A stretch of DNA of 64,000 bases. Source: Vibrio tapetis subsp. tapetis (lineage in GTDB: Bacteria > Pseudomonadota > Gammaproteobacteria > Enterobacterales > Vibrionaceae). Below the pieces are notes generated by a model. The model made no database searches and was not told the origin of the DNA. It saw only the letters and a list, made by a program, of their open reading frames with translations. The translations under genes were made by a program, and so were the position numbers. This document shows, piece after piece, positions 1 to 64,000 of this stretch; position 1 is the stretch's first letter, and each line of letters opens with the position of its first letter. The stretch lies in contig NZ_LT960611.1 of assembly GCF_900233005.1 (NCBI RefSeq), forward strand, positions 1,674,001 to 1,738,000, written 5' to 3'.

Positions 1-3000
1 GTTTTATCCTTTGGATCTCGGCCAAGCATCAACAAACATGGCGTAAGAACCAATGTCAGCACCGTGGCAAATGCCAAGCCACCCGCGATTGCCGTTGCTA
101 ATTGAGACCACCATTGTGTACTTGGCGCACCAAACTCAATTTTTTGATTGATCAAATCAATGTTCATTTCCAACACCATTGGCATCAATCCAAGAATGGT
201 CGTGATGGTCGTTAACATAACGGGTCTTAAACGCTGAACCCCGGTTCGGAGTATGGCGTCTTGCTTAGCTAACCCTCGTTTACGCAGTTGGTTATACGTG
301 TCAATCAAGACGATATTGTTATTCACCACTATTCCAGCTAAAGCGATGACACCAATACCTGACATCACGATACCGAAAGGCCTTTGGAAAATCAGTAACC
401 CGGCAAACACACCCACCGTAGAAAACAAAACCGCACTCAAGATCAAAAATGCTTGGTAGAAGCTATTAAACTGCGTCACCAATATCAATGCCATTACGGC
501 CAATGCGACCACAAAGGCATTCTGTAGGAAAGCCGATGAATTGGCCTGCTCTTCATTTTGACCTCTGATCTTAAATTCTACCGAAGATGGAAAGTCCATT
601 TCAGCAAGCGCTTGCTCTATATTCGGGAGCTCTAGCGCTAAGTTGTATCCCTCTCTCATATCAGCCGTTATATTCAGCACCCGATGGCCGTCGATACGTT
701 CAATAGCGTCTTGCTTTGGTGTTGGGCTAATTTCTGCAAAGTTGGTGATCGGAACAAGCCCCATTGGCGTTTTGACCCTTAACTGCTCAAATCTACCAAT
801 GTCACGCTTATCTTCTGGGTACCTAACTAAAATATCGACTTCTTCATTAGCGTCATCAGGTAAGTAGTCACCAATCTTCAAACCATTGGTAACAAATTGA
901 ACCGTATTACCCACAAGCGTTGCATCTGCTGCGAAACGAGAGGCATCATCACGGCGAATATCAATTTGCCAATCGATGCCTTCCTTGCTTGAAGTATCAC
1001 TGACGTTGATAAGAGCCGGGTTATTATCAGCCCAATGCCTAACTAATTTAGTTGCTTGATCCAGTTCACTCGGGACTCGAGAAGACATTTCGATAACCAA
1101 ATCATTTTCTACTGGAGGCCCTGCATCTGGGAACTTAAATTCGATTTCAACCCCAGCAAACTTATCCGTATCTTCACGAAGTTCTTCAATGATCTCTTTC
1201 ACTTTACGGCGATACTGCCAATCCACAGGGGTGATCTGAATTTGGCCAATAACGTCTTTACCACCAGTACGAGTGTAAACACTATCGAACTCATCATGCC
1301 CCAATACCACTTGTTCGATATCACGCATGATGGCATCTTTTTCTTGAATTGAATGATCCCCATAAGAGCGTACTTTCACGGTAAAAAATGGCGGATCAAC
1401 TTCAGGAAAGAACTCTGCTCCCAAACCAGCCTTACCATAGCCAACCCCAACAGCGACAGCTAAGGCAATAGCGCTGAATAGGATCTTAATTGGGTGGTGA
1501 ATTGCAATAGCCAACGTTTGGTAATACAAGCGAGTTAAGCCCGTCGCTTGTTCAAATAGGCCATTATGTAAATCAACCATTTTGGCTTGGTTTTCTTTTG
1601 ACACATTTTGTGGCTTGCCGATTAAACCGCCAAGCACCGGAACAAATAGTAATGCCATCACTAACGACGCGGTTAAGGTCGCGATCAACGTAAGCGGCAA
1701 AAACTTCATGAACTCCCCGGTTACGTCAGGCCAAAACAATAGCGGCGCAAATGCGGCAAGAGTCGTAGCAGTAGAGGCGGTAATAGGCCATGCCATTCGC
1801 TTAGCCGCGTCACGATAAGCTTGTTTCTTGTCTACCCCTTCTTGCATACGACGATCAGCAAATTCTGTCACTACGATCGCACCGTCCACTAACATGCCAA
1901 CAGCCATGATTAACGAAAACAAAACCACAATATTGACCGTCATGCCAAATATCGACAGAACAAGTAAGCCAGTTAAGAATGAACCGGGTATGGAGATGCC
2001 CACTAAGAAAGCAGTGCGTGTGCCAAGAATAGCGATGATAACGATAACGACCAAAATAATGGCCGACAAGATGTTGTTTTGCAGATCATTTAGCATGATC
2101 TTAACGTCTTTCGACTCATCCTTGGTGTACTTAACTCGGAGGTTAGACGGCCAATCATCACGCAGTTGAGCTTGCGCCATCACCTCTTTCACCAGATCAA
2201 CGGTTTCAATGATGTTTTCACCAGCCCGCTTCTTGATGTCTAAAATAACGGCGGACTCACCGTCAAGACGGGCAAAACTTTCTGGGTCTCGAAACGCGCG
2301 GCGCACCGTTGCGATATCAGCAAAGGTGATGACTTGCTTGCCTTCAACCTTAACCGGAAGCTCCAACACGTCTTTAAGAGAGTCAAACACCGAAGGGACT
2401 TTGACAGAAAATCGCCCGTAACCAGTATCAACATAACCGGCGGCGACGACCTTATTATTCAACGCGATCAGATTGTAAATATCCCCCTGATCTAAGCCAT
2501 AGCTTTCCATCAATAATGGATCAACGATGATTTCAACCACATCGTCCCGATCACCGGCAATATCCACCTCTAATACTTGACGATAACTTTCTAATTTATC
2601 TCTGATTATGCGGCCAATTTGTACTATTGTTCGTTCAGGTACGGTGCCGTATAAAACAACAGAAAGAACGGGTTGTTCTGACGCTAACGTTACCTCATTG
2701 ACCGTGGGTTCATCGCTATCTGCTGGCAATTTTGGCTTGGCAAGATCCACCGCATCACGAACATCGGACATGGCTTTGTTAAGGTCAACGCCCACATTAA
2801 ACTCTAGCGTTACCGATGCATGGCCTTCTGAGGCCGTTGCACTCATCTCTTTAACCCCTTCAATAGAACGTAATTCTTGTTCTATTGGCCTAACTAAAAG
2901 TCGCTCTGCATCATCAGGAGATATCCCTTGGTGACCAACAGAGACATAAATAATCGGAATAGTAATATCTGGGCTAGATTCTTTAGGAATGGTCACATAG

Positions 3001-3086
3001 GTCATCACACCTGCAACCAATATAAGTATCAGTAAAGACATCATGGTACGCGAGCGGGACAGTGCCGCATCAATTATGCTGTACAT
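1..3086 (-). CDS. RND multidrug efflux pump, inner-membrane subunit (partial)
   Basis: The minus-strand frame starts at ATG 3086 (MYSIIDAALSRSRTMMSLLI) and runs off the left edge with about 1028 residues visible; family members are 1000-1050 residues, so only a short C-terminus is missing. The protein is a resistance-nodulation-division proton- or sodium-driven exporter: a TM helix at the N-terminus, a large periplasmic porter region, a TM block around residues 330-530, a second periplasmic region, and a C-terminal TM block. A GGAGG ribosome site fills the 9-bp gap after the adaptor gene, so the two are co-transcribed and probably translationally coupled. The position beside erpA and hemL resembles the VexEF locus of V. 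cholerae as I recall it, but the drug specificity cannot be read from sequence. Confidence 0.93.
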   Translation of the reverse strand, partial: MYSIIDAALSRSRTMMSLLILILVAGVMTYVTIPKESSPDITIPIIYVSVGHQGISPDDAERLLVRPIEQELRSIEGVKEMSATASEGHASVTLEFNVGVDLNKAMSDVRDAVDLAKPKLPADSDEPTVNEVTLASEQPVLSVVLYGTVPERTIVQIGRIIRDKLESYRQVLEVDIAGDRDDVVEIIVDPLLMESYGLDQGDIYNLIALNNKVVAAGYVDTGYGRFSVKVPSVFDSLKDVLELPVKVEGKQVITFADIATVRRAFRDPESFARLDGESAVILDIKKRAGENIIETVDLVKEVMAQAQLRDDWPSNLRVKYTKDESKDVKIMLNDLQNNILSAIILVVIVIIAILGTRTAFLVGISIPGSFLTGLLVLSIFGMTVNIVVLFSLIMAVGMLVDGAIVVTEFADRRMQEGVDKKQAYRDAAKRMAWPITASTATTLAAFAPLLFWPDVTGEFMKFLPLTLIATLTASLVMALLFVPVLGGLIGKPQNVSKENQAKMVDLHNGLFEQATGLTRLYYQTLAIAIHHPIKILFSAIALAVAVGVGYGKAGLGAEFFPEVDPPFFTVKVRSYGDHSIQEKDAIMRDIEQVVLGHDEFDSVYTRTGGKDVIGQIQITPVDWQYRRKVKEIIEELREDTDKFAGVEIEFKFPDAGPPVENDLVIEMSSRVPSELDQATKLVRHWADNNPALINVSDTSSKEGIDWQIDIRRDDASRFAADATLVGNTVQFVTNGLKIGDYLPDDANEEVDILVRYPEDKRDIGRFEQLRVKTPMGLVPITNFAEISPTPKQDAIERIDGHRVLNITADMREGYNLALELPNIEQALAEMDFPSSVEFKIRGQNEEQANSSAFLQNAFVVALAVMALILVTQFNSFYQAFLILSAVLFSTVGVFAGLLIFQRPFGIVMSGIGVIALAGIVVNNNIVLIDTYNQLRKRGLAKQDAILRTGVQRLRPVMLTTITTILGLMPMVLEMNIDLINQKIEFGAPSTQWWSQLATAIAGGLAFATVLTLVLTPCLLMLGRDPKDK

Positions 3087-3095
3087 AATGCCTCC

Positions 3096-4187
3096 TTACG
3101 GCTGATAAACGGCGTTGACCATATCACCACCACGAACAAAGCCTTGCCCAATGGTAATAATATCGACCTTATCGCCCAAGCCCGTTAACCAAACACCATC
3201 TTGTTCCGCTTTAACCAATTGGATTGCCACAAACGTAACTTTACTATCAAGCACCGTTTTGACTCCCAAGTTGCCTTCTTCATCAAGCGCAAGCATGGCA
3301 GGAGTAACTTTAACCGCCAATTGAGTGTCTAACATCAATGTGACTTCGGCACTAATACCGGCCGAGATTTTTTGGCCGTGGTTTGGAATTTCTATTTCAA
3401 CTTTAAACGTATTGGTTGAAGGGGAAGAAACACGAGAAACATAACGCAACGTTCCATTGATTAGCTGACCAGTCACGAGGCGTATGTTCGCCACTTGATC
3501 CAATTCAAGCTGGCTAACATGTCGTTCACTGACGTCCGCTTCAATAACCAAAGTTTCCAAATCAATCAAGGTAGCAACCGGGTCGCCGACACCAACAAAA
3601 TCACCGACTTCAACCGATAAGTCATCGATAAAACCAGAAAATGGCGCTTTAATTAAGGTGTGCGATAACATCAACTTGGCATTTTCTACATTCGCCTTTG
3701 CGTCAGTAAGAGCCGCCTGTGCGGTACTAAAAGCGACTTCACCTTGTAAGCCTCTTTTTTTCAAAGATTTAGCCGCCGTGTATTCTTTCTCTTTAACATT
3801 AAGTAGTGCTTTGGCTTTTTCTAGGCGAATGAGTAAGTCGCCTTTGTCTATCTGTGCTATTGGCTGGCCTTTATTGACTTTATTGCCCTTTTGAACCAAT
3901 AAACCGGAAATACGACCCGCAATTTCGGCACCTAACGTTGCGTCACGGTTTGGCGCTGTTCGGCCGTATAAGTCGAGATTTTTTGCTGTTGCTTGAGAGG
4001 TAAACGTTTGAATCACCACGTTGGCCAGTGGCACATCTTGAGTTTGTTGAGATTGAGAAGGAGAGGTAGTGCTTTCTTCAGCTTGCAACATGCCTTGTCC
4101 AAGCCAGAGGCTTAACAGCAAAACAAGTATTAAAGAAACAAGCCAAGGTCGTTGCGAAAAAAAGCCACTGACGCGGAATAACGGCAT
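3096..4187 (-). CDS. RND efflux membrane fusion (periplasmic adaptor) protein
   Basis: A 363-residue adaptor of the HlyD/AcrA type that links an RND pump to an outer-membrane channel. I chose ATG 4187 (MPLFRVSGFF) over the upstream ATG 4217 because AAGGA sits 7 bases before it. Residues ~15-35 form a membrane anchor or signal sequence (LVSLILVLLLSLWLGQG), followed by a biotinyl-lipoyl-like half motif (GAEIAGRISGLLVQKGNKV), an alpha-hairpin rich in Ala, Lys and Glu (~100-150), the second lipoyl half (LIKAPFSGFIDDLSVEVGDF), and beta-barrel and membrane-proximal domains. The pump gene follows 9 bp downstream. No TolC-type gene is adjacent, so a TolC encoded elsewhere is presumably shared. Confidence 0.92.
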   Translation of the reverse strand: MPLFRVSGFFSQRPWLVSLILVLLLSLWLGQGMLQAEESTTSPSQSQQTQDVPLANVVIQTFTSQATAKNLDLYGRTAPNRDATLGAEIAGRISGLLVQKGNKVNKGQPIAQIDKGDLLIRLEKAKALLNVKEKEYTAAKSLKKRGLQGEVAFSTAQAALTDAKANVENAKLMLSHTLIKAPFSGFIDDLSVEVGDFVGVGDPVATLIDLETLVIEADVSERHVSQLELDQVANIRLVTGQLINGTLRYVSRVSSPSTNTFKVEIEIPNHGQKISAGISAEVTLMLDTQLAVKVTPAMLALDEEGNLGVKTVLDSKVTFVAIQLVKAEQDGVWLTGLGDKVDIITIGQGFVRGGDMVNAVYQP

Positions 4188-4311
4188 AGTAAGTCCTTGT
4201 GTTATGGGGTTACCCAAAATTTAACGTCCTCGGAAACATCCTAATACCGAGACAATTCTAGCCTTATTGTAATTTTATCCTTTGCTGAATATCTGTTCGA
4301 AAGTGCTTATT

Positions 4312-4333
4312 TTTGTAAGTCGACTCTTACAAA
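4312..4333. promoter_or_regulatory. 8-6-8 inverted repeat upstream of the efflux genes
   Basis: TTTGTAAG and CTTACAAA are perfect inverted arms separated by six bases, with further imperfect outer symmetry (TGCTT/AAGCA). The site lies about 125 bp upstream of the adaptor start, where an efflux operator would be expected. No regulator gene is adjacent, so the binding protein is unknown; it could also act as an RNA hairpin. Confidence 0.4.
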
Positions 4334-4354
4334 CAAGCATGATGGTAAGGCAAG

Positions 4355-4384
4355 TTGAAAGCTCTCGGTTAGCAGAGCTTTCAA
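4355..4384. terminator. Hairpin downstream of erpA
   Basis: An 11-bp perfect stem (TTGAAAGCTCT / AGAGCTTTCAA) with an 8-base loop lies 29 bp past the erpA stop. There is no clear U-run on either strand, so it may be a weak terminator or a 3'-end stabilising hairpin. Confidence 0.5.
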
Positions 4385-4412
4385 CATCTATAGATAGTTC
4401 TAATATTTGAGA

Positions 4413-4754
4413 CTAGACGCTAAATGACGCGCCACAACCACAAGTTGTTGTCGCATTGGGGTTATTGACAAAAAAGCGTGAACCTTCAAGGCCTTCAGTG
4501 TAATCAACAATGCCGCCAACTAAATACTGTAAGCTCATTGGATCAACGACTAAAGTCACTTCATCTTTCACTATGGTCATATCGCCTTCGTTGACACTCT
4601 CGTCAAAGGTAAATCCATATTGAAAGCCGCTACAACCGCCACCCGTGATGTACACACGTAATTTAAGGTTTGGATTCTCTTCTTCTTCAATCAAAATCTT
4701 AACACGCGCCGCTGCCGTATCTGAAAATGACAATGGGATATTTACTTCGCTCAC
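4413..4754 (-). CDS. erpA: Iron-sulfur cluster insertion protein ErpA
   Basis: A 113-residue A-type Fe-S carrier that delivers clusters to apoproteins, in E. coli notably IspG and IspH of isoprenoid synthesis. The three cluster ligands are present: C41 in GGGCSGFQ, and C105 and C107 in the terminal [11 protein letters not shown]. The family signature [14 protein letters not shown] is intact. I chose GTG 4754 (read as [10 protein letters not shown]) because GAGAGG lies just upstream and the length then matches the ~114-residue family; an in-frame ATG at 4784 would add ten residues unlike the family. It is divergent from hemL and separated from it by a repeat array. Confidence 0.93.
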
Positions 4755-4938
4755 AACGACCTCTCTATTTATACTCATTCCCAAACATTTAGGATCAATC
4801 TTTGGTGATTTTATTTGTCTAATTACTCGAGATTATCTAGTACCTGAGTGAAACGTTCAAGTATTCACTGAAATAAAGTGCGAAGTGGGAAGTTCGAAGT
4901 ACTAAGTGCTAAAAGCGAAGTAAAAGCGTAGAGCTTCT

Positions 4939-5050
4939 CACTTCGCTTTTAGTTCTTAGCTTTTGGCACTTCGCTTTTAGTACTTCGCTTTTAGTACTTC
5001 GCATTTAGTACCTCACTTTTAGCACTTCGCTTCTAATACTTCGCTTTTAG
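4939..5050. repeat. Eight 14-bp tandem units between erpA and hemL
   Basis: The unit YACTTCGCTTTTAG is repeated at 4939, 4953 (degenerate), 4967, 4981, 4995, 5009, 5023 and 5037, mostly with zero to three changes. Just to the left (about 4878-4925) the same word appears in reverse complement (CTAAAAGCGAAGTA and variants), so the array could fold into a long cruciform or RNA hairpin. It fills most of the 379-bp erpA-hemL gap upstream of both divergent genes. I see no coding signal. Confidence 0.85.
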
Positions 5051-5133
5051 CACAATTTTTCTTTTCAATGGGTGCAAAATAGTTTCGGAGCGCTACAATG
5101 CGAGCGGACTAAAAAATCATAAAGGATACATCC

Positions 5134-6429
5134 ATGACCAAATCTGCCGAGCTGTATCAAAAAGCCCAGCAAACTATTCCGGGCGGTGTTAACTCACCAG
5201 TACGTGCATTTAATGGTGTTGGCGGTTCTCCGCTATTCGTAGAGCGCGCTGATGGCCCGCTGATTTTTGATGCTGATGGTAAAGCGTACATCGACTATGT
5301 TGGTTCATGGGGCCCTATGATTTTGGGTCACAACCACGCGGTTATCCGTGAAGCGGTAATCGACGCAGCTCAACGTGGTTTAAGCTTTGGCGCCCCAACA
5401 GAGATGGAAATCGAGATGGCTCAACTGGTGTCTGAGCTAGTACCATCTATGGAGCAACTTCGCATGGTGAGCTCTGGCACAGAAGCGACCATGAGTGCAA
5501 TACGTCTTGCACGCGGCTTTACTGGCCGTGACAAAATTCTTAAGTTCGAAGGTTGCTACCATGGCCATGCCGACAGCTTGCTGGTAAAAGCAGGCTCTGG
5601 CGCATTGACTCTTGGTCAGCCAAGCTCTCCAGGTGTTCCGGCAGACTTTGCTAAGCATACATTAACTGCAACGTTCAATAATCTTGAGTCCGTTCGTGAA
5701 CTTTTTGCCGCTAACAAGGGTGAAATTGCTTGTATCATTGTAGAGCCTGTCGCGGGCAACATGAACTGTATCCCACCGGTAGAAGGCTTCCATGAAGGCC
5801 TACGCGAGATCTGCGATCAAGAAGGTGCACTGCTCATTTTTGATGAAGTAATGACAGGCTTTCGTGTTGCATTAGGTGGGGCTCAAGCACACTACAACAT
5901 CAAGCCAGATCTAACCACACTAGGTAAAGTCATTGGCGGCGGCATGCCTGTCGGTGCTTTTGGTGGTCGTAAAGACGTGATGCAATACATTGCGCCTACA
6001 GGCCCAGTTTACCAAGCAGGTACGCTTTCAGGTAACCCTGTTGCAATGGCAGCAGGTTATGCTTGTTTGCAACTGTTGAAAGAAGAAGGCAATGAAAAGC
6101 GCTTGAACTCAAAAACAAAGCAACTTGCTAACGGCTTCAAAGAGCTTGCACAAAAGCACGGTATTCCGCTGCTGGTGCACCAAGTTGGTGGCATGTTTGG
6201 TTTCTTCTTTACGGATCAAGAAACCGTAACCTGTTATGACGACGTGGCAAAGTGCGACGTAGAGAAGTTCAAAAAATTCTTCCACTACATGCTTAAGCAC
6301 GGTGTTTATCTAGCACCATCAGCATTTGAAGCTAGCTTTACTTCATTAGCACACGGTTCAAAAGAAATTGATGCGACTCTAGAAGCCGCTGACCGTTGTT
6401 TTGCAATGTTGGCACAAGAAAGCGAATAG
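5134..6429 (+). CDS. hemL: Glutamate-1-semialdehyde 2,1-aminomutase
   Basis: This 431-residue PLP-dependent class III aminotransferase-fold enzyme converts glutamate-1-semialdehyde to 5-aminolevulinate, the committed C5-pathway precursor of heme and other tetrapyrroles, in the cytosol. The Schiff-base lysine is K265 in [18 protein letters not shown], the cofactor-binding [10 protein letters not shown] segment precedes it (~236-245), and [14 protein letters not shown] (~115-128) is the PLP phosphate-binding region. Length equals the usual ~430. AAAGGA lies 10 bases before the ATG. It is a single-gene unit with a strong hairpin terminator downstream. Confidence 0.97.
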
Positions 6430-6460
6430 CAATAAATGCCCCATAGCGTCTAAACACAAG

Positions 6461-6485
6461 GAGCCAGTTTTACTGGCTCTTTTCA
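6461..6485 (+). terminator. Rho-independent terminator of hemL
   Basis: GAGCCAGT and ACTGGCTC form an 8-bp perfect stem around a 3-base loop, followed by TTTT, 31 bp after the hemL stop. Confidence 0.85.
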
Positions 6486-6534
6486 TATCTAATCCCCTGC
6501 AAAACAGTTTACCTGCAACCCTGCTATCGCTTTT

Positions 6535-6558
6535 GCCTATTGCCTATTGCCTATTGCC
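6535..6558. repeat. 7-bp tandem repeat (TGCCTAT)
   Basis: About 3.5 perfect copies of a TGCCTAT/GCCTATT unit in the hemL-exporter gap. The rest of this 399-bp gap (6430-6828) holds the hemL terminator and a candidate promoter; nothing else is evident. Confidence 0.7.
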
Positions 6559-6767
6559 AATAAAAAACGACCAAAACGAATAAACAGACCATAATCACGC
6601 TAAACCAAGGTAACCTGATGCGTTTTTTGGTTTTTGAACACGACTTCTCACCACAACATGCCATCATCAACTCCAAACTATTGCGCCAAAACCTTACGTA
6701 TCACCCCTATTTTATAGTCAACACGTATGGTAAATAAGATTCACTCTCAAGTATAACGGTTAATTAT

Positions 6768-6796
6768 TTGATAAGCGTCTGTTTTATGTCCATTAT
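6768..6796 (+). promoter_or_regulatory. Candidate sigma-70 promoter of the PerM-family gene
   Basis: TTGATA (6768-6773) and CATTAT (6791-6796) are separated by 17 bp and lie 33 bp before the GTG start. This is a sequence match only. Confidence 0.4.
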
Positions 6797-6828
6797 ATCC
6801 AGTAACTTATTATGCAGAGAACACTACC

Positions 6829-7914
6829 GTGCCAGAAAAATTAAAGTTAGCCTCCAGCCATTGGGTACTTGTGATTGCGTTACTTGCAGCAGCCTATGCG
6901 TGTTTTTTGCTGGTTGAACCTTATGTCAACTCAATCATTTTGGCTTTCATCATTTCACTATTGATGTTTCCGGTTCACGAATGGGTTGAAAACAAACTGC
7001 CAAACTACCGAAATACCGCGTCAGTTTTGTCTTGCTTATTCTTAGTGGTCATTATTGTTTTGCCATTACTCGCGGTATTTGCAGCGATAGTGCAGCAAGC
7101 GTCTTTGTTCTCTCAAAATGTGTATCACTGGGGCACGACTGGCGGAATGCAGGAAGCATTAAACCACCCTTTGATCTTGCAAGCATTTGACTTAATTAAC
7201 GAGTACTTGCCTTTTGATGCAATACAACCACAAGAAATAGCACAAAAAGTGGCTGGCCTTATTTCAGGGTTTGGCACTCAGTTAGTCGCCATCAGCGCTA
7301 AGATCCTAGGGGATGCCACCGGGTTTATCGTCGATTTCTTCTTAATGCTGTTCGTGTTGTTTTTCTTACTTCGAGATCACGACAAAATCATTCTAGCAAT
7401 CCGTCATATATTGCCATTATCACGCAGCCAAGAAGATCGCCTACTCGCCGAAGTAGAGCAAGTCTCTAAATCCGCGGTTCTAGGGTCCTTCCTTACCGCT
7501 ATAGCCCAAGGCCTTGCGGGTGGCTTTGGCATGTGGCTAGCAGGTTTCCCAGGGTTATTCTGGGGCACGATGATGGGCTTTGCGTCATTCATCCCAGTGG
7601 TCGGCACCGCGCTCATTTGGATTCCAGCTACCGTCTTCTTGTTTATTAGTGGCGATACCACGTGGGGGATCTTCTTGCTTATTTGGAGTGTCGCGATCGT
7701 TGGCTCAATTGACAATGTATTAAGACCGCTTCTGATGCAAGGCAGTGCTGGTATGAATACCTTGATGATATTCTTCTCATTACTAGGGGGAATTCAACTG
7801 TTCGGCTTGATTGGTCTAATTTACGGCCCGCTTATCTTTGCGATTACTATGGTGTTGTTTAATATCTACGAGGAAGAATTTAACAGCTTCTTGAGCAAGC
7901 AAGATAACAACTGA
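6829..7914 (+). CDS. AI-2E family (PerM/YdiK-like) membrane transporter
   Basis: A 361-residue integral membrane protein of the AI-2E exporter superfamily (PerM/YdiK/TqsA type). Visible hydrophobic helices include ~12-32, ~33-50, ~63-88, a cluster at ~155-185 ([20 protein letters not shown]), ~210-240 and C-terminal helices in ~245-350. The family signature region around [14 protein letters not shown] (~300) is present, and 361 residues is normal. The start is GTG 6829; a nearby ATG at 6812 is out of frame. The substrate is not predictable: members have been linked to AI-2, cation/proton exchange or unknown solutes. It stands alone, with a terminator after it. Confidence 0.87.
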
Positions 7915-7944
7915 TCTTCGTTATAACGAGATAAAAACTTCAAG

Positions 7945-7985
7945 CAATGGGCGGATTATGCGAAAATCCGCCCATTGTTATTTTT
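7945..7985. terminator. Strong terminator between the PerM-family gene and rsmC
   Basis: Perfect 13-bp arms (CAATGGGCGGATT / AATCCGCCCATTG) with a 7-base loop, followed by TTATTTTT. It overlaps the upstream extension of the rsmC frame, an argument for the later rsmC start. Confidence 0.9.
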
Positions 7986-7996
7986 ACGAGCTCACT

Positions 7997-9019
7997 ATGT
8001 CTTCTTATACCGCGCCAAGCCAAATAGCCCAACGACAACTCGCTTACTTTGCCGATAAACACGTTCTTGTGGCTGGAGAGGCTGAAGACCTATTTCCTAT
8101 TGAATTAGCCAAGCACTGTCTGTCCGTTGAGGTTTTTACCACTCATTACGGCTACTACCGACAGCTTAAAGATAACGACACGGTGACCACTCATTTTGGT
8201 GCCGAGTTGACTTCAGATACTCAAGCGAACATGGTGCTACTGTATTGGCCAAAAGCGAAAGCCGAAGTCGAATACTTACTCACCATGCTAATGAGCAAAC
8301 TTGGCCCAGACACCGAAATTTGTGTGATTGGCGAGAACCGTTCAGGCGTTAAAAGCATAGAGAAAATGTTCAAACCATTTGGCCTGATAAAAAAATATGA
8401 CTCTGCACGACGTTGTTCTTTTTACTGGGGGCAATGCACCGAACAAGTGGCTCCGTTTGTTCTGCAAGATTGGTTTAAAACCTATTCTTTAAACGTCGAT
8501 CAAACAGCCGTAACGATTAAGAGCTTACCTGGTGTATTCAGCCATGGTGAATTTGATGTCGGCAGCCAATTGCTCATCGACAATTTGCCCAAACTCAAAG
8601 GAAAAGTGCTCGATTTTGGCTGTGGAGCCAGCGTTCTTGGTACCATCATGTTACTGAAAAACCCAGATATCCATTTAGACATGTGTGATATCAGTGCGTT
8701 AGCGGTTGCTTCTAGTCAAGAAACGTTAAAAGCCAACGACCTAACTGGTCATGTTTTCGCTAGTGACGTCTATTCAGATACGCAAAGTGACTATCAGTTC
8801 ATTATCAGTAATCCTCCGTTTCATTCTGGACTAGACACCAGCTACAACGCCACTGAAACGCTGTTAGCAAAAGCACCAAGCAAACTCAATCGTAACGGCG
8901 AATTAGTCATTGTTGCCAATAGCTTTTTGCGTTACCCGCCGATCATTGAGCAAGCATTCGGTCACTGTAATGTAAACGCCAAAACCACCAAGTTTGCCAT
9001 TTATCACGCCTCAAAATAA
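7997..9019 (+). CDS. rsmC: 16S rRNA (guanine-1207-N2)-methyltransferase RsmC
   Basis: A 340-residue SAM-dependent methyltransferase that makes m2G1207 in 16S rRNA, acting on the small ribosomal subunit. It has the family's two-domain layout: a degenerate N-terminal methyltransferase-like domain (~1-170) and a catalytic C-terminal domain with the SAM motif [12 protein letters not shown] (~200) and the amino-methyltransferase motif [10 protein letters not shown] (~270). I chose ATG 7997 ([10 protein letters not shown]) because the frame's earlier start at 7958 lies inside the preceding terminator hairpin and 340 residues fits the family. It is monocistronic. Confidence 0.93.
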
Positions 9020-9036
9020 GATCGTCCAAATCATCA

Positions 9037-9070
9037 GAGCCCAGCCTAAATGGGCTCTATAACTCCTTTA
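9037..9070 (+). terminator. Hairpin downstream of rsmC
   Basis: AGAGCCCA / TGGGCTCT is an 8-bp perfect stem 18 bp after the rsmC stop, but the following tract (ATAACTCCTTT) is only partly U-rich. Confidence 0.55.
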
Positions 9071-9231
9071 AAAGTACTATTTTTGCGCCCTTACCCACGA
9101 AATACTCCCCACTTACTTGATTAAGAAAAAAAACATCGTATAAACGTTAAAAACGTCAATTTATTCATTTTTCTTAGCCTTCGAAATTAACGAGACAAGC
9201 TAGGACAACGGCCAATTTAACGCAGTTATCT

Positions 9232-12200
9232 ATGATACGATTTCATCGAAAGCAAAAATTCAAACGCCTACAACACACCTTAATGGTCGCATTCTTGGCG
9301 CTCAGCATTATCCCATTAACCGTTATCGCACTCTTTTTTCTCCAGTCTCACAGTAAAGACTTACAAGAACAAAGTACCTCACACCTGATCTCGGTTAGAG
9401 ATTCGAAAAAGCAGCAACTGCAAGATTACTTTCAAGCAAAAGAATCTGAAACCATGGGATTTGTACGCTCCGAACTTGCCTACGCAAGTGGTGGACGATT
9501 CTATGGATTGGTCAGCGCATTTAGAGACTTGGGCGCAGACCTTGATAAAGCACGTCAACACGCTCAGCAACGTTATATCAAGGGTTCTGGAAATCAAATA
9601 AGGACTTCTATTTTAAGAGAGTCGAGTGATTTTGCAGGAAGTGAACGTTATCGCCTTTTGCATAAACGTTATCACTGGGGCTATTTAGAACTTCTTAAAC
9701 GTTCGGATTTTGATGACATTCTTTTGGTTGATCTAGAAGGCAACGTTACCTATTCAGTCAACAAATACGATAATTTTGGTACCAACCTACTGACTGGTCG
9801 CTATAAGCACAGCAATTTAGGCAAAACTTTTGCCCATATTCAAAACCTCATGGAACAAGCTGGCCCAGATAGCGATGAAATCCCGACCGTTTTTTCCGAC
9901 TTCACCCTAGAAGGTAACGAACACGTAGCTTGGTTTGCCGCGCCAATCTTGCAGCAAGGTTATTTACACAGCTATGCGATTTTGCGACTACCAAGCACTA
10001 AATTATTAAAACTGTTCAAAGACAATACGGAATCTAACTCCATCAAAAGCTTGCTGGTTGGTGATGATAACCAGCCTCGGTTGTTGAACTTGTCTCAAGA
10101 TGATGTCATTGCTAGCCAAAAAATCATCGATATTGCATTAAAAGGCCAAACCTCAGTGAAGAGCTTTGACAATGCACATGGTGAACGAGTCATCGCCGCT
10201 TATACTCCGATTCAAGTGCGGGATCTTCGCTGGGCATTAGTCACTGAGTTACCAGAAAAGCAAGCTTACGCTCGCATCCACCAACTAGAAAAATTGTTTG
10301 CTGTGGCCATGCTGATTGCCATTATATTGGTATTTATCTGCTCTCATTATCTTTCTAACTTCATCACCTCGCCACTACTAAAACTCACTTGGTCCGCGGA
10401 ACGAGTGTCGGCTGGTGACCTCGAAGAAGATATGTTTACCACAAGCAGGAAAGACGAAATTGGACGCTTAGCGGTGAGCTTTGAGCGAATGCAGCGCTCT
10501 ATTCGCGATAAAATTCAAACAATTGGTAAACAAAACGAAGAATTAGAGCAAAACCTCACCATCATTTCTCAACAAAATGATGAACTCCACTTAGCCAATA
10601 AGCTCAAAGATGAATTTCTTGCGACTACCTCCCATGAGCTTCGCACTCCCTTACATGGCATGATTGGTATCGCAGAAGCCCTTATTTCAGGTGCAAATGG
10701 CACGATTCCCGCAAATCAAAGGCATCAGTTAGAAATCATCATCAACAGCGGCCAACGATTAGCAACGCTCGTTGATGACTTACTGGATTATCATAAGATG
10801 CGCTATGGCAGTTTAGATATCCAAACCAATGCCGTGAACCTTTCAGGCGCGACGCGATTAGTGCTGGAGTTATCACAGCACCTAATCGGTAATAAGCCTC
10901 TGCGTATTATTAATCAGGTGCCTACAGAGCTTCCGTTGGTGAGCGCCGATCCACAGCGTTTAGAGCAAGTCCTATACAACCTCATTGGTAACGCCATTAA
11001 GTACACCAGCGAGGGTAAAATCGTTATCTCTGCCACCATTTTAGATGACGCCATTCGAATTCAAGTGGTTGATACCGGCCAAGGTATCCCCGCAGAACAG
11101 CTGGATCATATATTCGAACCTCTCATCCAAGCAGGTCAGGACTCCAACCGCTATCGTCAGGGATCTGGTTTATGGCTTTCAATCAGCCGCCAATTGGTTG
11201 AGTTAATGGGCGGAACCTTGTATGTAAGTAGCCAACCGCTTGTTGGAACAACATTCAGTTTTTCATTGCCACTGGCGAACGAAGAAGAAATTGCAACTTC
11301 ACAAGTTCAAAATACCGCAAATCACTTTCAAGCCCCAGAGCAAAACGACTCTAACCTTGGCGACAATAATGCGCTGCCTGACAACCCGGATGGCCCACTG
11401 CTGATTGTGGCTGATGACGAGCCCGTAAATCTTCAAATCCTTGACAGTTTCTTGAGAATGGAAGGCTATCGAGTTAAAACAGCACAAGACGGCCCTGAAG
11501 CTCTTGAGTTGGTCATGTCAGAGAAACCTGAACTGCTCTTACTCGATGTTATGATGCCAGGAATGAGTGGTTACCAGGTCTGTGAACAACTAAGGCAAAG
11601 CTACGATCATGCTGAATTGCCCGTCATTATGCTGACAGCACTTAGTCAGACTAACGATCGAGTTAAAGGCTTCGATTCAGGCGCTAACGACTATCTGACG
11701 AAGCCATTTAATAAGTTAGAACTGGCATCTCGCATCAAGGCTCACCTCGCGGCAAGCAAAGCTGAACAAAGGCGACTAGAAAACCAACAACTGCAACAAG
11801 AACTTAAGCAAAGAGAAGTCGTCGAAGCGAACTTACTGGAAACACAAGGCCGTTTATTGGAGCAGTTAGAATCTGCTCCTGAAGCGATAATTTGCATTAA
11901 TGAAGACGGACGCATTCGCTTTGCCAACGATTCTGCAGCCAAATTATTCAAGCGTTCGTCAGAGCAATTGAAACGCAGTCAGGCGGAAGAAATCATTGCT
12001 CCAAAATACCTTAACCTTAATGACGTGCATTATTGTGGCGACATTGATATTTATGTTGGCGACAAACGAGAGCATATATCCAGCGATATCCTGCTGCTTC
12101 CTAAAGGTTCAGGCCTACGCTCTATGTATATATTTAATGTAGGTGGTGGCGCCAATACGGTACGAGTCAATAACTTAGAAACCGCAGTCGAAGCGCTTTC

Positions 12201-12618
12201 TAGTTATGCTTTTGAAGGTGACAAAGCAAAATTGCAACAACTTAAGGAGTTAGGCGGTGAGTTTACCCGCATAGCCGACAAGGTATCTGGACAAGGTGGT
12301 GATAAACAAGAACTGATGCGCGAGATACTGGTTGATGCAATGACTACCGCTATCGACTACTGGGAAACAGACAGTGGTCAAAGTAAGTTTGCTTTTGCTG
12401 AACAAAGTGGCTTGTGGCGCGTTTATCTAGACCGTAGCACACTGCAAACCCGTACATTAGATAAATACTTACGCAAAGAAACCCTACCTAAGACTCCTCG
12501 TTGGCGTACTGTGCTCAATTCTATGGATTACATCCTTGAGCATTGTAATAGCGCAACCCAACAACGTGCTCATTTAGAGGTTCTGAGAAATAAGATACAA
12601 AAGCTGCTTACCAGTTAG
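9232..12618 (+). CDS. chiS: Chitin-responsive hybrid sensor kinase and regulator ChiS
   Basis: At 1128 residues this matches Vibrio ChiS, the inner-membrane master activator of the chitin programme. Domains in order: TM1 (~17-37), periplasmic sensor (~38-350), TM2 (~353-373), HAMP (to ~428), HisKA with phospho-acceptor H468 (TTSHELRTPLHG), HATPase with N box (NLIGNAIKYT) and G1 (VDTGQGIP), a receiver (~725-845) with D772 (LLLLDVMMPG), a coiled coil, a PAS-like stretch (~890-940), and a C-terminal region. In V. cholerae the periplasmic binding protein CBP represses ChiS, and the C-terminal region binds DNA at the chitobiose promoter. The G2 box reads GSGLWLSIS, with W648 where the consensus has Gly. 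The gene sits directly upstream of the operon it is expected to control. Confidence 0.95.
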   Translation: MIRFHRKQKFKRLQHTLMVAFLALSIIPLTVIALFFLQSHSKDLQEQSTSHLISVRDSKKQQLQDYFQAKESETMGFVRSELAYASGGRFYGLVSAFRDLGADLDKARQHAQQRYIKGSGNQIRTSILRESSDFAGSERYRLLHKRYHWGYLELLKRSDFDDILLVDLEGNVTYSVNKYDNFGTNLLTGRYKHSNLGKTFAHIQNLMEQAGPDSDEIPTVFSDFTLEGNEHVAWFAAPILQQGYLHSYAILRLPSTKLLKLFKDNTESNSIKSLLVGDDNQPRLLNLSQDDVIASQKIIDIALKGQTSVKSFDNAHGERVIAAYTPIQVRDLRWALVTELPEKQAYARIHQLEKLFAVAMLIAIILVFICSHYLSNFITSPLLKLTWSAERVSAGDLEEDMFTTSRKDEIGRLAVSFERMQRSIRDKIQTIGKQNEELEQNLTIISQQNDELHLANKLKDEFLATTSHELRTPLHGMIGIAEALISGANGTIPANQRHQLEIIINSGQRLATLVDDLLDYHKMRYGSLDIQTNAVNLSGATRLVLELSQHLIGNKPLRIINQVPTELPLVSADPQRLEQVLYNLIGNAIKYTSEGKIVISATILDDAIRIQVVDTGQGIPAEQLDHIFEPLIQAGQDSNRYRQGSGLWLSISRQLVELMGGTLYVSSQPLVGTTFSFSLPLANEEEIATSQVQNTANHFQAPEQNDSNLGDNNALPDNPDGPLLIVADDEPVNLQILDSFLRMEGYRVKTAQDGPEALELVMSEKPELLLLDVMMPGMSGYQVCEQLRQSYDHAELPVIMLTALSQTNDRVKGFDSGANDYLTKPFNKLELASRIKAHLAASKAEQRRLENQQLQQELKQREVVEANLLETQGRLLEQLESAPEAIICINEDGRIRFANDSAAKLFKRSSEQLKRSQAEEIIAPKYLNLNDVHYCGDIDIYVGDKREHISSDILLLPKGSGLRSMYIFNVGGGANTVRVNNLETAVEALSSYAFEGDKAKLQQLKELGGEFTRIADKVSGQGGDKQELMREILVDAMTTAIDYWETDSGQSKFAFAEQSGLWRVYLDRSTLQTRTLDKYLRKETLPKTPRWRTVLNSMDYILEHCNSATQQRAHLEVLRNKIQKLLTS

Positions 12619-12642
12619 TATCCCATGAATGCTTAGTTAGCA

Positions 12643-12674
12643 TAGCCCACCAGCTCGTTGGTGGGCTTTTTTGT
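12643..12674 (+). terminator. Rho-independent terminator of chiS
   Basis: AGCCCACCA / TGGTGGGCT stem followed by TTTTTT, about 25 bp after the chiS stop. It separates chiS transcription from the chitin operon. Confidence 0.9.
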
Positions 12675-13108
12675 GGGTTCGTTAAGCCTCCCCCCATTAT
12701 TCTCTTCTCACCAATGACAGTCCGAATAACAACGCCGCAATCAGCTTTCTCAATGCACATGAACGACCTCATGATAATGATGACTATAACCACTGTAAAA
12801 CAAACAGCAAGCTCGTCGGCGAGCAGCCATTAAACGTTATTTATTTCCGTTAATTAAGCGGCGTATCCAACCATTATTTCAAATGAAAATCGAATAAATT
12901 AAGCGAACACTCACTCAAAAACCGATCAAGTTCATCGTATTGAGAACCCAGTCACAACAATTTGTCAGTATTAATTTTTCATGTGAATTTGACGAGAAAT
13001 AACGACTTTGAACTGGATCACCTATAAAAAAACATGACAAAAAGGCAGTAAATATATAACTATAAAGGTTAGTGAACACCAACAAAATCAAAACCAACCG
13101 AAATAAAG

Positions 13109-13124
13109 TTTGACCTACATCACC
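13109..13124. promoter_or_regulatory. Candidate CRP-cAMP site
   Basis: TTTGA-CCTACA-TCACC matches the TGTGA-N6-TCACA consensus at eight of ten positions, with the correct six-base spacer. CRP control of chitin utilisation is known in vibrios, which fits the location. Confidence 0.45.
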
Positions 13125-13156
13125 TTAAATATTTGTACAACAAACAACCAGAACAA

Positions 13157-13228
13157 CCGTAAATTGACGTTTATTACGGAGTAAAAGGTGATTTTAACGT
13201 TTTTAACGGACACTCTAATTGACCGTAA
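13157..13228. repeat. Three CCGTAA/TTACGG words in inverted arrangement
   Basis: CCGTAA occurs at 13157-13162 and 13223-13228, and its complement TTACGG at 13174-13179. The outer pair extends to TATTACGG...CCGTAATA. These could be half-sites for the operon's activator (ChiS is the obvious candidate), or arms of alternative hairpins in a leader RNA. Confidence 0.45.
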
Positions 13229-13392
13229 TAGCAACAAGGTGTTTTCTTGTAGGTGACCGAGGGCTATAGGCCACCCAACTTTCATCAATATTCAGTCGAA
13301 GTTGGAGGATTTTGGGATAGTCATCGGCGAGTGTTTCCAATTGAAAACATTCCCAACTTAGTGAAACAAAAAGCAATGAGTAAGGAACAGCT

Positions 13393-15069
13393 ATGCTTGC
13401 CAATATTAAAAAGACAGCACTTACAGCAGCAGTAATCGCAGCAGCTACAACGGTAGCACCTGTTGCATCTGCAGCAGAACGTAGTGAACTAACAATTGTA
13501 CCTGACTTCTACCCTACAATGGTTCGCAACTTCAACCCATACCTAGCGACAAACCTACGTACAACAACGGATTTCGTTTACGAGCCACTTGTCATCTTTA
13601 ATGAAATGCACGGTAATACGCCCGTTATGCGTCTAGCCGAAGACTTCCGCATGTCAGACGATCTGATGAGCGTAACCTTCGACATTCGTAAAGGTGTAAA
13701 ATGGTCTGATGGTGAAAAATTCACTGCGGACGACGTCGTTTACTCTTACCAACTACTTAAAGATAAGCCAGAGCTAGACCAGCGCGGTATCAATAAGTGG
13801 GTTTCAAGTGTTGAGCGTTTAAATGAGTACCAAGTCCGCTTCCGTCTTACTGAAGCAAACTCAAACGTACCATACGAAATTTCTTTGGTTCCTATCGTTG
13901 CTGAGCACGTATGGAAAGACGTTAAAAACCCTACATCATTTACCAATGAAAACCCTGTAGGTACTGGTCCATTTACTGAGATTGATACGTTCACACCTCA
14001 GCTATACATCCAATGTCGTAACCCTAACTACTGGGACAACGACAACCTAGATGTTGACTGTCTTCGTGTACCACAAATTGCAAACAACGACCAATTACTG
14101 GGTAAAGTGGTTAACTCTGAATTGGATTGGACTTCATCGTTCATTCCAGACATCGACCGCACATACGCAGCTGCGAGTCCTAACCATCAGTACTGGTACC
14201 CGCCATCAGGCACTAACGCATTTGTAATGAACTTTAAAAATACAGATGCTGCGAAAAGTGAAGCACTAACAAACGTTGATTTCCGTCGTGCTTTCTCTAT
14301 GGCTCTTGACCGTCAAACTATCATCGACATCGCATTCTACGGTGGCGGTACAGTGAATGACTTCGCATCGGGCCTAGGCTACGCATTTGAAGCATGGTCT
14401 GATGAGAAGACTCACAAGAAATACCAGAAATTCAACACGTACAACCTAGACGGCGCAAAAGCATTGCTTAAGAAAGCTGGCTTTGTTGATGTAAACGGTG
14501 ACGGCTATGTTGACACGCCATCAGGCAAATCGTTTGAACTATCAATTCAATCTGTAAACGGTTGGACTGACTGGAACAACACAGTACAACTTGCGATTGA
14601 GCAACTTGACGAAGCTGGCATCAAAGCAAAAGCTCGTACACCTGAGTTCGCGGTATACAACCAAGCGATGCTAGAAGGTAACTACGACGTTGCTTATACG
14701 AACTACTTCCACGGTGCGGATCCACACCTTTACTGGAACAGTGCGTATAACTCAGCACTACAAGGCGGCGCGGGCATGCCTCGTTTCGCAATGCACTTCT
14801 TTACTGATGAGAAACTAGATAGCCTACTAGACAGCTTCTACAAAACAGCAGATAAGAACGAGCAGCTAGAAATCGCTCATGGCATTCAACAAATCATCGC
14901 TTCTAACCAAGTAACGGTTCCTGTTCTATCTGGTGCTTACATGTACCAATACAACGAAGCGCGTTTCTCTGGTTGGTGGAATGAGAAGAATCCTAAGGGC
15001 CGTCCAAACATCTGGGCTGGTATCCCTGAGCGTCTACTTCACGTACTGGACCTAAAACCAGTTAAATAA
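13393..15069 (+). CDS. Periplasmic chitin oligosaccharide-binding protein (CBP)
   Basis: A 558-residue extracellular solute-binding protein of family 5 (OppA/DppA type). The signal peptide is ~1-27, with cleavage near VASAAERS; the mature protein has the family's early element NPYLATNLRTTTDFVYEPLV and the RKGVKWSDGEKFTADDVVYS segment (~98-117). It captures (GlcNAc)n for the ABC importer encoded by the next four genes. In V. cholerae the orthologue also binds the ChiS periplasmic domain and keeps it inactive until oligosaccharide is present. As the first gene of the operon it is followed by a GC-rich hairpin at 15086-15109, which could favour excess binding protein over membrane components. 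Confidence 0.95.
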   Translation: MLANIKKTALTAAVIAAATTVAPVASAAERSELTIVPDFYPTMVRNFNPYLATNLRTTTDFVYEPLVIFNEMHGNTPVMRLAEDFRMSDDLMSVTFDIRKGVKWSDGEKFTADDVVYSYQLLKDKPELDQRGINKWVSSVERLNEYQVRFRLTEANSNVPYEISLVPIVAEHVWKDVKNPTSFTNENPVGTGPFTEIDTFTPQLYIQCRNPNYWDNDNLDVDCLRVPQIANNDQLLGKVVNSELDWTSSFIPDIDRTYAAASPNHQYWYPPSGTNAFVMNFKNTDAAKSEALTNVDFRRAFSMALDRQTIIDIAFYGGGTVNDFASGLGYAFEAWSDEKTHKKYQKFNTYNLDGAKALLKKAGFVDVNGDGYVDTPSGKSFELSIQSVNGWTDWNNTVQLAIEQLDEAGIKAKARTPEFAVYNQAMLEGNYDVAYTNYFHGADPHLYWNSAYNSALQGGAGMPRFAMHFFTDEKLDSLLDSFYKTADKNEQLEIAHGIQQIIASNQVTVPVLSGAYMYQYNEARFSGWWNEKNPKGRPNIWAGIPERLLHVLDLKPVK

Positions 15070-15085
15070 GTAGCACAACCCCTTT

Positions 15086-15109
15086 GCAGCGCGTGGTTCT
15101 GCGCGCTGC
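15086..15109 (+). promoter_or_regulatory. Intercistronic hairpin after the CBP gene
   Basis: GCAGCGCG / CGCGCTGC, an 8-bp GC-rich stem with an 8-base loop 16 bp past the CBP stop, without a proper U-run. It is the kind of hairpin that stabilises or partly attenuates the mRNA after an abundantly made binding protein. Confidence 0.6.
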
Positions 15110-15229
15110 CTTTCAAAACCTCCTATCGCTTGTCACGATATGGCGCTCGTCGTCAGGGGGTTACTCGTTCTAAAAGAACGTCCTGACTCCAGGATCAGGG
15201 AAAAAATCTGGGAGAGTAAGGTAAAAGTT

Positions 15230-16216
15230 ATGGGATATTTTTTAAGACGTTTGTCGTTCTACTTGATTGCGTTGCTGGTTGCAGCAACAATTAACTTCAT
15301 TATTCCGCGAGCAATGCCAGGTGACCCAGTTACCATGATGTTCGCCAACGCGACCGCACAGGTTACTCCTGAACGAATCGCAGCAATGAAACAACTACTT
15401 GGTTTCGTTGACGGTCCACTTTGGATGCAATACCTGACTTACCTCAAAAGCATCGCTAGCTGGGAATTAGGTACGTCTATTAAATTTTACCCTCTGAGTG
15501 TAAATGACCTTTTAGGTGGCGCATTCGGTTGGTCTCTTTTCTTAGCGGGCACAGCCGTTATTCTTTCGTTCTCTATCGGTTCTATTCTTGGCATTTTTGC
15601 TGCTTGGAAACGTGGTAGTAAGTTCGATACCTTCATCACTCCGGGCATGCTGATTATCCAAGCGGTTCCACAAGTGGTTATCGCTATGCTGGCCATGTTC
15701 ATTTTTGCCATTGGTTTGCAGTGGTTCCCAACAGGTTATGCCTACACAGCGGGTGTAACACCAGACTGGACCAGCTTAGCTTTCTATAAGAACGTCGCTT
15801 ATCACGCCATACTACCGCTGTTTTGTGCATCTGTAGTTCAAATCGGTGGCTTCCTAGTTAACATGCGTAACAACATGATCAACTTGTTAGCAGAAGATTA
15901 CATCACCATGGCGAAAGGCAAAGGCCTTAACGAAAACCGTATTGTTTTTAACTACGCCGCTCGAAACGCCCTACTACCAAGCGTGACCGCTTTGTCGATG
16001 TCTCTTGGTATGGCAATCGGTGGTCAACTTATTGTTGAAATCATCTTTAACTACCCTGGCTTAGGTTCCGTACTGCTTAACGCTATTCATGCTCGTGACT
16101 ACCAAGTATTGCAAGGTCAGTTACTTATCATGACGCTGTTCATGCTGTTCTTTAACTTAATGGCAGACATGTTGTATGTCGTGCTTGACCCTCGCCTACG
16201 TAAGGGAGGCAAATAA
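15230..16216 (+). CDS. Chitooligosaccharide ABC transporter permease 1
   Basis: A 328-residue DppB/OppB-type inner-membrane permease. I chose ATG 15230 (MGYFLRRLSFYLIALLVAAT) with TAAGG upstream; the frame extends 30 residues further back, but that extension is hydrophilic and unlike the family. About six TM helices are visible (~8-28, ~100-125, ~137-155, ~175-200, ~250-275, ~290-312), with the cytoplasmic EAA-like coupling loop DYITMAKGKGLNENRIVF (~222-240), the ATPase contact. It pairs with the next gene, which begins 2 bp after its stop. Confidence 0.93.
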   Translation: MGYFLRRLSFYLIALLVAATINFIIPRAMPGDPVTMMFANATAQVTPERIAAMKQLLGFVDGPLWMQYLTYLKSIASWELGTSIKFYPLSVNDLLGGAFGWSLFLAGTAVILSFSIGSILGIFAAWKRGSKFDTFITPGMLIIQAVPQVVIAMLAMFIFAIGLQWFPTGYAYTAGVTPDWTSLAFYKNVAYHAILPLFCASVVQIGGFLVNMRNNMINLLAEDYITMAKGKGLNENRIVFNYAARNALLPSVTALSMSLGMAIGGQLIVEIIFNYPGLGSVLLNAIHARDYQVLQGQLLIMTLFMLFFNLMADMLYVVLDPRLRKGGK

Positions 16217-16218
16217 TC

Positions 16219-17244
16219 ATGAAAGATATCTTTAAACTCATTCAAGGTAACCGAGTCGCACTTGTCGGACTCGTCATACTCTCAACTTTCTTATTTGTCG
16301 CCATTGCAGCACCACTGATCACCAAACACGCCCCAGATAAACGTACAGGTAAGCCACATGAGTACCCATCGTTCGTTGTAACGGCTGCGCAAAATACGCC
16401 AGATGGCTGGATTGCAGAAAACCTAGCAACAGATCGCCGCACATTGCTGATGTCGAAAAAAGCCGACCACGTAATGGGCACCACTCGTATGGGTCGTGAC
16501 GTATGGTCTCAACTGGCATACGGTGCACGAGTATCTCTAGCCGTTGGTTTTGGCGCGGGTATTACCGTGTGTTTCTTAGCGACAGTCATTGGTATTTCAG
16601 CGGGTTACTTTGGTGGACGTGTCGATGACGTGTTAACCGCAATGATGAATATCATGCTGGTAATCCCACAATACCCATTGCTATTTGTACTCGCCGCATT
16701 TATCGGAGAAGCCGGTCCATTAACCATCGCCATCATAATAGGGTGTACGTCCTGGGCTTGGGGAGCCAGGGTAATACGTTCACAAACCTTGTCACTACGT
16801 GAAAAAGAGTTTGTGAAAGCCGCTGAAGTTCTGGGTGAATCAGCATGGCGTATCATCTTTGTAGAGATTCTGCCTAACCTGATTCCGATTGTCGGCGCGA
16901 GCTTCATTGGTTCAGTAATGTACGCCATCATGATGGAAGCAACTATCTCGTTCTTAGGTCTTGGTGACCCAAGCACCATCAGTTGGGGCATCATGCTCTA
17001 CAACGTTCAAACGTCATCTTCAATGCTGATTGGCGCTTGGTGGGAACTTATTGGCCCTTGTTTAGCTTTGACTTTCCTTGTTACTGGTTTGGCACTATTG
17101 AACTTTGCTGTCGATGAGATTGCTAACCCACAATTACGTTCTCATAAAGGCATGAAACGCTGGAAAAAACTGGCGGCTCAAGATAAATCAGAGCGTACAC
17201 CAGAGCTACCACCACAAAATGCACTTTGGAGCGGAGATAAATAA
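16219..17244 (+). CDS. Chitooligosaccharide ABC transporter permease 2
   Basis: A 341-residue DppC/OppC-type permease. The N-terminal TM helix is ~16-36, followed by a periplasmic segment carrying TTRMGRDVWSQLAYGARVSL, typical of this subfamily, and then about five more helices. The coupling loop is EKEFVKAAEVLGESAWRIIF (~195-214). It forms a heterodimer with permease 1. Spacing to both neighbours is 2 bp, indicating tight co-translation. Confidence 0.93.
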   Translation: MKDIFKLIQGNRVALVGLVILSTFLFVAIAAPLITKHAPDKRTGKPHEYPSFVVTAAQNTPDGWIAENLATDRRTLLMSKKADHVMGTTRMGRDVWSQLAYGARVSLAVGFGAGITVCFLATVIGISAGYFGGRVDDVLTAMMNIMLVIPQYPLLFVLAAFIGEAGPLTIAIIIGCTSWAWGARVIRSQTLSLREKEFVKAAEVLGESAWRIIFVEILPNLIPIVGASFIGSVMYAIMMEATISFLGLGDPSTISWGIMLYNVQTSSSMLIGAWWELIGPCLALTFLVTGLALLNFAVDEIANPQLRSHKGMKRWKKLAAQDKSERTPELPPQNALWSGDK

Positions 17245-17246
17245 TT

Positions 17247-18230
17247 ATGACTGAACCACTAATTTCTGTCCGCAACCTTTGCGTTGACTATATAACAGAT
17301 GCTGGCGATGTTCGCGCATGTAATAACGTGAGCTTTGACATCGCTCCAGGAGAAGTACTTGGCCTAGCTGGTGAATCTGGCTGTGGTAAATCAACCGTCG
17401 CATTCTCTTTAATGCGCCTGCACAAGCCGCCTGCTTTTATCACAGGTGGAGAGGTGATTTTCAACGGTGAAAACATCTTGGATTACAGCGACGAACGTAT
17501 GCAATCGTTCCGTTGGAGCCAAATGTCTATGGTATTCCAAAGTGCGATGAACGCACTTAACCCTGTTCTCACTATGGAAGACCAATTTTGTGATGTGATT
17601 ATGCATCACACTAATATGACTCGTGACCAAGCGGTTCGCCGTGCTGAGGGGCTTCTGGAAATTGTCGATATCCATCCAGGACGTTTGCAAGATTACCCTC
17701 ACCAGTTTTCTGGTGGCATGCGCCAACGTTTAGTTATCGCTATTGCGCTCGCGCTTAATCCAAAAATGATCATTATGGATGAGCCAACAACAGCCCTAGA
17801 CGTTGTCGTTCAACGCGAGATTTTACAAAAAATCTACGCCCTTAAAGAAGAGTTTGGTTTCGCGATATTGTTCATCACCCATGACCTGTCTTTGATGGTC
17901 GAGTTCTCTGACCGCATCGGCATCATGTACTCAGGTGAATTAATCGAAGTTGCTCCGTCAAAAGAAATTTTAACGAGCCCATACCACCCGTACACCAAAG
18001 GGCTGGGAAGTTCTTTCCCGCCGCTGATTGGTCCGAAAACCAAGCTGACGGGCATACCTGGCAACCCATTAAATTTGCTGGATATCCCACAAGGGTGTCG
18101 CTTCCAAGCTCGTTGTGAACGTGCTCATGAAGCGTGTACGAAAGTTCCTACGGTGTTGCGTCAAATTGAGCACAATCGTTTCTCCAACTGCCATCTATAT
18201 GGTGAGCAACTTGCTCAGACGGAATCTTAA
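17247..18230 (+). CDS. Chitooligosaccharide ABC transporter ATPase 1 (OppD type)
   Basis: A 327-residue cytoplasmic ATPase. Walker A is GESGCGKST (42-50), the signature FSGGMRQR, Walker B IIMDEPTTALD and the switch His FITHDLSLM. The C-terminal oligopeptide-transporter extension has the Cys pattern GCRFQARCERAHEACTK seen in DppD/OppD proteins. It powers import through the two permeases together with the next gene, 42 bp downstream. Confidence 0.93.
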   Translation: MTEPLISVRNLCVDYITDAGDVRACNNVSFDIAPGEVLGLAGESGCGKSTVAFSLMRLHKPPAFITGGEVIFNGENILDYSDERMQSFRWSQMSMVFQSAMNALNPVLTMEDQFCDVIMHHTNMTRDQAVRRAEGLLEIVDIHPGRLQDYPHQFSGGMRQRLVIAIALALNPKMIIMDEPTTALDVVVQREILQKIYALKEEFGFAILFITHDLSLMVEFSDRIGIMYSGELIEVAPSKEILTSPYHPYTKGLGSSFPPLIGPKTKLTGIPGNPLNLLDIPQGCRFQARCERAHEACTKVPTVLRQIEHNRFSNCHLYGEQLAQTES

Positions 18231-18272
18231 TCGTCCATTGGTGTAAGAAGTAAAGAGTTTCTGGAGTCAACT

Positions 18273-19268
18273 ATGAGCAATGAATACGGTGAGTTACTAG
18301 TAGAAGGCAAAAATCTGGTTAAAGATTTCCCGATCAGCAGTAATGCGCTACAGCAACCAATGATGCGTGCAATCAACGACGTGTCATTCAAAATGTATAA
18401 AAGTCGCGGCCTAGCCGTGGTCGGTGAGTCTGGTTCAGGCAAATCGACTACCGCTAAGATGATTGCAAAGATGTACGCACCAACCGATGGCATCATCGAA
18501 TACAAAGGCCGTGATATCCAAGATATCTCAAGCCGTAAAGATGTGATGCACTACCGTGAAGGCGTGCAAATGGTATGGCAGGACCCATTTGGTTCACTAA
18601 ACCCAACCCATAATATTTTCCATCATATTGCTCGTCCGTTACTGATCCACAAGAAAGTAGCGCCTGGCAATAAAAAAGAATTAGAAGATCGTGTCCATCA
18701 CTTATTGGAGCAAGTTGGTCTAATTCCACCAAAAGAAACCGCGGCTAAGTTTCCACATCAGCTTTCTGGAGGACAACGTCAGCGTGTTAACTTGGCTCGT
18801 AATATCGCGGTCGGTGCTGAAGTTGTATTGGCCGATGAACCAACGTCCATGCTGGATGTGTCTATTCGCGCTGGCGTACTTAACCTCATGGAAGAAATGA
18901 AGTTTGAGAAAGAAATGTCTCTGCTTTATATCACCCATGACATCGCTACTGCTCGTTACATTGCTGAAGATATCTCAGTAATGTATGTAGGTCACATGGT
19001 TGAGTGGGGCGATACCGATGAAGTTATTGCAAACCCTCAGCACCCATATACACGCTTATTGGTTTCAGCCGTTCCAGATCCTAGTAAGTCAATTCACACC
19101 AAGCTGGAAGGTAATAAAGGTGAAATACCGTTATGGACACCGGTGTCGGTAGGCTGTCCATTTAGCGGCCGATGCACACACGCAACGGCTAAATGTTCAG
19201 AACAACTGCCTGGCGTGACGAAGCTTTCAGATAACCATTTTGTTCGTTGTTATTTATACGAGAGTTAA
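18273..19268 (+). CDS. Chitooligosaccharide ABC transporter ATPase 2 (OppF type)
   Basis: A 331-residue second ATPase. Walker A is GESGSGKST (51-59), signature LSGGQRQR, Walker B VVLADEPTSMLD, switch His YITHDIATA, and a C-terminal Cys cluster GCPFSGRCTHATAKC. CTGGAG lies 9 bases before the ATG. Its ABC signature is canonical and that of ATPase 1 is slightly altered (SGGMR), as in other OppD/OppF pairs. The next gene starts 99 bp later. Confidence 0.93.
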   Translation: MSNEYGELLVEGKNLVKDFPISSNALQQPMMRAINDVSFKMYKSRGLAVVGESGSGKSTTAKMIAKMYAPTDGIIEYKGRDIQDISSRKDVMHYREGVQMVWQDPFGSLNPTHNIFHHIARPLLIHKKVAPGNKKELEDRVHHLLEQVGLIPPKETAAKFPHQLSGGQRQRVNLARNIAVGAEVVLADEPTSMLDVSIRAGVLNLMEEMKFEKEMSLLYITHDIATARYIAEDISVMYVGHMVEWGDTDEVIANPQHPYTRLLVSAVPDPSKSIHTKLEGNKGEIPLWTPVSVGCPFSGRCTHATAKCSEQLPGVTKLSDNHFVRCYLYES

Positions 19269-19367
19269 TCCTCTTATCAGGAACACTCGTAAAAGCTAAA
19301 CACCTACTTTCAACACTGTACCAGAGGGAGTCATTTCCCTCTTTAAACGCAATATCTGGAGACCTTG

Positions 19368-21095
19368 ATGCAACTGTTCACGAACCAAATTGGTTATGAA
19401 GTAATAGGCTCAAAACAAGCCGTATTATTACTCGACAGCGATATAGCGACAGCCTTAACGGCCGAGTTAGTGTGTTCAGATACCTTACAAACGTTGCAAG
19501 AACTTCATGTTCAACAACCAAGTAAAGTGTCTAACTGGCATCAAGGTCTATTTAGCGTTATCGACTTTACTCAAGTAGAGCAAGCGGGACGCTACTTCAT
19601 TCGCCTGGGAGAGATCAAATCTCACCCATTCGAAATTGGTGACGGGATATTAATGCAACGAACCTTTTCTGATTTGTTGCATTACTTTAAATCACAGCGA
19701 TGCGGCGGCATTTTCGACCAACAGGACGGGGCTATTCCACTGCTCGGCACCGACCAAACTGCGGATGTTCGCGGGGGTTGGTATGACGCCTCTGGTGATG
19801 TGAGTAAATATTTAAGTCACCTCTCTTATAGTAACTTTTTAAACCCTCAACAGACCCCAATGGTCGTATGGAACATGTTAAAAGGCTTAGCGATTTTGGA
19901 GGATTGCTCTGACTTTTCAGCATTTTCACGAGTGAGATTGAGTGAAGAAGCCCTATTTGGTGCTGACTTCCTCGTCCGTATGCAACATTCGGAGGGTTAC
20001 TTTTATTTAACGGTCTTTGACAAATGGAGCAAGGACGTAAAACAACGGGAGATTTGTGCCTACGAAACTCAAGATGGTCACAAAACAGCGGATTATCAGG
20101 CTGGATTCCGTCAAGGTGGAGGCGTCAGCATCGCAGCATTGGCTGCCGCTGCTCGCCTTGATAGCCATGGCGAATATGACCAACAACAATACCTTGAGGC
20201 CGCGACACGTGGTTATTGGCACCTAAAAGAAAACAACACTCAATATCTCGATGATGGCACCGAAAACATTATTGATGACTATTGTGCACTGCTGGCGGCT
20301 GTAGAGCTTTACCGCACAACCAAAGACAGCCGTTACTTAACTGAAAGCCGCTTTTGGGCAGACAAACTTGCCTCTCGTCAACATTGTGACGACGCTTTCA
20401 ATCACTACTGGTCGGCAAACCAAGATGGCAGCAGACCCTATTTCCACGCAGCTGAAGCCGGGCTTCCAGTAATCGCCTTGTGTGAATACCTATCAATCGA
20501 GTCCAATACTCAGAACTTTACACGTATTCAAACCGTTGTATCCAATGCCATTGAGTTTGAATTAAGCATTAGCTCAACCGTACCGAATCCCTTTGGCTAC
20601 CCTCGCCAATACGTTAAATCCGTAACGGGTCAAAAACGTGATGCCTTTTTTGTTGCGCACGAAAATGAATCTGGTTACTGGTGGCAAGGTGAAAACGCGC
20701 GCTTAGGCTCTCTTGCGAGCATGGCATTTAGCGCACTCCCATATATTGACACATCAAAACACGATGCAGTAAACGAGTACGCTCAGCAATGTTTGAACTG
20801 GGTTGTTGGATTAAATCCTTACGACATGTGCATGCTCGATGGTCATGGACATAACAACCCAGACTACTTGCCTCAACTTGGCTTTTTTAATGCCAAAGGC
20901 GGCGTATGTAATGGCATAACGGGCGGTTTTGACGACGAAGATGATATTGCTTTCAACCCACCAAAACAAAAAGATGACATGTTGCAAAACTGGCGCTGGG
21001 GAGAGCAATGGATTCCACACGGCGCATGGCTACTGCTCGCAGTAATGACTCAATTTCATTCTAACGAAACCGCAAAGGAACAGCATTATGGTTAA
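19368..21095 (+). CDS. GH9-family glucosidase/glucosaminidase-type enzyme
   Basis: A 575-residue protein with an N-terminal immunoglobulin-like domain (~1-90: QLFTNQIGYEVIGSKQAVLL) and a glycoside hydrolase family 9 (alpha/alpha)6 barrel. The GH9 aspartate motif appears as GGWYDASGDVSKYLSH and the likely acid Glu lies in WRWGEQWIPHGAWLL near the C-terminus. No signal peptide is visible, so it acts in the cytoplasm on imported disaccharides. The V. cholerae orthologue at this operon position was described as an unusual beta-glucosidase, probably acting on non- or partly acetylated chitobiose. I start at ATG 19368 (CTGGAGA upstream) rather than the TTG three bases earlier. It overlaps the kinase gene by 8 bp. 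Confidence 0.87.
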   Translation: MQLFTNQIGYEVIGSKQAVLLLDSDIATALTAELVCSDTLQTLQELHVQQPSKVSNWHQGLFSVIDFTQVEQAGRYFIRLGEIKSHPFEIGDGILMQRTFSDLLHYFKSQRCGGIFDQQDGAIPLLGTDQTADVRGGWYDASGDVSKYLSHLSYSNFLNPQQTPMVVWNMLKGLAILEDCSDFSAFSRVRLSEEALFGADFLVRMQHSEGYFYLTVFDKWSKDVKQREICAYETQDGHKTADYQAGFRQGGGVSIAALAAAARLDSHGEYDQQQYLEAATRGYWHLKENNTQYLDDGTENIIDDYCALLAAVELYRTTKDSRYLTESRFWADKLASRQHCDDAFNHYWSANQDGSRPYFHAAEAGLPVIALCEYLSIESNTQNFTRIQTVVSNAIEFELSISSTVPNPFGYPRQYVKSVTGQKRDAFFVAHENESGYWWQGENARLGSLASMAFSALPYIDTSKHDAVNEYAQQCLNWVVGLNPYDMCMLDGHGHNNPDYLPQLGFFNAKGGVCNGITGGFDDEDDIAFNPPKQKDDMLQNWRWGEQWIPHGAWLLLAVMTQFHSNETAKEQHYG

Positions 21096-21990
21096 GTATT
21101 TCGTTGGTATAGATGGCGGCGGTACATCCTGCCGTGCCCGAATTAAAGACGCTCAAGGCAATGTCATCGGCGAAGCCAAAAGTGGCAGTGCAAACATATT
21201 ACTGGGTGTGTCCGTTGCGATGCAATCCATCGTATCGGCTATCACTCAAGCCGCCACTCAAGGCGGGCTAAATGAAAATGACTTCCAGCACATGCACCTT
21301 GGATTAGCACTCGCGGGCGCTGAACAAAAGTCTGCATGGCACGCATTTATGGCATTAGAACATCCATTTGCCAGCCTCACACTTAATACCGATGCTTATG
21401 GCGCTTGCTTAGGCGCTCATGACGGAAAAGACGGCGCTATTATGATCGCAGGTACTGGGTCATGTGGCATTTTACTGCTGAATGGTGAACAACATGTTGT
21501 TGGTGGCCGAGAGTTTCCAATCTCCGATCAAGGTGGCGGTGCAATCATGGGTCTCCATCTTATCCAGCAAGTCTTATTAGCCCAAGATGGCATAAAACCA
21601 AACACCAAATTATCGCAACACGTCATGGCTCACTTTTCTAACGATGTCGATGAGATAGTCGCTTGGTCAAAAACCGCGAAACCGCGAGATTATGGTCAAT
21701 TTTGCCCTCAAATTTTTGAATTCTCCCTAACGGGCGACACCTTAGCGGTTGAATTAATGCAACAAACAGCCGCTGACATCGAAATGTATCTCGTCGCATT
21801 AAACAACCGAGGGGCAAAAAGAATTGCTCTTATGGGTAGCATTGGCGAGCGCATTTCTAAATGGCTTTCACCTTTGGCACAGCAATGGTTAGTCCAACCA
21901 AGCTCTGATGCAATAGAAGGCGGCCTGATGATGGCGGGTCGTCCGGAACATAACTTATACCCACTTGAAGTGCTTGAGGTAACCCAATGA
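21088..21990 (+). CDS. gspK: Glucosamine kinase GspK
   Basis: A 300-residue BadF/BadG/BcrA/BcrD-type ASKHA sugar kinase. The N-terminal phosphate-1 motif is FVGIDGGGTSCRARIKD, the phosphate-2 region IMIAGTGSCGILL (~119-131) and an adenosine-type motif ALMGSIGERI (~248). The V. cholerae protein at this position phosphorylates free glucosamine with ATP to GlcN-6-P. It probably uses glucosamine released by the adjacent GH9 enzyme. It starts within the preceding gene and shares ATGA with the following gene, so all three are translationally coupled. Confidence 0.9.
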   Translation: MVKYFVGIDGGGTSCRARIKDAQGNVIGEAKSGSANILLGVSVAMQSIVSAITQAATQGGLNENDFQHMHLGLALAGAEQKSAWHAFMALEHPFASLTLNTDAYGACLGAHDGKDGAIMIAGTGSCGILLLNGEQHVVGGREFPISDQGGGAIMGLHLIQQVLLAQDGIKPNTKLSQHVMAHFSNDVDEIVAWSKTAKPRDYGQFCPQIFEFSLTGDTLAVELMQQTAADIEMYLVALNNRGAKRIALMGSIGERISKWLSPLAQQWLVQPSSDAIEGGLMMAGRPEHNLYPLEVLEVTQ

Positions 21991-23906
21991 ACTATCGCGT
22001 CGATTTAGCGGTGCTCTCTGATGAGAACAAAGTTTCTCGCTTTGGCATGACCCTACATAACCTAAGCGACCAAGCCTTAACGGACTGGACACTTCATTTT
22101 GCAGTTGATCGCTACATTCTTCCGGAAACATTGACTCAAGGAAGCATCAAACAGATCGGTGGCTACTGCCAGTTAACTCCAGAAAACCAGCAAACTTTGG
22201 AAGCAAACAACCTCTATTATGTTGAGTTTGACATCAACACCGTACCATTTAGGTTTCTAACTGACGGAATAAACGATGCGTTCATTGAAGTAAATACTTC
22301 TTCAGATTCTCAAAGAATCAGTGTTGATATCACACCAATCACATTGGCAAGTCCATACAAAGAAAGAACACACGTCCCAACGGTGTCTTCGGCTGAGTTA
22401 TCACTGATCCCTCAACCTTTATTTTTAGAAAGGTCAGAAGGCCGTTTCATTCTCACTCCAGACGTAGGAATTAATCGTCAGTCTGAATTAGCGAATGTGG
22501 GCGTAAACTGGCTGATTGGCGAAATTGAAAAGAACGCCGATATAAGCTTATGCGAATCTGAAACGGGGAAAATCACTTATCGTTCGAATCCGACTCTCGA
22601 CGAAGGTTGCTATAATCTCACCATTTCACCCAACAGAATAATTGTTGAGTCAGGGTCTTCCAACGGCTTTGTTCATGCCAGTGCAACCTTATTGCAGATC
22701 ATCTCCGGCCAACAAATTAACTTAGTCTTGCCTTGCCTGAGCATTAAGGACAAACCCCGCTATCGTTACCGTGGCATGATGTTGGACTGTGCTCGTCATT
22801 TTCATAGCGTAGAGCAAGTAAAATCGCTCATCAATCATTTAGCGAGTTACAAATTTAACCACTTCCATTGGCATCTAACTGATGATGAAGGCTGGCGAAT
22901 TGAAATTAAAGCCTTCCCTGAATTGACTCAAATAGGCGCGTGGCGCGGTCTAGATACCCCTATCGAGCCGCAATACAGTCATATTGATTCAACGTATGGC
23001 GGATTTTATACTCAAGAAGACATAGCTGATGTTGTGCAATATGCGTTAGATCGTAGCGTTACCGTGATCCCAGAGATCGATATCCCTGGTCATTGCCGCG
23101 CAGCAATAAAATCACTACCAAACTTACTGGTTGATCCTGAAGATAAGTCCGAGTATCGCAGTATTCAGTATTACAACGACAACGTACTTTCCCCTGCATT
23201 ACCCGGGACATATCAATTTGTTGATACGGTATTAGAAGAAATCGCCGCACTGTTTCCAGCTCCTTACATCCACATTGGCGCAGACGAAGTACCTAAAGGT
23301 GTTTGGACAAAAAGCCCGAGCTGTCAAGCGCTGATGGAACAACATGGTTATGAAGAACCAAGCGAGCTTCAAGGCCATCTACTGCGTCATGCGGAACAAA
23401 AATTAAAATCCTTGGGTAAGCGAATGCTGGGTTGGGAAGAAGCACAACACGGCGATAAAGTCAGTAAAGACACCGTTATTTTTTCATGGTTAAGTGAAGA
23501 AGCTGCGCTGACTTGTGCTCAAAAAGGCTTTGATGTGGTTCTACAACCAGGCCAAAGCACTTACCTAGATATGACCCAAGATTTTGCCCCCGAAGAACAC
23601 GGTGTTGACTGGGCAAACCCAATCCCATTGGAGCGAGCCTATCGCTATGAACCACTTGATGCTCTCGCTGAAAATGACCCAATTCGAAACCGTGTTTGGG
23701 GAGTCCAATGTGCACTTTGGTGTGAAATCATTGAAAACCAATCTCAACTTGAATACATGGTGTTCCCACGAATAACCGCAATGGCGGAAGTGAACTGGAG
23801 TGACAAATCTCGACGTGACTGGCTGGATTACCTCGCCAGACTGCAAGCTCATTTGAACCATTTAGATCGTCAAGGCGTCAACTACCGAAACCCTTGGCAA
23901 CAGTAA
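21987..23906 (+). CDS. Beta-N-acetylhexosaminidase (GH20)
   Basis: A 639-residue GH20 enzyme. An N-terminal domain (~1-130) is followed by a GH20 N-terminal fold (~140-255) and the TIM barrel (~258-610). The catalytic pair is D433-E434 in HIGADEVPKG, and the substrate-assisted mechanism uses the acetamido group of GlcNAc. Other family motifs are YRGMMLDCARHFHSV and FHWHLTDDEGWRIEIKAFPE. No signal peptide is apparent, which fits cytoplasmic cleavage of imported (GlcNAc)n to GlcNAc. It starts at the ATGA overlap with gspK. Confidence 0.93.
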   Translation: MNYRVDLAVLSDENKVSRFGMTLHNLSDQALTDWTLHFAVDRYILPETLTQGSIKQIGGYCQLTPENQQTLEANNLYYVEFDINTVPFRFLTDGINDAFIEVNTSSDSQRISVDITPITLASPYKERTHVPTVSSAELSLIPQPLFLERSEGRFILTPDVGINRQSELANVGVNWLIGEIEKNADISLCESETGKITYRSNPTLDEGCYNLTISPNRIIVESGSSNGFVHASATLLQIISGQQINLVLPCLSIKDKPRYRYRGMMLDCARHFHSVEQVKSLINHLASYKFNHFHWHLTDDEGWRIEIKAFPELTQIGAWRGLDTPIEPQYSHIDSTYGGFYTQEDIADVVQYALDRSVTVIPEIDIPGHCRAAIKSLPNLLVDPEDKSEYRSIQYYNDNVLSPALPGTYQFVDTVLEEIAALFPAPYIHIGADEVPKGVWTKSPSCQALMEQHGYEEPSELQGHLLRHAEQKLKSLGKRMLGWEEAQHGDKVSKDTVIFSWLSEEAALTCAQKGFDVVLQPGQSTYLDMTQDFAPEEHGVDWANPIPLERAYRYEPLDALAENDPIRNRVWGVQCALWCEIIENQSQLEYMVFPRITAMAEVNWSDKSRRDWLDYLARLQAHLNHLDRQGVNYRNPWQQ

Positions 23907-23982
23907 TAACACACTTACAGAATTAGTATTTTAGGGCGTAGCGGCCAATGCATTACCGCCCAATTTAAAAGGAAATGAAGCA

Positions 23983-26388
23983 ATGAAATACGGCTATTTC
24001 GACAACGACAATCGTGAATACGTCATTACCCGTCCAGATGTTCCTGCACCTTGGACAAACTACCTAGGTACAGAAAAGTTTTGTACGGTAATTTCACACA
24101 ATGCTGGTGGCTATTCATTCTATAACTCACCGGAGCACAATCGTGTTACTAAGTTTCGTCCAAACGCTTCATTTGATCGCCCTGGGCATTACGTCTACTT
24201 ACGTGATGACGAAACCGGTGATTACTGGTCGATTTCATGGCAGCCGGTGGCAAAAAGCTTAGATGAAGCAAGTTATGAAGTTCGTCATGGCTTGTCTTAT
24301 TCTAAATTCAAATGTGAATACAATGACATCACCGCTACCAAAACCTTATTCGTACCAAAAGGCGAAGACGCCGAAGTTTGGGACGTAGTATTAAAAAATA
24401 CCGGTAACAAGCCTCGTACGATTAGTGCCTTTTCTTTTGTAGAATTTTCTTTTAGCCACATTGCCTCTGACAATCAAAACCATCAAATGTCGTTGTACTC
24501 AGCGGGGACGGAATACAAAGATGGCGTCATTGAATACGACTTGTACTACAACACCGATGATTTTGAAGGCTTCTATTACCTCGCCTCAACGTTTGACCCA
24601 GATAGCTACGATGGCCAACGTGATAACTTCCTAGGTATGTACCGTGATGAAGCTAACCCGATTGCGGTAGAGCAAGGTCGTTGTAGTAACAGCGCCCAAA
24701 CGTGTTACAACCATTGTGGTTCATTGCATAAACAATTTGTTATTCAGCCAGGTGAAGAGATTCGTTTTGCTTACGTGCTAGGTATTGGTAAAGGCAACGG
24801 CGCTAAATTGCGTACTAAATACCAAGACCTAACCAAACTTGATGAAGATTTCGCAGGCATCAAGCAACACTGGGATGAACGCTGCAATAAATTCCAAGTC
24901 ACGTCACCAAACGAAGGTTTGGATACCATGATCAACACATGGACGCTTTACCAAGCCGAGACTTGTGTCGTTTGGTCTCGTTTTGCTTCTTTCATTGAAG
25001 TGGGCGGCCGTACTGGCCTTGGTTATCGTGATACGGCTCAAGACGCCATTTCTGTCCCGCATTCAAACCCAGAAATGACACGTAAACGCTTAGTCGATCT
25101 ACTCCGTGGGCAAGTAAAAGCGGGCTACGGTTTGCACCTGTTTGATCCAGACTGGTTCGATCCTGAAAAAGCAGACGTTGTACCATCTAAATCGCCGACC
25201 GTTGTGCCAACGCCAAGTGACGAAGACAAGATCCACGGTATCGAAGACACTTGTTCTGATGATCACCTATGGATCGTACCAACCATCTGTAAATATGTAA
25301 TGGAAACCGGCGAAGATAGCTTTTTCAACGAAGAAATTCCGTACGCTGATGGCGGAACGGCTACCGTTTATGAGCACATGAAAGCAGCACTAAACTTCTC
25401 AGCTGAATACGTGGGTAACACCGGTATTTGTAAAGGTTTACGTGCCGACTGGAATGACTGTTTAAACCTAGGCGGTGGTGAGTCGTCGATGGTGTCGTTC
25501 CTACACTATTGGGCGCTGCAAGAGTTTATCGACCTAGCTAAACACCTAGGCCGTCATGATGACGTCGATACTTACACCACCATGGCAGAAGGCGTTCGCC
25601 AAGCCTGTGAAACTCACCTATGGGACGAAGAAGGCGGTTGGTACATTCGTGGTTTAACGAAAGATGGCGACAAAATTGGTACCGCTCAACAAACAGAAGG
25701 CCGTATTCACCTTGAGTCGAACACATTAGCAGTGCTTTCTGGTGCGGTATCTCAAGAGCGTGGCGAAATTGCCATGAACTCGGTCGATGAGCACCTGTAT
25801 TCCGATTACGGATTACACCTAAACTCGCCATCGTTTTCGACACCGAATGATGACATCGGCTTCGTTACTCGCGTCTATCAAGGTGTGAAAGAAAACGGCG
25901 CGATCTTCTCCCACCCTAACCCATGGGCTTGGGTCGCTGAAGCTAAGCTAGGTCGTGGCGATCAAGCGATGAAATTCTACGATGCGCTTAACCCATACAA
26001 CCAAAACGACATGATTGAGACTCGCTATGCAGAACCATACTCATACGTGCAGTTCATCATGGGACGAGATCATCAAGATCATGGCCGTGCCAATCACCCA
26101 TGGCTAACAGGTACGTCAGGTTGGGCTTACTTCGCCGTAACCAACTTCATTTTGGGTGTACGTCTGGGCTTCGATGGTCTGATTGTCGACCCATGTATCC
26201 CAACGGACTGGCCTGGTTTTGAAGTTCGCCGTGAATGGCGCGACGCGGTTTATAACATCAAGGTTGAAAACCCTGACTCGGTAAGTAAGGGCGTAAAAAC
26301 GTTACTACTAAATGGCCAAGCCATTGATGGCGCGATTCCAGTACAACCTGCTGGTAGCGTGAATGACGTAACGGTTATTTTAGGTTAA
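23983..26388 (+). CDS. chbP: N,N'-diacetylchitobiose phosphorylase (GH94)
   Basis: At 801 residues this has the length of characterised Vibrio ChbP. It splits (GlcNAc)2 with inorganic phosphate into GlcNAc-1-phosphate and GlcNAc, saving an ATP. Layout: N-terminal beta-sandwich (~1-270), helical linker, (alpha/alpha)6 barrel (~315-730) and a small C-terminal sheet. The catalytic acid is D492 in LRADWNDCLNLGGGESS, the same number as in the V. proteolyticus enzyme. Phosphate-contact segments include GGRTGLGYRDTAQDA (~336-351) and HPWLTGTSGWAYFAVTN (~705). AAAGGAAATG precedes the start. Confidence 0.96.
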   Translation: MKYGYFDNDNREYVITRPDVPAPWTNYLGTEKFCTVISHNAGGYSFYNSPEHNRVTKFRPNASFDRPGHYVYLRDDETGDYWSISWQPVAKSLDEASYEVRHGLSYSKFKCEYNDITATKTLFVPKGEDAEVWDVVLKNTGNKPRTISAFSFVEFSFSHIASDNQNHQMSLYSAGTEYKDGVIEYDLYYNTDDFEGFYYLASTFDPDSYDGQRDNFLGMYRDEANPIAVEQGRCSNSAQTCYNHCGSLHKQFVIQPGEEIRFAYVLGIGKGNGAKLRTKYQDLTKLDEDFAGIKQHWDERCNKFQVTSPNEGLDTMINTWTLYQAETCVVWSRFASFIEVGGRTGLGYRDTAQDAISVPHSNPEMTRKRLVDLLRGQVKAGYGLHLFDPDWFDPEKADVVPSKSPTVVPTPSDEDKIHGIEDTCSDDHLWIVPTICKYVMETGEDSFFNEEIPYADGGTATVYEHMKAALNFSAEYVGNTGICKGLRADWNDCLNLGGGESSMVSFLHYWALQEFIDLAKHLGRHDDVDTYTTMAEGVRQACETHLWDEEGGWYIRGLTKDGDKIGTAQQTEGRIHLESNTLAVLSGAVSQERGEIAMNSVDEHLYSDYGLHLNSPSFSTPNDDIGFVTRVYQGVKENGAIFSHPNPWAWVAEAKLGRGDQAMKFYDALNPYNQNDMIETRYAEPYSYVQFIMGRDHQDHGRANHPWLTGTSGWAYFAVTNFILGVRLGFDGLIVDPCIPTDWPGFEVRREWRDAVYNIKVENPDSVSKGVKTLLLNGQAIDGAIPVQPAGSVNDVTVILG

Positions 26389-26395
26389 TTACTTT

Positions 26396-26442
26396 GAGGG
26401 GAGCACTTCTCCCCTCCTCTAGTGCCAATAAAAAATTGGCAC
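26396..26442 (+). promoter_or_regulatory. Double hairpin between chbP and the mutase gene
   Basis: Two adjacent stems, GAGGGGA...TCCCCTC and GTGCCAAT / ATTGGCAC, fill the 86-bp intercistronic gap. Neither has a strong U-run, so partial attenuation or mRNA processing is more likely than full termination. Confidence 0.5.
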
Positions 26443-26474
26443 AAATAGCAACGAGAGAGAAATAGGATTTTATT

Positions 26475-27887
26475 ATGATCAAGTTCGGTACAGGTGGCTG
26501 GCGCGCCTTTATCGGTGAAGAGTTTACCAAAGACAATGTGTGTCTTGTGGCTCAAGCCGTCGCCAACATTATGATCGACGAAGCAGTAACCGATGAGGGA
26601 TTTGTTGTCGGTTTCGACCGCCGTTTTTTATCGGATAAAGCAGGGCGTTGGTTTGCACAAGTTTTAGCAGCCAATGGTATTCAAACAAGTTTCATTGATA
26701 AGTTTGTTCCAACACCTATTGTCATGTTCAAAGCTAAAGAGATGGGTTGTGCCTACTCTGCTTGTATAACGGCCTCTCATAATCCAGCCGATTACAATGG
26801 CATCAAGGTGTTCATTCGTGGCGGTCGTGATGCTGACGAAATCATTACGGAAAAAATTGAAAGCCAAATTTCACACCTAACACTGCACGACGTAAAGTCA
26901 GTAGATTTTGACACTGCGGTTAGTAATGGCTCAATACTGGTTATCAACCCAATGAACGAGTTTGTCGATTCCATCATCGACTTCATTGATATTGAAGCCA
27001 TCAAAAAAGCCAATTTGCGCGTCCTGATTGACCCTATGTTCGGCGTAGCAAAGAATGCTCTGCAAACGGTATTAATCAACGGTCGTTGTGATGTCGACGT
27101 GATCAACGATGGCAAAAACCCTGACTTTGGTGGCCTAATGCCATCACCGAATGCGGCCACTTTGTATTTACTTAAGCATCTTGTCGCTGCAGAAAAATAC
27201 GATATTGGTATTGGCACTGATGGCGATGCCGACCGCTTAGGCATCATCGACGAAAAAGGCAACTTCATTCACCCGAACGAAGTGCTTATTTTATTGTATT
27301 ACTACTTACTTGAGTATAAAGGTTGGAAAGGCTCGGTTGTTCGTAACATCGCCACCACTCATCTCCTAGACAAAATTGCCCATGCCCATGGAGAAAAGAG
27401 TTTTGAGGTTCCTGTAGGCTTTAAGCACATCAGCTCCCAAATGGAAGCAGACGACTCACTGATTGGCGGTGAAAGTTCCGGTGGCTTAACCATCCGCGGC
27501 CATATCAAAGGGAAAGATGGTGTTTTTGCATCTAGCCTTTTGGTGGAAATGATCAGCGTGACCGGTAAAAAGTTGTCTGAAATGCTTGATGAGATTTACG
27601 CAAAATATGGTTATGCCTACACGGCGGAAGGCGACTGCACCTTTAAAACGTCAGAAAAAGATGCGTTATACAACCGTATTTATGTAGAGAAGCAGCTGCC
27701 TGAATTTGAATATGAAATCGATCGTGTCAGCTATGAAGATGGCGCTAAAGTCTACTTCAAAAATGGAGGCTGGGTCATTGCTCGCTTCTCTGGTACAGAA
27801 CCATTACTACGAATATTCGCCGAAATGGCCGATCAAACCACTGCCGAGAAGGTGGTAAATCAAGTGAAAGCGTTCCTTTCATTGTAG
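26475..27887 (+). CDS. Phosphohexomutase, probable GlcNAc-1-P/GlcNAc-6-P mutase
   Basis: A 470-residue alpha-D-phosphohexomutase. The phosphoserine is S101 in TASHNPADYNG, metal-binding aspartates lie in DGDADR (249-254), the sugar-specificity loop is GGESSGGL (~334) and the phosphate-binding loop is RFSGTEPLLRI (~438). Its place as last gene of the chitin operon, after ChbP, suggests that it converts GlcNAc-1-P to GlcNAc-6-P for entry into NagA/NagB catabolism. That substrate is inferred from context; the fold alone also fits phosphoglucomutase or phosphomannomutase. Confidence 0.88.
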   Translation: MIKFGTGGWRAFIGEEFTKDNVCLVAQAVANIMIDEAVTDEGFVVGFDRRFLSDKAGRWFAQVLAANGIQTSFIDKFVPTPIVMFKAKEMGCAYSACITASHNPADYNGIKVFIRGGRDADEIITEKIESQISHLTLHDVKSVDFDTAVSNGSILVINPMNEFVDSIIDFIDIEAIKKANLRVLIDPMFGVAKNALQTVLINGRCDVDVINDGKNPDFGGLMPSPNAATLYLLKHLVAAEKYDIGIGTDGDADRLGIIDEKGNFIHPNEVLILLYYYLLEYKGWKGSVVRNIATTHLLDKIAHAHGEKSFEVPVGFKHISSQMEADDSLIGGESSGGLTIRGHIKGKDGVFASSLLVEMISVTGKKLSEMLDEIYAKYGYAYTAEGDCTFKTSEKDALYNRIYVEKQLPEFEYEIDRVSYEDGAKVYFKNGGWVIARFSGTEPLLRIFAEMADQTTAEKVVNQVKAFLSL

Positions 27888-27982
27888 TGGTGACAGTGGC
27901 ATTGCGCAGTATTTATGTCGTCCTCTCACCTTTTGGACATTGCTTTTAGCTGGTCACTAAAAGCACTCCCTATAGGTCCATT

Positions 27983-28010
27983 AAGCCCAGCACTTTTGTT
28001 GGGCTTTTTC
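27983..28010 (+). terminator. Terminator of the chitin operon
   Basis: AAGCCCA / TGGGCTT stem with a 10-base loop followed by TTTC. It lies 95 bp after the mutase stop and abuts the end of the convergent fbpC. Confidence 0.85.
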
Positions 28011-29042
28011 TTAGGAAAAAATAAGCGCGCCTTGAGTTTCTATTTTAACGTTAACATTCTGGCCGACACACAAAGCTTCGCAAGAACTAGCCAATAAACG
28101 AATACCATGAGCTTCAATGACATAACGACAATGATCGCCCATAAATTGTTGCTCTAATATTTCGATGCCGCTGTCCGACGACGCGCTAATATTGACATGT
28201 TGAGGCCGTAATAGCAGTTCGCAGTTTTGTTCTTCAACTAACGTATTTCCCGCGTCGCTCTCTAGCTCACCAAACACAGTAAGGAAACGTTTATTGCCCA
28301 GTGCTTTCGCAGGCAAGTAGCTACCTCCACCTAAGAAGTCTGCCACAAACTTGCTTGATGGCTGAAAGTACAGTTCAGCAGCAGTACCAAATTGTTCAAT
28401 GACACCGTTGTTCATTACCGCCATTTTATCTGAAAATGCAAAAGCTTCTTCTCGGCTATGAGTAACAAATATGGCGGTTACACCTTGTTGTTTAAAGATC
28501 TTACGGATCTCGCCAATCAAAGTATGACGCACTTGGGTATCGATGTTCGAAAATGGTTCATCGAGCAAGAGTAAATCTGGTTTATACGCAAGTGAACGTG
28601 CGATAGCGACACGTTGTTGCTGCCCGCCAGAAAGTTGATGAGGGTACCGCTCACCAAGTCCTGTAAGCTTAACCAAGTCTAGCATTTCATTTACTTTCTG
28701 ATTGCGCTCAGTATTGGCAAGTTGGCGCAAGCCAAATCCAACATTATCCGCGACCGTTAAATGAGGAAATAGCGCATAATCTTGAAAAATCATCCCGATA
28801 TTGCGCTTTTCCGGCGCAAGCCAACGCATTCCATCATCGAGAGTTAGACCACCCAAGGTCAATTTTCCTGAACTTAAAGGAAGCAAACCGGCAATGGCTT
28901 TCAATAGCGTGGTTTTACCACAACCACTAGCCCCTAATAAGCAGACGATCTCACCTTGCTCAACCTTCAAAGACAAGGATTCAAGCACTGTTAATTCTTG
29001 ATACTGGCAGGTAAGGTTTTGAACAGCCAAAGCAGTACTCAT
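28011..29042 (-). CDS. fbpC: Ferric iron ABC transporter ATPase FbpC
   Basis: A 343-residue ATPase. Walker A is GASGCGKTT (~37-45), signature LSGGQQQRVAIARSL, Walker B LLLLDEPFSNID and switch His FVTHSREEAF. The C-terminal ~110 residues form a TOBE-like regulatory domain, usual for the FbpC/PotA group. It energises Fe3+ import across the inner membrane. Its ATG overlaps the fbpB stop (TAATG), so the two are translationally coupled. It ends within the T-run of the convergent chitin-operon terminator. Confidence 0.93.
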   Translation of the reverse strand: MSTALAVQNLTCQYQELTVLESLSLKVEQGEIVCLLGASGCGKTTLLKAIAGLLPLSSGKLTLGGLTLDDGMRWLAPEKRNIGMIFQDYALFPHLTVADNVGFGLRQLANTERNQKVNEMLDLVKLTGLGERYPHQLSGGQQQRVAIARSLAYKPDLLLLDEPFSNIDTQVRHTLIGEIRKIFKQQGVTAIFVTHSREEAFAFSDKMAVMNNGVIEQFGTAAELYFQPSSKFVADFLGGGSYLPAKALGNKRFLTVFGELESDAGNTLVEEQNCELLLRPQHVNISASSDSGIEILEQQFMGDHCRYVIEAHGIRLLASSCEALCVGQNVNVKIETQGALIFS

Positions 29043-30667
29043 TAGTGGTCTCTCTCTAAAGAACGGTTTACAACAATAAGCGGAACAAGCCCCACTAGTA
29101 CCAATAAAACAGCAGGAAGCGCAGCTAATTCGAGATGCTCATCGGAAGCAAAATTGAATACATAGGTAGCAAGGGTTTCAAAATTAAACGGTCGAAGCAG
29201 TAACGCGGCATTAAGCTCTTTCATTGCTTCAATAAATACCAACAGCCCGGCGATTAAGGCACCTCGCCTAACAAGTGGCAAATGGACACGCTTTAACATT
29301 TGATTGGCGCTGCAACCCATCGTGCGTGTCGCCATATCCAAAGACGGTGATATTTTATTTAGGTTACTTTCAATACTGCCAATCGCCACGGCTGAGAAAC
29401 GAACAACCATAGCAAAGATAAGTGCGAACATAGAGCCTGAGAATATCAGCCCTGGCCTGCCCCACTCCATATACTTAGCGATATCGTTAACCATATGATC
29501 CATTGAGATAACAGGCGCCATTACGCCAATGGCTAACACCGTACCCGGTACAGCATAACCCATTGAAGACAAACGCATAGCCATCACGCTGCCTCTAGAT
29601 TGATTTAAACGCTGATTGAAGTTCACCACAAGTGCAATCGTCACGGCGATCACGGCTGCCGTGATCGACACATATAAACTATTGAGTGCGTATTGACGAA
29701 ACTCAGCGGTCCAACTTTGGTCAAAATACTTAAAGGCATAAATGCACAGCTGCATTAACGGGAAAATAAAGGCCACGGAAACAAGCCCCCAACACCACAG
29801 TAATGCGAGCCATTTTTTAGTACCCTTTAACGTGGTCCGGATGTCTTCATGACTACTGTATTGACTCTGAAACAGCTTCTGCTTTCTTCGGCTGTATCTT
29901 TCGCTTGAAAGGAAAACAATCACGACGATCAACATCAATGCCGATATCTTAGCTGCGGCGGTTAGGTTCGAATAACCGAGCCAAGTATCATAAACCGCAG
30001 TCGTTAGTGTATTCACAGCGAAATAGCTTACCGTACCAAAGTCACCAATCGTTTCCATTGCAACGAGAGACAAGCCGACTGCGATTGATGGCCTAGCTAA
30101 CGGTAAAGATATGCGTTTAAACGTCTCCCAAGGAGAGCACTTCAATAGGCGAGAAGATTGCAGCAAAGAAACATTTTGTTCCATAAACGCCGCTCGAGCT
30201 AACAGATAAACGTAAGGGTAAAGTACAAGAGACAGAACAAAAATAGCGCCAGGAAGGGTTCTTAAATCTGGAAACCAGTATTCGCCAGGCCCCCAGCCGG
30301 TAAAGTCTCGAAGCAGAACCTGAACAGGGCCTGCAAAGTCAAACCAGTCGGTAAAAATATACCCCACAATATAGCCAGGCATCGCCAATGGTAAAACCAA
30401 AGCCCATTGCAGTATTTTTTCACTCGGCAATTTACACATAGCCATAAGCCATGCACTGGGTACACCCATTAACAATGAGAGCAGCATGACACCCACAACT
30501 AACACTACCGTGTTGTAGGCATAGGTTGGCATGACCGTATTGAGTAAATGGTGGAACAGATCATCTGCGTCCCCCATCGATGTATAGAAGATCGCTAAGA
30601 TCGGCAAAACCAGCAGTAAAGCAAAGCTCCCACTGCTGGCTTTCCAAAGATTATGTTTTTCTTTCAT
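29042..30667 (-). CDS. fbpB: Ferric iron ABC transporter permease FbpB
   Basis: A 541-residue fused double permease with two tandem binding-protein-dependent transport domains, each about six TM helices, the normal SfuB/FbpB form. Two coupling loops are visible, SRLLKCSPWETFKRISLPLA (~175-195) and ATRTMGCSANQMLKRVHLPL (~450-470). It works with the periplasmic FbpA and the ATPase FbpC. A pair of hairpins separates it from fbpA. Confidence 0.93.
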   Translation of the reverse strand: MKEKHNLWKASSGSFALLLVLPILAIFYTSMGDADDLFHHLLNTVMPTYAYNTVVLVVGVMLLSLLMGVPSAWLMAMCKLPSEKILQWALVLPLAMPGYIVGYIFTDWFDFAGPVQVLLRDFTGWGPGEYWFPDLRTLPGAIFVLSLVLYPYVYLLARAAFMEQNVSLLQSSRLLKCSPWETFKRISLPLARPSIAVGLSLVAMETIGDFGTVSYFAVNTLTTAVYDTWLGYSNLTAAAKISALMLIVVIVFLSSERYSRRKQKLFQSQYSSHEDIRTTLKGTKKWLALLWCWGLVSVAFIFPLMQLCIYAFKYFDQSWTAEFRQYALNSLYVSITAAVIAVTIALVVNFNQRLNQSRGSVMAMRLSSMGYAVPGTVLAIGVMAPVISMDHMVNDIAKYMEWGRPGLIFSGSMFALIFAMVVRFSAVAIGSIESNLNKISPSLDMATRTMGCSANQMLKRVHLPLVRRGALIAGLLVFIEAMKELNAALLLRPFNFETLATYVFNFASDEHLELAALPAVLLVLVGLVPLIVVNRSLERDH

Positions 30668-30683
30668 TGCCTACAAACTACAA

Positions 30684-30710
30684 AGAACATGAACTTAATG
30701 TCCATGTTCT
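30684..30710 (-). promoter_or_regulatory. Intercistronic hairpin fbpA-fbpB (proximal to fbpB)
   Basis: AGAACATG / CATGTTCT, 8-bp perfect arms with an 11-base interior, 17 bp before the fbpB start. It is one of two hairpins in an 86-bp gap. Confidence 0.6.
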
Positions 30711-30718
30711 TAGAAAAC

Positions 30719-30745
30719 TAAGGGATATAAAGAGTATATCCCTTA
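30719..30745 (-). promoter_or_regulatory. Intercistronic hairpin fbpA-fbpB (proximal to fbpA)
   Basis: TAAGGGATATA and TATATCCCTTA are perfect 11-bp arms around a 5-base loop, starting 8 bp after the fbpA stop. With no strong U-run it probably acts as a partial attenuator or 3' stabiliser, giving more FbpA than FbpBC. Confidence 0.7.
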
Positions 30746-30753
30746 ATGGTTCA

Positions 30754-31767
30754 TTAAAGGTCAAATTTCACTTCATCAAGAAGTTTAATTGCAGCACTGT
30801 GATACTCGGCGATTTTATCTAGTGATAAATCATCGGCACGGAACTCACCCCATGAAGCAACAAGCTTAGATGGTGCTACGCCCGCTTTAACTGGGCTTTC
30901 GAAGTTCACTTCAGCGTACATGCTTTGTGCTGTTGACTCAGTTAGGAACTCCATTAGTTTCTGAGCGTTGTCTTTGTTTGGCGAGTACTTAGCCATTGCC
31001 ATGCCGCTGATGTTTACATGAGTACCTTCCGCATTTTGGTTCGGGAAGTTAATGTATACCGCATCAGCCCAAGCTTTTTGCTCTTTATCGTTAACCATTT
31101 TACCAAGGTAGTAGCTGTTACCTAAAGAAACATCACATAGACCTTCTTTGATAGCCTTAACTTGGCCACGGTCGTTACCTTGAGGCTTACGTGCTAGGTT
31201 AGCTTTAACGCCTTCTAGCCATGCTTTTGTTTCCGCTTCACCTTTATGAGCGATCATCGCAGAAACTAGAGATACGTTGTATGGGTGCTTACCACTACGA
31301 GTACAGATTTTACCTTTGAACTCAGGAGTTGCTAGATCAGCGTAAGTGAAATCGTCGCCCAACTTACCAACACGATCACGTGATGAGTAAACGGCACGAG
31401 CACGAGTCGTAATACCAAACCACTGATTGTCTACGTCTTGGTACTGAGCAGGAATGTTCGCTTCGATGATTTTGCTGTTTACAGGTTGAACTAAGTCTTT
31501 ATTTGAAAGTTCTGCAAGACGGCTGATATCAACAGTTAAGATAACATCCGCAGGGCTGTACTCCCCTTCTTGAGCTAACTTCTCTGCCAGACCTTTTTTC
31601 GCGAATTTCACGTTTACTTTGATGCCAGTTTCTTTTGTAAACTCGTTGAACATAGGCTCAACAAGGAAAGGCTGACGGTAAGAGTAAACATTGACTTCAT
31701 CTGCAGCCATAGCTTGAGGAGCAAGAACACCACATGCCACAGCGGCTAAGGTTAGCATTTTTTTCAT
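30754..31767 (-). CDS. fbpA: Periplasmic ferric iron-binding protein FbpA
   Basis: A 337-residue periplasmic Fe3+-binding protein (transferrin-like fold) with signal peptide 1-21 (MKKMLTLAAVACGVLAPQAMA). The adjacent tyrosines expected to coordinate iron are in SLGNSYYLGKMVND. It delivers Fe3+ to FbpBC. AAGGATTGAACTA precedes the ATG. A consensus-like promoter and a Fur-like palindrome lie directly upstream, so iron repression is expected. A group II intron ends 100 bp upstream but leaves these sites intact. Confidence 0.94.
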   Translation of the reverse strand: MKKMLTLAAVACGVLAPQAMAADEVNVYSYRQPFLVEPMFNEFTKETGIKVNVKFAKKGLAEKLAQEGEYSPADVILTVDISRLAELSNKDLVQPVNSKIIEANIPAQYQDVDNQWFGITTRARAVYSSRDRVGKLGDDFTYADLATPEFKGKICTRSGKHPYNVSLVSAMIAHKGEAETKAWLEGVKANLARKPQGNDRGQVKAIKEGLCDVSLGNSYYLGKMVNDKEQKAWADAVYINFPNQNAEGTHVNISGMAMAKYSPNKDNAQKLMEFLTESTAQSMYAEVNFESPVKAGVAPSKLVASWGEFRADDLSLDKIAEYHSAAIKLLDEVKFDL

Positions 31768-31792
31768 TAGTTCAATCCTTTATAAAAATGGT

Positions 31793-31811
31793 AATGATAA
31801 GGCTTATCATT
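31793..31811. promoter_or_regulatory. Fur box (perfect 9-1-9 palindrome)
   Basis: AATGATAAG-G-CTTATCATT is an exact 19-bp palindrome with the GATAAT-type arms of Fur sites. It lies 6 bp downstream of the -10 hexamer, where Fur bound with iron would block transcription of fbpABC. Confidence 0.8.
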
Positions 31812-31817
31812 TACCTA

Positions 31818-31845
31818 ATTATATTGAATTTTAGTTACCATGCAA
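31818..31845 (-). promoter_or_regulatory. fbpA promoter
   Basis: On the minus strand TTGCAT (31845-31840), a 16-bp spacer and a perfect TATAAT (31823-31818) precede the Fur palindrome. The intron boundary is 22 bp upstream of the -35. Confidence 0.65.
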
Positions 31846-31866
31846 TAATTCATTGACTCAAAAAAC

Positions 31867-33959
31867 ATCGAGTAGGGTGAGGCGTCTCCGCCTCATCCCT
31901 CTCACAGAACCGTACGTACGGACCTCGTATACGGCTCATGCACATTTCCATTCAGCATAATGGCTGAACACATATCCTGTCCTAACGTGTTCAAGATTCA
32001 CTAATCCAAGGTCGTTAAACCATTGATTTGGCATCGAGTAACTGGCTAATGGACTCGCAGCATTTCTCCAACTATCCATACAGATATACCTGAATGACCC
32101 TTCGTAACCTAGCTGTCTTAGCCTGCGGTGGAGTCGGGTCGGTTTTTTCCATAATCGTAATTGGACGCTGCGAAGTCTTCGCCTTAACCACGCGGCCAGT
32201 TTCTTAAACTCCCTGTTGGCATTCGCTATTCGAAAGTACTGGCTGAACCCTCTCAGAAGTGGATTCAGTTGTTTAATGACTTCTAACAATGGCTTACCGC
32301 CATTGCGTCTTGTCACTCGCTTCAACTTTCCTTTGAACGTCGACATTTTCTTTGGCTGAATACGGCTATAATGGCTACCGATTTCTATTCCAAGGAATTT
32401 CACACCTTCGCCGCTGTGCGCTATGTGTGATTTGGTTTCGTTCACCGTTAACTTGAGCTGTTTTTCCAGGACCTTCGTTGCCTGTACTTGCGCATTTTCT
32501 GCACCTTTACGGCTGCGACAGAAGATCAGTATGTCGTCGGCATAACGGACTATTCGATGTCCTCGCTTTCGCATCTCTTGATCAAACGCATCCAGATAGA
32601 TGTTCGCTATCAGTGGGCTTATTACTCCACCTTGCGGACTACCTATCTCGGTATGCTGCCACTCTCCATCAACCATTACGCCACTTTTCAGGAACTGTTT
32701 GATGAGCTCCAGTACGCTACTGTCTGTGACTCGTTTCTTAATGCTTTTTAGAATAAGCTCGTGGTCGAGCTTATCGAAGCACTTCGATAAGTCCATATCT
32801 ACGACGTGTTGCATTCCGTATCGACGGATGAACATCGTCGCTTTGTTTATAGCATCGTGACAACTTCGATTCGGTCTATACCCAAAGCTGGATGGGTGAA
32901 ACTGCTCTTCGAAGATTGGGGTTAATAGATCATTTAGAGCTTGTTGGACAACTCTATCCCGTACTGTTGGGATCCCAAGTAATCGCACCCCACCATCATC
33001 TTTCGGTATTTCTACCCGTCTGACGGGTTGAGGGGTGTATCGCTTGGTTTTGAGTTCCAGAAGAAGTTGATCTAGGTTATCACTCAGATTTTGGGCGTAG
33101 TCGCTTAGGCTCTGCCTATCTATTCCGGCCGCGCCTTTCGCTTTCCACACTTTTTTAAATCCTTTATAGAGTCGCTCTTTGTGGAGCAAGTGACCATATA
33201 AACTGTAGTAAACTCTCAACTTTTTCCTTTAGATTGTGTGCCGTGTGGGGACAAATGCTCTCTCACAGTGTTGGTGTATTTCACTCCACTCTCTAGCCTT
33301 CTAGCTCAATGGCAATTTACTAGAGTGAGTCAGAGTTACTCCCTTGTACGGTTTCTCGCTTCAGTGCTTTGCTTTCACAAAGACCGAGACGGAATACCTC
33401 GATAGCTAATCAACTTGTATACCACTGAAAAAAAAAAACATCTGCTCATCACAGACTTAAAATGTACTTCATCCCTTCGCAACACCAGATTGCTTTTGGC
33501 AAAATGTTGTCCCATCAGACGTGTTACTGATGGTCAGCTCAGTTTTATCCTCCACACCATTACTGGGCTTCACCGGCCGAGCTTTACTCACTACTACGGA
33601 TTCATCTGCCACCTCGCACCAACATAGATCTTGGCTCTCGCCTTGAGTTTATGCTTCCGACGTTTGCTCGGATGTGGTGTCAGGCTTCCCCAGTTACTGC
33701 ACTGGCTCCCTGTTAACAATGCCACCCTCAAGCACAATCTAGGTCTGATTGAGTATCGGGCTTCACGCTATTTTGCACGCTTACCCACCTAAATTGCCGA
33801 ATCAGGTTCACTTTCGTTGTGTACTGTTAACTTCCTATCGCTTCCTTCAAACCCTGCCGTTGGCCAGCAACGCCCTTGCGATTCGGATTATCTTCCCCTC
33901 AATCAGGGTGATTTAGGCTTCTTTCAGCCTAATGGGTTTGCCAGCTTCGCTGGGCAAAC
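31867..33959 (-). mobile_element. Group II intron, copy 1 (whole element)
   Basis: A 2.09-kb retroelement on the minus strand. The 3' end shows a domain V-like hairpin starting GAGCCGTATACG and ending CGTACGGTTC (31933 down to ~31903), a domain VI hairpin (GATGAGGCG...CGCCTC) and the terminal ...CCCTACTCGAT. The 740 bp ahead of the maturase frame are structured non-coding intron RNA. Ends were set by where this copy and copy 2 stop matching. The first bases read GTTTG rather than the usual GTGYG, so the 5' boundary is accurate only to a few bases. It follows the mukB hairpin and T-run directly. It differs from copy 2 mainly in an A-run of 11 instead of 8. Confidence 0.88.
31936..33219 (-). 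CDS. Group II intron reverse transcriptase/maturase, copy 1
   Basis: A 427-residue LtrA-type intron-encoded protein. Reverse transcriptase blocks include RPNRSCHDAI, DMDLSKCFDKLDHE, the GSPQGGVISPLIANIYLD block (193-210) and the active site YADD (226-229). The C-terminal ~130 residues form the maturase (X/GIIM) domain (LRRRLRSVQLRLWKKPTRLH). There is no C-terminal HNH endonuclease, as in classes that do not cleave the second strand. The start is a TTG with AAAGGA upstream. The protein is identical to copy 2. It promotes splicing and reverse-transcribes the intron into new sites. Confidence 0.95.
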   Translation of the reverse strand: MRVYYSLYGHLLHKERLYKGFKKVWKAKGAAGIDRQSLSDYAQNLSDNLDQLLLELKTKRYTPQPVRRVEIPKDDGGVRLLGIPTVRDRVVQQALNDLLTPIFEEQFHPSSFGYRPNRSCHDAINKATMFIRRYGMQHVVDMDLSKCFDKLDHELILKSIKKRVTDSSVLELIKQFLKSGVMVDGEWQHTEIGSPQGGVISPLIANIYLDAFDQEMRKRGHRIVRYADDILIFCRSRKGAENAQVQATKVLEKQLKLTVNETKSHIAHSGEGVKFLGIEIGSHYSRIQPKKMSTFKGKLKRVTRRNGGKPLLEVIKQLNPLLRGFSQYFRIANANREFKKLAAWLRRRLRSVQLRLWKKPTRLHRRLRQLGYEGSFRYICMDSWRNAASPLASYSMPNQWFNDLGLVNLEHVRTGYVFSHYAEWKCA

Positions 33960-33960
33960 A

Positions 33961-33993
33961 AAAAAGCGCCTCTAAAAATAGAGACGCTTTGGT
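33961..33993 (-). terminator. mukB terminator (intron insertion target)
   Basis: On the minus strand AAGCGTCTCTA / TAGAGGCGCTT (one G-U pair) is followed by TTTTTT, at which point the intron begins. It lies about 30 bp after the mukB stop. Confidence 0.85.
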
Positions 33994-34020
33994 TAGTGGT
34001 TATATATTACGTTAGTCGAA

Positions 34021-37000
34021 TTACGCTAAATCCGCTTCTTCTATCAGCTGTTGCACTTCTGATTTTGGCTTGGCTTTGTTGCCGAAGCCTCGCAAGCCAA
34101 CCACATGAACGTGCTCATGATCCTTGAATATCTTACGAACCAGTTTATAGGTTGTACCTTGCTCTGGGCTAATATTCTCAGGAGCAGCAATAAGTAGCTG
34201 CATGTCCAAACGATCACAAAGCTCAAACAAAGTATTGATTGACTTGGTATCCAGACGAGCGGCTTCATCTAAGAACAACAGACGACATGGTACGATGTCT
34301 TTGCTTCTTAAACGTCGTGACTCTTCTTCCCAGCTTTGAATCACCATCAACAAAATAGATTGACCAGTACCAATCGCTTCACCTGTTGATAAGGCACCAG
34401 ACTCTGCTTGTAACCAACCGTCCGTTCCACGATTAACTTCAACGCTTAATTCTAGGTAATTACGGTAATCCAGTAGCTCTTCACCCAAAACTTGTGGTGA
34501 ACGCTGACCCATATCAATATGAGGATTCACACGTTGGAACAGCTTGGCCATCGCTTCTGAGAAGGTGTAGCGCGGGTTTTCGAACAAGTCTTGATGTTGC
34601 TCTTTTTGACCCGCTAAACCGTTTAACAAGACTTCATGGCTTTCACGGATATTTACGTTTAAGCGAACGCCCTTCACCTGACCAAAGTTAATGTTCGACA
34701 AGCCTTGGTTAAGCATGCGAATGCGGTTCTGTTCACGTTGAATGGTTTTCTTAATGATGGCCGCTGCCGACTCAGAGCTGATCGCCAAACGATTTTCACG
34801 TTGGGTTAACTCTTCGGTTAGTCGAGCAAGCTCAACTTCCATTTCTTCAATTGCTTCCACAGGATCATCGGTGTGAATGATGTCTTGACGAATGCGAGCA
34901 CGAAGGTGTTGATAAACCGCAATGTAGAACAATACCTTACGTTCAGGGCGAGCGTTATCTTCCGATGCTCTTAATGAGTCTCGTAAGTCTTCGTTATCTG
35001 ACACGGCAAGACGCAACGCACCTAACGATTTATCCGACATTGAACGAAGGTCGTCTGCCGACATATAAGCCAGCTCACGACGATGCAAGCGACGCTCCAC
35101 GTCATTTTCACGAGCAAGACGAAGTACAGAGCACCAACCGGCTTTAGCTGCAACGACGTAAGTTCTCAGCTCAACGTACTCTTTTTGAACTTTCTTCAAA
35201 CGTTTCGCCAACGCTTTCATTTCTAGCTCTGTTGACGTAATCGTGCGTTCAAATTCACTCTTACGTGTGCGGGAACTGTGTAAGCGTTCTTGCAGTTCGT
35301 TACGACGACCGACTGCTCGCTCTTCTGAACCGGCATCGGCATTCACACCATACTCTTGCAGTTCCAATCGGAACTCTTGCATGGTTTCCGCTTTTGCTTG
35401 ATGAGAGCTTTTTAATGATGCCAACACTTGGTTGTATTGGTTCATTTGCAATTGAGCTTGCTTGTAACCGTCACGGCCTCGTGTTCGAGCGCGCTCGGCT
35501 TCGACTAATTTGGCTTTCAGTTGATCACTCAGTTCGCTGCTCTTGTTAAGCAAGTCAACCGAATCTGAATACGCAAAATGGTGACGACGTTCGACCAAAT
35601 CTGCCAGTGCAAATATAGTCGTTTTAAGTGACTGAAGTGCGTTGTCTGCAATGTCGTAACTGGCTTTTAATGCATCAAATTGTTCTGGGTCCGCTTCCAA
35701 TGCATTAGCAATTTTCTCTAGCTGCTGTACGGCTTTACCATGAGACGAAACAAATGTTTTTGCTTCACCGAGCTGTGCAAGTTTACTTTCTACTTCTTCA
35801 AAGCGATCACTAAGGGTCTGATCTTCCATCAAGCCCATTAGTGGTGCTAACGAATCAAGTGATTTAAGTGCGTGTTTACTTGCCGTTAATAAAGCACGTT
35901 GAGTCTGTTCTTTATTGGTAAGTTCCGACAAAGTACGAGCAACTTGCGTTCGTTTATCTCGCGCTGTTTCCAACGCTTGCTCTGGGTCTGCTTCAAACGC
36001 CACCGCGATATGTTTAGCGACAAAGTTGTTATAGCTTTGGAACAGTCGCGAAAGCTTCTGCGAATCAAACGCTGCTTTTGCATATTGCTCTTGCACGTCT
36101 TCACGCTCACCACGTAGCAACTCTAAGCGTTGTTCACGAGCTGCACGGCCAAACAGTGGGATCTCAGGTAAGCGGGAGTAACGTAGTTGACGGTCGTTTA
36201 GCTGAACACACACCGCACCGTTAAGTTCGTCGGCATTGAAAGAGCTGTCGTCAAAGGCATCAATGTCTCCTTCGATAATGTACAAATCTTCTGGGCAGTC
36301 ATCTAACTCAATGAGCTTTTCTTTAATACCTTCAAGATCAGACACAACAATTGCGTGACGAGCGGGCCCATACATAGCGCTGAAATACGGCGCATCTTCG
36401 ATCGTGATGTCATCATAAATTTCTGAAAGTAATACGCCACCAACGGTATCTTCCAAGCCTTTAAGACGAGGATCGTTTGAACCGCCAGGTGATGCTAAGC
36501 GTTCGATGTCTTGATCCAGTTGGTTACGTCGCTCAGCGAATTTGTCTTTGGCTAGCGATTGTGTTTTCTCTGACTCAAGTACTTGCTGCATTTGCGACAT
36601 GACAGCATGGCTATCGTAAAGATCAGCGTCTGACTGTTCTTTCAGTTTTTCTAGCGCGTCATTTGCGGCAATCCAAGCTGGAGCGATGGCTTCTAGCTTA
36701 TTAATTTCCGCATTGGCGTCTTGCTCCGCTCGGCGTAATTCACTGCGCGACTCTCGAAGTGACTCTTGTTCATGCTCCATTGACTCTACACGAGCTGAAT
36801 GGCGCTCACGCTCTTCTTCCAACGCCAGTTCGTCTTCAAGTTGTACTTGATGCTGTTTCTGATACTCGGTAACAGATTGAGCTACTTGACGTTGCTGATG
36901 AAGACTGCGCTCAAGATCTCGATATTGAGCTTGCCACTGCTGCTCGTTTTGCAACAATTGCTGTGCGTTTTGATGTTGGCGTATTGCTGATTTTGCGTGA

Positions 37001-38487
37001 TGAGAAGCTTGTGCACGATCCACGTCACCGGCAATGCTTTTCACCAAGGTATAAGCGCGTTCAAACTGCTCTACTGCCGCTGAAGACATATCAAGCTTGT
37101 GTTTTACCGCTAACAGTTCAGATGTTTTGTCTGCTTCGGATTGCTGCAGTTCACCAAGAAGCGCTTTCGCGTTGTCTGGGGTTAAATCGTCAAACTTAGC
37201 GAGGGTCTTGGCTTTTTCCAGTGCCGTTACCGCTTGCTGGTATTGCAATGCGCGAGTTTGCTGCACATCCAGAGCTTGTTGGTAGTCAGCCAATTGAGAT
37301 TTCAGGCTGTCTACTTCTTCTTCCGATATCTGTGCTTGCTCTTCCGCCATCATCACGCGTTCTTGCGCTTCTTCAACCACCATCATCTGTTCTTCAAGAC
37401 GCTCGCTGAGTTCTTCAAGATCTTCTTTATAACGGGCGATTTTTTCTTGCTGACGCAGGGCGTTTTGAACCAGTTGCAAATGATCCGATGCTGCTTGGAA
37501 ATCTTGCTCTAGGCCAGTTTCTTGCTCCACCAGCATTTCAAGTTCTTCTTGAACGCGGTTCAGTAGGCTATTTTGTTCTAGCAGCTTTTCGCGAGAACCA
37601 AACAGTTCACCACGAAAACGCATGGTTTGATCAAGCTTATTACGGCGCTCGTTGGCATGACGCATGTAATCCGCGGCTACATAGTTGGTAGACTCGGTAA
37701 TTAAGTGCTTAAAGAGATCACGATCCGATTGAGTGGTTTTAATTGCTTCCAAGGTCATGCGGTTTTCACGCAGAGCCGATTCCATGTCTTGGAACGCTTT
37801 TTTCACACCACCATTTTGCGGTAATAAGTAATCTCGAAGTGAGCGTGTGATTGCACTAGAGATACCACCGTACAAAGACGCTTCAATCAAACGATAGAAT
37901 TTTGAACGATCACTGGTGTTACGAAGCTTCTTCGGTAATACGCCAAATTCAAACATTTGAGAATGGTATTCAACCACTGATGAAAATGCTTTGAAAGACA
38001 CACCTTCGTATTGGGCAACCGCTTCTTTTACTTCATTGATCTGACGAACACGCGCATGTTTATCTGACACACTTTCTATCAGGATGTCCGTCGGCTTAAC
38101 GTCGCTCGGCAAGCCTTGAATAACAAACGGCTTAATGTCGACTTTTTTATCACGACCCGCTACCTGCTGTAGCTTTACGCCGAACAATAGGCGTTGGTTA
38201 CGTGAGTTAACGACATCCAACGCTGCATAACAGGCGCCAGGTTGCAGTTTACCGTAAAGCCCTTTATCACGGGATGCTTGAGAGCTACCCGCTTCGGTTG
38301 TATTTCTAAAGTGCAGTAAGCTCTGATCAGGGATCAGCGCCGTAATAAACGCTGCCATCGTGGTCGATTTACCTGCACCGTTACCACCGGAAAGCGTAGT
38401 AACCAAGCCATCGATATCAAAAGTACGAGCAAAGAAACCGTTCCAGTTGATCATGCTTAGTGATTGATACTTGCCTCTTTCAATCAT
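34021..38487 (-). CDS. mukB: Chromosome partition protein MukB
   Basis: A 1488-residue SMC-like condensin ATPase (E. coli 1486). The Walker A is GGNGAGKS (34-41) in the N-terminal head. Two long coiled coils (~290-660 and ~780-1200), rich in Glu, Gln and Arg, flank a globular hinge containing [20 protein letters not shown]. The C-terminal head has the signature [17 protein letters not shown] and Walker [14 protein letters not shown]. With MukE and MukF it organises and segregates the chromosome. Last gene of cmoM-mukF-mukE-mukB, it overlaps mukE by 4 bp and is followed by a terminator and then group II intron copy 1. Confidence 0.97.
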
Positions 38488-39218
38488 GCTTCGCTCTCTA
38501 CTTCTTGTTCATTTGAATGTTGTAATTGATCTTGTGCTTGTTCTGAATCGTCCAGTAAGCTTGCTTGATCAGGTTCTTGTTGATGCACAACCGCTTCGCC
38601 ATCACGGATCAAACGTAATTGAGCTTCGCGTACGTCATCCCCAACGCGCACATCGGCACCAAAACGGAAAACCGCTTCACTGATGCGGAATTTACCACTT
38701 TCACCAATTGGCATGGTCATACCGATGCGTCGTAAACGGCGTAAAGAGGTGCGTACTTTCTCAAGCAATTTTTCTTTGTCTAAATCTGAGCCTGATGCAC
38801 GGTTAGTGACCAGCTTCATGAGTTTTTTCTCGTCTGCAAGAGACAACAACTCTTCGTACAGTTCGTGATTAGAGAAAATACCTTCATGTGCCAATCTTTC
38901 AGGGCTGAGGTATAAGAAACACAGTACTTTACCCACCAGCATATCCATCTCTGACAAAACGCTTCGGCCAATCAAAGAGGTTGAACGCGGACGAAGATAA
39001 AAGAAACCTTCCGGTGCTTTCACTAATTCCGCATTATATCGTTGGTAAAAAAGCGCCAACTCTGTTTCGAAATCCATCAATAACGCGTGGTTATCCAGAT
39101 CTTCAAAAGAGATATGACGTCCGCCACGTAACGCACTGTCTAGTGCAGGAAACAACGGGTTGGAAATTGCTTTGGCCAGTTTCTCTGGCATGTATTCATC
39201 AGTATTTGTCAATGACAT
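38484..39218 (-). CDS. mukE: Chromosome partition protein MukE
   Basis: A 244-residue winged-helix (KITE) subunit bridging MukF and MukB heads. I chose ATG 39218 ([20 protein letters not shown]) because it aligns with the E. coli start and has AAAGGT upstream; an ATG 21 bp earlier is in frame. Family blocks are [17 protein letters not shown] and [19 protein letters not shown]. The acidic C-terminal tail (~215-244) is typical. It overlaps mukF by 20 bp and mukB by 4 bp. Confidence 0.95.
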
Positions 39219-40536
39219 TTGCTTGTACCTTTGCGCCAAATTCGTTAATCGCTTGCCAATCCGGCTGAATCGCTCGGTAATCAGATTCGGAATACCCTAA
39301 TCTGACGGCTTGGTCGACAACAATTCTCGCTAAATCAAAATGATGAGCGTATGGGTGTGTTGAGAGGTAATCTCGCAAAACCCGTCCTAGGTCAATCGGT
39401 GTTCCTTGATCTTTATGCTGGCGTAGCATTAAGGCGATACGCTCAGACAACTCATCATTTACTTGTTCAAATTCTTCATATTCCACTTCAGGTGGAACGT
39501 GACCCGTTACTTCATCGTCACGCAGGATCAGTGCTTCATCACGTAAGTCGCGCAAGCGTTCTGCATCCGCATAGGTTAATAACCACGGAGCGTCGAAGTA
39601 ATCTTTCACCGACTGACGTAACCTTTGGCTAAATGCGCGGTTTTTGTCCATGTCGATGGCGGTTCGGATGAACTTATGAACATGGCGATCGTAGCCAATC
39701 CATAAATCTATCGCTTGTTGTCCCCAACTCACGATACGATCCAACTTCATCTGTAAACCATATAAGGTTTCTTCGATGAAGTTTAACTCTTCTTTGCCAT
39801 ACACCAATTCTTGAATATCAAGTAACTGACTTTGCATTTCATCGCCCGCAGCTTGCAAGGTATCTTGCAACTCTTTTAGCGTGTCTGAGGTTTCATTAAG
39901 TAAAGCCTCACAGCTGTTAATGGCCTCACGCCAATCTTGAGTCAACAGTGCCGCGATTTGATCTTTTACATTCTGTTGCTGTTCGTCCATCACTCGTTGG
40001 TTAAGGTCGATCTGGTCGAAGATCTCCCCCACCGAGTATTTCAAGACGCCGTAAACGTTCTTCTGCCAATGGCCTGCCGTCCCGCCTTCTTTGGCTGCGG
40101 TAATGGCTTTTTCCATCTCATCCGCCACCATGGATAGCTGAATCGACAAACGCAGCTTAGAGAATTCTCTATGGCGAACGTAGTAGTCTGTGATCCCTAT
40201 TGCTAATGGGCTCAAGCGATAGATGCTTGCACCTTCATTCAACTCACTGGTAAAGCGGCTCAGTAAGCGCTGTTTTACCAATTCATTGATGGCGTTATTC
40301 GCTCGAAATGCCGAGGCATCTCCAGACTCTTCAAATAATCGAGTGACAATGGCAAATGCATCATGCAACTCTCCTTCGCCCAACTCTTCATCAAATCTTT
40401 CATTACTTAGCACCGCTAAAGCAATCAAGAATGCTAAACGTTCCGTTGAAAGGTTTAATGAAAAATCGTGCTGCTTTACCCAACCCACCAGCTCATCAAG
40501 CGGTTGTTGTGCAACATCTTGAGTTGTATCACTCAT
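39199..40536 (-). CDS. mukF: Chromosome partition protein MukF (kleisin)
   Basis: A 445-residue kleisin subunit (E. coli 440). The N-terminal winged-helix dimerisation domain is ~1-120 ([40 protein letters not shown]), then a helical bundle with coiled coil (~140-320) and a C-terminal winged helix that binds the MukB head (~350-440). It closes the MukBEF ring. It starts 11 bp after the cmoM stop. Confidence 0.95.
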
Positions 40537-40547
40537 TGTAAATCCTG

Positions 40548-41333
40548 TTATTCAACTTTCTTCTTCGCCCACACGTGTATGTACCGGCCAAGTGAGAGAT
40601 AGGGTTCTTGACGACATAGTTGACGCTCAAGCTCCAGTATATCTTCGTATTGATAATCGCCCTTATATTCCATTTGACCAACATAGTCATGAAAAGAACG
40701 AATACCTGATTTCCCGCAGATCTCAAAACCAGCCTCTTCTATCCATTGATAGACTTGTTCCGGCATTAAGCCTTTTTGAGGCTGAAGCTTGAATCTACGT
40801 CGGTGTGGCATCCCTTCTAATATGTGCGGGATGTTGCCACAAATAACGTTTTTGAGCACTAACCCATGATGGTTATAAAACATCACCGAAGCGACACCAC
40901 CCGGTTTAACTTGCTCCAATAGTGTTCCTAACGCCTCTTTTGGGGAAGCTAACCACTCCATTACGGCATGAAAAATCAGTAGGTCAACAGGGGCATCTAT
41001 GTGCTCACCAATATCCTGCACCGCAGAATGAACCAGCCGATACTGCTCAATCAGCTTATTCTTTTCAATATCTGCTTTCGCTAGCTTCAACATTTCCGAA
41101 GATAAGTCACATAATGTGATCTGGTGTCCGCGTTGTGCAATTTTTTGGGATATTTGCCCCAATCCACCACCAGCATCAAGTACATTTAAACAATGTTTTT
41201 TATCATTAAGGCTGGTAAGTGCTAATATTAAATCTTCCCAAACAATGGTTTGACGGACATCGCCCTTACCCGATTCGTAAATATTTTTTACGAATTTGTG
41301 GGCAATATCGTCGAAATTACGGTCTTCAGTCAC
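40548..41333 (-). CDS. cmoM: tRNA 5-carboxymethoxyuridine methyltransferase CmoM
   Basis: A 261-residue class I SAM methyltransferase (formerly SmtA). The SAM motif is [19 protein letters not shown] (~50-69), followed by acidic [11 protein letters not shown]. In E. coli it methylates cmo5U34 of wobble tRNAs to mcmo5U. The position as first gene ahead of mukFEB is the same as in E. coli, which supports the assignment over other small-molecule methyltransferases. Confidence 0.9.
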
Positions 41334-41448
41334 TGCTGCTTAGGTTATGATGTGTATTCGTGCCGCTTATTCTGTCACAGGATAAGAAGTAATAAAGACT
41401 TGTTCGCCTTTTTCCTAACCAAGTGATGATTTTTCGGACTATTTAAGT

Positions 41449-42231
41449 ATGTTTGAGCTGAAAAAAGTGTTTTCTGCATTGTTAATGCCCCTTCCTGCGT
41501 TTCTGATCATCGGTCTATTTGGCCTTTTGTTAGTCATGTTCACTATGCGCAGAGGTACTGGTTGCCTACTGATATTTTTATCTTTTACCGGAATTTTCTT
41601 GGCATCATTCCAACCTGTCGCGCAATCTCTTCTGATGCCAATGGAGCGCCAACATAAAGGTTTCTTACCGATTGATGAGCCCATTGATTATGTCATGGTA
41701 CTTGGTAATGGCCATATTGTTGACGACGATATTCCTCCAACGTCAGAGTTGAGTCGCACGGCCCTAATGAGGTTAACGGAAGGTATGCGCATCCTTCGCA
41801 TGTACCCTGGTGCCAAACTTATCCTATCGGGATACGCTGGCGGTTCAGAAATAAGCCATGCACGTATGATGGCAAAAGTGGCTTTGGCTTTAGGGGTTTC
41901 GAAAACCGATATCATTTTGCTTGAATCGGCGAAAGATACATGGGAAGAAGCAAGACAAGCGGCCGTTTTCGTCGCGAACAAAAATCTCGTGCTCGTTACC
42001 TCTGCGAGCCACATGAGCCGAGCTTTAGTCGAATTTGAAGATGCGGGTATTTCTCCTTTTCCAGCACCAACCAACTTTTTAGCGTCCAACGCGGATATGC
42101 AGCCGTGGAATCAATATCGCCCTAGCTCCCAATACTTAGAGTGGACGGAGACCTACTGGCATGAAAAGTTAGGGACTTGGTGGCAATCTCTACGCGACTT
42201 CGCAGTCGACAGTAATGCAAGTGCGAATTAA
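41449..42231 (+). CDS. elyC: Envelope biogenesis factor ElyC (DUF218)
   Basis: A 260-residue inner-membrane protein with two N-terminal TM helices (~12-32 and ~38-58) and a DUF218 (SanA/ElyC/YdcF) domain (~78-225) with YVMVLGNG, SELSRTALMRLTEGMRI, LILSGYAGG and LVTSASHMSRAL. E. coli ElyC affects peptidoglycan synthesis and undecaprenyl-phosphate carrier metabolism. It is divergent from cmoM, the same arrangement as ycbC-smtA in E. coli. Its downstream terminator appears to have been split by the IS element. Confidence 0.88.
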   Translation: MFELKKVFSALLMPLPAFLIIGLFGLLLVMFTMRRGTGCLLIFLSFTGIFLASFQPVAQSLLMPMERQHKGFLPIDEPIDYVMVLGNGHIVDDDIPPTSELSRTALMRLTEGMRILRMYPGAKLILSGYAGGSEISHARMMAKVALALGVSKTDIILLESAKDTWEEARQAAVFVANKNLVLVTSASHMSRALVEFEDAGISPFPAPTNFLASNADMQPWNQYRPSSQYLEWTETYWHEKLGTWWQSLRDFAVDSNASAN

Positions 42232-42260
42232 CGCCTAGAAAGGTATTACGTTAATAAATA

Positions 42261-42279
42261 AAAAACCGAGATAATCATC
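42261..42279 (+). terminator. Left half of a split intergenic terminator
   Basis: AAAAACCGAGATAATCATC here and GATAATCATC followed by TCGGTTTTTTT at 45788-45808 would join into a bidirectional hairpin (AAACCGAGAT / ATCTCGGTTT, loop AATC) between convergent elyC and torR. The IS element separates the halves. Confidence 0.7.
42270..42279. repeat. IS target-site duplication, left copy
   Basis: GATAATCATC is repeated exactly at 45788-45797. It directly abuts the IS end TTAATGCC. Ten to eleven bp is within the range of IS4-family duplications. Confidence 0.85.
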
Positions 42280-42284
42280 TTAAT

Positions 42285-42308
42285 GCCACTCGCTTAAGAG
42301 CGAGTGGC
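42285..42308. terminator. Palindrome at the transposase stop codon
   Basis: GCCACTCGCT-TAAG-AGCGAGTGGC is a perfect 24-bp palindromic stem-loop that contains the transposase stop codon. It could end transposase transcription and block read-through across the IS end. Confidence 0.55.
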
Positions 42309-43616
42309 ATGTTTATTGGGGTATCGGGCTGGCTTTTTTAAAACCGCTCTGGGGTATGGTTTCCTTTTCCGTTTCTTGGGGAGAATAAGCCGCTTCCCAT
42401 TGTCCCTGAGAGCTTTTAAGTTTTTTGGTATCGCTCCTGGACTTCGAGTGTCGCTCGCCCAAATCATCTCATCCATAATCAAAAATAAGGCATTAATGAA
42501 GCTGATCCGTAGAGGCTCAACTTCATGTTGTTTAGCCATCTCAGCCATTTCCAGCCTCACGATGTTATAGCTGGTTAATATTCCCCATAGCTCCTGATAT
42601 ATCCCGACTTTTTTCTTACTTCGTAATGTTGGTTTGTTTTGTAACTGATACTGCTTTAGTTCGCCGTAACTGCGTTCGATTTCCCAACGCTCCCAATACA
42701 CTTTAACTAAGTCATCAAACAGATAGCGCTCAGGGCATAAGCACGAAGTAATGAAGCCTTTGATTTCACCTTTAGGGGTTGGAATTAGAATAAGGCGTGC
42801 TTGCCATCTCTTGCCAAGATAGGGAGTCTGCTTTTGAGCTTGTGGTGAAACAGGCATCTCAATGAGATGATCATAATCAGTATAACTCTCGATTATGTCA
42901 TAGCGCATTTTGGTTTTGATTGGTGTTAACCAGTGGCTGTTACTGCTAGCACCCTGCCAGCTGGTAAATAACTCCGCAGAAGTGAACCCTCTATCAAAAA
43001 GTGTTAATGAGTCATCTGGTGCTGACCCCACAAGTTGTTGGGCATATGATATTTCACTGTTTGTTACTGGTCCAAAAGCAGCATCGGACACAAGGTGGCT
43101 ACGTGTAGACATTAATGTTACTGCCAACACGCTTGGAAATGATGCACCTTTTTGAGCAAACCCAAAATGCTGATTTTCTTCGGTATTGTGAGTTTTGAAA
43201 TACGTTCCATCGACACTAAGAAGCTTTAAGCCACAAACTTCGTCAAAGTCTGATTGTTGCTCCCACTGTTGGGCTGTAGTTTTAAATAAGTAACGCATAG
43301 GTTTATCGCCGAGGCGTTCTTTCCCCTTGATAATACTGCTTGTTGCCATAGGTGTGAGTTCACCATCTACATCAGGGAATGCTAACTCCAACTTGTCGCA
43401 GACATCTTGAATGGAGCGATTACGTTGGAGCCCAATCCCTAATACTAACCAAACAGCTTGCTCTGCGGGGAGGCGTCGCTTTCTGAGCGATACTCGTCCA
43501 GTTTGTTGAACAGCTTCTTCAACCCATTCCCAAGGAATGTGTTTATTAAACACATCGATTGGACGTTCGTGGCAAAACTCTGCGGTAACCTGTAACTCTT
43601 TTGAAAACTCAGACAT
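42294..43616 (-). CDS. IS4-family transposase
   Basis: A 440-residue DDE transposase with N-terminal DNA-binding region (~1-110). Likely catalytic residues are D136 (LLSVDGTYFKT), D208 (LTLFDRGFTSAEL) and E314 within Y307-x2-R310-x3-E314-x6-K321, the YREK signature of IS4 elements. The C-terminus is basic (RLILPKKRKRKPYPRAVLKK). The frame is full length, so the enzyme may be active. The ATG begins two bases after the intron 3' end and no ribosome site is visible before it either with the intron or after conceptual removal. Confidence 0.93.
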   Translation of the reverse strand: MSEFSKELQVTAEFCHERPIDVFNKHIPWEWVEEAVQQTGRVSLRKRRLPAEQAVWLVLGIGLQRNRSIQDVCDKLELAFPDVDGELTPMATSSIIKGKERLGDKPMRYLFKTTAQQWEQQSDFDEVCGLKLLSVDGTYFKTHNTEENQHFGFAQKGASFPSVLAVTLMSTRSHLVSDAAFGPVTNSEISYAQQLVGSAPDDSLTLFDRGFTSAELFTSWQGASSNSHWLTPIKTKMRYDIIESYTDYDHLIEMPVSPQAQKQTPYLGKRWQARLILIPTPKGEIKGFITSCLCPERYLFDDLVKVYWERWEIERSYGELKQYQLQNKPTLRSKKKVGIYQELWGILTSYNIVRLEMAEMAKQHEVEPLRISFINALFLIMDEMIWASDTRSPGAIPKNLKALRDNGKRLILPKKRKRKPYPRAVLKKPARYPNKHATRS

Positions 43617-43617
43617 A

Positions 43618-45707
43618 ATCGAGTAGGGTGAGGCGTCTCCGCCTCATCCCTCTCACAGAACCGTACGTACGGACCTCGTATACGGCTCATGCACATTTCC
43701 ATTCAGCATAATGGCTGAACACATATCCTGTCCTAACGTGTTCAAGATTCACTAATCCAAGGTCGTTAAACCATTGATTTGGCATCGAGTAACTGGCTAA
43801 TGGACTCGCAGCATTTCTCCAACTATCCATACAGATATACCTGAATGACCCTTCGTAACCTAGCTGTCTTAGCCTGCGGTGGAGTCGGGTCGGTTTTTTC
43901 CATAATCGTAATTGGACGCTGCGAAGTCTTCGCCTTAACCACGCGGCCAGTTTCTTAAACTCCCTGTTGGCATTCGCTATTCGAAAGTACTGGCTGAACC
44001 CTCTCAGAAGTGGATTCAGTTGTTTAATGACTTCTAACAATGGCTTACCGCCATTGCGTCTTGTCACTCGCTTCAACTTTCCTTTGAACGTCGACATTTT
44101 CTTTGGCTGAATACGGCTATAATGGCTACCGATTTCTATTCCAAGGAATTTCACACCTTCGCCGCTGTGCGCTATGTGTGATTTGGTTTCGTTCACCGTT
44201 AACTTGAGCTGTTTTTCCAGGACCTTCGTTGCCTGTACTTGCGCATTTTCTGCACCTTTACGGCTGCGACAGAAGATCAGTATGTCGTCGGCATAACGGA
44301 CTATTCGATGTCCTCGCTTTCGCATCTCTTGATCAAACGCATCCAGATAGATGTTCGCTATCAGTGGGCTTATTACTCCACCTTGCGGACTACCTATCTC
44401 GGTATGCTGCCACTCTCCATCAACCATTACGCCACTTTTCAGGAACTGTTTGATGAGCTCCAGTACGCTACTGTCTGTGACTCGTTTCTTAATGCTTTTT
44501 AGAATAAGCTCGTGGTCGAGCTTATCGAAGCACTTCGATAAGTCCATATCTACGACGTGTTGCATTCCGTATCGACGGATGAACATCGTCGCTTTGTTTA
44601 TAGCATCGTGACAACTTCGATTCGGTCTATACCCAAAGCTGGATGGGTGAAACTGCTCTTCGAAGATTGGGGTTAATAGATCATTTAGAGCTTGTTGGAC
44701 AACTCTATCCCGTACTGTTGGGATCCCAAGTAATCGCACCCCACCATCATCTTTCGGTATTTCTACCCGTCTGACGGGTTGAGGGGTGTATCGCTTGGTT
44801 TTGAGTTCCAGAAGAAGTTGATCTAGGTTATCACTCAGATTTTGGGCGTAGTCGCTTAGGCTCTGCCTATCTATTCCGGCCGCGCCTTTCGCTTTCCACA
44901 CTTTTTTAAATCCTTTATAGAGTCGCTCTTTGTGGAGCAAGTGACCATATAAACTGTAGTAAACTCTCAACTTTTTCCTTTAGATTGTGTGCCGTGTGGG
45001 GACAAATGCTCTCTCACAGTGTTGGTGTATTTCACTCCACTCTCTAGCCTTCTAGCTCAATGGCAATTTACTAGAGTGAGTCAGAGTTACTCCCTTGTAC
45101 GGTTTCTCGCTTCAGTGCTTTGCTTTCACAAAGACCGAGACGGAATACCTCGATAGCTAATCAACTTGTATACCACTGAAAAAAAACATCTGCTCATCAC
45201 AGACTTAAAATGTACTTCATCCCTTCGCAACACCAGATTGCTTTTGGCAAAATGTTGTCCCATCAGACGTGTTACTGATGGTCAGCTCAGTTTTATCCTC
45301 CACACCATTACTGGGCTTCACCGGCCGAGCTTTACTCACTACTACGGATTCATCTGCCACCTCGCACCAACATAGATCTTGGCTCTCGCCTTGAGTTTAT
45401 GCTTCCGACGTTTGCTCGGATGTGGTGTCAGGCTTCCCCAGTTACTGCACTGGCTCCCTGTTAACAATGCCACCCTCAAGCACAATCTAGGTCTGATTGA
45501 GTATCGGGCTTCACGCTATTTTGCACGCTTACCCACCTAAATTGCCGAATCAGGTTCACTTTCGTTGTGTACTGTTAACTTCCTATCGCTTCCTTCAAAC
45601 CCTGCCGTTGGCCAGCAACGCCCTTGCGATTCGGATTATCTTCCCCTCAATCAGGGTGATTTAGGCTTCTTTCAGCCTAATGGGTTTGCCAGCTTCGCTG
45701 GGCAAAC
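43618..45707 (-). mobile_element. Group II intron, copy 2 (inside the IS element)
   Basis: This 2090-bp copy matches copy 1 through domains V and VI, the maturase frame and the 5' structured RNA; the visible difference is an A-run of 8 (45179-45186) instead of 11. It sits on the minus strand between an IS hairpin with TTTTT and the transposase ATG. Upstream of the maturase (44971-45707) there is only intron RNA. Confidence 0.88.
43687..44970 (-). CDS. Group II intron reverse transcriptase/maturase, copy 2
   Basis: A 427-residue protein identical to the copy 1 maturase: reverse transcriptase with YADD at 226-229 and maturase domain X, no HNH endonuclease, TTG start with AAAGGA upstream. Identity of the two proteins implies recent copying or gene conversion. 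It could act on either intron in trans. Confidence 0.95.
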   Translation of the reverse strand: MRVYYSLYGHLLHKERLYKGFKKVWKAKGAAGIDRQSLSDYAQNLSDNLDQLLLELKTKRYTPQPVRRVEIPKDDGGVRLLGIPTVRDRVVQQALNDLLTPIFEEQFHPSSFGYRPNRSCHDAINKATMFIRRYGMQHVVDMDLSKCFDKLDHELILKSIKKRVTDSSVLELIKQFLKSGVMVDGEWQHTEIGSPQGGVISPLIANIYLDAFDQEMRKRGHRIVRYADDILIFCRSRKGAENAQVQATKVLEKQLKLTVNETKSHIAHSGEGVKFLGIEIGSHYSRIQPKKMSTFKGKLKRVTRRNGGKPLLEVIKQLNPLLRGFSQYFRIANANREFKKLAAWLRRRLRSVQLRLWKKPTRLHRRLRQLGYEGSFRYICMDSWRNAASPLASYSMPNQWFNDLGLVNLEHVRTGYVFSHYAEWKCA

Positions 45708-45740
45708 AAAAATCGGCCGTAACTTACGTTACGACCGATT
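45708..45740 (-). terminator. IS-internal hairpin at the intron 5' boundary
   Basis: On the minus strand AATCGGTCGTAAC-GTAA-GTTACGGCCGATT (one G-U pair) is followed by TTTTT, and then intron copy 2 starts. It looks like an intrinsic terminator protecting the transposase from external transcription. Confidence 0.75.
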
Positions 45741-45787
45741 ATGAGGCCTCTGGAGGATCGTTCAAGTAGCTAAACGATCGGCATTAA

Positions 45788-45808
45788 GATAATCATCTCG
45801 GTTTTTTT
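45788..45808 (-). terminator. Right half of the split terminator, with right target-site duplication
   Basis: GATAATCATC (45788-45797) duplicates the left flank, followed by TCGGTTTTTTT. Joined with the left half it makes the terminator expected between elyC and torR. Confidence 0.7.
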
Positions 45809-45838
45809 ATGGCTCATTTACTAGAAGGGCTCACGAGG

Positions 45839-46552
45839 TCAATCACCCGCAAACATATAGCCTTCACCATGAACCGTTACGAAGATTTGTGGATTTTTAG
45901 GATCCTGTTCCATCTTGGCTCTCATTCGACGAATCAATACGTCGATAGTACGATCGTTAGGGGCGTCGACACGATGGCTGATCATATTCAAAATCCGTTC
46001 ACGACTTAACACTTTGTTCGGATAAGATGACAAGGCAACAAGCAATTCGTACTCAGCCTTTGTCAGCTTGACCGGCTCTCCATTGCAACTTAATGATCTT
46101 CTTTGAACATCAAATGTCCATTCACCAAAACGCACAAGTTGTCCTGATTCTTCTTTTTGAATATCACGTGAAGAAGCTTCCGATACTAACGAAATTCTCC
46201 AAAGTAAATTCTTAACCCGAACGAGTAATTCTCGCAATTCAAAGGGCTTGGTAACGTAATCGTCTGCGCCCATCTCCAAACCAACAATTTTATCAATGCT
46301 GTCTGTACGACCGGTAACCAGTATGATGCCAATGTTAGACTGGCTACGAAGTTCTCGCGTCAGCATTAGCCCATCTTCGCTAGGAAGGTTAATATCTAGC
46401 ATCACCAAATCTATGGAGTACTCACCCAAAATGGCACGCATCTGTTCGCCATTTTCAGCTTCGCTCACGGTATAACCTTCATTTTGGAAGTAACCCGCCA
46501 GCTTACTACGTGTGACCACATCATCTTCTACGACTAAAACGTGATAGCTCAT
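45839..46552 (-). CDS. torR: Response regulator TorR
   Basis: A 237-residue OmpR-family regulator. The receiver domain has phospho-acceptor D53 (LVMLDINLPSEDG) with the acidic pocket VVEDD near the N-terminus and switch Lys in DYVTKPFELREL. The winged-helix DNA-binding domain is ~140-235 (LTKAEYELLVAL, DRTIDVLIRRMRAKMEQDP). In E. coli TorR with sensor TorS activates trimethylamine N-oxide respiration. Divergent torD next door supports the name. No torS, torC or torA is in this window. Confidence 0.88.
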   Translation of the reverse strand: MSYHVLVVEDDVVTRSKLAGYFQNEGYTVSEAENGEQMRAILGEYSIDLVMLDINLPSEDGLMLTRELRSQSNIGIILVTGRTDSIDKIVGLEMGADDYVTKPFELRELLVRVKNLLWRISLVSEASSRDIQKEESGQLVRFGEWTFDVQRRSLSCNGEPVKLTKAEYELLVALSSYPNKVLSRERILNMISHRVDAPNDRTIDVLIRRMRAKMEQDPKNPQIFVTVHGEGYMFAGD

Positions 46553-46734
46553 CTACACCACTTATAATATTTTTATCTACACTCTCTATTTATTCTATTC
46601 ACAATCCGTTACATATCTAGCGAATAGACTAAAATAACCATTTTTTTTAGCTTTTATTGATTCAGAGCAACCTTGACAGCCTGGGTTAATAATCAGCAAT
46701 AAGCTTTCATTATTTAACATATTTTGGATTAGTT

Positions 46735-46744
46735 CTGTTCATCT
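46735..46744 (+). promoter_or_regulatory. Candidate tor box
   Basis: CTGTTCATCT matches nine of ten positions of the E. coli TorR decamer CTGTTCATAT, as I recall it, and lies about 50 bp upstream of torD in the torR-torD divergent region. Confidence 0.4.
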
Positions 46745-46790
46745 TAATCCGTTAGAATCACCTTGTCAGTTCTTTATGAGAGTTATCCCT

Positions 46791-47441
46791 ATGCAAGAAG
46801 CTAAAGCGTTCAACGAAAAACGGGCAGAGATATATTGGTGGCTATCGAGCCTATTTGCGCGTGAACTAACTGAAGATGAATTAACGGCGTACCATACAGC
46901 TGAGATCAGAGGCTTTATTTCTGGCTTAGGTGAAAACCCTCAGTTAACAGAGGCGACATCCGCGCTGATTAACTCGCTTAACCAACTGCAAGACCGTGCC
47001 GATGTTCAACTAGAACTGTCCGCCGACTTTTGTGGTTTGTTCTTAGCTACCGCCAAAAATGCGGCACTCCCTTATGCCTCCTTGTATATTGGCACTGAAG
47101 GTTTGTTAAACGGTAAACCTGCTCTGGCAATGGAGCAACTGATGAAAGACAAAAACATTACCAAGCAAGAAGGCTTTAATGAACCTGCCGATCATCTCGC
47201 ATTAGAGCTCGACTTCCTTGGTAACCTAATCGTGCGTTCTAACGAAATCGACAATGAAAACGACTTTGAGTTGGCTTTACTGGAACAAAAACAATTTATC
47301 GAACAACACATGCTGACTTGGGTTCCATCATTTAACGCAAAATGCCGCCAATTCGATGAATTTGGGTTTTATGCCGCAGTAGCACAGCTGTTGCTTGCCT
47401 TCCTTAAGCTTGATTGTGAATACATTTCAGGCGAGCAGTAA
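46791..47441 (+). CDS. torD: TMAO reductase-specific chaperone TorD
   Basis: A 216-residue all-helical redox enzyme maturation protein that binds apo-TorA and its Tat signal and aids molybdenum cofactor insertion. I chose ATG 46791 ([20 protein letters not shown]) with GAGAG upstream; an ATG five codons earlier is in frame. The family motif region [17 protein letters not shown] (~130-146) is intact. It is divergent from torR. Confidence 0.9.
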
Positions 47442-47450
47442 AAGACATCT

Positions 47451-47474
47451 AGAGGGTCGAAAATACGGCCCTCT
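47451..47474 (+). terminator. Hairpin downstream of torD
   Basis: AGAGGGTCG / CGGCCCTCT (9 bp with one G-U pair) around AAAATA, 9 bp after the torD stop; the following tract is pyrimidine-rich (CCCTTCATTTT). Confidence 0.6.
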
Positions 47475-47596
47475 CCCTTCATTTTGGTCATCTCTCGTTA
47501 TCATTTTTCATTCCTGAATTCACTGTTTTAATGAATACATCGTCGTTTTGAAACAAATAACGTTGTCAGAGTGTTTGAATCGGTCTAAAATTGTGA

Positions 47597-47612
47597 TCGC
47601 AAACGATAAAAT
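47597..47612. promoter_or_regulatory. Candidate PUR box
   Basis: TCGCAAACGATAAAAT keeps the CGCAAACG core of the PurR operator with a weaker right half, 126 bp before purR. It would fit autoregulation as in E. coli. Confidence 0.4.
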
Positions 47613-47634
47613 ATGAAAACACGCCAGTTCCATG

Positions 47635-47666
47635 AAAACCGCCTATATTGAGCGGTTTTATTTTTT
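47635..47666 (+). terminator. Hairpin with T-run upstream of purR
   Basis: AAAACCGC / GCGGTTTT with a 9-base loop followed by ATTTTTT. It is terminator-like and lies 72 bp before the purR start, so it is either a second torD terminator or an attenuator in the purR leader. Confidence 0.65.
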
Positions 47667-47737
47667 GCATTAATTATATTTGGTCAGCCCTCCATTAAAC
47701 TAATACTCATACGGTGCTGACTCGACAGGAAATTTTT

Positions 47738-48742
47738 ATGGCCACGATTAAAGATGTTGCGCGTATTGCCGGTGTATCGACTACTACGGTTTCACATGTA
47801 ATTAATAAAACTCGTTTTGTTGCTGAAGCAACGCAAGAGCGAGTAAACAAAGCAGTAGAAGAACTAAATTATGCCCCAAGCGCTGTCGCACGCAGCCTTA
47901 AGTGTAATACGACCCGTACGATCGGCATGCTAGTAACTCAGTCTACCAACCCATTTTTCGCCGAAGTTGTCGACGGTGTTGAGAGCTACTGCTACCGTCA
48001 AGGCTACACTTTGATTCTGTGTAATACTGGTGGTATCTACGAAAAGCAACGAGATTATATCCGTATGCTCGCTGAGAAACGTGTAGACGGCATATTAGTC
48101 ATGTGTTCAGATTTAACGGAAGAACTTCGTGGAATGCTTGATTCTCACGCTGACATTCCAAAAGTAATCATGGACTGGGGCCCTGAAAGCTCTCATGCAG
48201 ATAAGATCATCGATAACTCTGAAGAAGGTGGGTATCTAGCAACGAAATACCTAATTGATCACGGACACACAGACATCGCTTGTTTAAGTGGCCACTTAGA
48301 CAAACTCGCCTGCATCGAGCGTATAGCCGGTTATAAACGCGCTCTAGCCGAAGCAAACATTGAGTTCCAAGAAGATCACATCATTGAAGGTAATTTCGAA
48401 TGTGATATGGCGGTTGTCGCAGCGGATAAAATCATTGCTATGGCACAACGCCCAACCGCGGTTTTTTGCTTCAATGACACCATGGCTCTTGGACTCTTAA
48501 GTCGTCTTCAAGAAAAAGGCCTGAGCGTTCCTGACGATATCTCTGTTATTGGTTACGATAATATTGAAGTCTCTGGTTACTTTTCACCGCCACTCACCAC
48601 GGTACACCAACCTAAACGTCGTGTTGGTAAAACAGCTTTTGAGATCTTGCTTGAACGCATTAAAGATAAAGAACATGACAAACGAGTGTTTGAAATGCAC
48701 CCCGAGATTGTTGAACGTCAATCCGTCAAAAGATTAATCTAG
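47738..48742 (+). CDS. purR: Purine repressor PurR (LacI family)
   Basis: A 334-residue LacI-family repressor. The HTH is [20 protein letters not shown] at the N-terminus, then hinge helix (AVARSLKCN) and a periplasmic-binding-protein-like effector domain. The sequence resembles PurR, which uses hypoxanthine or guanine as corepressor to shut off purine synthesis. I chose ATG 47738 with AGGAA upstream; the frame continues eight codons back without family similarity. The gene order torD-purR is, as I recall, the Vibrio norm. Confidence 0.9.
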
Positions 48743-48888
48743 CAAATAGCAGATTAATTCATATTTAATGGCCCTTGCTTCATATGCGAGGGCTGTTTCA
48801 TATTGTAGGCACTCTTATTTGAACCAATGTCACATTAAGAAACCTCAATTGTGATGTTTGTTCCGATTTTTCACTATGATTTTATTGT

Positions 48889-48982
48889 CACGCACAGGGC
48901 AAACTACTTGAAAAAGTAGGACGCAAAACTTCCGGCCTAAATCAATATGTATTATTGGTATGGTAGTGGGGTCGCCGATGGC
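48889..48982 (+). ncRNA. Cyclic di-GMP-I (GEMM-I) riboswitch
   Basis: The segment begins CACGCACAGGGCAAAC, has the P1b-type stem CTACTT/AAGTAG closing a GAAA-like tetraloop (GAAAA), then GGACGCAAA, the CTTCCGGCCTAAA junction and GTAGTGGGGTCGCCGATGG. These are the conserved blocks of the GEMM-I aptamer, closely matching the V. cholerae Vc2 element that precedes tfoY (VC1722). It lies 111 bp before the TfoX-family gene; the intervening bases can pair (ATATAGC...GCTTATAT) and form the likely expression platform. Confidence 0.93.
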
Positions 48983-49093
48983 AAATATGCAAAATTTATA
49001 TAGCTACCTTGTGGCTTATATAACACTCGCATAGTTTTGCTCACTTCTCGGACCTGATTTTGGTGACGTTGTTTCTAAACCGAGATTATTAGC

Positions 49094-49684
49094 ATGGATA
49101 AACCGATATTAAAAAACTCACTTAAGCTATTTGAGACTTTAGGGAAGATAAAATCTCGCTCTATGTTTGGTGGCTTTGGTGTCTTTGCAGACAATACTAT
49201 GTTTGCTTTGGTCGTAAACGATACTCTTCACATAAGGGCTGATGCAGCCAATGCGCTGACATTTAAGCAACAAGGTCTTCAGCCTTATGTCTATAAAAAG
49301 CGTGGTTTTCCCGTCGTTACCAAGTATTTTGCATTACCTTTTCAGATGTGGGAAACGCCTCAAGATATCCTCGATATTGCACTTAAGGCTCTCACGGTTG
49401 CAAATACCGAAAAGCTCAAGCAAGCCGAGGTGAAACCAACTCGTTTAAAAGATTTACCTAACCTGCGTTTAGGTACTGAAAGAATGCTTAAGAAAGCCGG
49501 AATCAATAGTGCCGACGATTTACGCACTCACGGTGCAGCTAAAGCTTATCAAGCAATTAGCCAAACGCACACCGGAGATGTTGGATTCGAGCTATTGTGG
49601 GCGCTTGAAGGCGCTATTAACGGCACACACTGGTCAGTCATCCCGAAACAACGCAGAGACGAGCTCATCGATCAGCTAAATTAG
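49094..49684 (+). CDS. tfoY: TfoX-family regulator TfoY
   Basis: A 196-residue protein with TfoX N-terminal (~5-95: [20 protein letters not shown]) and C-terminal (~110-190: [20 protein letters not shown]) domains. The GEMM-I riboswitch and the neighbourhood identify it as TfoY rather than TfoX. In V. cholerae TfoY promotes motility and type VI secretion and is controlled by c-di-GMP at transcription and translation. A strong terminator follows. Confidence 0.92.
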
Positions 49685-49704
49685 GTCGACATAATATGAA
49701 CAAC

Positions 49705-49740
49705 AAAAAACCGCGAACTGACAAGCTCGCGGTTTTTTTT
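49705..49740 (+). terminator. Rho-independent terminator of tfoY
   Basis: AAAAAACCGCGA / TCGCGGTTTTTTTT stem with a 10-base loop, 20 bp after the tfoY stop. Confidence 0.92.
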
Positions 49741-49819
49741 GTATCAAATGAAAGTTTTATCCTATTTCCTCTGTCATACTTATTAAGATTTATACAACTT
49801 TTCTAAACAGGACGTAAAT

Positions 49820-50506
49820 ATGAACAAGAAGATCATTTTAGGGATAGTCTTCATCGCTGTAATCGTGGTATTGGCGATCAATTTTGGTCCACACCTAACG
49901 CTTGAAAACGCTAAAGCCCAACAAGTTGCTTTAGGTGAGTTTATTGAAAACAATTTCATTGTTTCAGCGTTAAGTTACTTCGCATTATACGTATTAGTCA
50001 CCGCCTTCTCTGTACCCGGAGCTACCGTAATTACCCTACTCGGCGCCGCACTATTTGGTTTTACCACCGGACTTATCTTAGTTTCTTTCGCCAGTACGCT
50101 TGGCGCAACATTGGCGTTTTTGAGTAGCCGCTATCTACTACGCGACTGGGTACAAAATCGATTTGGCGCCAAGTTAGAAACCATTAATGAAGGGGTTAAG
50201 CGAGATGGGGCATTCTACCTATTTAGCCTACGCTTAATCCCTGTTTTTCCATTCTTCTTGATTAACCTCGTCATGGGATTAACACCAATAAAAACGCTGC
50301 AATTCTATTTTGTAAGCCAACTCGGCATGCTCCCTGGCACTGCAGTATTTATCAACGCAGGCACGCAATTGGCTCAAATAGAAAGCTTATCCGGTATTGT
50401 CTCCCCTACTGTTCTATTATCCTTCGCATTATTGGGCGTTTTCCCAGTCGCCGCTAAGTGGATCATGGGGAAAGTACAGTCGTCTGTACAAAAAAAAGCC
50501 AGCTAG
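49820..50506 (+). CDS. TVP38/TMEM64 (VTT/DedA-like) membrane protein
   Basis: A 228-residue inner-membrane protein with TM segments at ~4-22, ~48-72, ~75-100, ~150-172 and ~195-215. The family core is visible as FSVPGATVITLLGAALFGF and GAFYLFSLRLIPVFPFFLIN, the re-entrant/VTT motif region. The wider superfamily has been linked to membrane homeostasis and lipid flipping; no specific role is assignable here. AGGA precedes the start. It is 27 bp upstream of the next gene, so the two are probably co-transcribed. Confidence 0.87.
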   Translation: MNKKIILGIVFIAVIVVLAINFGPHLTLENAKAQQVALGEFIENNFIVSALSYFALYVLVTAFSVPGATVITLLGAALFGFTTGLILVSFASTLGATLAFLSSRYLLRDWVQNRFGAKLETINEGVKRDGAFYLFSLRLIPVFPFFLINLVMGLTPIKTLQFYFVSQLGMLPGTAVFINAGTQLAQIESLSGIVSPTVLLSFALLGVFPVAAKWIMGKVQSSVQKKAS

Positions 50507-50533
50507 CAGAACGATAATAAAACGAGAGAGAGT

Positions 50534-50845
50534 ATGAAATTATTTTCCGCCACAATCCCGCCGGAAGCGCACATTGTTTGCGAGCTACTCAAGACGCAAG
50601 GGATAGAGTGTGAAGTTCGCGGAGAAGGCTTGTTTGGCCTTCAAGGCGAACTGCCTTTCGGGGAGAACAGTGAGCCTTATGTATGGTTGTTAAATGAAAG
50701 CCAACACCAGCTATCATTAAGCCTCATACAGCAATATTTGGACTCAACGTCTAATGGGCAAACGCCGTGGTTGTGCAAACAATGCGGCGAGTCGATTGAA
50801 CCGCAATTTTCTTGCTGTTGGAATTGTGGCTCACAAGATTTGTAG
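50534..50845 (+). CDS. DUF2007 protein with C-terminal zinc ribbon
   Basis: A 103-residue protein. The N-terminal ~70 residues (MKLFSATIPPEAHIVCELLK, EVRGEGLFGL, PYVWLLNESQ) match the DUF2007 'putative signal transducing protein' fold. The C-terminus has four cysteines as two CxxC knuckles (CKQCGESIEP and CWNCGSQDL), a likely zinc ribbon, plus two extra Cys (SCCW). Function is unknown. Likely co-transcribed with the TVP38-family gene. Confidence 0.8.
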   Translation: MKLFSATIPPEAHIVCELLKTQGIECEVRGEGLFGLQGELPFGENSEPYVWLLNESQHQLSLSLIQQYLDSTSNGQTPWLCKQCGESIEPQFSCCWNCGSQDL

Positions 50846-50871
50846 GGAATGATTAGGGCTAAAGGCTAAGT

Positions 50872-50898
50872 AAAGCAGAGAAAGCAGAGAAAGCAGAG
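50872..50898. repeat. Three copies of a 9-bp repeat
   Basis: AAAGCAGAG occurs three times in perfect tandem just before the shared hairpin between two convergent genes. Confidence 0.75.
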
Positions 50899-50930
50899 AC
50901 GGTACTCAGGTTTGGGGAAAAGAGTACCGT
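50899..50930. terminator. Hairpin between convergent genes
   Basis: ACGGTACTC / GAGTACCGT are perfect 9-bp arms with a 14-base interior, between the DUF2007 gene and the alpha/beta hydrolase. No U-run on either side, so termination is not certain. Confidence 0.5.
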
Positions 50931-50934
50931 AACG

Positions 50935-51735
50935 TTATGAACAAGCGTGCTGCTGAATAAAGGCGATTGATTGCCTGTTAAAGGCTTCCGGCTTTTCAAC
51001 ATTACAGACGTGACCGCAATTTGGAATCTCGATCAACGCACTTTTCTTGTGTACTTTTACCATCTCTTTTACCGGTTGGATAAACATGTAGTCTTTATCC
51101 CCCATAAGATAAAGCGTCGGTATAGGGATATCTTGCTCTTTAAAGTAACGCATTAACGGATTCACATCCGCAGCCAAGGTATACCAGCGTTTGAATTCCT
51201 TTTGGCATAATTTTTTTGCTTCTCGGATGAATAAATGCCGTGATTCTTTTTGACTACGCTGAGGCATAACGATATAAGCAAATAAGCGATACAGCCACAT
51301 ATATGGCAAAATATTCTTGCTCCAATCCCCCAGTTTTACCAAGGCTTGAGAGCGAGCGTTAAACCGTGTTACCGCGCCACCAAGTACCATACTTGATACT
51401 CTTTCAGCTGCGATTTCAGCGACATTGCGCACGATGATCGTTCCAAGAGACATTCCGACAAAGTGCGCTGATTGGATCTTTAAATGATCCATGACTTTCA
51501 ACACATCCTGCGATACATCTTTGAACGTGTAGTCGCTATTAATGATGTCTTTTATAAGCTGGTGTGAACGACCGTGTCCACGTAGATCCACCAACACTAA
51601 GTTGAAGTGCTCTCGATAGGCTTTGATTTGTTTAAACCAAATAGATGAGCTTCCGCCCGCACCATGGACGAATACCACCCAGTGTTTACTCGTTGGGTGA
51701 AGGTAAGTTTTATGGAACAGCAAGGCGTCAGACAT
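50935..51735 (-). CDS. Alpha/beta hydrolase
   Basis: A 266-residue alpha/beta-hydrolase-fold enzyme without signal peptide. The oxyanion region is FVHGAGGSSSIW, the nucleophile elbow GMSLG contains S96, the acid is probably in LMGDKDYMF and the catalytic His is in NCGHVCNVEKPEAF. Substrate unknown. A lid-like insert (~130-200) is rich in basic and aromatic residues. It is transcribed toward the DUF2007 gene and stands alone. Confidence 0.87.
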   Translation of the reverse strand: MSDALLFHKTYLHPTSKHWVVFVHGAGGSSSIWFKQIKAYREHFNLVLVDLRGHGRSHQLIKDIINSDYTFKDVSQDVLKVMDHLKIQSAHFVGMSLGTIIVRNVAEIAAERVSSMVLGGAVTRFNARSQALVKLGDWSKNILPYMWLYRLFAYIVMPQRSQKESRHLFIREAKKLCQKEFKRWYTLAADVNPLMRYFKEQDIPIPTLYLMGDKDYMFIQPVKEMVKVHKKSALIEIPNCGHVCNVEKPEAFNRQSIAFIQQHACS

Positions 51736-52049
51736 TCAAATATGCTTATCTATTTATTTTAGTACTTATATTGATTGCAAAATACTACCACATATAAAAG
51801 GCAGTGTAACAGCAATGCCTAGGTGCATAACCTAGTACCGAAGCTTTCACGCGCTACATATTGATCACTTTCAAATTTAAGTTACTCATTTTCTTATGTC
51901 TTTCAGGTTAACGAACCACAATTCATACCGACTTACTTCGCCAACCATATTGCAACAAATTGCGTCATTTCGTGATATCTAGAGCGATTAGGCTTACTGA
52001 TATAAAAAAGGCCTCGCAAGGAGGCCTTCTAATAGGAACATTGGTCGTT
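51736..52049. other. 314-bp intergenic region
   Basis: Lies between the hydrolase start and the glgA stop. It should contain the hydrolase promoter at its left end and holds the glgA terminator at its right end. I see no further gene or repeat. Confidence 0.5.
52003..52028 (-). terminator. Rho-independent terminator of glgCA
   Basis: On the minus strand AAGGCCTC / GAGGCCTT with a 4-base loop is followed by TTTTATA, about 22 bp after the glgA stop. Confidence 0.88.
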
Positions 52050-53501
52050 CTATCTTAATGCAGCGCGGTACATCTCATCGTACAGCTTAGCCGAATCGAT
52101 CCAGCTAAAGTCTGTGTTCATGGCATGTAACTGAACGCGTTTCATTTCATCAGGTTGCTGAAGATACAAAATCAACGCTCTTTGCATAACCGCTAACAAC
52201 GCGAGAGGCTCTGGCTCGTCGAAGCTAAAACCTGTTGCTTGTTTTGGGCTCTGATCATAGTCCACCACTGTGTCTTTAAGGCCACCGACCGCACGTACGA
52301 TTGGCAATGTTCCGTAAGACATGCTGTAGATTTGATTCAAACCACACGCTTCAAACTCTGAAGGCATCAAGAAGAAGTCCGAACCTGCTTCAACTAAATG
52401 AGCTAGACGGTTATCGTAAGCTTCGATAAAAGCGAATTTAGTCGGAAACTGTTTCGCCACTTGATGCAGTTGCTGAGCCACTTCTGGTTCACCCGTACCA
52501 ACGATAACCAACTGGACGTCATTACGAAGAAACTGCTCTAAAATTGGCAATATGTAGTGGAAGCCTTTCTGATGCGTCAGACGGCAAACCATACCAAATA
52601 CTGGCAATTTTTCTGTTTGTAACCCGACTTCTTCTTGCAGACAACGCTTATTCAGCGCTTTGCCTTTCACCATACTCGTTAATGTTGGCTTGTAATTAGC
52701 AGGTAAGTGTTTGTCCGTTACCGGGCTCCACTCACTGTAATCACAACCATTAACAATGCCGTATAAGTCAGCACTACGATGAACAAAATCATCGACCATT
52801 CCGTGTGAACCAAGCGGTGTCATTAGTTCTGCAGCGTAGTTGGGACTGACTGCATTTACTTTGTCAGCAAAGGCAACGCCTGCTCTAAGCATACTGACAT
52901 GACCATAACCATATTGCAGGTGATCCATTCCCGACAGATTAAGCTCTGGGATGATCTCAAGCTCATCGTAAGAATAAATACCCTTAAAGATGGCGTTATG
53001 TACTGTTAACACACTACGAATATGCTGATAACGCTCATCATGCTCATAACGTGTTTTTAGTAAGAATGGTATTAGCCCTGTATGCCAATCATTTGCATGA
53101 ATGATGTCTGGATTAATGCCCAGTTTTGGCAACATATCTAGACAAGCAGAAGCGAAAAAGCCAAAACGTTCGCCGTTATCGGCATAAGCTTGATTCGCTT
53201 GCGCATAGAGTTCAGGTCGATCAAAGTACTTGTCGCACTCAACCGCATAAACATCCACACCATCAAGCGACAACTTGCGGACTTGATAGCCAATATGAGG
53301 CCAAAAATCCAACTCTGTAGAGAGGACAACTTGCGCGTCCGACTTACCTGGCAGTTTTTGATACGCAGGAAGTACAATCGCAACCTCGTGACCTAACCCT
53401 TGAAGCGCTTTCGGCAGAGCCTTAGCCACATCGGCTAAGCCTCCACTTTTGATCAAGCCTTCAGCTTCAGATACTGTAAACCAAATGTTCAATCGATCCA
53501 T
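52050..53501 (-). CDS. glgA: Glycogen synthase GlgA
   Basis: A 483-residue GT5 glycosyltransferase that elongates alpha-1,4-glucan from ADP-glucose. The ADP-glucose-binding KSGGLADV is near residue 19-26, and the C-terminal GT-B half has PSEFEACGLNQIYSMSYGTL with the conserved catalytic Glu. I chose ATG 53501 (MDRLNIWFTV), one base after the glgC stop codon, rather than a TTG 12 bp earlier. It forms an operon with glgC. No branching enzyme (glgB) or phosphorylase is in the window. Confidence 0.94.
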   Translation of the reverse strand: MDRLNIWFTVSEAEGLIKSGGLADVAKALPKALQGLGHEVAIVLPAYQKLPGKSDAQVVLSTELDFWPHIGYQVRKLSLDGVDVYAVECDKYFDRPELYAQANQAYADNGERFGFFASACLDMLPKLGINPDIIHANDWHTGLIPFLLKTRYEHDERYQHIRSVLTVHNAIFKGIYSYDELEIIPELNLSGMDHLQYGYGHVSMLRAGVAFADKVNAVSPNYAAELMTPLGSHGMVDDFVHRSADLYGIVNGCDYSEWSPVTDKHLPANYKPTLTSMVKGKALNKRCLQEEVGLQTEKLPVFGMVCRLTHQKGFHYILPILEQFLRNDVQLVIVGTGEPEVAQQLHQVAKQFPTKFAFIEAYDNRLAHLVEAGSDFFLMPSEFEACGLNQIYSMSYGTLPIVRAVGGLKDTVVDYDQSPKQATGFSFDEPEPLALLAVMQRALILYLQQPDEMKRVQLHAMNTDFSWIDSAKLYDEMYRAALR

Positions 53502-53502
53502 C

Positions 53503-54723
53503 TTAGAATCCAACTTTCATCCCTTTCTTAACGACAACAATGCCATCAGGAGAAACATGGAATCGTTGTGCGTCTAGTTCTAAATCTTCACCAATAACGG
53601 TGCCCGGTGCAAACTCAACATTCTTATCAATGATTGCGCGGCGAATTTTACAGCCAGCGCCTACTTTAACATCACCTAACAAGATTGACTCGCTGATCAT
53701 TGAGCCACTAGCAACATTACTGCGATAGCCAAGTACAGACTTGTAGATATCAGAGCCTTGAACGTAACTACCACCTGAGATCAAACTATCGGTAACTTTG
53801 TTTACCTTGTTTTCATCAACGTCAACAAAAGTTGCTGGCGGCAATGGTGGGTAGTATGTATGCAACTGCCACTTACGGTTATAAAGTGAGAATTGAGGAT
53901 CTTTGTCTAGTAGATCCATATGAGCAGACCAGTATGAATCGATGCTACCTACATCACGCCAGTACGTTGTTTCTTTCTCACCGCTGATTTTATTGGTTGA
54001 GAAGTCGTAAACGTACACATCACCTTGAGGGAACATTTTCGGGATAATGTCTTTACCAAAGTCATGGCTTGATGCTTCGTTGTCTGCATCTTCACGAAGT
54101 TCTTTACAAAGAGCGTCTGTCTCAAAAATGTAGTTACCCATAGAAACCAACGCTTCGCCTGGAGAACCAGGGATTGATTTAGGGTTTTGTGGTTTTTCTT
54201 CAAAACCAATCATCTTGCCGTTTTCGTCTACTTCAATAACACCAAATTCAGAGGCCTCAGATAAAGGCATACGAATTGCTGATACTGTTAAGCTTGCTTC
54301 TACTCGTTTGTGGAAATCAAGCATTTGGCGAATATCCATTTTGTAGATATGGTCAGAGCCAAAAATACAAACTTGATCAGGGTCAGCCAACTCAACGAAA
54401 CGGATGTTTTGGTAAATAGCATCTGCTGTGCCTTCATACCAACGTTTACCGTCACGCATTTGAGCAGGGACTGTATCAATGAATCGATCCGTAATACCGG
54501 ATAGGTTCCAGCCTTTTTTCATGTGAAGGTAAAGTGATTGCGATTTGAACTGTGTTAACACGTAAATACGCATTAAATCAGCATTAACGAAGTTGTTTAG
54601 AGCGAAGTCAATCAGACGGTAGCTACCGCCAAAAGGAACCGAGGGTTTACTGCGTGATTCCGTTAAAGGACGAAGACGTGAACCTTCACCACCCGCAAGA
54701 ATCATTCCTAGAACACCAGCCAT
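53503..54723 (-). CDS. glgC: Glucose-1-phosphate adenylyltransferase GlgC
   Basis: A 406-residue enzyme making ADP-glucose from ATP and glucose-1-phosphate, the rate-setting step of glycogen synthesis. The N-terminal nucleotidyltransferase domain has GGEGSRLRPLTESRSKPSVP and the catalytic region FGSDHIYKMD. The C-terminal left-handed beta-helix carries hexapeptide-type repeats (~300-390). AGATTTAAA precedes the ATG with a weak ribosome site. First gene of glgCA. Confidence 0.95.
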   Translation of the reverse strand: MAGVLGMILAGGEGSRLRPLTESRSKPSVPFGGSYRLIDFALNNFVNADLMRIYVLTQFKSQSLYLHMKKGWNLSGITDRFIDTVPAQMRDGKRWYEGTADAIYQNIRFVELADPDQVCIFGSDHIYKMDIRQMLDFHKRVEASLTVSAIRMPLSEASEFGVIEVDENGKMIGFEEKPQNPKSIPGSPGEALVSMGNYIFETDALCKELREDADNEASSHDFGKDIIPKMFPQGDVYVYDFSTNKISGEKETTYWRDVGSIDSYWSAHMDLLDKDPQFSLYNRKWQLHTYYPPLPPATFVDVDENKVNKVTDSLISGGSYVQGSDIYKSVLGYRSNVASGSMISESILLGDVKVGAGCKIRRAIIDKNVEFAPGTVIGEDLELDAQRFHVSPDGIVVVKKGMKVGF

Positions 54724-55140
54724 TTTAAATCTCCATATTTATAGTTTTTTGACATCTGTGTTAGCAACTAGGTAAATAGCGCATGTTAAGTGTCTAGGTA
54801 TTGACGTTTATACCTAGCGGTACACTCACAGGCGCTATCAAAGGGAAAGTTGCCCACACAGTGAGCTCAATTTGTTATAAATGGAGAAAAAAGAGGCACT
54901 TTGGTGCATTTTCAATCCATTGAGCAAACCAAGCGAATAATACATATCCAATATCTATTAATTTTTATTTTTTCGTACTTTTAATTATATTTTACAGAGT
55001 ACGCTTTAATGAAGCCTTTGTAGCTAAATTAATATGCAATTACAATCACTAATTCAAGAATTGTGACAGGTCTTACCACGTATATTTATTATGTAACAAT
55101 AAGGTTTCAATTGTGTTACGTGATCTTCGTTTTATCATAT
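54724..55140. other. 417-bp AT-rich intergenic region
   Basis: Between glgC and the broken GGDEF-EAL gene. It must contain the glgC promoter. It is strongly AT-rich around 54950-55040, and I see no gene, RNA or clear operator. Confidence 0.5.
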
Positions 55141-55701
55141 CTAACAAGGCGACATTTCCTTTCTGAGTATCAATTCCAGCTCTGTTGGGGGGACTGGCTT
55201 ACTAAATAGGTAACCTTGGCTATACTCGCACTGCCTTGCCACGATATAGTCGAATTGATTCTGGGTCTCTACACCTTCAGCGATAACACTCAAACTCAAC
55301 CCATGTGCGATTGAAAATATCGCATCAAGCAACATTTCATTATCATTTTCACCCACTTTTGCAACAAACGAACGATCTATTTTCAATTTAGTCAATGGAA
55401 GTTCGTTCAAATAACTAAGGCTTGAATAGCCAGTACCAAAGTCATCAAGTGCGATCTTGATCCCAAACTCTTTTAACTCCTTAATCTTACCGATGACATC
55501 CGTATGGCTAGATAAAAGTGACGTTTCCGTCACTTCAAGGGTCAATAAGTTCGGAGACAACTGATAGTGTTCACAGAGGGATTTGACCTGACTGACGATT
55601 TTTGCATCGTTAAGTTGAAGAGCGGATAAATTCACAGCAATGTCTTTCAACATAACGCCATTAACGTGCCACTCTTTCATTTGGGAAATGGCTTTTTCCA
55701 A
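55141..55701 (-). pseudogene. C-terminal EAL domain, separated by a frameshift
   Basis: A 186-residue frame that starts inside the EAL domain (VLEKAISQMKEWHVNG) and contains the rest of it: VNLSALQL, LEVTETSLL, DDFGTGYSSLSYL, KIDRSFV, VIAEGVET and QGYLFSKPVP. All the usual c-di-GMP phosphodiesterase residues seen here are intact. It overlaps the upstream frame by 25 bp in a different reading phase, and the two together make one normal GGDEF-EAL protein. On its own it lacks the first strand and the EAL glutamate and should not be active. Confidence 0.85.
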
Positions 55702-57887
55702 TACCCAATCGGCAGAATCAAGCCTGATTCTTCTGCCACAGGGATAAACTCAGCAGGAGAAACCATGCCTCGAGTTGGATGATTCCACCTAATAAGAGCC
55801 TCTGCCGACTCGTAAAGGCCTGAGCCATTACTTTTTATTGGCTGGTAATAGAGCTCAAATTCGTTGTTTTGTAGCGCCGTTCTTAATTCTGCTTCCAATT
55901 CGAATTGGGCACTGCCTATTTCGGACATGGTTGGGTTATAGATATTGACCGGACCACCGGCTTTCTTTTTAGCAAAATAGATCGCGAGGTCAGCACAGCG
56001 TATTAGATCCCCAGCGGTCTCGTAGCTATCTTCCGTTGAACTGATCCCACAATGAAGCTGTGTAGAATAAGAACCTGTTCCCAATGTCAGCGGCAGTGCC
56101 AGCTTGGAACGAAGCTCTTCCACTCTTCTCAGAACGTCTACTTTAGCGGTGTAGGGAATCACGTATATGAACTCATTGCCTCCCCAACGAGACAACAGCT
56201 CACCCCGTTGAAGCGGCAGGTTCATTCGCTCGGCTAACTCGACGAGCAACATATCTCCGTACTCATGACCATAATGATCATTCACCATCTTAAAGTTCTT
56301 AATGTCGAGTAACACAATAGAAAAATGGTAGTTTTGGATAATTCGTTCGGAAATATACTGAAGAATTGAATACCGGTTAGGTAGGCCCGTTAAACTGTCG
56401 TACTTAGCATAGTATTCAAGTTCTCTTTGATACTCTACCTGCTGTGTTACATTCTCGAACATCCCTAAAATGGCAATAAGGTTTTCGGAATCATCATAGA
56501 TTGCAGAAAAACGCCATCGCAGTACTTTTTCTGCATTGACACCATCCTTAAAACTTACCTCTGAGGTTTTCATACTTGATTTGCCATTTCGGTATAACTT
56601 CAAGAATGATTCAATTGCCCAGAAGTGATGCTTAATATCGGCCTCTAGTTGGTCTATTTTTCTATTTTTGACCCGATCAAACTCTACGCCGAATACACGG
56701 ATACACTCCGCCGACCAACGCTGAATTCTTAGGTCTGGATCCCATTCAACGACACCGAAAGGAGAATTATCTAATAAGTTGTTAAGCCTTTGATATGCAG
56801 TACTCAGTTGGAGTTCATTTTCAATAATCGTGTTTGTTAGCCGTTCTTGCTCGCGGATGACTTGGGTAAACTGCCTGTAGAACCCAGACAATTCATCTAG
56901 ACTTGGGCTTTTTTTGTTATCGCAGCGTTCGATGTAACGTTTTGATGCCGTCAACAAGGCGTAAACCGGTTTAAGTACATTTGATGCAAAACCCCACCAC
57001 AAAAGGGTGATAAATACGCCATAACCCGCCACTAAACTCACCATTGCCCTTAATGCGGATCGTCGAGCCATCTTGTATGACTCTTCCGTCGACAATGAAA
57101 CAACAAAACGAGCGTTAGTATCGCGATTATTAATAAGCAACGGCATACTGACAGCCAGCCGATTCATACCTGCTGAATCGACAAAGCCTTTGACCAGCTC
57201 AGCCTCTTCTTCCACCGTATCACCAGAAAACAAGCCTGGTAAATCTGCGTTGTAATTTTCACCGTCAGATGCAATGACCTTTTTGTTAGCGTCGACTATT
57301 AACGCAATCGCATCTTTTGGCAGTTCTAATGTGGTCAGCCTATGATTCCACCACTCAAGTGACAGTACAGCAACTGCGGCTGCGATCACCTCTTCGTTTT
57401 CATTTAACACTGGATAGGCAAAATTGATCGATGCAATACCGGTTGCTCGATCTTGTTGAAACTGCCCAGCAGAGAAAATACGATCTTGTATCGCTTGCTG
57501 GAAATATAGTCGGTCTGAAACGTTTACCGCTTGAGACATGTTTGTTGCGTTACAAAACAGGTTCCCATCGGCAAGGGGAATACCAATATTTACGATGTAA
57601 GGGCTCAACCGCTGCCATTCCTTTACCGCTTTTTGACACTCTTTTGAACGTGGATTCTGTACTTGTGGCCGAATACTGATGGCTTTGAGAAGATATTCCG
57701 TCGAAGAAATGAGTTCAATTTGATCTGCAAGTAATATTTTAGTGAAGGCGTATGCCTGACGTGCGACCCTCTCCTTCTCTTGAGAAAACTGATACCAAAT
57801 ATTAGTAGTGATGATCAAAACGGCTGGAAGCAATGCCACTAAGGTGATCACGACTAACCGTGTTTTCAGCGAACCTTTTAGCCTCAC
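55677..57887 (-). CDS. Membrane sensor GGDEF-EAL protein, truncated in EAL
   Basis: 736 residues: TM1 (~12-30), periplasmic Cache-type sensor (~31-285), TM2 (~288-308), a linker, PAS (~365-490), GGDEF (~500-655) and the first ~60 residues of an EAL domain, including AEALIRWNHP. The GGDEF signature reads RWGGNEF, with Asn in place of the acidic residue needed for cyclase activity, so the domain is probably catalytically inactive and regulatory. The frame ends early after LILPIGYWKKPFPK, where EAL proteins normally read IGxWVLExA. The next frame supplies that continuation. Probably once a phosphodiesterase with a regulatory GGDEF domain. Confidence 0.88.
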   Translation of the reverse strand: MRLKGSLKTRLVVITLVALLPAVLIITTNIWYQFSQEKERVARQAYAFTKILLADQIELISSTEYLLKAISIRPQVQNPRSKECQKAVKEWQRLSPYIVNIGIPLADGNLFCNATNMSQAVNVSDRLYFQQAIQDRIFSAGQFQQDRATGIASINFAYPVLNENEEVIAAAVAVLSLEWWNHRLTTLELPKDAIALIVDANKKVIASDGENYNADLPGLFSGDTVEEEAELVKGFVDSAGMNRLAVSMPLLINNRDTNARFVVSLSTEESYKMARRSALRAMVSLVAGYGVFITLLWWGFASNVLKPVYALLTASKRYIERCDNKKSPSLDELSGFYRQFTQVIREQERLTNTIIENELQLSTAYQRLNNLLDNSPFGVVEWDPDLRIQRWSAECIRVFGVEFDRVKNRKIDQLEADIKHHFWAIESFLKLYRNGKSSMKTSEVSFKDGVNAEKVLRWRFSAIYDDSENLIAILGMFENVTQQVEYQRELEYYAKYDSLTGLPNRYSILQYISERIIQNYHFSIVLLDIKNFKMVNDHYGHEYGDMLLVELAERMNLPLQRGELLSRWGGNEFIYVIPYTAKVDVLRRVEELRSKLALPLTLGTGSYSTQLHCGISSTEDSYETAGDLIRCADLAIYFAKKKAGGPVNIYNPTMSEIGSAQFELEAELRTALQNNEFELYYQPIKSNGSGLYESAEALIRWNHPTRGMVSPAEFIPVAEESGLILPIGYWKKPFPK

Positions 57888-58019
57888 CGTTTCCTCCTAA
57901 CCAAATAGACCTCTCCAAGCTCCTCTACCGCGGAGCTAGATTACAAGATGACGTTGTTAGTATTATTATTTTATAACTTTAAGATTAGGAGATATTGACT
58001 AGCGGTCAAATTTAAAACA

Positions 58020-58045
58020 AAAAAAAGCAGCCAATCGGCTGCTTC
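58020..58045 (-). terminator. Rho-independent terminator of topA
   Basis: On the minus strand GAAGCAGCCGATTGGCTGCTT is followed by TTTTTT, about 45 bp after the topA stop. Confidence 0.88.
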
Positions 58046-58090
58046 ATTATTATCTATTTCAGTTATTTAGCTTTAAACGAAAGGTTTCGC

Positions 58091-60733
58091 TTACTTTTCA
58101 TCCGCTTTTGCTTTTGGCTTTTTACGCTTGTCGGTAATTTCCCACTTACCGTCAATGTAAAGGCCAGTCCAGCCTGATGGCTTACCATCAATCTCCGAAC
58201 GAACGTAATTCTCTTTCGATTTACGACTAAAACGAACCACCGTAGGACGGCCATCTGGATCGGCAACCGGTGCGGTCGTTAGGTATTTAAATTTATCGGT
58301 AATACGTTCTTTGTATTCCACCAATTCTTTAACCAACGGCGCACGCGTTTCACGAGACTTAGGAAAGTTACTTGCGGCCATGAACAAGCCAGAAGCACCA
58401 TCACGTAAAACAAAATAAGCATCTGAGTTTTCACACGGCAATTCTGGGAAATGCACTGGGTCTTCTTTTGGTGGCGCGACATCGCCATTTCTTAGAATCT
58501 TACGTGTGTTTTTACAGTCTTCGCTGGTGCAATCCATGTACTTACCGAAACGGCCGTTTTTCAGCACCATGTCGCTACCACATTTATCACATTCAACTAA
58601 AGGACCGTCATAGCCTTTGACTTTAAACTCGCCAAATTCAACCACGTAACCTTCACAGTTCGGGTTATTACCACAAACGTGCATTTTACGCGTTTCGTCG
58701 ATTAGGTATGCGTCCATTGCCGTTTCGCATATAGGGCAACGTTTCTTAGCACGAAGTGCGGCGGTTTCAACGTCTTCTTCAAGTACGTTGATGATGCCTT
58801 CTTCGTCGCCTAAGTTAATCGTCGTCTTACAACGCTCTTTTGGTGGTAAAGCGTACCCTGAACAACCCAGGAAAACACCGGTTGAAGCAGTACGAATCCC
58901 CATAGGTCGAGAACAGGTAGGACATGCGATATCAGTCTCGACGATGTTATTAGGCTTCATTCCGCCCACATCTTCGTCAAGTTCCGCTTTTTCCAAATCA
59001 CCCGTAAAGTCAACAAAGAACTGATCTAATACGCCAGTCCAGCTTGTTTCGCCTTCGGCTATCTGATCAAGTTTTGCTTCCATACGAGCGGTAAAATCGT
59101 AGTTCATCAGGTCATTGAAGCTATCGTCTAATCGATCGCTTACAATTTCGCCCATTTTCTCAGCATAGAATCGACGCTGCTCTACCTTCACATAACCACG
59201 ATCTTGGATCGTAGAAATGATTGAAGCGTAAGTTGAAGGGCGACCAATACCACGCTTCTCTAATTCTTTAACCAATGCGGCTTCTGTAAAGCGCGCTGGT
59301 GGCTTAGTAAAGTGTTGTTTAGGGTCGAGTGCCACTAAATCTAATTTATCGCCAATTTGGACTGCAGGAAGGATTTGATCTTCATTTTTGCCCATAGGAC
59401 GTTGAACACGAGTCCAACCATCAAATTTAAGAATACGGCCTTTCGCTTTCAGTGTGAATTCCGCAGCACGAACACTCAATGTTGTTGAGTCGTATTTTGC
59501 TGGCGTCATCTGACACGCGACAAACTGGTTCCAGATTAACTGATACAGTTTATGTGCATCGGCTTCCATACCTTTCAAATCTTCAGTTTTTACATCAACA
59601 CTTGAAGGACGAATCGCTTCGTGCGCCTCTTGAGCACCTTCTTTGCTGCCGTAAACTTTTGCTTTTTCAGGCAGGTATTGATTGCCATACTCGCTCGCAA
59701 TGTATTCACGCAGTGTTTCTACTGCTTCAGAGCTCAAGTTGGTTGAATCTGTACGCATGTAAGTGATGTAACCACCTTCATACAAACGCTGCGCAAGCAT
59801 CATTGTTTTCTTTACGCCGTAACCAAGACGCGTACTCGCCGCCTGTTGCAACGTTGAAGTGATGTAAGGCGCTGATGGCTTGCTGCTCGTTGGGCGATCT
59901 TCTCGTTTGCAAACTTCGTAGCTTGCTTTTTCTAACGTAGTCACCGCTGAGCTTGCTTGTGCTTCATTGACTGGCTTAAATGCGACGCCGTCTTTTTGAG
60001 CCACTTGCAAACGGAAATCGGTTTGATCGGCCGTTTTTGTGTCAGCGTGAACATCCCAGAACTCTTCTGGAATGAACGCATTGATTTCACGCTCACGCTC
60101 AACCAACAGCTTAACAGCAACCGATTGAACACGACCGGCAGATAAACCACGCGCCACTTTTTTCCAAAGCAGTGGGGAGACCATAAAGCCAACAACACGG
60201 TCCATAAAGCGACGTGCTTGCTGGGCGTTTACGCCATCAATGTTTAACTCACCCGGAGTTTCAAACGCTTGTTGAATTGCGTTTTTAGTGATCTCATTAA
60301 AAACCACACGCTTGTAACGTTGTTCATCGCCACCGATGATCTCACGAAGGTGCCACGCAATAGCTTCTCCTTCGCGGTCCAAATCGGTTGCGAGATATAC
60401 ATGGTCAGCGTCTTTTGCTAATTTCTGTAATTCCGCGACAACTTTTTCTTTGCCCGGTAAAATCTGATAATTCGCTTCCCAATCATTGTATGGATTGATA
60501 CCCATTTTCTTAATCAGCGATTTACGATCTTTTTCTTTCTTGATACGAGCTTTCTCTTCAGGGCTCATACCTTTGGTAGAGATAGCCGCAGCTTTCGCGC
60601 CACTGCTCTGTCCGGCGGTTGGTAAATCACGTACGTGACCTACACTCGACTTAACAATGTAATCTTTACCAAGATACTTGTTAATCGTTTTTGCCTTGGC
60701 TGGTGACTCCACTATTACGAGAGATTTACCCAT
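58091..60733 (-). CDS. topA: DNA topoisomerase I TopA
   Basis: An 880-residue type IA topoisomerase (E. coli 865) that relaxes negative supercoils. TOPRIM domain at the N-terminus ([35 protein letters not shown]). The active tyrosine lies in [18 protein letters not shown]. The C-terminal zinc-ribbon repeats are [21 protein letters not shown] and CDKCGSDMV, followed by winged zinc-free ribbons ending in a Lys-rich tail. Divergent from yciN, as in E. coli. Confidence 0.97.
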
Positions 60734-61048
60734 ACTGACTCAAACGTCCTCAATTCGGTTGCACTAAACGCATACTATTCTGGTTCATTGCTTCTTTTTT
60801 TACTATTGTGCGAGTTTATAAGAAGGTCAACCTGTTTTTTTTAATTCAACGCCAAATGGTCGACATATCGTCAATTATCAACCAATGTCTGTCCTATAAT
60901 TGGCCGACATACTAATCATGAGCTCACAGTTACACTAACTTTGTTTAATATTTTTCTGCAATGGCTCACAAAATACCGATTACGACTTCACTTGAATTTA
61001 TTATCATAAGCCCTACACTAGCCGCAAAATAATGTGAGGTATTTATCA
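60734..61048. other. Divergent topA-yciN intergenic region
   Basis: 315 bp containing the promoters of both genes. Two similar words, GTCGACATA (~60860) and GCCGACATA (~60903), are the only repeat I notice; no operator can be assigned. Confidence 0.4.
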
Positions 61049-61294
61049 ATGAGCAAGAAAAAAATTAGTGAATTCGATTTACTTTTAATCGCCAATCAAA
61101 TGATTCAAGAACATGCTGATTACCTCGAAGGCATGCGCGCAACGTCAGTAGAAGAAAAAGAAGACGTTTTGGTCTTTAAGGGTGAGTACTTTTTAACCGA
61201 GCAAGGCCTGCCAACAGAAAAAACCACCTCTGTATTCAACATGTTTAAATATCTAGCGCATCAATTATCTAAAGAGTTCAGCGTTGACAAATAG
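61049..61294 (+). CDS. yciN: YciN family protein
   Basis: An 81-residue protein matching E. coli YciN (83 residues) in VLVFKGEYFLTEQGLPTEKT and STAVFNMFKHLAH-like blocks (here SVFNMFKYLAHQL). I chose ATG 61049 with GAGGT upstream; the frame's earlier start is GTG 61034. It is divergent from topA, as in E. coli. Function is unknown. Confidence 0.87.
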   Translation: MSKKKISEFDLLLIANQMIQEHADYLEGMRATSVEEKEDVLVFKGEYFLTEQGLPTEKTTSVFNMFKYLAHQLSKEFSVDK

Positions 61295-61303
61295 TCAACA
61301 AAA

Positions 61304-61332
61304 AAGCCTTAGCATTAAACTAAGGCTTTCTG
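61304..61332. terminator. Bidirectional terminator between yciN and aroA
   Basis: AAGCCTTAG / CTAAGGCTT with a 7-base loop, preceded by AAAAA and followed by TCTGTTT, between convergent genes. Confidence 0.85.
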
Positions 61333-61345
61333 TTTAACCCGATCG

Positions 61346-62626
61346 TTATTTGCTCAATCCGGCCAATTTTTCGAAGTAGTCTGGGAACGTTTTCGACGTA
61401 CATTTCGGGTCGTTAATGGTTACTGGTGTATCGCTTAAGGCCACTAACGAGAAACACATAGCAATTCGATGATCATCATAAGTGTCAATCGCTGCATGTG
61501 TTAACGATTGAGGTGGCGTAATCGTGATGTAGTCTTCACCTTCCTCAACCTCAGCGCCCACCTTACGAAGCTCTGTAGCCATAGCAAATAAACGATCTGT
61601 TTCTTTGACTCGCCAATTGTAAACGTTTCGAATTGCCGTTGTACCTTCAGCAAATAGTGCCGCCGTAGCAATCGTCATCGCGGCATCTGGAATGTGGTTA
61701 AAGTCCAAATCAACCGCTTTTAAGTCGCCTTTTCTGGCGGTAACGTAATCGTCGCCCCACTCAATTTCTGCACCCATTTTTTCCAGGGCGTAAGCAAACT
61801 GAATATCACCTTGAATGCTGTTTTTACCAATGCCAGTGACTTTAATTTCTCCGCCTTTAATCGCAGCAGCAGCCAAGAAATAAGAGGCAGAAGACGCATC
61901 ACCTTCGACTAAAAAATCACCTGGGGCTATATAACTTTGCCCTGTCGGAATAACGAACGACTGGTAATTGTTATTGATCACCTCGACACCAAATTGCTTC
62001 ATGATGTGTAAAGTAATATCAATATATGGTTTGGATACTAAATCGCCTTCGATGTTGATCGTTACTTCGCCATCGGCAAGTGGCGCTGACATTAAAAATG
62101 CCGTTAAGAACTGGCTAGAAATCGAACCATCAATTGACACTGTGCCAGCCTTTAAGCCAGTAGACTTAATTTTTAGTGGCGGGTAATTTTCAGTTTCAAG
62201 ATATTCCACATCGGCGCCGGCCGTTTTCAGGGCATCAACGAGGTGGCCGATCGGGCGCTCCTTCATTCTAGGCTCACCAGTAAGAACGTATTCACCCTCT
62301 CCAAGGCACAATGCCGCCGCTAAAGGCCTCATCGCGGTACCCGCATTACCTAAAAACAACTCCGTCGCTTCTGCGGTGTTGAAAGCACGCCCTAACCCTT
62401 CAACTTCACAGACGGTTTTGTCTTCAGAGAGTTGATAAGTAACACCAAGTTTGGTGAGAGCATTGAGCATATGACGAATATCATCACTGTCTAGTAAGTT
62501 AGTAAGGCGAGTTTTACCCTTAGCCAGAGCCGCCAACAAAAGGGCTCTATTCGATACGCTTTTTGAACCGGGTAGATTGACTTCACCCGATACAACTTCA
62601 ATAGGTTGTAAAGTAAAGCTTTCCAT
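61346..62626 (-). CDS. aroA: 3-phosphoshikimate 1-carboxyvinyltransferase (EPSP synthase)
   Basis: A 426-residue sixth enzyme of the shikimate pathway, joining shikimate-3-phosphate and PEP. N-terminal [20 protein letters not shown] and the PEP-binding [15 protein letters not shown] (~94-108) place it in class I, the glyphosate-sensitive group. The later motif [12 protein letters not shown] (~382) is also intact. It ends convergently with yciN at a shared terminator. Confidence 0.96.
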
Positions 62627-62780
62627 TTAGTGTATGTTCTTCCTGTGCTTGCACGCGTTAACCGCACGTGTGCATTTAAAATTCTTCGTACTTGCAGACT
62701 AGCGAAAAAGAATTGCCTTGGCTAGAGGCTGTCTTGCTTTGCTAGTACATTTTTTACTAAAGCCTATCTAGGGAGCGTAA

Positions 62781-63236
62781 TCAGTAAGCGATATCGACTC
62801 TCACCCCATCGGCAAAGTATAAAATCCGTACCGAATCCCCTTTCACGAATAACATGTTGCTATCAACATCTTGAATAACGTCGACCAAATCTCCCTTATT
62901 CGTTTTAATCAGCACTTCGACCAATTTGTATTCAATACTATACTGTTGTTCGGCTCGATTGTGAGCGATACCCGCTCCGGCTACCGCGCCAACAACCGTT
63001 GCAACTTCCTTTCCTCGCCCGTCACCAAATTGATTCCCTACTAAGCCGCCAATCGTTGCGCCCAATAACGTGTCCCAACCAGAGGATTTTGATTCGATAA
63101 TTTCAGTTTTAGAAATATACCTTACGGATTCTACTTTACCGTACACAACCTCGTTGACCTGTCTCGCCTGATTCCTGCTATATGTCGCTTGTGCAAAAAA
63201 AGGCACGAGTAACATCAATAAAACCCAATTTCTCAT
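62781..63236 (-). CDS. Glycine-zipper 2TM envelope protein
   Basis: A 151-residue exported protein with signal peptide ~1-17 (MRNWVLLMLLVPFFAQA) and no lipobox. The middle (~57-92) is a glycine-zipper segment, GATIGGLVGNQFGDGRGKE and VVGAVAGAGIAHN, as in SlyB/Rcs-associated proteins. The C-terminal ~50 residues look like a small beta domain. Probably a periplasmic or outer-membrane-associated protein of unknown function. Divergent from aat. Confidence 0.83.
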   Translation of the reverse strand: MRNWVLLMLLVPFFAQATYSRNQARQVNEVVYGKVESVRYISKTEIIESKSSGWDTLLGATIGGLVGNQFGDGRGKEVATVVGAVAGAGIAHNRAEQQYSIEYKLVEVLIKTNKGDLVDVIQDVDSNMLFVKGDSVRILYFADGVRVDIAY

Positions 63237-63270
63237 TATACTTACCTCTAAAAAGTGTCAAAATATAATC

Positions 63271-63996
63271 ATGACTATATATCTACCAGAACTCAGCGTG
63301 AACACTGAGGACTTCCCTCCTTGCCACGAAGCATTAAACGAGCCAGATGGTTTACTGGCTATGGGTGGAGATCTTCATCCTAATCGAATACTGGCGGCCT
63401 ATAATCAAGGTATATTTCCATGGTTTAGCGAAGGCGATCCTATTTTATGGTGGAGCCCACAGATACGCGCACTATTTGATCCTAAGACATTCAAACCGTC
63501 TAAAAGTCTCAAAAAGTTTTTCCGTAAATCCAATTATCGGGTCAGCATTAATCTTGTTACACACCAAATAATCGGTTTATGCGCCAGTACGAGACCAGCA
63601 GAAGAGACGTGGATCCTTCCGGAAATGCAGCAAGCTTACCAAGCACTTGCCGATTTGGGTCACTGCCATTCCATCGAGGTATGGCAAGACGATGAGATCA
63701 TTGGCGGGCTATATGGCCTTCAAATTGGTCAAGTTTTCTGTGGCGAGTCAATGTTTAGCCTAAAGTCCAATGCCTCCAAAATTGCGCTTTGGCACCTATG
63801 TGAGCATTTGAATCGCAACGCCGGAATGTTGATCGACTGCCAAATGATGAACGAACACCTAGAATCGCTTGGCGCAATAGAGTCTATGAGAAGCGATTTC
63901 TTACAAGAACTTAGTGTCCTTCGCAGTAAAAATGTATTTGAGGAATGTTATCAGCCTCAATGGCTACCTAGCCCACTGTCAGAGGAGTTGACGTGA
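63271..63996 (+). CDS. aat: Leucyl/phenylalanyl-tRNA-protein transferase
   Basis: A 241-residue enzyme that adds Leu or Phe from aminoacyl-tRNA to N-terminal Arg or Lys, marking proteins for ClpS/ClpAP (N-degron pathway). Family blocks are EPDGLLAMGGDL, AYNQGIFPWFSEGDPILWWSP, ETWILPEMQQAYQAL, VFCGESMFSLKSNASK and LIDCQMMNEHLESLG. Length fits the ~235-residue family. The next gene appears to start inside its stop codon. Confidence 0.95.
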   Translation: MTIYLPELSVNTEDFPPCHEALNEPDGLLAMGGDLHPNRILAAYNQGIFPWFSEGDPILWWSPQIRALFDPKTFKPSKSLKKFFRKSNYRVSINLVTHQIIGLCASTRPAEETWILPEMQQAYQALADLGHCHSIEVWQDDEIIGGLYGLQIGQVFCGESMFSLKSNASKIALWHLCEHLNRNAGMLIDCQMMNEHLESLGAIESMRSDFLQELSVLRSKNVFEECYQPQWLPSPLSEELT

Positions 63997-64000
63997 ACGA
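63993..64000 (+). CDS. Start of a downstream gene, probably bpt/ate arginyl/leucyl transferase
   Basis: GTG 63993 overlaps the aat stop (GTGA) and has AGAGGAG five bases upstream, a near-ideal ribosome site. Only eight bases are in the window, so the identity rests on the usual aat-bpt gene pair of gammaproteobacteria and not on sequence. Confidence 0.35.

Follow-up and report, generated by a model that had tools for sequence, protein, structure and literature searches.

Two unrelated mobile elements, both homing on intrinsic terminators, have very probably met between torR and elyC in the window, i.e., the whole stretch of 64,000 nucleotides from Vibrio tapetis subsp. tapetis that was analysed. 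The nested element itself is confirmed: an insertion sequence (IS) of the IS4 subgroup lies in the loop of the torR–elyC terminator, and a group IIC-type intron lies inside the IS. The direct repeat, the IS ends, the rejoined hairpin and the intron position given in a preliminary description are all present in the sequence, and chance was rejected as an origin of the nested structure. What that description missed is that both insertions follow target rules, the IS entering the loops of terminators and the intron their T-runs. The genes, the IS and its duplication are located as follows (window positions):

41449..42231, plus strand: elyC, the convergent gene on one side (name from the preliminary description)
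45839..46552, minus strand: torR, the convergent gene on the other side (name from the same source)
42281..45786, minus strand: IS4-subgroup insertion sequence with TAATGCC...GGCATTA ends, 3506 bp with the intron and 1416 bp without it
42269..42280, no strand: left copy of the target-site duplication, AGATAATCATCT, 12 bp, covering the loop of the torR–elyC terminator and the inner part of its stem
45787..45798, no strand: right copy of the target-site duplication, AGATAATCATCT, 12 bp
42294..43616, minus strand: IS4 transposase, 440 amino acids, intact (D136, D208, E314; Y307-R310-E314-K321)

The location of the IS inside a terminator loop between convergent genes is borne out by the rejoined hairpin, and the uninterrupted form, which was looked for in close relatives, is present in G127 and most congeners. 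G127, with a torR that is 99% identical and the closest among those examined, has the intact terminator AAAAAACCGAGATTAATGTCTCGGTTTTTTT. The torR loci read number 30 including the window's own, out of 50 matching genomes among 61. A terminator follows torR in 21 of the 29 further congeners by a strict perfect-stem test, and six more of the 29 have a hairpin there as judged by eye; in the remaining two, L182 and L196, inspection by eye found no hairpin within 100 bases after torR. The gene elyC is convergent to torR in 28 of the 29, and L195 is the locus where it was not seen. Terminator-like sites number six in 3.75 kb against 3.1 (sd 1.7) expected, so that a single hairpin proves little, and the weight rests on the comparison of copies.

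Such a comparison also corrects the boundaries. The 10-bp repeat and the ends originally described do exist, but the ends are one base off: the outermost bases belong to the target, which among the copies in the same genome reads TTAATGCC, CTAATGCC or ATAATGCC. Because the first and last base are thereby placed in the target, the IS extends over 42281–45786 and the duplication is 12 bp, which rules out the 10-bp repeat as the full duplication. A pattern search found 16 copies of the IS in the genome, one of them with the intron. The intron-free form had been predicted at 1418 bp; three other copies equal the window IS minus its intron letter for letter, at a length of 1416 bp. Membership of the IS4 family, also part of the preliminary description, is upheld by the signature, domain matches, ends, duplication and length. 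The DDE residues D136, D208 and E314, and Y307, R310, E314 and K321 of the motif Y(2)R(3)E(6)K, are invariant in an alignment of nine sequences (A1), and the transposase matches PF13006, PF01609 and NF033592. The TAATG ends, which are identical in Escherichia coli IS4, the 12-bp duplication and the 1416-bp length agree with the IS4 subgroup as tabulated, with ends in -AATR, direct repeats of 10–13 bp and lengths of 1400–1650 bp (PMC2266710, Table 1), and the DDE/YREK motif and -AATR ends are common to the window IS and to the subgroup as described by De Palmenaer 2008 (PMC2266710). A search of the transposase profile against solved structures gave no match at E 0.001, and a search of a phage collection gave none.

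The preference of the IS for terminators is visible in the sites themselves. Across 23 genomes of the genus, 93 IS copies were compared, with at most seven scored per genome outside the window's own, so that IS-rich genomes are undersampled; 83 have a duplication, the ten without one were left out of the site counts, and removal of four duplicate sites left 79. A hairpin is centred on the duplication at 63 of these 79 distinct sites and fails the test at 16. Another 80 loci were drawn from GTDB, of which four partial genes (L243, L244, L276, L278) were dropped, as were 35 of the remaining 76 that lack a recognisable duplication; 11 of the resulting 41 were already in the genus set. At the 30 further sites thus obtained, 29 of them outside Vibrio and including Acinetobacter with a transposase identity of 40%, the hairpin is found at 24 and missed at six. 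The same test is passed by 1.4% of random 52-mers, 4.6% of interior shuffles and 12.3% of partner swaps, and within the window by ten of 239 AAAN17-21TTT sites (4%) and none of 50 AAAN20TTT sites. In 44 of 62 cases the centre of the duplication coincides with the dyad, and in 58 it is no more than 0.5 bp away; the distance from its edge to the run is 3–4 bp in 58 of 60 cases for the A-run and in 48 of 58 for the T-run. The motif AAAN20TTT is the old IS4 target consensus. The related frame AAAN17-22TTT occurs at 61 of the 79 genus sites and 21 of the 30 others, compared with 0.8% of random 52-mers, and is thus observed as a preference.

One could suppose that the IS enters almost any AAA...TTT frame and that only copies in harmless terminators survive. 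Such tolerance would give copies at gene ends, where hairpin sites are expected, and also copies inside genes, as found for E. coli IS4, but it does not explain why the duplication is centred so precisely on the hairpin's axis, and it is difficult to reconcile with hairpins at 63 of 79 sites against none of 50 and ten of 239 comparable frames in the window. We regard this possibility as highly improbable. The question of what the transposase reads is more balanced. Transposases of the DDE type with symmetric targets are common, and the cuts fall at a nearly fixed distance from the A- and T-runs; the IS might then recognise nothing more than two-fold symmetry in the sequence, without any hairpin or cruciform being formed, and terminators would be the commonest such repeats. 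This is plausible, if a little short of probable. Stem sequences vary freely among sites while their complementarity is kept, a pattern that base-by-base reading would hardly recognise, although reading through bending or symmetry is compatible with it. Somewhat more tentatively, we propose that IS4-subgroup transposases recognise the structure of intrinsic terminators, a hairpin or cruciform framed by A- and T-runs, and not a sequence. By supplying a new terminator from one end or both in place of the broken one, the elements would act as transposons that swap terminator for terminator, in a niche shared with group IIC introns, which may ride on them. The A/T frame may simply reflect how terminators are usually built here; of 68 IS sites, 57 have both runs at 8–13 from the axis, against 22 of 33 terminators targeted by the intron.

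Sites in E. coli set a limit to the rule. Twenty copies (K-12 and 19 of 60 records listed, out of 2739 matching) were reduced, partly by eye, to nine loci, with four bamD variants merged and two adhE copies merged. At six of the nine loci read, IS4 lies in a hairpin, two of these (cspG and glcA) with a weak T-run or none. Two sites within genes have no good hairpin, and K-12's own IS4 site obeys AAAN20TTT and lacks a hairpin. Given these exceptions, the hairpin-less sites and the copies without duplication, the hairpin is best taken as a strong preference of the IS and not a requirement. A literature search found no paper stating that IS4 targets terminators, and the word terminator is absent from the main text of PMC2266710; relative to that account, the target arms are here seen to be the two runs, A and T, that flank hairpins whose interior is complementary. 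Palindromic intergenic targets are likewise used by ISRm22, an IS4-family element, and other REP-targeting ISs (PMC1525189). Unlike the window IS, ISRm22 is described as targeting REP elements and not A/T-flanked terminators (PMC1525189), and it is placed in another subgroup, IS4Sa (PMC2266710).

The IS also carries terminator-like sequences of its own, together with a promoter-like one:

45708..45740, minus strand: IS leader terminator with a 13-bp stem, a 4-nt loop and the T-run that holds the intron
42283..42310, plus strand: inward-facing, terminator-like hairpin at the right IS end, with a 12-bp stem and a T-rich tail, facing elyC transcripts
45738..45765, minus strand: promoter-like TTGAAC-16-CATAAT, whose expected start falls within the leader hairpin's left arm

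In 44 related elements, counted as one per genome or organism label, the leader terminator is conserved in 39, nearly always running straight into the ATG. The lack of a normal ribosome site, correctly described earlier, is therefore also usual in relatives, and is ruled out as a peculiarity of the nested copy. The second, inward-facing terminator at the right end is present in 22 of the 44 and absent in 22. The promoter-like match alone is no better than chance, seven such sites being found where 5.7 are expected, and a resembling sequence is seen by eye at the same place in related leaders. The absence of the right-end terminator in half of the elements counts against the explanation given below, as do the chance-level promoter match and the 12% of partner swaps that still form hairpins.

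We propose that the transposase prefers bidirectional terminators of the form AAA, an inverted repeat of about 20 bp, and TTT, and that it cuts mostly 3–4 bp inward of each run, at positions symmetric about the axis of the hairpin; with symmetric cuts so near the runs, the duplicated 10–14 bp would be the loop and inner stem. The target preference and its symmetry, the conserved leader hairpins, the target rule of the intron and the intact frames are shown by the sequences. Immediately upstream of the transposase ATG the IS carries a terminator of its own, and in the window copy the opposite end has another that points inwards. Transcription coming in from either torR or elyC would then stop at once, leaving the transposase insulated. 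If the IS-borne terminators work, as we infer, they would take over the function of the broken one, and from its sequence the IS looks as if it replaces the terminator that it breaks. A group IIC-type intron that inserts itself after terminator hairpins would then have entered the T-run of the leader terminator, its arrival most simply placed after that of the IS. This would give the IS4 consensus a physical sense as the frame of a bidirectional intrinsic terminator, and it predicts the landing places of such elements in Gammaproteobacteria, why the IS may be mild to its host and why the transposase leader is a terminator. A DNA transposon and a retroelement, belonging to unrelated classes, would share one genomic niche, with nesting as the result.

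The intron has the following parts:

43618..45707, minus strand: group II intron of IIC type, 2090 bp, both ends matched at 40 places in the genome
43687..44970, minus strand: intron-encoded reverse transcriptase/maturase, 427 amino acids, with a TTG start after AAAGGAAA
45449..45618, minus strand: intron RNA, match to Rfam RF02001 (D1D4-3)
43618..43690, minus strand: intron 3' catalytic domains, RF00029

A full group II intron between the hairpin with its T-run and the transposase ATG had been described, and it is there in the sequence, with the transposase reading frame intact. The RF02001 and RF00029 matches are above the gathering scores, the boundaries read GUUUG...AU as compared with the expected GUGYG...AY, and the ATG begins two bases after the last intron base, with one base between. 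The maturase contains only the RVT_1 and GIIM domains and no endonuclease domain, as in class C, and its best solved relatives in a structure search are 7uim, which we take to be a group IIC intron, and GsI-IIC (6ar1). The intron lies in the T-run of the IS leader terminator, and a pattern search placed 39 of its 40 genomic copies at other terminators outside the IS. A T-run precedes the intron in all 40 copies, and a hairpin in 38 by a bulge-free test, the other two (L019 and L028) folding into bulged hairpins; an uninterrupted Watson–Crick stem of five is found in 33 of 36. The first exon base downstream of the intron is T in the window copy and G in 36 of the 40, so that the window holds an off-consensus intron site.

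The preliminary description saw in the IS the vehicle by which the intron spreads, with splicing governing the transposase leader. The intron does lie between a promoter-like sequence and the ATG, the transposase and maturase frames are both intact, and there is a precedent in RmInt1 within ISRm2011-2 (PMC4238363). A role as spreader is nevertheless not supported by the counts, since only one of the 16 IS copies has the intron and 39 intron copies lie elsewhere, and the combination recurs in no other IS locus scanned. Moreover, the transposase frame is uninterrupted, so splicing is not needed to maintain it. This view is accordingly quite unlikely, and two separate elements meeting at one terminator remains the preferred reading. 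Splicing control of the transposase is possible, and the intron-bearing copy would now depend for its transposase either on splicing or on a different copy as the source. Scanned with a simple pattern, for which a positive control was included, the leader showed no intron signals in the 80 GTDB IS loci, and in the 79 genus IS loci the same scan detected them only in L041, the window's own copy. Hits set aside in these scans were D5-like strings without a reverse-transcriptase frame in L268, L270 and L294, seven copies in G128 with hits inside the gene for the transposase, and a frame outside the IS in L043.

RmInt1 in ISRm2011-2 is likewise a mobile group II intron in an IS, there proposed to limit the IS, but as described it is of class D (IIB-like) and lies within the transposase reading frame, whereas the window intron is of IIC type and lies in the leader (PMC4238363). 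IStrons also combine an intron with an IS, in their case a group I intron joined with the IS as one unit (PMC4227781); an IStron identity is ruled out here, since the intron is of group II and 15 of the 16 IS copies lack it. For group IIC introns, a stem-loop upstream of the insertion has been described (PMC7923331). The window intron resembles GsI-IIC and 7uim in that these likewise insert after a hairpin and T-run and have a maturase without an endonuclease domain, and it differs from the known group IIC introns in that a single genome holds 40 copies, including one within an IS leader.

In the window sequence, elyC and torR (names as in the preliminary description) are separated by a 3.5-kb insertion, namely a minus-strand element of the IS4 family (42281–45786; 1416 bp without its intron). 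The transposase ORF is intact (440 aa), matches PF13006, PF01609 and NF033592, and has the family's DDE and YREK residues. A 2090-bp group II intron (43618–45707), encoding a 427-aa reverse transcriptase/maturase, lies within the leader, i.e., the IS stretch before the transposase ATG. The element and its flanking repeat are real, but each of the IS ends first proposed was off by one base: a comparison of copies revealed that the outermost base of those ends differs between them, and the IS therefore begins with TAATGCC, flanked by a 12-bp target-site duplication, AGATAATCATCT. The features concerned are:

41449–42231, plus strand: elyC, convergent with torR
42283–42310, plus strand: terminator-like hairpin at the right end of the IS, from the terminator scan
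45740–45711, minus strand: terminator-like hairpin in the IS leader, from the terminator scan
45839–46552, minus strand: torR, convergent with elyC

The preliminary description had the IS entering the loop of a terminator, which is borne out by relatives. In genome G127, where torR is 99% identical, the torR–elyC terminator is uninterrupted; this genome has one IS copy, at another place, and no match to the intron. Among 29 further congeners, a terminator follows torR in 21 by a strict perfect-stem test and a hairpin is seen by eye in 6 more, while in 2 there is no hairpin within 100 bases after torR. Because relatives retain the uninterrupted terminator, we conclude that the IS did enter its loop.

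Rebuilt empty sites of the other IS copies in this V. tapetis genome are mostly terminators too. The genus sample comprised 93 IS copies from 23 genomes among the matches listed (at most seven per genome, the V. tapetis genome excepted), with transposase identities of 45–100%. The duplication was found in 83 of the 93, and by a tolerant hairpin test a hairpin is centred on it at 63 of 79 distinct sites (11 of 14 in the V. tapetis genome). A GTDB scan, in which 76 of 80 loci were tested, gave 41 with a recognisable duplication. Thirty of the 41 added a new site (29 outside Vibrio), and 24 of these 30 have a hairpin on the duplication. The GTDB sites take in Photobacterium, Shewanella, Acinetobacter, Pseudomonas, Legionellaceae and Colwellia.

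As controls, the hairpin test was passed by 1.4% of 52-mers drawn at random from the window, 10 of 239 AAAN17–21TTT sites in the window (0 of 50 with exact AAAN20TTT), 4.6% of shuffled interiors, and 12.3% of sites with left and right halves swapped between them. Complementarity at distances 4–9 from the centre is 68–78% per position, compared with 27–51% after half-swapping. Of 62 sites, 44 have the duplication centre on the hairpin axis and 58 have it within half a base pair, and the cut falls 3–4 bp inside the A-run (58/60 sites) and the T-run (48/58). The A-run and the T-run are both 8–13 away from the hairpin axis in 57 of 68 IS sites and likewise in 22 of 33 intron-chosen terminators; the A/T frame of the IS targets may be the geometry that terminators usually have. 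The hairpin test failed at 16 of the 79 genus sites and 6 of the 30 further sites. Taken together, the sites indicate that IS4-type elements favour terminator loops, the hairpin being a preference and not a rule.

The founding element, IS4 of E. coli, has the same ends as the window IS (TAATGCCGATCA). Twenty copies reduced to nine loci, six of which are centred on hairpins, with a T-run (after glgP, pdxK–crr, bamD–raiA, adhE) or with a weak or absent one (near cspG, after glcA). No centred hairpin is present at the other three, which are the K-12 locus, a locus in an iron-sulfur protein gene and one in yicI. The target consensus of IS4 is AAAN20TTT, which the K-12 site satisfies despite the absent hairpin.

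Both the IS4 subgroup and group IIC introns, the class inserting after stem-loops, are already known kinds, and our account of IS targeting, IS-borne termination and intron behaviour is throughout a reading from sequence. No paper on IS4 elements targeting intrinsic terminators was found in a literature search (most subscription journals and ISfinder lay outside it), and such targeting may be known elsewhere. A related paper by Tobes and Pareja (PMC1525189) places an IS4-family element in REP palindromes, and De Palmenaer et al. (PMC2266710) describe the target arms of IS4-subgroup elements as strikingly specific, the word 'terminator' being absent from the main text.

One terminator is a hot spot, holding IS copies in several Vibrio species (loci L057, L108, L113 and L130; L259 is the same site as L057); first flagged by the duplicate filter, it has apparently opposite IS orientations and two IS lineages. 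The copy L080 (genome G000, C2:971706) has no duplication and lies between two non-matching half-terminators; it may have arisen by recombination between two IS copies. Another copy in the V. tapetis genome is on contig C3 at 34971. The 82-kb V. tapetis plasmid pVT1 (NC_010614.1) has the same IS at 34972–36387, directly downstream of traI and 100% identical over the covered IS parts; pVT1 is typed as conjugative and is a possible route of IS spread.

A leader hairpin with T-run is present in 39 of 44 elements compared and nearly always abuts the transposase ATG; from Vibrio through Acinetobacter to E. coli IS4 the stem sequences differ and the pairing is kept. A second, inward-facing terminator-like hairpin is found at the right end in 22 of the 44, including E. 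coli IS4. The terminator scan of the window gave 6 sites versus 3.1 expected by chance, both IS hairpins among them. A promoter-like TTGAAC-16-CATAAT, alone no better than chance, overlaps the start of the leader hairpin, and by eye related leaders have a similar sequence in the same place. The likely logic is that transcripts entering from outside would fold into the complete hairpin and end ahead of the transposase, and that the IS's own transcript would start inside the hairpin and escape termination. Such insulation makes sense because the IS is prone to insert where transcribed genes end, and the IS-borne terminators would also replace the one broken by insertion.

Both intron ends were found at 40 places in the V. 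tapetis genome, 37 copies being 2084–2095 bp long. A T-run precedes all 40; 38 sites pass a bulge-free hairpin test, L019 and L028 have bulged hairpins, and 33 of 36 sites tested have five or more Watson-Crick pairs in an unbroken stem. Immediately 3′ of the intron, 36 of 40 copies have G as the first exon base, and the IS copy has T. By Pfam the maturase is without an endonuclease domain, and its nearest solved structures are 7uim and the GsI-IIC protein. Site choice and maturase point to group IIC behaviour, for which the upstream stem-loop is described in PMC7923331. The proposal that the IS spreads the intron is not supported, the intron being present in 1 of 16 IS copies of this genome as against 39 intron insertions at other terminators. 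A simple pattern scan for an intron at the IS leader found none at 80 GTDB loci, and its sole leader match among 79 genus loci was the window's own copy (L041). Set aside were D5-like strings with no reverse-transcriptase ORF (L268, L270, L294), matches within the transposase gene of seven G128 copies, and an ORF beyond the IS in L043. Given 40 copies after a T-run and hairpin, as for group IIC introns, the IS-borne intron is best seen as one terminator insertion among them.

In the nested copy, the intron sits in the leader T-run, with the promoter-like sequence on one side and the transposase ATG on the other. In unspliced RNA, 2.1 kb of structured intron would precede the ATG, and splicing would give back the usual leader. 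If transcription begins inside the hairpin, the RNA would miss part of the stem-loop used by IIC introns, and for that reason we predict that splicing may be poor. RmInt1 in ISRm2011-2 (PMC4238363) offers an earlier example of an intron that limits its host IS, though there the intron breaks the transposase frame itself, whereas in the window IS it lies in the leader. Among 36 other intron copies tested, no ORF of at least 90 aa starts within 14 bases of the intron end.

Two shortened intron copies of 2021 and 2022 bp (L036, L037) lack about 70 bases, with no match to IS query positions 1773–1830, and the longest (L310, C1:305873–308457, 2585 bp) exceeds the rest by about 0.5 kb. A second window copy (31867–33959, minus strand, 2093 bp) follows a terminator downstream of a 1488-aa ORF (34021–38487), which from its size and neighbours we take to be MukB-like. 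In genome G043 (C1:6360–10545), two related introns, L140 and L167, 81% identical to the window intron, stand in direct tandem, the 3′ end of the first being the exact start of the second. Plasmids of Vibrio, Alteromonas, Proteus, Pseudoalteromonas and Marinomonas carry intron relatives with 77–84% identity over the covered parts.
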